Origin: a bacterium
Lineage (GTDB): Bacteria; CLD3; SB21
Direction of reading: 5' to 3'
Length of the DNA: 33,326 bases
NCBI GenBank assembly: GCA_019695335.1
Contig: JAIBAF010000040.1
Span: 1 to 33,326 of the forward strand
Shown: positions 1 through 33,326 of the stretch, piece after piece
Numbering within the stretch: position 1 is the first letter of the stretch
Layout: each line of letters starts with the position of its first letter
The notes under the pieces: generated by a model
Told to the model about the DNA's origin: nothing
The model's input: only the letters and a program-made list of their open reading frames with translations
The model's database searches: none
Program-made: the position numbers and the translations under genes

Positions 1-235
1 CCGGTTTGAATTGCCGGATATTTTTGCCTACCGATTCCACGCAGCCAGCGATATCCGCTCCAAAGATTTTTCGTTTCGGAATGAAACCCTTTTGCATTGA
101 GCGATAATCGGCTGCATTCAGCGAAACAGCCATTATTTTTACCAAAACTTCGCCGTCAGCCGGAATTGGCTTGTCGATATCGCAGTAAACTAATTGATGA
201 GGTGAGGCTTTTTTGTTGTAGAGTAGGGCTTTCAT
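1..235 (-). CDS. Zinc-independent MDR-family alcohol dehydrogenase/quinone oxidoreductase, N-terminal part (truncated by window edge)
   Basis: The minus strand from the ATG at 235 reads 78 codons without a stop to the window edge, so only the N-terminus is visible. It begins MKALLYNKKASPHQLVY and continues with a GEVLVKI segment, an SLNAADY segment and a GADIAGCVESVG segment. This is the usual start of the GroES-like substrate-binding domain of medium-chain dehydrogenase/reductases, and the SLNAADY form is typical of NAD(P)H quinone-reductase-like members without catalytic zinc. The Rossmann half would lie outside the window, so cofactor and substrate cannot be judged. A second MDR protein of the same broad family is encoded at 16763-17740. 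The 115-base gap to the next gene holds no clear signal. Confidence 0.75.
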   Translation of the reverse strand, partial: MKALLYNKKASPHQLVYCDIDKPIPADGEVLVKIMAVSLNAADYRSMQKGFIPKRKIFGADIAGCVESVGKNIRQFKP

Positions 236-350
236 GGTTTGTTGTTTATCAGCATTCACAATATGCCGAATGTTTGATAACTAGTGAGTGCAATTCAAGA
301 GGGACTTCATTTAATTTTCCATTTTCATGCACGTTTCTGAATCCGCGCAA

Positions 351-1205
351 TCAAACCGTCACGATTTCAAAATTCGATTTGCCGCCTTTTTTAATTTTGT
401 ACATGATCTCGTCCGATTTTTTTAATAGATCTTTGGAAGAAATATCGGCGTCTTTAATAAAAGCGCCGCCGAAACTGAGCGATAATTTTTCGGAAATGGT
501 TTTCAGTTCTTTTTGAGAGACGTCGAATAAATGCGATACGAGACGTACAGTTTCGTCATACGATTTATTAGTGATCAGCAAAACAAATTCATCGCCGCCG
601 ATCCTGGCAAAAACGTCTCGGCCGTTAAGATTGCCGGTAACCGTTGATGAAAAACGTATTAAAACCTGATTACCTACATCGTGTCCAAGATTGTCGTTAA
701 CATATTTGAAATTATCCATGTCCATGTAACATAAGCATAAAGATGAAGCGGACTTTTTTGCTTTGTTCAACTCGCGCTCCAATATTTCGGAAAAAAACCT
801 CCAGTTATAAACACCGGTCAGTTGATCACGATTAGAGATGCTCTTTTGCTGCTCGTAGTTGGCAATCATTTTTGATAACAGTAATGAATGCAAAGTGAAA
901 TATCCCAGACGCATCAGAGCATTCCAGATAGGAATAAATGTATTGCTGTATTCATGGCCTGATAAAAAATCCACAGAGAACCAAATTATTGCCGACACAA
1001 CCGAGATGACGATTCCAAGGTTAAAATTGCCAAAGATGATGGCGAGCGATATGGGTAAAAGGTAAAAAAGCGAAAAGGATATTTCATATCCTGTGAGGTA
1101 ATCGGCAATTCCGATGGAAGCTACTACAAGTACAGTCGCAACAACAACAATCGGCAGCTGCGGTTTTTGAAACATGAATACAATGGCATTTTCTCGTTCA
1201 GGCAT
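351..1205 (-). CDS. Membrane-anchored diguanylate cyclase (GGDEF domain)
   Basis: This 284-residue protein makes the second messenger c-di-GMP from two GTP. Residues about 15-112 are hydrophobic and form roughly four membrane segments with the conserved ISFSLFYLLPI stretch, an uncharacterised sensor region often found before GGDEF domains. The GGDEF domain starts near residue 124 (SNRDQLTGVYN). It shows the metal/GTP-binding MDMDNFKYVND and an intact GGDEF at 203-207, so it should be catalytically active. The position of the product-inhibition I-site RxxD reads NGRD (194-197); its Arg is missing, so classical c-di-GMP feedback is unlikely. The start is supported by AAGGA (1213-1217) seven bases upstream. 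There is no EAL domain and no obvious partner gene. Confidence 0.9.
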   Translation of the reverse strand: MPERENAIVFMFQKPQLPIVVVATVLVVASIGIADYLTGYEISFSLFYLLPISLAIIFGNFNLGIVISVVSAIIWFSVDFLSGHEYSNTFIPIWNALMRLGYFTLHSLLLSKMIANYEQQKSISNRDQLTGVYNWRFFSEILERELNKAKKSASSLCLCYMDMDNFKYVNDNLGHDVGNQVLIRFSSTVTGNLNGRDVFARIGGDEFVLLITNKSYDETVRLVSHLFDVSQKELKTISEKLSLSFGGAFIKDADISSKDLLKKSDEIMYKIKKGGKSNFEIVTV

Positions 1206-1318
1206 GGTCGCATCCTTATCACCCCCCTAGGGTTAACGGGTCAATTGACAGATAGTAATGCAGAAGCGGGGTGAAAAACAAGGGATTATTGAAAGGCCTT
1301 GGGACACATGGGTCAATT

Positions 1319-1780
1319 TTAGTCAATCGGCTGTTGAGGTGGCGTTGAATTTTCAAGGTATTTCTTGAGGTTTTGAACAACTGCCGGCCAAGCTTGTTTG
1401 ACGGCTTCGTAATACCAGTCCCAATCGGGTCCGCTTTGATATCCTGTTTGGCACAGTTGAAGCTGCGAATGCCCGTCCTGCATCACAACTTCAGCTGTCA
1501 GTGACATTGGACCTAGTAAATCACGCTCGGGATTCAAATATATTACGCGATCGATTTCTAGCAACCTATCCGGTATGCAGTTTTTGATAATACCTGTTGT
1601 GACATAGCCGAATCCTTTTTCTGAAATATTCCATGTCAACGTATATAGGCCTCCGTTCCGCTTCTCGATAAGCGCTCGTTCGACGCCCCACCAGGCCTTA
1701 AGCATTTTGTAATCCGTAAATGCGCTGATAATGGTTGACGGGGAAGTGTTGATTTCGATTGTAACGTCGACTGATTTCAC
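1319..1780 (-). CDS. SRPBCC (AHSA1-like, START-fold) domain protein
   Basis: This 153-residue single-domain protein opens with VDVTIEINTSPSTIISAFTD and a LKAWWG segment, the usual AHSA1/polyketide-cyclase-like N-terminus. It has further family features (GGLYTLTW in the middle, then a C-terminal amphipathic helix WPAVVQNLKKYLE). The fold forms a deep hydrophobic cavity that binds small ligands; no ligand can be named. The start codon is GTG and has no visible Shine-Dalgarno sequence, so the exact N-terminus is uncertain. It is the last gene of the ArsR/SRPBCC/deaminase operon, 38 bases after the preceding gene, which encodes another SRPBCC protein. Confidence 0.8.
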   Translation of the reverse strand: MKSVDVTIEINTSPSTIISAFTDYKMLKAWWGVERALIEKRNGGLYTLTWNISEKGFGYVTTGIIKNCIPDRLLEIDRVIYLNPERDLLGPMSLTAEVVMQDGHSQLQLCQTGYQSGPDWDWYYEAVKQAWPAVVQNLKKYLENSTPPQQPID

Positions 1781-1818
1781 GGTTGAAAAGGATTTAAAAA
1801 ATTGTAGATGAATGGGGA

Positions 1819-2268
1819 CTAAACGTTATCCCGCTCATGGTATGGAATACGAATACCTTTTTCCAAATAACCTTTGAGCACTCTTAAATATACAGCCCAG
1901 CAGTACGAAGAAATGCGGAAATGTTCGTTCACTTCTTTCCAATTGGAATGATAAAAACTAAGGCGTGTCGTGCCTCCTTTATCATTCAGAATAAATCCCA
2001 CTGCGGTATCGTTCCAATCGTTGTGCGAGTCAAAAATCAAGAGTTCAAATTCGCTATTGGGAACATGTTTAATAACTTTGCCATACCAAATACAATTCGG
2101 CGTAAAGCCCAGTTCAAAAACATTGTCTTTGCCGGCGGCATTTTTGCACGTTTGTGTCCACCATTCATCGAGCAATTTAGGGGTTGAAACGCCTCCAAAA
2201 ACTTTGTTGACAGGCGCTTTGATAATAAGGTCATGATAAATGGCATAATGCTTTTTTTGATCGGGCAT
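1819..2268 (-). CDS. SRPBCC (AHSA1-like) domain protein
   Basis: A 149-residue START-fold protein: HDLIIKAPVNKVFGGVSTP and LLDEWWT are the typical first strand and helix of the AHSA1/SRPBCC group, TRLSFYHSNW is the late strand, and the C-terminal helix includes LRVLKGYLEKG. I chose the ATG at 2268 rather than a longer open frame because a perfect GGAGG (2273-2277) lies four bases upstream. It follows the deaminase gene after 22 bases and precedes another SRPBCC gene, so it is translated from the same mRNA. The ligand is unknown. Sequence similarity to the neighbouring SRPBCC proteins is visible but low, suggesting old duplications with divergent specificity rather than recent copies. Confidence 0.82.
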   Translation of the reverse strand: MPDQKKHYAIYHDLIIKAPVNKVFGGVSTPKLLDEWWTQTCKNAAGKDNVFELGFTPNCIWYGKVIKHVPNSEFELLIFDSHNDWNDTAVGFILNDKGGTTRLSFYHSNWKEVNEHFRISSYCWAVYLRVLKGYLEKGIRIPYHERDNV

Positions 2269-2290
2269 AATTCCTCCTTTGTACAAAAGT

Positions 2291-2680
2291 CTATGTATTC
2301 ACATTCTGGAAATCATACGGCAATAACCGATCGAGCGTTACGACGTCAAATTCATTCATCAAAATTTTGGCATAAAGGTTTTTTCGATCAACCTGAAGCA
2401 TCATTTCTCTGCATCGCCCGCATGGCACCAGGATTGAGACCGTGCTTACTGCAACAATCATGTCAATTTCTGTTTCACGATGTTTGAGCATATCGGCGAT
2501 AGCTGCATGTTCAGCACAAAACCCGATACCGCATGCCAAGTCGATGCTGATTCCGGTATAAATGTTTCCTTTTTTTGTAATGATTGCGGCAGCAACGGAT
2601 CCGGCCTGAAAATTTTTTTCAGATAGCTCAAAAACGCCGGTAAATTTTTTTGCAACGGTTATTAATTCGGAAGTATTCAT
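2291..2680 (-). CDS. Cytidine deaminase-fold protein, blasticidin-S-deaminase-like
   Basis: This 129-residue protein belongs to the zinc-dependent cytidine deaminase superfamily. The first motif is CAEHAAI (Cys zinc ligand, Glu proton shuttle) and the second is PCGRCRE (two Cys ligands), giving the three-cysteine site of small tetrameric CDAs. The short length, the GNIYTGISIDL strand and the C-terminal RLLPYDF resemble blasticidin-S deaminases and their bacterial homologues more than housekeeping Cdd, but the substrate (free nucleoside or a nucleoside antibiotic) cannot be decided from sequence. It sits inside the ArsR/SRPBCC operon, 21 bases after the double-SRPBCC gene. The Shine-Dalgarno is weak, so it may be translationally coupled. 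Confidence 0.85.
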   Translation of the reverse strand: MNTSELITVAKKFTGVFELSEKNFQAGSVAAAIITKKGNIYTGISIDLACGIGFCAEHAAIADMLKHRETEIDMIVAVSTVSILVPCGRCREMMLQVDRKNLYAKILMNEFDVVTLDRLLPYDFQNVNT

Positions 2681-2701
2681 AACTGGTTCGGCTGTCCCTG
2701 A

Positions 2702-3556
2702 TCACATTGCCTGATCGCGATGTTCTGAGAACGCTTTGATAGCACCCATATAAGCGTACCAACCGCGAATGTATCCCGGAATATCCATATCTTTTATAAA
2801 ACCGCTGTGGTACAGCGTTAAAGTGGTTTTTCCTTTTTGTCCTTCAATCGTCCACTCGACGATTGATTGGTCGAAATCGCGATGAACCCAATCCGTTGTC
2901 AGCGATTTTCCCGGTTCAATCCGGATGATTTTGCGCGGCCCGTATTCGGCATCGAATTTCCAGCCGTAATTGTATTTGCCGTCTGTTTTAAGATCGACGG
3001 TTGCCCTGGTTGAAATCCATTCGTCCATTTTTTCGGGTACGGTTAAAGCTGACCAAACGTCCTCGGGCGGTGCGTCGATGGTGACGGACATCCGTACGGA
3101 ATTTCCGGGATCTTTGACGCTAAAATTCAGTAAAGATCGGCCGGTTTCGACGAAGTGTCTCAAATTGTACAAAAAAATCTGCACGCCATCCGAGGCGAGA
3201 TACCAATGCATGATATTGGAATTGTCAAGCAGTTCATGCGTAATAGTGACGATTGAACCTTGGCCGACCGTATCAATTTCAAAAATCAGGCGCGTCTGCA
3301 TGCCGATCCATGGCCACCGAATTTCTAGTCGTGACGGTTTTTGAACGGTAGACAAAATTTGATGGGCGTCTTTAGGGTCGACGCATCCATACAATGCTTC
3401 CCCCCAGAAACGAAATTTTCCACCCGGCTTGAGTTCAACTTCGGCACCGTCGCACAGCCACTGTTTCATTAATTCTGGTTTAGTTAACGCATCAAAGACG
3501 TCAGCAGGTTTACCCAAAATGTGAATGCCCAGACGAATTTTTTTCGTTTCTTCCAT
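2702..3556 (-). CDS. Tandem SRPBCC (AHSA1-like) double-domain protein
   Basis: This 284-residue protein contains two START-fold domains in a row. Domain 1 (about 1-140) begins IRLGIHILGKPADVFDALT, followed by MKQWL and GGKFRFWGE. Domain 2 (about 145-284) begins VRMSVTIDAPPEDVWSALT, followed by MDEWIS, DGKYNYGW and TLTLYHSGF. The ATG at 3556 was chosen because GGGAG lies about six bases upstream; an upstream in-frame extension has no such site. It starts 19 bases after the ArsR-type regulator gene. ArsR-type regulator plus AHSA1-like protein is a common bacterial pair, and here the partner is duplicated internally. Ligand and role are unknown. Confidence 0.85.
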   Translation of the reverse strand: MEETKKIRLGIHILGKPADVFDALTKPELMKQWLCDGAEVELKPGGKFRFWGEALYGCVDPKDAHQILSTVQKPSRLEIRWPWIGMQTRLIFEIDTVGQGSIVTITHELLDNSNIMHWYLASDGVQIFLYNLRHFVETGRSLLNFSVKDPGNSVRMSVTIDAPPEDVWSALTVPEKMDEWISTRATVDLKTDGKYNYGWKFDAEYGPRKIIRIEPGKSLTTDWVHRDFDQSIVEWTIEGQKGKTTLTLYHSGFIKDMDIPGYIRGWYAYMGAIKAFSEHRDQAM

Positions 3557-3575
3557 ATCATACTCCCAGTAAAAA

Positions 3576-4142
3576 TTATGGTTTCTGCACTTCCGGGTGT
3601 ACGGCACATATCAGGCGAAAGGGGATGCCGTTTTCGTGATGATATTTGCCGGCGAGATTACCAAGAAAAAAAGCTAATTCCTCAGCAAAACCTCGGCGGT
3701 CCTCTTCCGTGTGAAACGCTACCCGTGTTTCCAATGCGAGTGTGGGTACCGGCTGACTTTGGCTTAACGCAGCAACATCATCGATCAATTGACTGCCAAG
3801 GGCAATCAGATATTCGGATTTAGTTCGATCTATGGTTTTCGGGTCTGCTTTGATATAACTGAGCGCCGAAGGACTCACGACAAATGCCGGAGCTACCGAT
3901 CGGTAAATTCTCTCGACACAATTTCCCTTCCTTTTTTCTTCAACAAATTGAATCAATCCTGCTTTTTCAAGTTCACGTAAATGATAATTGGCTACTTGCC
4001 GCGGAATGCCGAGTTTGGGTGCAAGAGCAGAGGCAGAGCCGGGCTGGCTGAGTGAACGCAGGATTTGGAGCCGAAGCGGATGGAGTGCTTTTCCGGCTTT
4101 TTCAGAATTGTTTATAATTTTAATGGAATCAACATTTGACAT
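3576..4142 (-). CDS. ArsR-type winged-helix transcriptional regulator
   Basis: A 188-residue DNA-binding protein. Residues about 15-80 form the winged helix: ALHPLRLQILRSL, then the recognition region LGIPRQVANYHLRELEKAGLI and a basic wing EEKRKGN. The remaining ~100 residues form a helical C-terminal region often attached to HTH proteins paired with SRPBCC genes; no metal-binding Cys pair of the ArsR/SmtB kind is seen, so the signal is probably organic rather than metal. It is the first gene of a minus-strand operon of five. The ATG lies six bases after a TATATT -10 box and has no Shine-Dalgarno, which indicates leaderless translation. An inverted repeat within the promoter suggests self-repression (inference). 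Confidence 0.85.
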   Translation of the reverse strand: MSNVDSIKIINNSEKAGKALHPLRLQILRSLSQPGSASALAPKLGIPRQVANYHLRELEKAGLIQFVEEKRKGNCVERIYRSVAPAFVVSPSALSYIKADPKTIDRTKSEYLIALGSQLIDDVAALSQSQPVPTLALETRVAFHTEEDRRGFAEELAFFLGNLAGKYHHENGIPFRLICAVHPEVQKP

Positions 4143-4148
4143 ATTTTG

Positions 4149-4177
4149 AATATACTACCGACAAGATTATTTGTCAA
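4149..4177 (-). promoter_or_regulatory. Strong sigma70-type promoter of the ArsR/SRPBCC operon
   Basis: On the minus strand TTGACA (4177-4172) is followed after exactly 17 bases by TATATT (4154-4149). The expected start point, about seven bases past the -10 box, coincides with the A of the regulator's ATG at 4142, predicting a leaderless transcript. Confidence 0.75.
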
Positions 4178-4196
4178 GATAAATAACATTGTCGGT
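4157..4196. promoter_or_regulatory. Probable operator repeats overlapping the ArsR-family promoter
   Basis: GACAA (4160-4164) and TTGTC (4171-4175) form an inverted repeat with a six-base spacer lying between the -35 and -10 boxes. A wider pair, ACCGACAA (4157-4164) and TTGTCGGT (4189-4196), is an exact eight-base inverted repeat using one of the same half-sites. Such placement fits steric repression by the winged-helix regulator encoded immediately downstream; the binding itself is inferred. Confidence 0.55.
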
Positions 4197-4278
4197 AATT
4201 TATAGTACATAAATCTTAAATTGAATTTTAAATCGAATTACGTTAGTAATGATATATTTTTATTTAATTTAAAAATAA

Positions 4279-4294
4279 AGTGATTTTTTTCACA
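4279..4294. promoter_or_regulatory. CRP-type palindrome upstream of the hydrogenase operon
   Basis: AGTGA, six T, TCACA: this matches the TGTGA-N6-TCACA consensus of CRP-family activators at nine of ten defined positions. A possible -10 box TATGAT lies at 4310-4315, placing the site centre about 36 bases upstream of the expected start, near a class II activator position but not exactly at -41.5. A regulator of this type is not encoded in the window. Confidence 0.5.
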
Positions 4295-4309
4295 AACATC
4301 ATGTTTTAC

Positions 4310-4315
4310 TATGAT
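4310..4315 (+). promoter_or_regulatory. Possible -10 box of the hydrogenase operon
   Basis: TATGAT matches the sigma70 -10 consensus at five of six positions. No good -35 box stands 17 bases upstream (TTTTCA there), which would suit an activator-dependent promoter using the palindrome at 4279-4294. It leaves an untranslated leader of roughly 80 bases. Confidence 0.35.
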
Positions 4316-4404
4316 AAAAGTCTTGGCTAAAAATTGCACGCCATGTTACCTTATCAGTGTTTAAGAAATCCCCAAATTACGGGTTTTAAAACAGAGGGGT
4401 TTTT

Positions 4405-5535
4405 ATGGAAATTGGTTCACGGCTTATTCTAGAATGGAAAGATCTTCAGAAGCTTTTTGATGCTATTATTGATCAAAAATATACCCTTGTTGGGCCCACC
4501 GTTAAAAATCAAGCCATTCTCTACGACACGATCCGCTCAATCGATGAACTTCCCCAAGGCTTGACGGACGAACAGGTCGGCGGCCAATACCGGCTCAAAG
4601 AAACGTCAGCACCGGAAGCTTTCGGTTATACTCTGAGCGCGCAATCGTGGAAGCGCTTTTTATTTCCGCCGGAAGCCCGTTTATGGAAAGCGACGCGCAA
4701 GAACGGGAAATTTGAAATTGAACCGGATTCGCCGGCATCACCACGCTATGCTTTTTTTGGCGTTCGGCCGTGCGAACTCAAGGCGATACATATCCAGGAT
4801 AAAGTTTTTATCAATAAACCTTATGCCGATCCCAATTATTCGCTTCGGCGCGATCAATTGCTCATGATTGTCATGCAATGTACTCAGGCCGGGAGCAATT
4901 GTTTTTGTACTTCGATGAATACGGGTCCGCGCGCGCGCAATGGGTTTGATCTGGCGATGACGGAGGTAGCGGATACGGACCGGCATTATTTTGTAGTCGA
5001 AATAGGGACGGATCGCGGAGCGGCGCTGATGCAATCGGTACCGCTCACGCAAGCCACCGAGAAGGAACTTCAACAAGCGACGCAATGGGAGAGCCGGGCA
5101 ACGGCAATGATGACGAAAACCTTGGACACGGCCCATATTCAGGAACTCCTCGACCGCCAATTTGAAAGTCCCCGATGGGACGAGACCGCTTCGCGATGCC
5201 TGTCCTGTGCCAATTGCACTATGGTCTGTCCGACCTGTTTTTGTTCCGACGTCGAAGACACGACCGATCTGACCGGAACGACGGCGGAAAGACGCCGCCG
5301 GTGGGATTCGTGTTTTACCGCTACGCATTCGCATTTACACGGCGGCAGTGTCCGGACGTCGGCGAAATCGCGGTACCGCCAGTGGCTGACGCACAAACTT
5401 TCCTATTGGATCGATCAATTCGGCGAATCGGGCTGTGTCGGCTGCGGGCGTTGTATCACGTGGTGTCCCGTTGGGATCGATCTGACGGAAGAAGTACGCG
5501 CATTTCGTGAACGCGATACATCCAAAACTTCTTAG
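4405..5535 (+). CDS. hydB: Group 3b [NiFe] hydrogenase (sulfhydrogenase) beta subunit, 4Fe-4S protein
   Basis: A 376-residue cytosolic electron-transfer subunit that relays electrons between the [NiFe] heterodimer and the flavin subunit. The N-terminal region carries the family's [11 protein letters not shown] (118-128) and a [11 protein letters not shown] stretch (158-168). Two 4Fe-4S sites lie near the C-terminus: C265, C268, C271, C275 in [14 protein letters not shown], and C344, C347, C350, C354 in [16 protein letters not shown]. Length and layout fit HydB/HyhB of NAD(P)-linked group 3b enzymes. It is the first gene of a six-gene operon. The Shine-Dalgarno GAGGGG (4394-4399) is five bases from the ATG and can pair with CCCC at 4370-4373, which might dampen initiation. 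Confidence 0.9.
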
Positions 5536-5544
5536 GAGCTAACG

Positions 5545-6000
5545 ATGGAAGATCTGAAGGCCTATTTGATCGAACACCCTTTTTTGCAGGGGTTCAGCCA
5601 GCATCACCTGGAACTGATTGTAGGATGCGCCAAAAACGTGCGGTTTGATACAGGCGAATTTATTTTCAAAGAAGGCCAGGAGGCCAATGAATTTTACCTT
5701 ATCCGGCACGGCAAAGTGGCGCTGGAAATGTATGCCGCCGAAAAAGGACACATTACCATTCAAACCATCAGCGAAGGCGATGTGCTCGGCTGGTCGTGGC
5801 TGATTCCGCCGTACAATTGGCAATTCGACGCGCGTGCCGTGGAAATCACCCGCGCCATCGCGCTCGACGGGAAATGTCTCCGCGATAAATGCGAACACGA
5901 TCACGACCTCGGTTTCGAATTGCTCAAACGCTTTTCGAATATCGTGAGCCAGCGGCTGGAATCGACGCGCCTACAACTCCTGGATGTGTACGGAAATTAA
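5545..6000 (+). CDS. Stand-alone cyclic-nucleotide-binding-fold protein of the hydrogenase operon
   Basis: This 151-residue protein consists only of a CRP/FNR-like effector domain; there is no helix-turn-helix. The beta-roll is clear (VRFDTGEFIFKEGQEANEFYLIRHGKVAL), followed by GDVLGWSWLIPPYNW at the place of the phosphate-binding cassette. Compared with E. coli CRP, the cAMP-contacting Glu is replaced by Trp and the usual Arg position is not conserved, so classical cNMP binding is doubtful. The GWSWL...DARA pattern and the LQLLDVYGN ending recur in a conserved subfamily that I know from memory. It lies between the beta and gamma subunit genes, nine bases after hydB with a GGAG site, so it is probably an accessory or regulatory partner of the enzyme. 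Confidence 0.85.
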   Translation: MEDLKAYLIEHPFLQGFSQHHLELIVGCAKNVRFDTGEFIFKEGQEANEFYLIRHGKVALEMYAAEKGHITIQTISEGDVLGWSWLIPPYNWQFDARAVEITRAIALDGKCLRDKCEHDHDLGFELLKRFSNIVSQRLESTRLQLLDVYGN

Positions 6001-6013
6001 ATGAAGGACGATT

Positions 6014-6850
6014 ATGATTGCCGAAGCGATGCAACCGATGGCTTCAAGGCCATTTCGTATAGACCGGTTCTGGAAAGAAACCTATGATACTTTTTCGATG
6101 GAATTGATGCCGCTTGACGGTCATACTTTTTCATTCGAGCCCGGACAATTCAATATGCTGTACGTCTGGGGCGCCGGCGAAGTGCCGATTTCCATCAGCG
6201 GTAATCCCACCAAGAATCATATTCTTACACACACAGTTCGTGCCGTCGGATCAGTGACGAAATTCATGGCCAACCTGAAAAAAAACGACATCGTCGGTGT
6301 ACGGGGTCCTTACGGCGTACCGTGGCCGGTGGCGGAAGCGCACGGGCATGATATCGTGATCATTTGCGGAGGAATCGGTTTAGCGCCGCTGCGTCCTGCG
6401 TTGTACTACATTCTCCATCATCGTGAAAAATTCGGTAAAATTCTTATGCTTTATGGCGCACGTACACCGGACGATATGTTGTATGTGAAGGAACTTGAAC
6501 AATGGCGTGGGCGCTTTGATATGCATGTGAGCGTGACGGTCGATCGTGCCGATGCATCGTGGCGCGGTAATGTTGGCGTGGTGACCAGTTTAATGCCGCG
6601 ATTCCATTTTGACCGGGAAATGACGATTGCGCTCGTGTGCGGGCCGGAAATAATGATGCGTTATACGCTATTGGAATTGTCCAAACGCGGCATTATGGAA
6701 GAAAATTTATACTTGTCGATGGAACGAAATATGAAATGCGGCATCGGTGTGTGCGGGCATTGCCAGTTCCGCCACTTTTTTATTTGCAAAGACGGGCCGG
6801 TCTTTCGCTACGACCGGATCAAACACCTGATGCTGAGAAGGGAATTATAG
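6014..6850 (+). CDS. hydG: Group 3b [NiFe] hydrogenase gamma subunit, FAD/NAD(P)-binding with 2Fe-2S
   Basis: A 278-residue flavoprotein of the ferredoxin-NADP reductase/PyrK type, the site where NAD(P) exchanges electrons. Residues 10-105 are the FAD-binding barrel (PGQFNMLYV, then VPISISG in place of the RxYS motif). NAD(P)-binding follows with [15 protein letters not shown] (116-130), [11 protein letters not shown] and a CGPEIMM motif. The C-terminal 2Fe-2S loop has C242, C247, C250 and C258 ([11 protein letters not shown]). The start has AAGGA five bases upstream. It stands 13 bases after the cNMP-fold gene and is followed one base later by the small-subunit gene, so co-translation is likely. 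Confidence 0.92.
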
Positions 6851-6851
6851 T

Positions 6852-7628
6852 ATGGCAACGCATCGTAAACCGAAACTGGCCGTATGGAAATTTGCTTCCT
6901 GCGATGGCTGTCAGTTGACATTGTTGGATTGTGAAGATGAATTGCTCGCCGTGGCCGGCGCAATTGATATTGCCAATTTTCCGGAAGCTTCGCGCGCCGT
7001 GATCAAAGGCCCTTACGACGTATCGCTGGTCGAAGGCTCGATCACGACCGCGCACGATGCGGAAAGAATTCACCAGATCCGCCGCGATTCGAAGATTCTT
7101 GTCACGATCGGCGCATGCGCGACAGGCGGCGGCATTCAGGCGCTGCGCAATTTTACCGATGTCAAATCGTACATTCCGGTCGTCTACGCCAAGCCCGATT
7201 ACATCAAAACATTGAATAAATCCACGCCGATTGCGGATCACGTGGCCGTTGATTTTGAACTGCGCGGCTGTCCGATCAGTAAAAAACAATTGATTGAAGC
7301 GATCGTGGCACTGCTGGCCGGACGCAAACCGCAATTACCGCATTACAGCGTTTGTATGGAATGTAAACGCCGTGACACGACGTGCCTGGCCGTTGCGGAA
7401 GGTGTGCCGTGTTTGGGTCCGGTGACGCAAGCGGGCTGCGGCGCGATTTGTCCGTCCTATCATCGGGGATGTTTCGGATGTTTCGGCCCTAAAGAATTGT
7501 CTAACACCGAAAGCCTGAGCCATTGGTGGCAATCAAACGGAATGGACAACCGCGAGATCGTCCGCCGCTTCCGCAGTTTCAATGCCTACGCCGATGCGTT
7601 TCGAAAGGAGAGCGAAGCTCATGAGTGA
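6852..7628 (+). CDS. hydD: Group 3b [NiFe] hydrogenase small (delta) subunit
   Basis: A 258-residue Fe-S subunit that carries electrons away from the [NiFe] site. It lacks a Tat signal, so the enzyme is cytoplasmic. The proximal cluster ligands are present: C17 and C20 in SCDGCQ, a Cys in [10 protein letters not shown], and a Cys in ELRGCPIS. The C-terminal part carries two further cluster-binding groups ([13 protein letters not shown] and the C-rich [22 protein letters not shown]), as in the cytosolic group 3 enzymes. The start has AAGGG nine bases upstream. Its last eight bases overlap the start of the large-subunit gene, a typical coupling of the two catalytic subunits. Confidence 0.93.
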
Positions 7629-8943
7629 AACGAAAACAGCCAGTATAGCTTCAAAAGATAAAATTATTAAAGTCGATTACCTTGCTCGCGTCGAAGGCGA
7701 AGGTTCGCTCTACGTCAAAGTGAAAGGCGGTAAGGTCAAAAACGTACAATTTAAAATATTCGAACCACCGCGTTTTTTTGAAGCCTTTCTGCGCGGACGT
7801 TTATATAAAGAAGCGCCGGATATTACGGCGCGCATTTGCGGAATTTGCCCGATCGCATACCAGATGAGTTCGTCTCAGGCGATGGAAAATGCTTTTGGCG
7901 TAAAAGTGAGTCCGGGTATCCGTGACTTGCGCCGGCTGATTTACTGCGGCGAATGGATCGAAAGCCATGTATTGCACGTGTATATGCTGCACGGACCGGA
8001 TTTCTTGGGATATGAAAGCGCGATTCATATGGCGAAAGATCATGGCGATTTGGTTCAAAAAGCGTTACGCATGAAAAAACTTGGTAATGAAATTATGGAA
8101 GTGGTCGGCGGGCGTGCCATACACCCGATCAATGTCGGCGTGGGTGGTTTTTATCGGGCCCCGTCGAAATCGGAATTGCAGGCATTGGTCGACGAATTGC
8201 AGTGGTGCCGTGAAGCAGCGATTGAAACGGTCCGTCTCGTTGCGGGATTTAATTTCCCGGAATTCGATATGGATTATGAATACGTAGCGTTATCGCATCC
8301 CGACGAATATGCCATTACGGAAGGAAGACTGATCTCGAATCGCGGATTGAATATTGACGTGAGCGAGTATGAACAATTTTTTGAGGAATCTCACGAAACC
8401 CACAGCCATGCCTTGCATTCAGCGATCAAAGGCCGCGGCGCCTACTTTGTCGGACCATTGGCGCGTTTTAATTTAAATTTCAATCAACTTCATGACGAAG
8501 AAAAAAAACTAGCCGAAGAAGTAAAATGTGTACCACCGATCAATAATCCTTTCAAAGGCATCGTCGTTCGAAGTCTTGAAACGCTTTATGCTGTCAATGA
8601 ATCGCTGCGGCTGATCGAGTCGTACGAACCGCCGGAACCGTCGATGATCGCAATCACGCCAAAAGCCGGGCGAGGACAAGGATGCACGGAAGCGCCGCGC
8701 GGAATATGTTGGCACCGATACACGCTCGATGACAAAGGATTGATTCAAGACGCCAAAATTGTTCCGCCGACGTCGCAGAATCAAAAACAAATTGAAAAAG
8801 ATCTGCATCAGTATGTCAGCCAATATATACATCTGCCGAAAGATCAATTGACATGGCAGTGCGAACAAGCGGTGCGCAATTACGACCCATGCATTTCCTG
8901 TGCGACGCATTTTCTCAAACTGGAGATTGATCGTGAAGAATGA
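7621..8943 (+). CDS. hydA: Group 3b [NiFe] hydrogenase large (alpha) catalytic subunit precursor
   Basis: A 440-residue subunit that holds the Ni-Fe(CN)2CO centre. The four Ni-binding cysteines are all visible: C73 and C76 in RICGICP and C424 and C427 in DPCISCATH. After H430 a ten-residue tail ([10 protein letters not shown]) remains, the peptide that the maturation protease removes after nickel insertion. I chose the ATG at 7621 because AAGGAG (7605-7610) lies ten bases upstream; it overlaps hydD by eight bases. The protease gene overlaps the last 11 bases. Family knowledge assigns reversible H2 oxidation with NAD(P) (and S0 reduction in some archaeal forms); direction in this organism is unknown. 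Confidence 0.94.
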
Positions 8944-9427
8944 TGAGAAAATTCCGATTCTGGTGATAGGTATCGGCAATGAATTTCGAAGAGATGACAG
9001 CGTCGGATTAGTTATTGCGCGGAAAATTGCCGCCAAAAATATTCATGACGTTGCTGTGATCGAACACAGCGGTGAGGGGACGTCGTTGATGGAGGCGTGG
9101 AAACGGGCTGATGCCGTAATTTTGGTCGATGCCGTAGCTTCCGATGGAGAAGCCGGTACGCTACATCATTTTGAAGCACAGGGAGAGAACATCCCGACGA
9201 ATTTTTTTAATTATTCAACACATGCCTTCAGCGTTGCGGAAGCAGTGGAATTATCCCGCGCACTCGGCACACTTCCCGAAATTATACATGTCTATGGGAT
9301 CGAAGGCGAAGATTTTTCTTCCGGAACAGAATTATGCAATCCGGTCAAGGATAGATTGGATAAACTTATTGAAATGATTTTACAGGATATCACCGTTCTA
9401 ATGATACGCAATCATATCAGAGCGTAA
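8933..9427 (+). CDS. [NiFe] hydrogenase maturation protease (HyaD/HycI family)
   Basis: A 164-residue endopeptidase that cleaves the C-terminal tail of the large subunit once nickel is bound. The family fingerprint [13 protein letters not shown] is at 13-25, and the three nickel-sensing residues are present: E17 in GNE, D66 in LVDAV and H97 in STHAFS. I chose the GTG at 8933, with GGAG (8922-8925) seven bases upstream, over a longer frame that would run far into hydA; it overlaps hydA by 11 bases. It is the last gene of the operon. The general hypA-F factors needed for Ni-Fe assembly are not in the window. No terminator is seen after it. Confidence 0.9.
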
Positions 9428-9527
9428 TGCTGTACCCAATAATTGCCTTGCCTGCCTCTTGCACTACATAATAATCTTTTCTACTTTTTCAATCATTGAT
9501 TTCGACCTACGACAATTTGGAGAAAAA

Positions 9528-9607
9528 ATGTATCGTGTGATCGTCATTTTATTGTAATGAGTTGTACGATAGCGTCATGCACCCATAACAAAACGAAGGA
9601 GACCGGC
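9528..9607 (+). pseudogene. Frameshifted lipoprotein signal-peptide remnant upstream of the DUF4440-type gene
   Basis: An ATG at 9528 with GGAG close upstream starts MYRVIVILL and stops at TAA (9555-9557). In a second frame, starting at the overlapping ATG 9557, the sequence continues MSCTIASC-THNKTKETG directly into the next protein. Joining both by one extra base would give a normal type II signal peptide: Arg after two residues, a hydrophobic core, and lipobox IASC. The stop and the second ATG overlap (TAATG), so reinitiation is also possible. It may be a real one-base loss, an assembly error or a coupled leader. Confidence 0.5.
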
Positions 9608-10015
9608 ATGTCTGACAAGGAGGATCTTGAAGCCATTCGCCGTTTGCATGAGAAAGATATGGCGGCTTCAAAACAAGGCGATTATCAAACGTTACGATCC
9701 ATCATGTCGGACGATGCGGTTGTACTTCCGCCGGGAGGCAAAATGATTCGCGGTAAAGATATTCTGGATGCCAATTTCTCGAAAATGAAAGAATCGATGC
9801 AGACAATCGAAGTTTTGGACTATGTGCTGAATTTTGAAGAAGTGCAGATTATCGGGGACTATGCATTCGAATGGGGAACGATTAGCGGTTCTATGAAAAC
9901 AAAAAACAGCGATATCATGCATTCACGTTACAAAGTCATGCGTATTTTGCGAAAAGAAAACGGCGAGTGGAAAGTTTTCCGGACTATATGGAATGATGAA
10001 CCTTTAGAAAAATAA
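9608..10015 (+). CDS. SnoaL-like/DUF4440 NTF2-fold protein
   Basis: A 135-residue protein of the NTF2-like superfamily: an N-terminal helix (DLEAIRRLHEKDMAASKQGD), LRSIMSDDAVVLPPGG, a RGKDILDANF loop, and the final strands SRYKVMRILRKENGEWKVFRTIWND. This arrangement is characteristic of DUF4440/SnoaL proteins, which bind small ligands or act as ketosteroid-isomerase-like enzymes; no function can be assigned. The ATG at 9608 has AAGGAG (9596-9601) six bases upstream and would give a cytoplasmic protein. An open frame extends back to 9557 and carries a lipobox-like IASC, suggesting that the ancestral product was an exported lipoprotein. The gene ends four bases before the convergent MoaD-like gene. 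Confidence 0.8.
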   Translation: MSDKEDLEAIRRLHEKDMAASKQGDYQTLRSIMSDDAVVLPPGGKMIRGKDILDANFSKMKESMQTIEVLDYVLNFEEVQIIGDYAFEWGTISGSMKTKNSDIMHSRYKVMRILRKENGEWKVFRTIWNDEPLEK

Positions 10016-10019
10016 CAGA

Positions 10020-10277
10020 TCAGCCTCCGCTTAAAGCGCACACAATGTGAATGACGTCGTTTTTACCAAGTTGAACCTGAATATCCGAAACAGATTTTTC
10101 GTTGACAAAAAACTTAATGTGTTCGCGGATCCGGTCTTGCTCGTTAATAACTCTGAATCGTATGCCCGGGAATTGACGATCAAGATCCACCAATGCATCG
10201 GCCAGCGTCGTTCCTTGTATATCGGCTTCGTGCGATTGGGTGTATGAACGTAGCGGCGATGGGATATGAATTTTCAT
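10020..10277 (-). CDS. MoaD/ThiS-family ubiquitin-like sulfur-carrier protein
   Basis: This 85-residue protein has the beta-grasp pattern of small sulfur carriers: MKIHIPSPLRSYT, GTTLADALVDLDRQFPGIR, an acidic/basic middle (FFVNEKSVSDIQVQLGKND) and a terminal CALSGG. The C-terminal Gly-Gly is the site that is adenylated and thiocarboxylated by an E1-like enzyme. The start at 10277 begins just four bases after the BNR-repeat gene and fits family length; a longer open frame upstream runs into that gene and was rejected. No moaE, thiF/moeB or cysteine-synthase partner is nearby, so a role in molybdopterin synthesis is not supported by context. Confidence 0.85.
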   Translation of the reverse strand: MKIHIPSPLRSYTQSHEADIQGTTLADALVDLDRQFPGIRFRVINEQDRIREHIKFFVNEKSVSDIQVQLGKNDVIHIVCALSGG

Positions 10278-10281
10278 AAGT

Positions 10282-11439
10282 TCACTTTGCAATTTCAACT
10301 GAATAAATTTCCGGCAAGTGACGCGCAATACATTTCCATGCGCGGCCTTCGTTCGTTCCCGCCCAAATTTCACCATGCGTTGTTCCGAGATACAAATTAA
10401 TGCGGGGATTATCATCGGCTGTCATAGCCTGGCGTAAAACAGTCATCCACGCGTGTTTATTCGGAAATCCTTTGTCCAAACATTTCCATGTCTGACCACC
10501 GTTCGATGTTTGATATACGGCCGGTTTTCCGCCGGGACTGGTTCTCGGCCACACGTCCGTGCCGTCCATCGGGAAAACCCACGCGATGTTTGGATCACGG
10601 GGATGGATGACAATGGGGAAACCAATGTCGCCGATTTTCTCGGGCATATTTTTTCCAATGCGTTCCCAGCGGCCTTTCTCACGGCTCATACGGTAAATAC
10701 CGCAATGATTTTGTTGATACAGAATATCCGGAAATAACGGATGCAGAATTACGCAATGCGGGTCGTGCCCGTATTCGGGATTTTCAGCCGGAATAAAATC
10801 GGACGCGCAACCCTGATTGAGCGGTTTCCAATTTCTTCCACCGTCAAGGGTTTCGAACACACCGCCGCTCGAACATCCGATATACATATGCGCTGCATCA
10901 CGCGGATCGATCAGGATCGAATGCAATTTCGGTCCGTCCGGTGTACCGTCTTTTTCGCCGCCCGTCCATTGTTCAAGCATCGGATGGCGGTTGAATCCTT
11001 CGACGCCCTTCCAAGTCACGCCGTCATCCTCGCTGCAGAAAATTCCCTGCGGTGATGTGCCGGCGAACCAAACTCCCGGTTGAGATTCGTGTCCCGGAGT
11101 CAACCAAAAAACATGATCGACAGTGCGACCTTTTTCACCTTCCGGCGCTTTGGGAAATGACGGAGGCGTCGATGCTTCCTTCCATGTTTTACCGCCATCA
11201 AGAGAACGAAATACCGTAGGTCCCAGATGTCCTGTTTTACACGCCATCAAAAGCGTTTTGCTTCTCGGGTCCTTGATAAGATGGTGGACGACATGTCCTA
11301 GAAAGATCGGGTCGGAAAGTTTCCATGTCCGGCCGGCTGCATCGCTACGCAATAGAAATGCGCCTTTACGTGTTCCGATCAAAAGTGTTACAGATTTGGA
11401 TTTGATCGGCGATTTTTTGGATTTTTCTTTCTTTTTCAT
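10282..11439 (-). CDS. BNR/Asp-box repeat beta-propeller protein (sialidase-fold)
   Basis: A 385-residue protein with repeated Asp-box motifs: SLDGGKTW, SEDDGVTW, TLDGGRNW and TSNGGQTW, spaced as blades of a beta-propeller. It starts with a lysine-rich segment (MKKKEKSKKSPIKSKS) and TLLIGTRKGAFLL, with no signal peptide, so it is probably cytoplasmic. Many databases label this group exo-alpha-sialidase or glycosyl hydrolase, but the arginine triad of true sialidases is not evident and enzymatic activity should not be assumed. It is followed four bases later by the MoaD-like gene; this BNR-MoaD pairing recurs in other bacteria as far as I recall, pointing to a shared unknown function. Confidence 0.8.
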   Translation of the reverse strand: MKKKEKSKKSPIKSKSVTLLIGTRKGAFLLRSDAAGRTWKLSDPIFLGHVVHHLIKDPRSKTLLMACKTGHLGPTVFRSLDGGKTWKEASTPPSFPKAPEGEKGRTVDHVFWLTPGHESQPGVWFAGTSPQGIFCSEDDGVTWKGVEGFNRHPMLEQWTGGEKDGTPDGPKLHSILIDPRDAAHMYIGCSSGGVFETLDGGRNWKPLNQGCASDFIPAENPEYGHDPHCVILHPLFPDILYQQNHCGIYRMSREKGRWERIGKNMPEKIGDIGFPIVIHPRDPNIAWVFPMDGTDVWPRTSPGGKPAVYQTSNGGQTWKCLDKGFPNKHAWMTVLRQAMTADDNPRINLYLGTTHGEIWAGTNEGRAWKCIARHLPEIYSVEIAK

Positions 11440-11515
11440 AATGGATTAGGTTTGTGAATATGGTTAAGTAAGTCAAAAAAATATTAAACAATCAAATGAT
11501 CATAATTCATGTTAA

Positions 11516-13651
11516 TTAAAAATGGTACCCAATATTAAAATAGGTTAAGACGCTGTGTTCAGTACTATGCATGATTGTCCATTCGATGGGACCTAACAAA
11601 GTTTCGGCGCCGATAGTCAGCCCGCCTCCTTTAACATCATTATTTTTTGGAGTAAATCCCATCCATGTGTTAGCCGCGTTACCGACATTACCGCGAAGCA
11701 ACAAATACCGATGCGGATAAAATTCATATTGAAATCCGAATTGATACATTCGAAGATATTGGCCGGACCGTTCTCCGGGATCAAGTCCCAGAAAAATGTT
11801 GGCACCACCGAGTCTGTTCTGCATATTGATCGGAACATCGTTACCGTGCGTTCTCGACAATCGCCATCCCAAGATCATGGAAACTTTTGAAGTCATCGGC
11901 GCAAATATCATTCCGGCAGATTGATACGATGAAAACGAAGCAGGGCTGTAAATTTTTTTATCAGCCCACACCGCTACATTTTGAGTTTGAATCCCGTTCG
12001 TAGGAAAAACCGTTTTGTCGTACGTGTCGATGAGTAATTGCCCGACGAGTGCGTGAAAGTTTTTACTGCCCGGCAGCGCCACATTCAAATCATTTTTCTC
12101 CAAAACGGAGATTTGTTTACGAATTCCGACGGTGGCAAGAAAAACATTCGAAAAAATCGATCCCACCAAAACGTCGCCGCCCCATTGCCGGTAATCAATC
12201 TCGGAGAAATTGCCCGCCGGTTGATAAAACCGTAACGGAGATTCGAAATAGTCTGTTGAAATTCGTAAACCAATGCGGGGCGGAATATCGGTAATAACCG
12301 TATACGAAGCCACTGTTTGAAATTCGGTTCCAAGTTGAACGTCCGCTCGAAAAACGGAACCGCGCATCAATCGGTTACGCAGAGTCATGTTCAATAAAAT
12401 GGCGGCGTCGGATTCACTGTTGTACCGGAAGGAAAAACGTAAAAGGTCGGTTGTCGCTTCTACGGCTTTGATCACCAACATCGTACCTTGTTCACTGGGA
12501 ACAAGTTGGTATGCAACTCTTTCAAAAAAATTGGAAGCATACACGCGATTAATCGCCTGTTCCAGTGAGGCCGCCGTGACCCATGCCGGAGCGGTAATAC
12601 CCAACTGTGTTCGTAACATCCGTTTAGAGGCTAATTTCAAACCTTGTACTTTAACGCGATAAATAAAAATTGAATCGACATCCGTCTTGGCAATAGAACG
12701 CTGAGCGATTTGGCGGGAAATCGATTCGGCAATTCCTTTGAGGCGAGACCATTGCCGGCGGGCAGCCACCTCGCCGCTGTCAATAATAGCGCGTGCTTTG
12801 TCAAAGTCCGCTGCCGTATAACCGTTTAAGTTAGGTTGGATCAATACGTCGCAATAACCTTGTTGTTGTTTGTTCGAAGCGACAATTTGAAAACTGAGCG
12901 ATTGGTCCATCACATCGAGCAGGGAATTAATCGAATTTTTTGCACGAAGCTCTGAACCGACGTCAACGCCGATGACGATATCCGAGCCGAGCGCTTTGAC
13001 GTCTTCCGCAGGGAAGTTACGTGTGAGCAATCCGTCAACCAGTAAGCGCCCTTCGTACTGTACCGGCGTAAAGACGGTAGGAATTGCCATACTTGCCCGC
13101 AAGGCTTCAGGCAAATATCCGTGATCGATTGTCACGGCCGCGCCGGTTTCAATATCCGTGGCAACGCATACGAACGGAATCGGGAGCTCGTGGAAATTAC
13201 TGATATGATGTACGCCCCATGTCAGCTTTGAAATAAAATTTGATACTTTTTGTCCGGCGACGAGTCCTGAAGGCAGTTGAACTTTCCCGTTTTTAAAAAA
13301 AACAGAACCGATAAAACGGCCGTCTTCCAGTTTTTCTTCCATCGGCATATATCGACGTCCTACGTTATCGTCGAATAAGTCGTCCCAATCCGTCGAAATG
13401 ACCAGGCTGTCCAATTCGGCTGCGGTGTACCCGATCGAATACAACGCACCGGCAATCGAGCCCATGCTGGTGCCGGCTATATAATCAATCGGAATACCGG
13501 CCTCCTCCAGTACTTTAAAGACACCAATGTGAGCAAATCCTTTGGCGCCACCTCCACTTAAAGCCAAACCGATTTTCTCACGTCCGGTTTCCTGTGCTTC
13601 GATACCGCTAAATCCGAGCCATATAAGTATTAACAGACTTAGGATTCGCAT
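11516..13651 (-). CDS. Patatin-like phospholipase with POTRA and outer-membrane beta-barrel (PlpD-like, type Vd)
   Basis: A 711-residue exported protein. Residues 1-19 are a signal peptide ending near IEAQ. The patatin domain (25-about 310) has the oxyanion loop GGGAKG (33-38), nucleophile S62 in GTSMG and the dyad Asp D206 in VDG, so an active Ser-Asp lipase is predicted. A POTRA-like segment follows (about 325-395, IYRVKVQGLKLASKRMLRTQL), then a 16-strand-type barrel to the terminal YHF, with the C-terminal aromatic residue typical of outer-membrane proteins. This matches patatin/BamA-like fusions that hold or release a phospholipase at the cell surface. The Shine-Dalgarno is weak. It is transcribed as a single gene between larger gaps. 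Confidence 0.9.
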   Translation of the reverse strand: MRILSLLILIWLGFSGIEAQETGREKIGLALSGGGAKGFAHIGVFKVLEEAGIPIDYIAGTSMGSIAGALYSIGYTAAELDSLVISTDWDDLFDDNVGRRYMPMEEKLEDGRFIGSVFFKNGKVQLPSGLVAGQKVSNFISKLTWGVHHISNFHELPIPFVCVATDIETGAAVTIDHGYLPEALRASMAIPTVFTPVQYEGRLLVDGLLTRNFPAEDVKALGSDIVIGVDVGSELRAKNSINSLLDVMDQSLSFQIVASNKQQQGYCDVLIQPNLNGYTAADFDKARAIIDSGEVAARRQWSRLKGIAESISRQIAQRSIAKTDVDSIFIYRVKVQGLKLASKRMLRTQLGITAPAWVTAASLEQAINRVYASNFFERVAYQLVPSEQGTMLVIKAVEATTDLLRFSFRYNSESDAAILLNMTLRNRLMRGSVFRADVQLGTEFQTVASYTVITDIPPRIGLRISTDYFESPLRFYQPAGNFSEIDYRQWGGDVLVGSIFSNVFLATVGIRKQISVLEKNDLNVALPGSKNFHALVGQLLIDTYDKTVFPTNGIQTQNVAVWADKKIYSPASFSSYQSAGMIFAPMTSKVSMILGWRLSRTHGNDVPINMQNRLGGANIFLGLDPGERSGQYLRMYQFGFQYEFYPHRYLLLRGNVGNAANTWMGFTPKNNDVKGGGLTIGAETLLGPIEWTIMHSTEHSVLTYFNIGYHF

Positions 13652-13681
13652 AAATGATTCTTAATGCGATAAGAGGTTTTT

Positions 13682-13710
13682 TTGAAATTACAAACCGCCG
13701 AAAGTAAAGT
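13682..13710 (+). promoter_or_regulatory. Possible promoter of the oligopeptidase gene
   Basis: TTGAAA (13682-13687), 17 bases, TAAAGT (13705-13710). The -35 box matches five of six consensus bases and the -10 box four of six. It lies in the divergent gap between the patatin and oligopeptidase genes and would give a leader of about 30 bases to the first ATG. Confidence 0.3.
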
Positions 13711-13748
13711 AAAGAGTTAATTAATACTACTGATCCTCTCACTTCGAT

Positions 13749-15854
13749 ATGATTATGGAATTTAAATTTAATTCGGATTATACTGACTTAAACATTGGAA
13801 CCATACACAAGAAATTCATGAATTCTCCAAAAGCAATCGTGAAACCACACACTCTGATGTATCTTAACCAGCACTTTTCCGATCCTTATTATTGGCTTCG
13901 CGAGAAAGACAATCCGGATGTGATCCAATATCTGAAGGAAGAAAATGATTTTACCGAAGCCATGACGGCCCATACAAAAGTTTTGCAAGAAAACTTATAC
14001 AAGGAAATGATTGGGCGCATAAAGGAGACGGACGAATCGGTGCCGGTCAAAAAAGGCAATTTTTATTATTACCATCGTACGGAAAAAGGCAAACAGTACA
14101 AAATCTTTTGCCGCAAATCAGGATCGTTCGATGCTGCTGAGGAAATTTTACTGGATTTAAATGAATTAGCACAAGCGTACGATTATTTGCAGCTTGGCGT
14201 TTTTGAAATCAGTCCCGATCATACACTGCTGGCTTATTCTTTGGATACGGCAGGATCAGAAGAATATACACTTTACATCAAAAATTTGGACAACGGAAAG
14301 TTACTCGACGAAATCATTGAGCGTACGTACTACAGTTTACAATGGGCGAATGACAATCGTAATTTTTTTTATAATACGCTCGATGCGTCCAGCCGTCCGT
14401 ACCGTGTACATCGCCATCGACTCGGCACGGATCCGGCCAATGATCCTGTAATTTTTGAAGAGAAAGACGAGAGGTTTTTTGTTGATATCCAGAAATCGCG
14501 CAGCGAAAGTTTTTTATTTATCCAGATTGACAGCAAACGAACTTCAGAAGTGCGGTTTTTGCCGGCTGATTCGCCTGAAGATTCTTTTCAAATCATTCAT
14601 CCGCGTGAAGATGGCTTGGAATACAGTGTCGATCATTGGGGAGAATATTTTTTGATTCGTACCAATGACCGGGCGATCAATTTTAAATTGATGCAAACAC
14701 CCGTTATTTCACCGGGAAAAAAATTCTGGAAAGAAGTGCTTCCATATCGCGAGGATATTATGATCGAAGGTATCGATGCGTTCAGGAATTATTGGGTTAT
14801 TTACGAGAGGCAGGAAGGCATAAAACAAATCAGAATTATCAATACGGAAAACAATATTGATCATCGTATCGCTTTCCCGGAGCCAATTTATTATGTGTAC
14901 CCTTCCGCCAATGCTGAATTTGATACATCGGTGTTGCGTTTTAGTTACACATCATTGGTGACGCCGCTCAGTATTTTCGATTATGAAATGAATACCCGCG
15001 ATAGAATTTTGCAAAAACAAGATGACGTTAAAGATTACGATCCGAACTTGTATATATCGGAACGTATATGGGCCACAGCGGATGACGGGACCAAAATTCC
15101 CATCTCATTGGTTTATAAAAAAGGATTACAAAAAAACGGACAAAATCCGGCGTTATTGTACGGTTACGGCGCATATGGAATTACGATGGATCCAAGTTTC
15201 TCGTCGAACCGGATAAGTTTGCTGGATCGCGGATTTGTATTTGCCATTGCGCATATTCGAGGCGGAGAAGATTTGGGGAGACGATGGTATGAAGCGGGTA
15301 AATTACAATTCAAAAAAAATACATTTACGGATTTTATTGCATGCGCTGAACTGATGATTTCTGAAAAATTTACTTCACGAAACAGGCTAGCTATCATGGG
15401 TGGAAGTGCCGGAGGTTTGCTGATGGGAGCTGTTGTCAATATACGCCCTGAACTTTTTCATGCTGTGGTTGCCAAAGTTCCGTTTGTCGACGTAATGAAT
15501 ACCATGATGGATCCGAGCTTACCGTTGACGGTCACGGAATATGAAGAATGGGGTGATCCCAATATTCAGGAATCGTTTGAGTATATCCGTTCATATTCTC
15601 CCTATGACAATGTAAATCCTCAAAACTATCCCGCAATGCTTGTGACGGCCGGACTCAACGATCCCCGTGTATCGTATTGGGAACCAGCCAAGTGGGTTGC
15701 AAAGTTACGTGCTATGAAAACGGATGTGCGTGCTCTTTTGCTTAAAACAAATATGGGCGCCGGGCACGGCGGTGCTTCCGGTCGATACGATTATTTGAAA
15801 GAAATTGCATTCGACTATGCGTTTATTCTCGATCAGGTTGGAATTGGAGCGTAA
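13749..15854 (+). CDS. ptrB: Oligopeptidase B (prolyl oligopeptidase family S9A)
   Basis: A serine peptidase that cleaves short peptides after Arg/Lys. The N-terminal seven-bladed propeller begins at DPYYWLREKDNPDVIQYL. The alpha/beta-hydrolase half has the nucleophile in MGGSAGGLL (Ser553), Asp638 in LNDPRVSYWEPAKW and the catalytic His in GAGHGG. There is no signal peptide. The first ATG gives 701 residues; the ATG at 13818 gives 678 and places the Ser and Asp at 530 and 615, very close to E. coli PtrB (532, 617). The shorter form may therefore be correct. Neither start has a good Shine-Dalgarno. The gene ends 13 bases from the convergent AraC-type gene. Confidence 0.9.
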   Translation: MIMEFKFNSDYTDLNIGTIHKKFMNSPKAIVKPHTLMYLNQHFSDPYYWLREKDNPDVIQYLKEENDFTEAMTAHTKVLQENLYKEMIGRIKETDESVPVKKGNFYYYHRTEKGKQYKIFCRKSGSFDAAEEILLDLNELAQAYDYLQLGVFEISPDHTLLAYSLDTAGSEEYTLYIKNLDNGKLLDEIIERTYYSLQWANDNRNFFYNTLDASSRPYRVHRHRLGTDPANDPVIFEEKDERFFVDIQKSRSESFLFIQIDSKRTSEVRFLPADSPEDSFQIIHPREDGLEYSVDHWGEYFLIRTNDRAINFKLMQTPVISPGKKFWKEVLPYREDIMIEGIDAFRNYWVIYERQEGIKQIRIINTENNIDHRIAFPEPIYYVYPSANAEFDTSVLRFSYTSLVTPLSIFDYEMNTRDRILQKQDDVKDYDPNLYISERIWATADDGTKIPISLVYKKGLQKNGQNPALLYGYGAYGITMDPSFSSNRISLLDRGFVFAIAHIRGGEDLGRRWYEAGKLQFKKNTFTDFIACAELMISEKFTSRNRLAIMGGSAGGLLMGAVVNIRPELFHAVVAKVPFVDVMNTMMDPSLPLTVTEYEEWGDPNIQESFEYIRSYSPYDNVNPQNYPAMLVTAGLNDPRVSYWEPAKWVAKLRAMKTDVRALLLKTNMGAGHGGASGRYDYLKEIAFDYAFILDQVGIGA

Positions 15855-15867
15855 TTTTGTTTCTGAG

Positions 15868-16683
15868 CTAGGAGAGATATTGTCCGGGTGTAACGCCAGT
15901 GAGTCGTTTGAAAAAACGAGTAAAATGGCTTTGATCGGCAAAACCGGTTGAATGGGCTACAACTGCGATTGGCGTTCTTCGAATTAAAAGTCGCTTAGCA
16001 CGCTCAATACGTATATTGATAAGAAATTCGTAAGGTGGCAGCCCGGTTTCTTTTCTAAATGCACGAAGGAGATAAAAAGGGCTCAAGCCTGAAAGCGTTG
16101 CCAGTTCGTCTAAGGAAATGGTCTCAGTATAGTTATCGGCGATATAATCTTTGATTTTTTGAATGGAGTTTTTCTCTTTACCGATTGGCTTAGGGTCACA
16201 GGCTGTAGCAGAATATCGCCGAAGCAGTTGCAATAAAAACATCATCAGTAAAGTCTGGCGGCGCACCGGCGTACCATCCTCATCAAGTGAGCTCCAAAAT
16301 TTTTTGAATGTTTTTTCAAGGGCAGCATCTCTAATAACCGTTTTTGAAAATAGGGGAATTTCCTGAGAGTGAGATTGAAAATTTTTTTGAATGTCCGTCA
16401 TCATATCGACGGATGGATACATACTGCGATATTGCAATGCCGATGAGCCTGAAGCTGAGCCGGTATGTACTTCAAGAGGATTGATCAGAACAAAACTGCC
16501 GGCCGGAGCTTGATATATAGCATCTTTACAAAAAAATCGATCAATACCCGATTCCACCCATTCAATGACGTACGTATCATGCGAATGACGTGGAAATGTA
16601 TGCTGTACAAATCGCGCTCGCATACATTCGAGTGAATTTAAGTCCGAATAACGGCGAATATCTGCTTGGTCTGAAATGGTCAT
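15868..16683 (-). CDS. AraC-family transcriptional regulator with N-terminal cupin
   Basis: A 271-residue regulator. The N-terminal half is an AraC-type ligand-binding cupin (FPRHSHDTYVIEWVESG, then PAGSFVLINPLEVHTG). The C-terminal half (about 172-271) has the two helix-turn-helix motifs: ISLDELATLSGLSPFYLLRAF and the AraC signature region TPIAVVAHSTGFADQSHFTRFF followed by GVTPGQY. This form, with a short cupin, resembles exporter- or metabolite-responsive AraC regulators; the inducer is unknown. A palindrome TAAGCGCTTA lies at 16702-16711 upstream of its start. The PIG3-like oxidoreductase is upstream in the same direction with a 79-base gap and might be a co-regulated partner. Confidence 0.88.
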   Translation of the reverse strand: MTISDQADIRRYSDLNSLECMRARFVQHTFPRHSHDTYVIEWVESGIDRFFCKDAIYQAPAGSFVLINPLEVHTGSASGSSALQYRSMYPSVDMMTDIQKNFQSHSQEIPLFSKTVIRDAALEKTFKKFWSSLDEDGTPVRRQTLLMMFLLQLLRRYSATACDPKPIGKEKNSIQKIKDYIADNYTETISLDELATLSGLSPFYLLRAFRKETGLPPYEFLINIRIERAKRLLIRRTPIAVVAHSTGFADQSHFTRFFKRLTGVTPGQYLS

Positions 16684-16762
16684 AATTGTATTCTTTAAGG
16701 ATAAGCGCTTAGTTTTACGGCAACCTGTCTTCAGAGTTGCAATATTTTTGAAAAAAACAGAT

Positions 16763-17740
16763 TTATGACCATGTAAGAACTATTTTGCCAAAATTTTTGT
16801 TATTCAGCATGCGTTCGTGCGCTTGTTCTACATCATCGAAGGAAAAAACGGAATCAACAATAGGTTTGATTTTTCCTGTTTCGGCTAATGGCATAACATC
16901 TTGCCGAATGTGTTGAGTGAGCTCGGATTTCATTGATAGAGGTTGATTGCGGAGCGTTGTACTACGAATCATCAGGTTTTTATTAAGTAATACGCTGAGA
17001 TCCAAAGAAGATTTTATCCCTCCCATCAATCCAATGATTACCAATTTTCCATTATGTGCGAGACAGTGTAAATTAGCCTCCAGATATTTTGCCCCGACCA
17101 CATCTAAAATCACATCAGTGCCATAACCATCGGTGATGGTTAAAATTTTTTTCTCAAAGGCGTCAGTCTTATAATTGATACAATCATCCGCGCCAAGTTT
17201 ATGACAAACCAGAGCTTTTTCATCCGAGCCCACGGTTGTGAATATTTTATGTAAACGCGCATGGGCCAATTGAATTGCTGCCGTTCCAACACCGCTTCCG
17301 CCGGCATGAATGAGCACTGATTGCGATCCTTGGAGATGGCCGACGCGAAATAAATTATAATAAGCCGTATAGAATGCTTCCGGAAAAGCAGCCGCTTGCT
17401 CATAGGACCAGCTTCCAGGGATCTTCAGCAACATTGATGAATGTACACATGCAAATTCCGCATAACCCCCACCCGCCAATAATGCGCATACACGATCTCC
17501 AGACTTCCATCCAATCACAGTTTCTCCGACCTGTTCGATTTCTCCGGCGCACTCCAATCCCATGATGGAAGTGATGCCTGTTGGAGGGGGATACAAACCA
17601 CGGCGCTGAAGTAAGTCGGCGCGATTGACCCCGGAAGCTTTAACACGTATCAAAACTTCTTCTGATCCGACTAGCGGAACAGCTGTTTCTTTTTTATGCA
17701 ATAGGTGTTGTCCAGTATGAGGTTCATAAAATGCAATCAT
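16763..17740 (-). CDS. NAD(P)H:quinone oxidoreductase, PIG3/zeta-crystallin-like MDR protein
   Basis: A 325-residue cytosolic zinc-free MDR enzyme. The N-terminal GroES-like domain shows VLIRVKASGVNRADLLQRRG and the PIG3-type YPPPTGITSIMGLECAG; the cofactor loop is VLIHAGGSGVGTAAIQLA, followed by KLGADDCINY. Members of this group reduce quinones with NADPH and respond to oxidative or electrophile stress; the substrate here is not known. It is divergent from the ECF sigma gene; the shared 203-base gap contains a CRP-type palindrome at 17854-17869. Downstream on the same strand is the AraC regulator. Confidence 0.9.
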   Translation of the reverse strand: MIAFYEPHTGQHLLHKKETAVPLVGSEEVLIRVKASGVNRADLLQRRGLYPPPTGITSIMGLECAGEIEQVGETVIGWKSGDRVCALLAGGGYAEFACVHSSMLLKIPGSWSYEQAAAFPEAFYTAYYNLFRVGHLQGSQSVLIHAGGSGVGTAAIQLAHARLHKIFTTVGSDEKALVCHKLGADDCINYKTDAFEKKILTITDGYGTDVILDVVGAKYLEANLHCLAHNGKLVIIGLMGGIKSSLDLSVLLNKNLMIRSTTLRNQPLSMKSELTQHIRQDVMPLAETGKIKPIVDSVFSFDDVEQAHERMLNNKNFGKIVLTWS

Positions 17741-17853
17741 TTTTGAAGCCTTTTTATAAGGTTATAATAAACAAAATATTACTTGCTTATGCAGGTTACT
17801 TTGACTTATCTTAAATTAATTCTTTTCTATTCATGATTTTGTCTTGATTATAG

Positions 17854-17869
17854 TGTGCTCTAAATCACA
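17854..17869. promoter_or_regulatory. CRP-type palindrome between the oxidoreductase and sigma-factor genes
   Basis: TGTGC, TCTAAA, TCACA: nine of ten bases of the TGTGA-N6-TCACA consensus. It overlaps a TACAAT (17870-17875) that could be a -10 box for the sigma gene; no -35 box sits at a good distance. It shares its architecture with the palindrome at 4279-4294, hinting at a common CRP-like regulator. Confidence 0.4.
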
Positions 17870-17943
17870 TACAATCCGAAAGAATATTTTTATTTTCTGA
17901 AAAATCTATTCGGAAAAAATCATCTAAATTCCCAAAATTTTCT

Positions 17944-18642
17944 ATGCACAATAAACCTGTAACCGATAAGCCTTCAACCGGGAAAATTGTTTGGTGTGAG
18001 GTTAAAGAGCGCGATTTAATACGTTTGAGCATTGAAGGTACCGAGCATGAAGCGGCTATGATGGAATTATGGAATCGGTATAAAAAGCGTTTGTATTTAT
18101 ATATCAAGTACAAACTTAATTTTAATCGGGGGACAGATTCGAATCAAGAAAAATACGTGATCGAAGATATTATTCAAAATACTTTTTTCGATGTTTTGGA
18201 AAATCTGCGAGAATACAATCCTACCTATGAAGTTTCAACATGGATTTATAACATTACTAACAAGCATTTAGTTCGATATATTCGTGAAATTCAAAAATTT
18301 CAAGGACGTACTTCAGGCTACGAGGATATTTCTGATAATTTTTCAGTTTCCTCAGATCAATATACTCCAGACGAAGAATTTGAATTAAAAGAATTTGAAC
18401 GAATTGTGAAAGTTTTTGTACAATCACTTAAGAATTCACTTGATCAGGAAGTATTCTTATTGTATTTACAGAATTTGCATACCAAGAACATTGCTGATGC
18501 AATGCACAATTCACAAGATGCGGTTCGGGCTAGGCTTAATCGGGTAATCAAGCAATTCAAGAAATTTTTGCAAAAGAAATATCCGGAATATCTTAATTCA
18601 TCAACATTGTCACAAATAAAGAATCTGAATGTTCAACGGTAA
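17944..18642 (+). CDS. ECF-type RNA polymerase sigma factor
   Basis: A 232-residue sigma70-family protein of the two-domain ECF kind. Region 2 spans about 35-115: AMMELWNRYKKRLYLYI, then EDIIQNTFFDVLENL (promoter melting) and VSTWIYNITNKHLVRYIRE (-10 recognition). Region 4 spans about 160-215: SLDQEVFLLYLQNLHTKNIADAM and SQDAVRARLNRVIKQFKKFL. An acidic linker joins them. The gene is notably AT-rich and has no evident Shine-Dalgarno. It is followed after 38 bases by a protein of unknown function, where a membrane anti-sigma factor would normally be found; no classical anti-sigma (ZAS or DUF) domain is seen there, so how this sigma is controlled is open. Confidence 0.88.
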   Translation: MHNKPVTDKPSTGKIVWCEVKERDLIRLSIEGTEHEAAMMELWNRYKKRLYLYIKYKLNFNRGTDSNQEKYVIEDIIQNTFFDVLENLREYNPTYEVSTWIYNITNKHLVRYIREIQKFQGRTSGYEDISDNFSVSSDQYTPDEEFELKEFERIVKVFVQSLKNSLDQEVFLLYLQNLHTKNIADAMHNSQDAVRARLNRVIKQFKKFLQKKYPEYLNSSTLSQIKNLNVQR

Positions 18643-18680
18643 AAATTTGTTGAAATTAACTTTCAAAGGTCGTGAGCAAT

Positions 18681-19772
18681 ATGTTTAACCCTGCAGAAAC
18701 AAACTCAGGCAATCCCAAAGTAGACGCATTGTTTTGTGAATTCCTTGGGGAACTTAACGACTACTGCACGAATGGCGTGGTGCGAAAAATGGATATGCCT
18801 AAAGTAATCATTTTGATGCAGCATTTTATAGAACAGTGCGATCATTGGGAAGACCGTATTGATCTCGAAGACCGGATGCGTTTGTTTGTAGGCACTAAGC
18901 TTCAATATGCCGGCGCTGAATCCAGTGTAGAAATCAGTGAATCCGTTGAAATGAGCATTAAAGATAAAATTCGTTCTATTATCGCAAAAAACCTGAACGA
19001 TGCTGGGAAGTTCGCAGGGTTTTTATTGAATTGGGCCATTATTAAACCTGCTAAAATCCTCAAAACTTTGATGCAGCCTGTTGTTGCAAACACTGTCTTG
19101 ACTTATTCTATTGCCGTTCATCCTCCTCAGATTGACGTGCAACTTTTTCAACCCAGTCAATCAGTTGCTCAGTCCCATAGCGAACAAACGTCTGTCGTCG
19201 AAAATAAAAGATCGTATGAGGCCTTGGCGATAGTGAAAACCTATTCGGAAGATGACATTAATAACTTGTCAGCAAATTTGCAGTCCGTCAGAAGTGAGCG
19301 CAAAAATATTGTTCGCAATTCTATTAAAAAGTCAGTCGCTAAACAAGAAATAGTCATACGGCAAACGCAAACGATGGCCAATGTCCAAGTCGATGTCGAG
19401 CGTCGAATTATTAAACGAGAGATCGTTTCTATATCCAAAAGCAAAATTGCCGATGAATTACTGAAAGAATCGCGTGCGACTGCTCGCAAGCTTCGCGATA
19501 TAGGTGACATTCAAGGTGTCATTACTCAGAATGATTACAAATTCATGAATTCATTCCAATCGATTAAAAATAACAGTGCTGTAAAAACAGGTCGTGTTGC
19601 TGTAAAATTTACTATTACTCCATCAGGATCTCCCAAAGATATTGAATTCATCCACAATACGTTTAACGAAGAATTAGCAAATCGTATTCGAATTCAATTA
19701 CTACAATTACGTTTTTCAGAAGTTGAAACCAAAGTTGGCGATCAAGTAGTCTATCATAGTTTTTATTTCTAA
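18681..19772 (+). CDS. Unknown protein with C-terminal TonB/AgmX-like domain, paired with the ECF sigma factor
   Basis: About 363 residues. I do not recognise the N-terminal part (about 1-90, helical, with three cysteines and acidic WEDRIDLEDRM). A weakly hydrophobic stretch near 110-150 (FAGFLLNWAII...) could be a membrane anchor but is broken by charges. The central region (about 180-270) is rich in Lys/Arg/Glu and helical. The last ~65 residues, beginning GRVAVKFTITPSGSPKDIEF and ending near LLQLRFSE, resemble the AgmX/TonB C-terminal fold. The ATG at 18681 follows AAAGG by 11 bases; a GTG at 18672 is an alternative. Position suggests an anti-sigma or signal-transducing partner, which is inference only. 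Confidence 0.6.
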   Translation: MFNPAETNSGNPKVDALFCEFLGELNDYCTNGVVRKMDMPKVIILMQHFIEQCDHWEDRIDLEDRMRLFVGTKLQYAGAESSVEISESVEMSIKDKIRSIIAKNLNDAGKFAGFLLNWAIIKPAKILKTLMQPVVANTVLTYSIAVHPPQIDVQLFQPSQSVAQSHSEQTSVVENKRSYEALAIVKTYSEDDINNLSANLQSVRSERKNIVRNSIKKSVAKQEIVIRQTQTMANVQVDVERRIIKREIVSISKSKIADELLKESRATARKLRDIGDIQGVITQNDYKFMNSFQSIKNNSAVKTGRVAVKFTITPSGSPKDIEFIHNTFNEELANRIRIQLLQLRFSEVETKVGDQVVYHSFYF

Positions 19773-19821
19773 CCCAATAAATTCCTGCACAATTCTACCG
19801 TCCTTTGAAGGAGAATAATCT

Positions 19822-20109
19822 GTGATCGAGTACATGATACTGAAATACGGATTGAATTACATGCCGGCCTCATTGAATATTATCGCAAAACGTGTTGGAA
19901 TTTCCGAGTCGGATAAAACATTGAATGCTTTGAAAGAAGAACTAGAGAAATTGGTGCTGAAAAAGAAAGTATTTAAATCCGGTAATCGTTATGCGATTGA
20001 TATGGAGGGGGCAAAATCTTTGGCAGCATGGTCACCACCGGCAGGAACCCATTATCCGACTCCGAAAGATTTCGGTAAGCAATTCAAACAATTTATGGTA
20101 AATCGATAA
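19822..20109 (+). CDS. Small winged-helix-like protein of unknown function
   Basis: A 95-residue protein starting at GTG, with AAGGAG (19808-19813) eight bases upstream. The middle (IIAKRVGISESDKTLNALKEELEKLVLKKKVFKSGNRYAI) reads like a winged helix: a turn after AKRVGIS, a long second helix and a strand pair ending GNRYAI. The C-terminal third is basic and Pro-rich (SPPAGTHYPTPKDFGKQF). DNA or RNA binding is plausible but not shown. It is the third and last gene of the sigma-factor block, 49 bases after the TonB-C-like protein, and its stop is three bases before the terminator hairpin. Confidence 0.6.
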   Translation: MIEYMILKYGLNYMPASLNIIAKRVGISESDKTLNALKEELEKLVLKKKVFKSGNRYAIDMEGAKSLAAWSPPAGTHYPTPKDFGKQFKQFMVNR

Positions 20110-20112
20110 AAA

Positions 20113-20137
20113 CCCGCTTAAACGCGGGATTTTTTTT
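20113..20137. terminator. Bidirectional intrinsic terminator between convergent genes
   Basis: CCCGC (20113-20117), loop TTAAAC, GCGGG (20124-20128), then eight T on the plus strand. Read on the minus strand, the same hairpin is followed by five T. The minus-strand gene's TAA stop lies inside the loop, so the hairpin overlaps its end. Confidence 0.85.
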
Positions 20138-20456
20138 GGACATTTTTTTTGGTTTTGGATTTCGGTTTATTTTCGGAAACCGGAACCATACAAACTGAGT
20201 TTTCAGTGCCAAAATCGTTATTCCGTTTCGGCGCTGAATCATCCGCCATCCATCGTTGATGATCAACTCTGTATAAAAACTGGTGCTCACCGGGAGTCAA
20301 AGCGATTTCAATTTTCCATTTTCCATTCTTAGCTTTTTTAAGTGGATGACGATTTTCATTCCATCCATTGAATTCACCTAAAAGCTCAACCGATCGGGCA
20401 TCTGTCAAATCCACTTCAAATAGCATTTTTTTTGTTTTTTGATTGTATGATACCAT
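20118..20456 (-). CDS. Stand-alone CBM48/AMPK-beta-like glycogen-binding domain protein
   Basis: A 112-residue protein. Residues about 5-85 match the E-set/CBM48 fold of isoamylase and AMPK beta: MLFEVDLTDARSVELLGEFNGWNE, HPLKKAKNGKWKIEIALTPGEHQFLYRVD and a WMADDSAPKRNNDFGTENSV end. The conserved GxFNxW and WKIEIALTPGEHQFLY segments are the best evidence. The tail (NKPKSKTKKNVQKKSRV) is strongly basic. There is no enzyme domain, so it may target glycogen or a protein partner. The ATG at 20456 was chosen because the homology starts there and a G-run lies about nine bases upstream; an earlier frame has no family similarity. It is convergent with the small winged-helix gene and shares its terminator. 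Confidence 0.8.
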   Translation of the reverse strand: MVSYNQKTKKMLFEVDLTDARSVELLGEFNGWNENRHPLKKAKNGKWKIEIALTPGEHQFLYRVDHQRWMADDSAPKRNNDFGTENSVCMVPVSENKPKSKTKKNVQKKSRV

Positions 20457-20588
20457 AGTTATTGCCCCCGTTAGTTGAAAAAAATGATTAAATCGATTAT
20501 AAAGAAAAAACGTAATAATTACAATAATCAATTCATTGTATGTTTGTTAACAAGCTGTTTTTATGCAATTTTTGGGAGGATAAAAAAC

Positions 20589-20617
20589 TTGACTTTCAAA
20601 CTCGGAATTGATACTTT
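20589..20617 (+). promoter_or_regulatory. Possible promoter of the efp-accB transcript
   Basis: TTGACT (20589-20594), 17 bases, TACTTT (20612-20617). The -35 box is good, the -10 box weak (three of six), so this is tentative. It lies in the 215-base divergent gap upstream of efp and would give a leader of about 50 bases. The gap also has a palindrome TTGTTAACAA at 20544-20553. Confidence 0.3.
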
Positions 20618-20671
20618 AGCCAACCTTTGAATAATCAATATCTTTTTTGACATAATAGGAATAAGAATTTC

Positions 20672-21235
20672 ATGGCAGGAGTTAGCGATTTTAGAACGGG
20701 CATGACTATTTTAATGGATGGTAATTTATTTATCGTAACTGAATTTCAACATCGGAACCCTGGTAATTGGCGTGCGTTTGTAGTCGCTAAATTAAAAAAT
20801 GTCAGGACAGGGCGTGTTATTGAAAAAACTTTCCGTTCACATGACAAGCTAGAAGAGGTTCGTACCGATGCTAAAGAAATGCAATTTTTGTATTCTGATG
20901 GAAGTATGATGCATTTTATGGATAATGTTACGTTCGAGCAAGTGGGGATACCGGTAGAGACTGTAGGTGAGGCGGCCAATTATTTACGCGAAGGTATTAC
21001 ACCGAAAATCCTTTTCTATGAAGGGAATGCGGTTAATATCGAATTACCTATTACGGTTGAATTGAAAGTTGTAACGACGGCGCCGGGTGTAAGAGGTGAT
21101 ACGGTGACAGGCGGTAGCAAGCCTGCTGAATTGGAAACCGGAGCGACCGTGAATGTTCCTCTTTTTATCAATGAAGGTGATCGCGTCAAGGTCGACACTC
21201 GTACCGGTGAATATTTGGAACGCGTCACTAAATAA
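20672..21235 (+). CDS. efp: Translation elongation factor P
   Basis: A 187-residue EF-P that relieves ribosome stalling at polyproline. The three beta-barrel domains are complete: KOW-like domain I (SDFRTGMTILMDG), OB domain II (RTDAKEMQFLYSDGSMMHFMDN, then FYEGNAVNIELP) and domain III with the signature VTTAPGVRGDTVTGGSKPAELETGA. The tip of the domain I loop, which reaches the peptidyl-transferase centre, reads NPGNWRAF, so residue 32 is Asn where E. coli has the modified Lys34 and pseudomonads have Arg. Neither lysylation by EpmA nor rhamnosylation by EarP would be possible on this side chain. accB follows 32 bases later. Confidence 0.95.
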   Translation: MAGVSDFRTGMTILMDGNLFIVTEFQHRNPGNWRAFVVAKLKNVRTGRVIEKTFRSHDKLEEVRTDAKEMQFLYSDGSMMHFMDNVTFEQVGIPVETVGEAANYLREGITPKILFYEGNAVNIELPITVELKVVTTAPGVRGDTVTGGSKPAELETGATVNVPLFINEGDRVKVDTRTGEYLERVTK

Positions 21236-21267
21236 AATTTTGTAATTAATCGACTCGAGGAGTGGTG

Positions 21268-21801
21268 ATGATGGATCTTAATGAGTTGAAGAAACTCATC
21301 AAAATAGTTGATGAGAGTAATGTCAATGAAGTCGAGATTGAAGAAGAATTATCGAAGGCCAAAGGTAAACTGAAAGTTCGTATCAGTAAGAATCATGGAG
21401 TTTCGGCTATGACGGTACTACCACAGGCTCATCAGACCTCCCATTTTCCACCTCCATTAGTACAACACACTCCGACGACTCAACCGCTGCAATTCGAAAG
21501 CCAGGAAACAATAACGAAATCGCAAGCCGAGCGTCCGCTCGATGTAGTAGACAAAGGCGAATTTATTGAAGTAAAATCGCCGATCGTAGGCACATTTTAT
21601 CGTTCACCTGCTCCTGATGCGGATTCTTATGTGGATGTCGGTACAGTTATTAAACCGGGACAGACTTTGTGTATTATCGAAGCCATGAAGATCATGAACG
21701 AAATTGAAAGCGAAGTCAGCGGTAAAGTTGCCAAAATTCTTGTCGAAAACGGTCAACCCGTGGAATACAATCAGACGTTGTTTCTTATCGGAAAAGCATA
21801 A
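21268..21801 (+). CDS. accB: Acetyl-CoA carboxylase biotin carboxyl carrier protein
   Basis: A 177-residue carrier that holds biotin between biotin carboxylase and carboxyltransferase in fatty-acid synthesis. The N-terminal 45 residues are the helical BC-binding region ([22 protein letters not shown]), followed by a Pro/Gln-rich linker (about 50-90) and the biotinyl domain (97-177). The biotin lysine is K141 in EAMKIMNEI; the residue after it is Ile, replacing the usual Met of AMKM, a tolerated change. GAGGAG (21257-21262) lies five bases before the ATG. The efp-accB order is common, but accC, which normally follows, is not present; a terminator and a sensor kinase follow. Confidence 0.95.
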
Positions 21802-21833
21802 TCTCGTCAAATCCAAAAAGCTCTTTTGATGAC

Positions 21834-21867
21834 AGTCACCCTGAAATAATTTAGGGTGACTTTTTTT
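21834..21867 (+). terminator. Intrinsic terminator after accB
   Basis: A perfect nine-base stem, AGTCACCCT (21834-21842) and AGGGTGACT (21853-21861), with a ten-base AT-rich loop, is followed by a run of T to 21867. It ends the efp-accB transcript 33 bases after accB. Confidence 0.9.
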
Positions 21868-21891
21868 ATTCATTTATTCAGTACGCTTGCT

Positions 21892-23475
21892 ATGTCCTTA
21901 CGAACTAAAATATACGGGGGCTACTTTTTTCTGTTATGTTTTTGGTTAATTGTCTGGTTTTATCTCAATCATCATGTGGAACGCGTTCACACGTTATTGG
22001 ATGTTTTGACGCCACTGGAACATTCGCGTACTCAGTTAGTAAAGCGTATTCATTCGGGGCTACGCAATCAGGAGAAACTCGCTGCTGTATTGGCCACAAA
22101 CATTGGATCAACAAATTTTGAAAACAATATCGGCGCTATGACCTCTGAAATGGGCGATATTCAATACAGCGCTGATAGTTTACTTTTTCTGTCTTCACGC
22201 TGGCATCAGACGGCTGACAAAATCTACAATAGTAATTTTGATCGTTTAGTATTGGGATTAGGGCTTGGATATTCGGAAGTGCAGGAAGCCAATCAAACTG
22301 CTTTTCGTAATGAGATTCTACAAATTAATGATCTGAAAATTTTTGAAAAGCAAATTGGTGATTTATTTGAAAAACAAAGAACAGCAGCCGATGCCCGTCA
22401 TGCGCGCAATTTTAATACGAAATTCGATCGATGGATCAGTGCATTATCAGATTCTATGCTGGCCAGATTGAATACCTTTGAGCATATAAGCAATCAAAAT
22501 ACGATTGTACGTATCAATACGATCAATGAAATCAGCCATTCTATGAATTGGTTGAGCTACGGCATTCTCATAGTGACATTAATATTTGTTGTCATTCTCA
22601 CTCACGACGTTCGGCAGATTCTGTCGGGGTTCAGGGTACTTAAATCGGCTGCTCAGGAAGTTGCACAAGGTAAATTGCAACCGCATGTTCCAGCCAAAGG
22701 ATTTAAAGAAATGGAAGAGCTTTTGGCGGCTTTTAATGCAATGACCGAACAACTGCGCGAATTAGAAAATTTAAAATCGGACTTTTTCAGTAAATTGGTT
22801 CACGATTTTAAAAGTCCATTAGACAACATTAAACAATCAGCCGATGTATTGCTCAATGATATTACCGGTGGCTCGCTTGATTCCAATCAGAAAAAATTTT
22901 TAGAAATCATTAAGCGAAGCGCCAGTAATTTGCGAGCGATGGTGCAAGAACAACTCAACGAATCGAAGCTTATAGCTGGTCAGTCAGAGCTTAAATATGA
23001 AATGTGTGATTTAAAAGAACTGATTCGTGACCGGATTGAATTGCAACGCCCGACAGCCGTTGCAAAACAGGTTAGCTTTTCAATGAAGTTCAATGAAGCT
23101 AATTTTACCATTGCATGCGATCGAAATAAAATAAGCCGTGTAATGGATAATTTATTAAGCAATGCTATTAAATTTTCCCGATCGGATACAAGGATTTCAG
23201 TCGAATTGGAAGACAAAGGCGAACAGGTTCAGGTGCGAATCAAAGACAGCGGTGTCGGCATTCCGGCTGAGAAACAAAACGTTATTTTTAAAAAATACGG
23301 GCGGCTAAGTTCATCGGACATGACGACCGGTACCGGGCTTGGATTGTACACGGCTAAATATATTGTTGAATTGCACCGGGGAAGTATCTGGTTTAAAAGT
23401 AAATCCGGGTTCGGATCAACTTTTTATTTTATATTACCCAAAGAGCCGCCTATTGTATTGCCGCCCAACACCTGA
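21892..23475 (+). CDS. Orphan membrane sensor histidine kinase
   Basis: A 527-residue kinase. Transmembrane helices lie near 8-28 and 223-238 and enclose a ~190-residue periplasmic, mostly helical sensor. HAMP follows (about 240-295). The dimerisation domain has H304 in LVHDFKSPLDNI, and the ATPase domain has N-box DNLLSNAIKFS, G1 DSGVGIP and G2 GTGLGLYTAKY. All catalytic motifs are intact. The ATG at 21892 was chosen because an earlier frame would start inside the accB terminator. No response regulator lies next to it. Its last 52 bases overlap the convergent deacetylase gene. Confidence 0.9.
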   Translation: MSLRTKIYGGYFFLLCFWLIVWFYLNHHVERVHTLLDVLTPLEHSRTQLVKRIHSGLRNQEKLAAVLATNIGSTNFENNIGAMTSEMGDIQYSADSLLFLSSRWHQTADKIYNSNFDRLVLGLGLGYSEVQEANQTAFRNEILQINDLKIFEKQIGDLFEKQRTAADARHARNFNTKFDRWISALSDSMLARLNTFEHISNQNTIVRINTINEISHSMNWLSYGILIVTLIFVVILTHDVRQILSGFRVLKSAAQEVAQGKLQPHVPAKGFKEMEELLAAFNAMTEQLRELENLKSDFFSKLVHDFKSPLDNIKQSADVLLNDITGGSLDSNQKKFLEIIKRSASNLRAMVQEQLNESKLIAGQSELKYEMCDLKELIRDRIELQRPTAVAKQVSFSMKFNEANFTIACDRNKISRVMDNLLSNAIKFSRSDTRISVELEDKGEQVQVRIKDSGVGIPAEKQNVIFKKYGRLSSSDMTTGTGLGLYTAKYIVELHRGSIWFKSKSGFGSTFYFILPKEPPIVLPPNT

Positions 23476-24332
23476 TCCTGATTTTCTAATAACCCGCTCA
23501 TTGTTACCAACTCATATCCATTTTCGCGCAACAAGCGAATCGTTTCCGGCAATGCCTCGGCTGTATGTTTACCGCCTTTATTCATGTGCATGATAACGAT
23601 CGTACCACTCTTAACTCCGTTGAGAATCTGTGTTATAAGCCTTTCTTTTGTGGCATGGGGATCAGGATCGCCGGATGGGATATCGCCGACGATGGTTGTG
23701 AGTCCCAGTGCGGCTGCTGTTTGAATTACCCGGTCGTCATATTCAATATAAGGAGGTCTGAAAAATTTCGGAACCACACCTGTGACTGTGTAAATAATTT
23801 CTTGCGTCCATCGAATTTCATCTTGCAGCCGTTCATCCGATACACGTGTCAAATGCCCGTGGAGATAACTATGATTCCCGATTTCAAAAAAGGGAATGGT
23901 CGCTAGAAATCGCGCGTCGTCCGGTCTATCCTGAACCCATTTTCCGCCGAGGAACAAAGTGGCCGGGGCTCCAGTGCGAATAAGTATTTCTATGACGGTA
24001 CTGTCGACACGGCTTGGGAGCAAAGTAGAACACGCATCAAAAGTCAGCGCAATTTTGCGAGAACTTGGCGAATGTAAAACAGGGTTTAAAGATCCGCGAT
24101 GATCAGGATTAATCTTTTTCAAATACATGTTCGGTGCAGGGAAGTATTTTTCAGAAGAAAGGGGTCGGTAATATTGTAAAAGGTTTATTTGAGAACGCGT
24201 AATTATTTGTCCAAAAAATGACCCACGTACGTTGTAAGCATACAATACATACAAGGTGATGATGAGACAGGATATAATGAGTAAGGTTGCCGGAGACCAT
24301 TGTTTATACAAATGAGCTTCTGTGCCTTCCAA
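23424..24332 (-). CDS. Membrane-anchored polysaccharide deacetylase (NodB-type, CE4)
   Basis: A 302-residue protein that removes acetyl groups from N-acetyl sugars in a cell-wall or exopolysaccharide polymer. Residues 15-34 form one membrane helix; the rest faces the periplasm. The NodB domain has motif 1 LTFDAC (96-101, D99; Ala replaces the second Asp, as in several CE4 subgroups), motif 2 GNHSYLH (metal ligands H154 and H158), motif 3 RPPY (192-195) and the late IVIMHMNKGG. The start is a TTG without a good Shine-Dalgarno and is uncertain. The 3' end overlaps the sensor kinase gene by 52 bases in antisense. Confidence 0.88.
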   Translation of the reverse strand: MEGTEAHLYKQWSPATLLIISCLIITLYVLYAYNVRGSFFGQIITRSQINLLQYYRPLSSEKYFPAPNMYLKKINPDHRGSLNPVLHSPSSRKIALTFDACSTLLPSRVDSTVIEILIRTGAPATLFLGGKWVQDRPDDARFLATIPFFEIGNHSYLHGHLTRVSDERLQDEIRWTQEIIYTVTGVVPKFFRPPYIEYDDRVIQTAAALGLTTIVGDIPSGDPDPHATKERLITQILNGVKSGTIVIMHMNKGGKHTAEALPETIRLLRENGYELVTMSGLLENQDQVLGGNTIGGSLGNIK

Positions 24333-24340
24333 AATTTTTA

Positions 24341-24369
24341 TTGAAAAAGAGAGGGTTTTTTAAGATACT
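24341..24369 (+). promoter_or_regulatory. Possible promoter of the 24407-32293 gene run
   Basis: TTGAAA (24341-24346), 17 bases, GATACT (24364-24369): five of six and four of six consensus bases. It lies just upstream of the first gene of a seven-gene co-directional run and just outside the divergent deacetylase start. Confidence 0.4.
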
Positions 24370-24406
24370 TAGCCGACTAATAATGGTCCAAATTAAGGGA
24401 GGTTTC

Positions 24407-24787
24407 ATGCAAGATTTATCTATAAAATCATGCGTAGCTCAAAATAAGAAAGCTTTGACCTATGGCAATAGACTTATTTTACCGTTTCATTGCCGGTTTA
24501 TTAGCATTACTATCGGATTTAACATGTCGACAATTTCGACACCCACAGTATATTATGATTTTTCCGATTCCGACCGCGACGTACGTATTGTTAAAGAAGA
24601 CCAATACACCAGTGTTTATTTTGCGGCTGAAGATCATTTAAATGCTGCTTTTGGAAAACATCAGGGTGGTGTAATTTTGGCCTGTTGCGAGCTTTCTGAT
24701 GATATATTTGACGTTAAAGTACATCGGCGTTTGCGGTTGCGTTTTCGTGATGATCAGCCCGTGGTGACCATCGAATCGATGGAATGA
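24407..24787 (+). CDS. Small protein of unknown function
   Basis: A 126-residue protein that I do not recognise. The ATG at 24407 has GGGAGG four bases upstream, the best start in this frame; a shorter form starting MSTIST (about 87 residues) is possible. The N-terminal ~40 residues (up to RFISITIGFN) are basic and hydrophobic in patches. The rest is acidic and strand-rich (YYDFSDSDRDVRIVKEDQYTS, then FGKHQGGVILACCELSDDIFDVKVHRRLRLRFRDD), with a Cys-Cys pair. It is followed by the phosphodiester glycosidase after 42 bases. Length and context give no function. Confidence 0.55.
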   Translation: MQDLSIKSCVAQNKKALTYGNRLILPFHCRFISITIGFNMSTISTPTVYYDFSDSDRDVRIVKEDQYTSVYFAAEDHLNAAFGKHQGGVILACCELSDDIFDVKVHRRLRLRFRDDQPVVTIESME

Positions 24788-24829
24788 AAAGTAAATAATT
24801 TTTATTACGAAGTAAAGTTCCGGAGACTT

Positions 24830-25969
24830 TTGCGCAGGAATATATTTCATGTCATAGCCGCTGGCGGTTTTTTACTGGGTTGCTTTCTCCTGACGATCGT
24901 GCCATTTGGCTGTGCTTCCGAAGATACCCGCAAGACAACAGAAATATATCCGGGGGTTTACTATACGGTCATTCACCGCCCGGCTGCTCCTAATTATATC
25001 CATGTTGTCGAAATACACAGAGACCGTGCAGTTGTTGGCTTACAGGCAATCAAAGCGGGCCGATTTTTACGAGCAACGATGCCCTTGTCCGAAGCTTTAA
25101 CTGGCATCGAACCTTTGGCAGCCATCAATGGCGATTTTTTTTCACAAGAAGGGGCTCCGTCAGGGGCACAAATCAGTGAAGGCGAGCCTGTCAAAGACGG
25201 CGCCGAATCATGGTATGCCCTTGGAGTAGCTGGCAAAGAAATATTTATCGATCGCGTCCATTTTACCGGGCAAGTTTTTCTGAATAATGAAAAATCGTTT
25301 ACCATTAACGGATTTAACCGCCCGCGGCAAGATAAAGAAATTATTTATTACAATGCCTATTATGGAACTTCGTCTGGGACTAATCCATACGGAGTCGAAC
25401 TGGTTTTGAGAAAGCCAACGAACGGGATGATCGTTGGTAACAGTGCGGAATACAAGCTTTTGGATATCGACTCGACCGGAAATCATTCGATTACGGATAG
25501 TACCGCTGTTTTGTCGTTTCATGGCGACATTTACAAAAATATTATTCGCGATTTGCGATTAGGGCAGTCGATAACAATCAGTATTGAAAGCGAACCTGCA
25601 CACGGCAGCATTCCAACTTTGATCGGTGGTTTCCCGCTTTTGGTTAGAAAAAAACAGAATATGATTGCAAGCGAAGTCAATAGAACAAGTTTTTATACGG
25701 ATGCCAATGCCCGAACGGCTGTAGGGTATTCGGCCGAATCGATTTTTTTGGTATGCGTTGACGGCGATCAGCCGAATTACAGCGTCGGTATGTCGCTGGA
25801 CGATTTGGCGGAATTGATGATCGAATTGGGTTGCGAGGATGCGCTGAATCTCGACGGCGGAGGTTCGACGACCATGCGGATTCGCGGCCAATTGGCCAAC
25901 CGTCCGTCGGGCGGAGGGCTTGAACGTAACATTTCCAACGCCTTGGTCGTAATGCCGCTCCGCCAATAG
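24830..25969 (+). CDS. Exported phosphodiester glycosidase-family protein (NAGPA-like)
   Basis: A 379-residue protein of the family that includes the mammalian uncovering enzyme NAGPA and bacterial GlcNAc-1-phosphodiester glycosidases. Residues 5-30 form a signal or lipoprotein signal region (FLLGC at 14-18 or FGCAS at 26-30). Family motifs follow: PLAAINGDFFS (95-105), RTAVGYS, VDGDQPNYSVGMSLDDLAELMIELG, NLDGGGSTTM from 340 and GGLERNISNALVV at the end. The start is a TTG with CGGAG four bases upstream. It probably acts on envelope glycans with phosphodiester links; the substrate is unknown. The next kinase gene starts eight bases after it. Confidence 0.85.
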   Translation: MRRNIFHVIAAGGFLLGCFLLTIVPFGCASEDTRKTTEIYPGVYYTVIHRPAAPNYIHVVEIHRDRAVVGLQAIKAGRFLRATMPLSEALTGIEPLAAINGDFFSQEGAPSGAQISEGEPVKDGAESWYALGVAGKEIFIDRVHFTGQVFLNNEKSFTINGFNRPRQDKEIIYYNAYYGTSSGTNPYGVELVLRKPTNGMIVGNSAEYKLLDIDSTGNHSITDSTAVLSFHGDIYKNIIRDLRLGQSITISIESEPAHGSIPTLIGGFPLLVRKKQNMIASEVNRTSFYTDANARTAVGYSAESIFLVCVDGDQPNYSVGMSLDDLAELMIELGCEDALNLDGGGSTTMRIRGQLANRPSGGGLERNISNALVVMPLRQ

Positions 25970-25977
25970 GTTTGATT

Positions 25978-27189
25978 ATGGCTCAACAACACCGCATTAA
26001 AGTCAGCAATCCTTACCGGCTTTCGGTCAACATTAAAAGCGGTTTGTTTATATTGGCCGTGCTGATTATTCTTGGTGTCATTGCCTACACGCAATATATT
26101 TTAGAGAGACTCAGGGACGACTCGCGTCATATCGTAAAAATTTATGCACAATTAATTGCACGTATCGGGCAAGAAGATCCGGAAGCCGAATATAGTTTTG
26201 TTTTTGACGAAGTCATTAAAAGAATCGATTTTCCTATAGTCAATACCGATGCTGACGGCAATCCTTTGTCATGGCGCAATATCGTGGAAGTAGAATCGGA
26301 AGCGCCGACGCAGGAAAATATCGATAAGATCAAAGCGATTATTCAGCGAATGGATGAAGAGAACGAACCGCTTCCGATTCGCTTTGAAAACACCGTGTTG
26401 GGATATATTCATTATGATACGGATTCCAAATTAATCAGAGAATTACGCTGGCTTCCGTTTATCGAAATTGCCGTTGTCGGTTCTTTTATTCTGATCGGTT
26501 ATATCGGTTTTAGCAATATTAAGCGTAGTGAACAGCGTTCGATTTGGATTGGGATGGCAAAAGAAACGGCGCATCAATTAGGCACACCGTTGTCGTCGCT
26601 GATGGGTTGGGTTGAATTGCTCAGGCAAGAGACCGATGGCCGAGAGAATGCAACTAAAATTCTGAACGAATTTGATATCGATCTGAAGAGAATGGATAAA
26701 GTTGTCGCTCGATTTTCACAGATCGGCTCAGCTTCGGATTTAAAATACCAGGATTTAATTCCGATTATTTCCGACATCGTTCAGTATTTCCGTAATCGCG
26801 TGCCGCAGCTTGGCAAAAAAGTTCTTTTGGAAGAAGATTATCGGACGAGCGCGATGGCGCATTGTAATCCGCAGTTGTTCGGCTGGGTAATCGAAAATGT
26901 TATAAAAAACGCTTTGGATGCCATCGAAGAAAAAGAAGGTAAAATTGCATTGACTTTGTTTACGCATAACGGCTATCTATGCCTGGACATTCGAGACAAC
27001 GGCCGAGGTATTTCGATCAAAAATCATGAAAACATTTTTCGCCCGGGCTACAGCACCAAAAAACGCGGATGGGGACTGGGACTAAGCCTGGCTAAACGGA
27101 TTATCGAGGATTATCATGGCGGGAAAATTTTTGTCAAAGAAAGTAAACCCGGCGAAGGCACGACCATCCGCATCCAATTGAAATATTAA
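25978..27189 (+). CDS. Orphan membrane sensor histidine kinase with HQLGTP H-box
   Basis: A 403-residue kinase. Two transmembrane helices (about 22-42 and 158-180) enclose a small sensor of ~115 residues. The H-box is AKETAHQLGTPLSSLMGW (H199), typical of a Bacteroidota/Ignavibacteria-like kinase group; the ATPase domain has N-box ENVIKNALDAI, G1 DNGRGI and G2 GWGLGLSLAKRII. No receiver or response regulator is adjacent. It is in a tight run: eight bases after the glycosidase gene and 14 bases before the ACT-domain gene. The start at 25978 was preferred over a TTG six bases earlier. Confidence 0.9.
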   Translation: MAQQHRIKVSNPYRLSVNIKSGLFILAVLIILGVIAYTQYILERLRDDSRHIVKIYAQLIARIGQEDPEAEYSFVFDEVIKRIDFPIVNTDADGNPLSWRNIVEVESEAPTQENIDKIKAIIQRMDEENEPLPIRFENTVLGYIHYDTDSKLIRELRWLPFIEIAVVGSFILIGYIGFSNIKRSEQRSIWIGMAKETAHQLGTPLSSLMGWVELLRQETDGRENATKILNEFDIDLKRMDKVVARFSQIGSASDLKYQDLIPIISDIVQYFRNRVPQLGKKVLLEEDYRTSAMAHCNPQLFGWVIENVIKNALDAIEEKEGKIALTLFTHNGYLCLDIRDNGRGISIKNHENIFRPGYSTKKRGWGLGLSLAKRIIEDYHGGKIFVKESKPGEGTTIRIQLKY

Positions 27190-27203
27190 CGGAGAAAAAT
27201 CGT

Positions 27204-27653
27204 ATGGAAATGACTGAAGATCGTTTGCGCCGAATTGTGGAGGAAACCAAACGACAGTTAGGTCAATCGGCTGATCCTGAATTAGTTAAAAAAATTGTCC
27301 TGGAAACTGTCAAGCGACTCGAAGGATCCGCAGGATATGTGAGCGAACATCACAGTACATTCCAATATCTTAACAAAACCGAAGGACGCATTATTATTAC
27401 AGCTTTTGGCAAAAATCAGCCGGGCGTTATTTCGAGTATTTCGGAAACGCTGGCCAATTGCAGCTGTGATATTCTCGATGTTAGTCAAAAAATCATGCAA
27501 GATTTTTTTACGCTGATTATGTTGGTTGATATTAAAAATGCCGTGTGTCCATTCGGAATTATCAAAGAACGCTTGTCTGAAACAAGTGTCAAGCTGAATA
27601 TCCGCATTTTGGCTCAACATGAAGAAGTTTTTAATGCTATGCACCGTGTTTAA
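27204..27653 (+). CDS. ACT-domain protein (UPF0237-like) with N-terminal helical extension
   Basis: A 149-residue protein. Residues about 60-149 form an ACT domain close to UPF0237: RIIITAFGKNQPGVISSISETLA, ILDVSQKIMQDFFTLIMLVDI, and the diagnostic ending QHEEVFNAMHRV. Such domains bind amino acids or other small effectors; the ligand is unknown. The first ~55 residues (TEDRLRRIVEETKRQLG, then LVKKIVLETVKRLE) are two amphipathic helices not present in short UPF0237 proteins. GGAG lies nine bases before the ATG. It stands between a sensor kinase and a crotonase gene in a tight run. Confidence 0.85.
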   Translation: MEMTEDRLRRIVEETKRQLGQSADPELVKKIVLETVKRLEGSAGYVSEHHSTFQYLNKTEGRIIITAFGKNQPGVISSISETLANCSCDILDVSQKIMQDFFTLIMLVDIKNAVCPFGIIKERLSETSVKLNIRILAQHEEVFNAMHRV

Positions 27654-27670
27654 ATGACAACGGAGGATCC

Positions 27671-28450
27671 TTGGAATTTCAACATTTGAAATATGAAAAT
27701 GAAAACGGGTTGGTGACGGTAGTTCTCAACCGGCCGAAAGTCAATGCATTGAATAAAGCTCTGCTGACAGAATTGTCCGGTGTATGTGAACGGATTCGCG
27801 ACGATCGATCGGCGCGCGTCATGATTTTAAAATCCGATATGGATACTTTTTGCGCCGGCGCCGATTTAAAAGAGCGCCAGGATATGTCGTTAGACGATGT
27901 CAAATATTTTGTCAAGCACGTCATCGGCGGCGTTATTCACGCTATCGGAGATATTGAAATTCCGACAATTGCCGCCGTCAATGGCAGTGCGCTAGGCGGG
28001 GGATGTGAACTGGCGCTGGCTTGCGATTTTCGGATTCTGTCCGACGATGCAAAAATTGGTTTGAAAGAAACTGCGCTGGGTATCATACCCGGTGCCGGCG
28101 GAACACAGCGCCTCCCGCGGTTGATCGGTTATTCCAACGCGCTTTTGTGGATCTTAACGGCACGAATATTTAGCGCAAACGAAGCGCTCCACCACGGCGT
28201 TGCAACGATGGTAACGGCCAAAAATCAGCTTCATGCAACGGCCAAACAACTTGCAGAAGAGATTATGGCGAATGCGCCGATTGCCGTACGTCAAGCCAAA
28301 AAAGCGGTACGGCTGGGTCTGAATACATCCCTGCAGAACGGATTGGAAATTGAAAATGAATGTTATAATGCCGTGATTCCCACTAACGATCGCGTGGAAG
28401 CATTGAAAGCATTTCAGGAAAAACGGAAACCAAAGTGGACCAATTCTTAA
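27671..28450 (+). CDS. Enoyl-CoA hydratase/isomerase-family (crotonase) protein
   Basis: A 259-residue crotonase. CoA-binding and oxyanion-hole motifs are present: FCAGADL (60-66) and NGSALGGGCELAL (104-116). E133 in KETALGIIPGAGGTQRLPR matches the first catalytic Glu (Glu144 of rat hydratase). The second, Glu164, aligns with L159 in YSNALLWILTAR, so a standard hydratase mechanism is doubtful; the LTARIFSA stretch resembles methylglutaconyl-CoA hydratases otherwise. The start is TTG with GGAGG four bases upstream. There are no other fatty-acid oxidation genes here; the acyl-CoA substrate is unknown. Confidence 0.9.
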   Translation: MEFQHLKYENENGLVTVVLNRPKVNALNKALLTELSGVCERIRDDRSARVMILKSDMDTFCAGADLKERQDMSLDDVKYFVKHVIGGVIHAIGDIEIPTIAAVNGSALGGGCELALACDFRILSDDAKIGLKETALGIIPGAGGTQRLPRLIGYSNALLWILTARIFSANEALHHGVATMVTAKNQLHATAKQLAEEIMANAPIAVRQAKKAVRLGLNTSLQNGLEIENECYNAVIPTNDRVEALKAFQEKRKPKWTNS

Positions 28451-28473
28451 TGACCGATCAAAGGTAAATTGTA

Positions 28474-30024
28474 TTGAATACCTTCCATTCTCCTGAACCC
28501 ACCGTTGTTCTCTCCAAAGCGTTTACGACGCCTTTTCAAAATGCGATCGCCACCGCCCGGACATGTTATTCCTCGAAGGGCATTATCAAAGACAGTCAGA
28601 TCAGCGACAAACATTTTCCGCTGGCGCAGAGCGTTTATCACGCCGGCCATCACACAGTATTTTCACACGCTTATTTTCAGTTTGAACTTTCGAATATTTC
28701 GCGGCAATTCATCTGGAGTTTTCTTCACAGCCATCCGTATTATAATTCCGAACAGGTAAGCCAACGTTACGTCGAAATCAAAGCCGGGAATTTTGCCGTG
28801 CCGCCGTTGAGCGGAGAGGCGCTGCAGTTGTACCGCGATACGGTTGAATTTCAAATGGCCGCATACGGCAAATTAAACACGCTGCTCAAACCGGCTGCCG
28901 AGGCGGCTTATTTCCAGCGCTTTCCTGCACGATTGAAAAATAAAGAAAAACACTCGAAAGACATTCAGAAAAAATGCCAGGAAATTGCGCGGTATGTGAT
29001 CCCTGTATCGGCTTTTGCTTACATGTATCACACCATCAGTGGAATTACACTTCTGCGTTATTATCGCTTATGCAATCAATTCGACACGCCGCTCGAACAG
29101 AAAATCGTGATCGAAAAAATGGTGCAGGAACTTTTACGTTTTGATCCGTTGTATAAAATTGTTCTCGAAGAAGAATTACCATTGGAAGAAACGCCCGAGC
29201 ATAAATTATTTACAGACAACCGAAGCCATTACGAACAGACTCCACGTAAAATCTTTTTAGAAGAATTTGATCAAAGTTTGGATGGAAGGATTTCAAAACT
29301 CGTTGATTACAAAGTTCATAACGAAGCGATTCTGGCGCAAAGCGTAAGGGAAGTTCTGGGATTGACTCAGAAAGAAATGAGCGACACGGACGCCATTCGG
29401 AAAGTACTGGATCCTTCACAAAATAAAATTTTCGGCGAATCGCTGAATTTGTCGACCTTATCTAAATTGTCACGTGCCATGTTTCATCCTCATTATACGT
29501 TCAGGAAAAAACTGAGTCATGCGGCTGATTCACAGGATCAGCGTCATCGCATGACGCCGGCTTCACGTCCGATCTTGATGGCCCATTTTTCTGACGAGCC
29601 GGATTACATCACACCGGCATTGATTGAACAAGATCAGGCCTCTCAATCGTTTTATGCGGAAGTGATGGAAAAAACATGGGATGCCATGCGGCGGTTGAAG
29701 AAGATGAACGTAGCCGACGAATTTATCATGTATCTTTTACCAAATGCCGTTGCTGTACGATTTACCGAGTCTTCCGATTTGCTGAACCTGCATCATAAAA
29801 TGTCGATGCGTTTGTGTTATCTTGCACAGGAAGAAATCTGGCGTGCATCGGTGGATGAAGTGGAACAGATTCGCACTATCAATCCCGAGATTGGTAAATT
29901 TCTGTTACCTCCGTGCGGTATCCGTCATCTGGCCGATATCCGTCCGTATTGTCCGGAAGGTGACCGGTTCTGCGGAGAGCGCGTATGGGCATTGGATATT
30001 AAGAATTATAATCGAATTATATAG
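28474..30024 (+). CDS. Tandem ThyX-like (FAD-dependent thymidylate synthase family) double-domain protein
   Basis: A 516-residue protein with two ThyX-like halves. Half 1 (about 1-240) has [19 protein letters not shown] (76-94) and SQRYVE, in the place of the ThyX signature RHRxxSxNExSxRY, followed by [18 protein letters not shown]. Half 2 (about 270-516) has [15 protein letters not shown] (348-362), then LPNAVAVRF and [12 protein letters not shown] like the ThyX C-terminus. The canonical motif is thus split and degenerate in both halves, so dUMP methylation by this protein is not certain. The start is a TTG with AAGG nine bases upstream. PurL follows after ten bases, a nucleotide-metabolism neighbour. 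Confidence 0.8.
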
Positions 30025-30034
30025 AGGAGTACGA

Positions 30035-32293
30035 ATGCATACGGCAACAGTATTGCAACTTAATGAATTGTATGAACCGCAAGTAAGTTTAGGATTAGCG
30101 CTAGAGCACGGCTTGCTCGAAGATGAATACAAAAAAATCATCGATATTCTCGGGCGTACGCCAACTTTTACCGAGCTGGGAATTTTTAGCGTGATGTGGA
30201 GTGAGCATTGCAGTTACAAAAATTCAATTGCCATTTTAAAAACATTGCCGAAACAAGGGAAACATGTTTTGAAAGGCGCCGGTGAAGAAAATGCCGGATT
30301 GATCGATATCGGCGACGGTTATGCCGTTGCTTTCAAAATCGAAAGTCATAATCATCCTTCGGCTATCGAACCGTATCAGGGTGCGGCCACGGGCGTCGGT
30401 GGAATCATGCGTGATATTTTTACTATGGGCGCTCGTCCGATTGCTTCACTGAATTCGTTGCGTTTCGGCAATCTTGATGACGAACATGTACGGTATTTGT
30501 TTGCGAATGTGGTGAAAGGTATCGGAGATTACGGCAATAGTTTCGGCGTTCCGACTGTAGCCGGTGAAGTTTATTTCGAAGATTGTTATGCTGAAAATCC
30601 TCTTGTCAATGCCATGGCGGTCGGCATTGTCCGGCATGATCAGACGGCGAGCGCTATTGCCAAAGGCGTTGGCAATCCGGTGATGATCGTCGGATCCTCT
30701 ACTGGGCGCGACGGCATTCACGGGGCAACGTTTGCATCGGAAGAAATTTCAGAAGCTTCTGAATTGAAACGCCCGAACGTACAAATCGGCGATCCTTTTA
30801 CGGAAAAACTTTTGCTTGAAGCGACATTGGAAGCGATTCAAACCGGCTACGTTGTTGGCATTCAGGATATGGGTGCCGCAGGCATTACGTGTTCCAGTTC
30901 CGAAATGAGTGCGAAAGGTGGTTGTGGTATTGAGTTAGAACTCACCAAAGTTCCCATTCGTGAAGATAAGATGACGCCGTATGAAATTATGTTGTCCGAG
31001 AGCCAAGAACGAATGCTATTGGTTGTCGAAAAAGGGCATGAACAAGATATTCAGGCGATATTTGAAAAATGGGATCTTCACGGCGTGATCATCGGATGTG
31101 TTACGGACGACGGCATGTTACGTGTGAAATTTCACGGCAAAACGTTGGCTGAAATTCCATCCGAGACACTGGTATTGGGTGGCGGCGCTCCTGTTTACAT
31201 TCGTGAAACATCACGACCAATTTATTTAGATGAACTCCAATCGTTTAATACCCATCACATTTCCGAACCAAAAGATTATAATTCCGTTCTGACATCGTTA
31301 CTCGGATCGCCCAATATTGCCAATAAAGCCTGGGTATATGAACAGTATGATTCCTCGGTGCGGAGTAATACTGTAACACATCCGGGCAGTGATTCCGCGG
31401 TTATACGCATCAAAGGCACGAACAAAGCTCTTGCAGTAAAAGTCGATTGTAATGCGCGTTATGTCTATTTAGATCCCCGTAAAGGCGGACAAATTGCCGT
31501 TGCAGAGGCGGCACGGAATGTGGTTTGTTCGGGCGGACATCCTGCTGCTATTACAAATTGTCTTAATTTCGGCAACCCGTACAAACCTGAAATGTATTGG
31601 CTTTTCAAAGAGGCTGTCGGCGGTATGGCGGATGCTTGCCGTGTATTGGAAACACCGGTGACAGGCGGCAATGTCAGTTTCTATAACGAAAGCCCTGGCC
31701 GTGCCGTCTATCCAACGCCGACGATCGGGATGGTGGGAATTGTCGATGACTTAAAATTTGTAACGACACAATGGTTCAAGAATGAAAACGATGTGATTTT
31801 TTTGATAGGAAAAAATGAAGCTGAAATTGGTGGCAGCGAATATCTCAAAGTCATTCATCAGAAAGTTGCCGGAAAAGTTCCTGAAATCAATTTAGAGTAT
31901 GAAAAACTGATTCAAGAATTAGTACTCGAAGCCATTCATAGAGAGCTGATCAGGTCGGCACATGATGTTTCAGATGGCGGGCTGGCGGTTACGCTGGCTG
32001 AGGCTTGTTTCCAGGGCAAGACGGGGCATGTTATTGGCGCTCAGATTCAGCTAAACGAATCGATACGTCCGGACTTTCTTTTGTTCGGGGAATCCCAATC
32101 ACGAATTGTCATTTCGGTTGCGCCGGAAAATGCCGATGTTTTCGCAAAAATGGCGTCGAATAAGAAAGTCGATGTTGTAAAGATTGGAAAAGTCGGCGGG
32201 ACACGTTTGCAGATCAACTCATGGATCGACTGCTCCGTGAACGAATTGGAAAACGTTTATAGAAATTCGTTGCGTAAAATTATGACAAAATAG
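30035..32293 (+). CDS. purL: Phosphoribosylformylglycinamidine synthase II (small PurL)
   Basis: A 752-residue enzyme that converts FGAR to FGAM in purine synthesis, using ATP and ammonia delivered by PurQ with PurS. It is of the small type (no N-terminal PurS-like or C-terminal glutaminase domain). Family motifs: [69 protein letters not shown], and later [13 protein letters not shown] and [12 protein letters not shown]. The ATG at 30035 has GAGGAG (30024-30029) five bases upstream; a longer frame would run into the ThyX-like gene. purQ and purS are not in the window. It is the last gene of the run and is convergent with ferritin, 17 bases apart. Confidence 0.96.
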
Positions 32294-32310
32294 GTTTTGG
32301 GATTACTATT

Positions 32311-32829
32311 TTAAACTTCTCCTTCTGCTCCTGTTTTTTTAGGCGTGTACGCGGCTAATTCGTTATTCAGCATCAGAAGACCTTGGCCTTCTCCTTTGAC
32401 CAATTTTACTTTATACAGTAATTTTTCTGCCGTCGCTTCTTCTTCTACTTGTTCATCCACAAACCATTTTAAAAAGCTGATCACGGCATGATCATTTTCT
32501 TTGATGGCGGTATCCATCAAGTCGTCAATGCATTTGGAAATATGCTGTTCATGCTTGAGCGCCATTTCAAAAGGTTCAATGACTGACTTAAATTCGCTTT
32601 TCGGTGCGTCGATGGCATGCAGCTTGACGCGTCCGCCTTTCTCGACTAAAAATTTAAACAATTTCATCGCGTGCACGTTCTCTTCTTTGGTCTGAACGTA
32701 GAAAAAATGGGCCATTCCGTCCAGATTTTCCGCATCAAAATATGCCGCCATCGACAGGTAAAGATATTCGGAATAAAATTCGTTGTTGATCTGTTTGTTG
32801 ATTGCTTCTTGTAATTTTTTGGAAATCAT
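32311..32829 (-). CDS. ftnA: Bacterial non-haem ferritin
   Basis: A 172-residue iron-storage protein forming a 24-subunit shell. The di-iron ferroxidase residues are all at the standard numbers: E17, E50, H53, E94, Q127 and E130 (in NNEFYSEYL, TKEENVHAMK, LKHEQHIS and VDEQVEEEA). No haem-ligand Met of bacterioferritin is expected here. AAGGAG lies eight bases before the ATG at 32829. CorA is upstream in the same direction with a 71-base gap, which contains a palindrome ACAGA-AATC-TCTGT (32888-32901) near the end of corA; no clear Fur box is seen. Confidence 0.95.
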   Translation of the reverse strand: MISKKLQEAINKQINNEFYSEYLYLSMAAYFDAENLDGMAHFFYVQTKEENVHAMKLFKFLVEKGGRVKLHAIDAPKSEFKSVIEPFEMALKHEQHISKCIDDLMDTAIKENDHAVISFLKWFVDEQVEEEATAEKLLYKVKLVKGEGQGLLMLNNELAAYTPKKTGAEGEV

Positions 32830-32900
32830 CGCATAAACTCCTTCGGTTGTTCTTTTAAGATTTTAATAAATCCTGAAGTGAAAGAAAACAGAAATCTCTG

Positions 32901-33326
32901 TCAGAACCATCGTTTCATTCTAAAGAAAAAATACATCGTCACGGAAACAAAAATCATCAACATAATTGAAAATAGATATCCATATTGCCATTTTAATTCC
33001 GGCATGTTATCAAAATTCATCCCATACACGCCTGCGATAAACGACAACGGCATAAAAATCGTTGTGATAATAGTCAGTCGTTGCATAATGGCGTTGACAT
33101 GGAGAGAATTTTCATTGAGTTGATTAGACAGAATTGAATAATACGCGTCAAAAATTCCGCCAATCATGTCACGGTAGGATTCGATGGCTTCGTTGACGCG
33201 AATAAGATGATCGTAGATATCTCTGAAATAAATTTGCGACGTCGGTGAAATGGCAGAGTTGCCGCTGTGGATCAAGCGTCCGATCACATCGCGTTGCGGG
33301 GAAGCAGTGCGCCGGAAGGCGGCCAA
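32901..33326 (-). CDS. corA: CorA-type magnesium/divalent metal transporter, C-terminal part (truncated by window edge)
   Basis: The minus strand is open from the window edge for 141 codons to TGA at 32901. It contains the end of the long cytoplasmic stalk helix (IYDHLIRVNEAIESYRDMIGG), NQLNENSLHVNAIMQRLTIITTIFMP, TM1 ending in the selectivity motif YGMNF, the loop NMPELKWQ, TM2 (LFSIMLMIFVSVTMYFFF) and a short basic tail MKRWF. The GMN motif is diagnostic of the CorA/Mrs2 superfamily of pentameric Mg2+ channels. The N-terminal domain and true start are outside the window. Confidence 0.93.
   Translation of the reverse strand: MAAFRRTASPQRDVIGRLIHSGNSAISPTSQIYFRDIYDHLIRVNEAIESYRDMIGGIFDAYYSILSNQLNENSLHVNAIMQRLTIITTIFMPLSFIAGVYGMNFDNMPELKWQYGYLFSIMLMIFVSVTMYFFFRMKRWF

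Follow-up and report, generated by a model that had tools for sequence, protein, structure and literature searches.

On the minus strand of a 33,326-nucleotide stretch of bacterial DNA (contig C40; hereafter the window), five tightly spaced genes encode an ArsR-type regulator, three SRPBCC proteins and a deaminase. We propose that these genes form a single autoregulated ArsR-SRPBCC small-molecule-resistance unit, to which one species has added a deaminase and two further SRPBCC genes, and we hold the chances of this reading to be even. The core of the operon is of the known ArsR-AHSA1 kind, and the deaminase and the two extra SRPBCC genes are its new part. ArsR-AHSA1 pairs are common and their ligands largely unknown; a gained enzyme with a predictable reaction, deamination, provides a handle on the ligand.

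Organisation of the operon and its promoter

The ORF list and Pfam searches confirmed five tightly packed ORFs between positions 4142 and 1319, and all of the families named in a preliminary description of this DNA were present. In the order of transcription on the minus strand, these are an ArsR-type winged-helix (HTH_20) repressor of 188 aa (3576–4142; PF12840, 2.3e-12, also HTH_5), a tandem SRPBCC protein of 284 aa with two AHSA1 domains (2702–3556; PF08327, 1e-32, in two stretches), a CDA-fold deaminase of 129 aa (2291–2680; PF00383, dCMP_cyt_deam_1, 8.9e-9) and two single SRPBCC (AHSA1) proteins. The first of the latter has 149 aa (1819–2268; PF08327, 2e-8, 34.9 bits against a cut-off of 22.1), the second has 153 aa and a GTG start (1319–1780; PF08327, 2.9e-11). 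Two start codons were corrected. For the tandem protein, the most likely start is the ATG at 3556, which has GGGAG upstream (the GTG at 3607 overlaps the regulator); for the 149-aa protein, it is the ATG at 2268, behind AAGGAGG, rather than the TTG at 2286. The resulting intergenic gaps measure 19, 21, 22 and 38 bp, and no terminator-like site was found in any of them. The gaps of about 20 bp on either side of the deaminase gene suggest that it is co-expressed with its neighbours.

The only strong sigma-70-type promoter on the operon strand lies at 4177–4149 (TTGACA-17-TATATT, 11 of 12 consensus matches) and is conserved in the sister species G001. In both genomes, the -10 box ends 6 nt ahead of the arsR ATG, a spacing from which we infer that the regulator message is probably leaderless. 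A perfect inverted repeat at 4156–4197, TACCGACA-26 bp-TGTCGGTA, forms a candidate operator. Its inner repeat GACAA-6-TTGTC (4160–4175) overlies the spacer between the -35 and -10 boxes. The sister carries the identical repeat, with 0 mismatches and identical spacing, before its own regulator, and there the inner repeat forms a complete palindrome, GACAAATTAATTTGTC. When both genomes were searched, each contained one exact copy of the operator; sites with 2 mismatches were few, about as frequent as with the reversed pattern used as a control. In the window, 0.06 matches would be expected at ≤3 mismatches. As each genome holds a sole exact copy, the regulator is most likely a local self-repressor that acts at this candidate operator.

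The regulator contains cysteines only at residues 75 and 179, with no metal-binding Cys pair in the HTH/recognition region, and scores 29.1 bits against the NF033788 metalloregulator model, below the cut-off of 55. Both observations favour an organic signal over a metal. The preliminary description had placed an ArsR-type regulator at the head of one operon. This assignment gains in precision, with a regulator of the non-metal ArsR type, tight gaps and a single strong promoter, and co-transcription of the five genes appears likely from their arrangement. An identity as the SdpR autorepressor was rejected (14.8 bits against an NCBIfam cut-off of 100). PADLOC gave only weak HTH matches of the regulator to Csa3 and CasR and no match for the other operon proteins. 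The AlphaFold model of the regulator alone is poor (pLDDT 58) and was set aside.

The ArsR-SRPBCC core

At the head of the operon, the gene for an ArsR-type HTH protein without the ArsR/SmtB metal motifs has an AHSA1 gene as its immediate same-strand neighbour 19 bp downstream; the Pfam matches of both (HTH_20/HTH_5 and AHSA1) exceed the cut-offs. This arrangement corresponds to the ArsR-COG3832 pairs, a common and stable two-gene combination without metal motifs, for which antibiotic resistance was considered the most plausible role (Makarova et al. 2009, PMC2701414). Unlike in the two-gene pair, one regulator here precedes a deaminase gene and three SRPBCC genes with four domains in all. The lineage-specific expansions of ArsR-COG3832 genes may be compared with the 14 AHSA1 domains found in the whole 3.76 Mb genome and with a second ArsR-AHSA1 island in the same genome. 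The latter (contig C64, 1639–7147; L131) comprises five AHSA1 genes and genes for ArsR, DUF1801, DoxX, DNA-alkylation-repair-like and PhnB-like proteins, and part of it is retained on the sister contig C341 (L136).

Outside the phylum, nine homologues of the regulator with 33–41% identity were found among 386 genomes. In five of these (L156, L157, L158, L159 and L161), the next gene downstream on the same strand is of the AHSA1/SRPBCC type, counting L157, where the Pfam score falls short of the cut-off (16.6 versus 22.1 bits), and L156, whose SRPBCC gene was recognised by eye beside the regulator without a profile hit. In view of the 14 AHSA1 domains in this 3.76 Mb genome, adjacency of this kind far exceeds chance. 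A sixth homologue, from another phylum (G024:C52, 2031–7580; L155), heads a multi-gene operon in the order ArsR, three tandem glyoxalase/bleomycin-resistance proteins, tandem SRPBCC, SRPBCC and second ArsR. Judged by its gene families, it is a further operon of this kind with an added drug-binding fold, in which the same type of regulator independently heads several predicted small-molecule-binding domains.

A characterised counterpart is found in the Mycobacterium tuberculosis operon Rv2034-Rv2035-Rv2036, which likewise combines an ArsR protein and a promoter inverted repeat with a following SRPBCC gene. Rv2034, in a probable operon with the SRPBCC gene, represses its own promoter via the inverted repeat (PMC3338718). 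Whereas autorepression has been shown for Rv2034, the regulator described here is a putative autorepressor. The mycobacterial operon differs in having no deaminase and in its operator, CCGTAAGT-4-ACTTACGG, which is distinct from our candidate operator.

ArsR-COG3832 pairs also appear among proposed type II systems (PMC2701414), which raises the question whether the operon is a toxin-antitoxin-like module with SRPBCC proteins as toxins and ArsR as the antitoxin. The tandem protein indeed matches the Rv0910 toxin model, weakly and below threshold (23.5 versus 100 bits). However, a cloned COG3832-ArsR pair was non-toxic in E. coli and in its own host (PMC7650669), the 2009 authors themselves preferred antibiotic resistance (PMC2701414), and four domains plus an enzyme fit poorly with a two-gene addiction unit. 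We therefore regard a toxin-antitoxin function as very improbable.

A genome-wide search placed four AHSA1 domains on the contig (3149–3508, 2729–3076, 1861–2220 and 1352–1750), with scores of 65.7, 51.9, 43.9 and 35.2 bits against the Pfam cut-off of 22.1, so that the count of four SRPBCC domains given in the preliminary description holds. The relatives of the tandem protein in the PDB are CalU16, YndB and DynU16, with partial similarity (E 4e-7 to 3e-6), and the entries matched include 6v04. CalC and CalU16 act on calicheamicin by sequestration or breakdown. Together with DynU16, they belong to enediyne clusters and share the fold of the operon's SRPBCC proteins; DynU16 (284 aa) also resembles the tandem protein in domain layout and length. 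Unlike for these proteins, no enediyne or other biosynthetic cluster was seen around the operon.

These similarities could also be read in terms of a biosynthetic or lipid-metabolic role, in which the SRPBCC proteins would cyclise or carry an aromatic or acyl compound made by the cell itself. Polyketide cyclase/aromatases and DynU16 are among the SRPBCC proteins with two domains (PMC8488855), and the tandem protein matches 6v04; but polyketide synthase, ligase or transporter genes were not seen near the operon in the ORF lists of the window, and we consider such a role improbable. SRPBCC sequence by itself cannot tell binding from catalysis.

The deaminase and its family

The third gene product carries the zinc ligands C-A-E and P-C-x-x-C and thus belongs to the CDA-fold superfamily. 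Its zinc motifs are intact (FCAEH at residues 54–58, PCGRC at 86–90) and show little or no variation across 50 members of a family with the signature C-G-I-G-F-C-A-E-H and P-C-G-R-C-R-E. The 49 aligned family members, from many phyla, are 44–64% identical to the operon deaminase. At close range, the family occurs in 7 of 386 sampled genomes, including this one; in all, its members were traced in at least 80 genomes from many phyla (loci L041–L120). Searches of phages and plasmids with the deaminase gave only distant or Cdd-like matches.

In fold and zinc motif, the enzyme resembles the tetrameric cytidine deaminase Cdd and blasticidin-S deaminase (BSD), the latter of which also has the PCGRC motif. 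The AlphaFold2 model (pLDDT 92.6), computed from a deaminase alignment of 50 rows that includes L134, finds its closest folds in Cdd and BSD about equally, with best-match TM-scores of about 0.67–0.79. In contrast to both, the operon deaminase belongs to a separate family with GIGFCAEH, and the N-x-E ribose motif of Cdd is replaced by S-x-D; the family mostly has C/N/S-x-D/E at this position. The members of this unnamed family score as cytidine deaminases and match the same models, yet most are without the Cdd ribose motif. The operon's own enzyme also falls below the curated cut-offs (55.3 versus 113.65 bits for TIGR01354; 58.8 versus 74 bits for NF004064). A canonical Cdd with the motif N-I-E-N is encoded elsewhere in the genome (contig C9). 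The separate Cdd, the signature and the scores below cut-off rule out that the operon deaminase is the housekeeping Cdd, in agreement with what the preliminary description had assumed.

In a tree, a branch with support of 98/98 parts the 50 family members from Cdd and one BSD. This single BSD included (3oj6) falls on the Cdd side, on a long branch, so that the deaminase does not group with BSD. The alignment has few columns and the midpoint root lies on a spurious row (cdd_L033), and only the branch between the family and Cdd/BSD was used; the separation is a rough result owing to the short alignment.

The gene neighbourhoods of the family tell a different story from the core. The preliminary description had seen the five families as a module, but in none of about 86 other family loci (80 and six further) does an SRPBCC or ArsR gene adjoin the deaminase gene, and the family occurs in many phyla without such neighbours. 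The operon's own locus served as the positive control for this search; strongly diverged SRPBCC proteins may have escaped the profile, which derives from this genus, and in some loci, on short contigs, only part of the neighbourhood is visible. At locus L079, an SRPBCC-like gene lies about 5 kb from the deaminase gene, not adjacent to it. Clustering of the neighbours of 80 loci revealed no shared partner; apart from scattered hits, it picked up synteny at the lineage level in Sulfurovum. About 5 of the 45 neighbours tested were GNAT acetyltransferases beside the deaminase gene, too few to be kept as a partner. On present data, the combination is therefore peculiar to one species.

The same picture emerges within the phylum, for which nine genomes were sampled. 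The regulator is found only in this genome and in the sister, where it is 87% identical, and the tandem SRPBCC, the deaminase and both single SRPBCC genes have no orthologue in the other eight genomes. A missing conserved neighbourhood in relatives had been named beforehand as an outcome that would speak against a joint module, and the sister indeed has the regulator and operator and none of the four genes. Downstream of its regulator follow about 320 bp without operon-like coding sequence and then the contig end; the DNA alignment between the two genomes beyond arsR is forced and not homologous. Given that the sister assembly is 91% complete and in 410 contigs, there is a slight chance that copies of the four genes lie elsewhere in that genome, though not adjacent to the regulator. 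The genes may have been gained here or lost in the sister, and since the sister keeps regulator and operator without them, the regulator may have another role there.

These distributions bear on the strongest competing explanation, an accidental assembly of an ArsR-SRPBCC resistance pair and unrelated cargo. Here the deaminase and the two single SRPBCC genes would have come under one promoter by insertion, without a shared substrate, and the deaminase would serve ordinary nucleoside salvage. The combination recurs nowhere in the loci examined, the deaminase family has a patchy distribution (7 of 386 genomes) with varied neighbours elsewhere, and the sister species lacks all four genes. On the other hand, the genome already has a canonical Cdd, the deaminase departs from the Cdd ribose motif and scores under the curated Cdd cut-offs, and the gaps of about 20 bp flanking its gene suggest co-expression. 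We consider an accidental assembly a serious possibility, though one to which we would give rather less than an even chance.

Proposed mechanism and genomic surroundings

In the extended resistance unit that we favour, the ArsR-like protein would sit on the inverted repeat that overlies its promoter and shut the operon, until an organic ligand rather than a metal releases the repressor. The SRPBCC proteins would then bind this ligand, a hydrophobic or aromatic compound, and sequester it or break it down, as CalC/CalU16 do with calicheamicin. The added zinc deaminase, from a separate family related to Cdd and BSD, would remove an amino group from the same or a related compound. A nucleoside-type compound is a candidate solely on the basis of the CDA fold. 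Such a joint function in sensing, binding and inactivation, as put forward in the preliminary description, is a reasonable hypothesis whose comparative support comes from one genome, as no other locus examined joins the deaminase to SRPBCC or ArsR genes. A more far-reaching version, in which the family comprises new, scattered drug- or metabolite-deaminating enzymes and one operon senses, binds and inactivates a single amino-pyrimidine-like compound, seems to us unlikely.

Downstream of the operon, after 113 bp on the same strand, lies a gene for a GGDEF protein (351–1205, minus strand; PF00990, 2.5e-35), which has no orthologue in the sister, the one further genome in which it was sought. The stretch between the operon and this gene showed no terminator-like site, so that read-through into it is possible. 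On the other side, a divergent plus-strand block (4405–9427) encodes an Fe-S protein, a CRP-like protein, an FAD/NAD protein, the small and large subunits of a NiFe-hydrogenase and a maturation protease, and by its gene content looks like a group 3 NiFe-hydrogenase operon.
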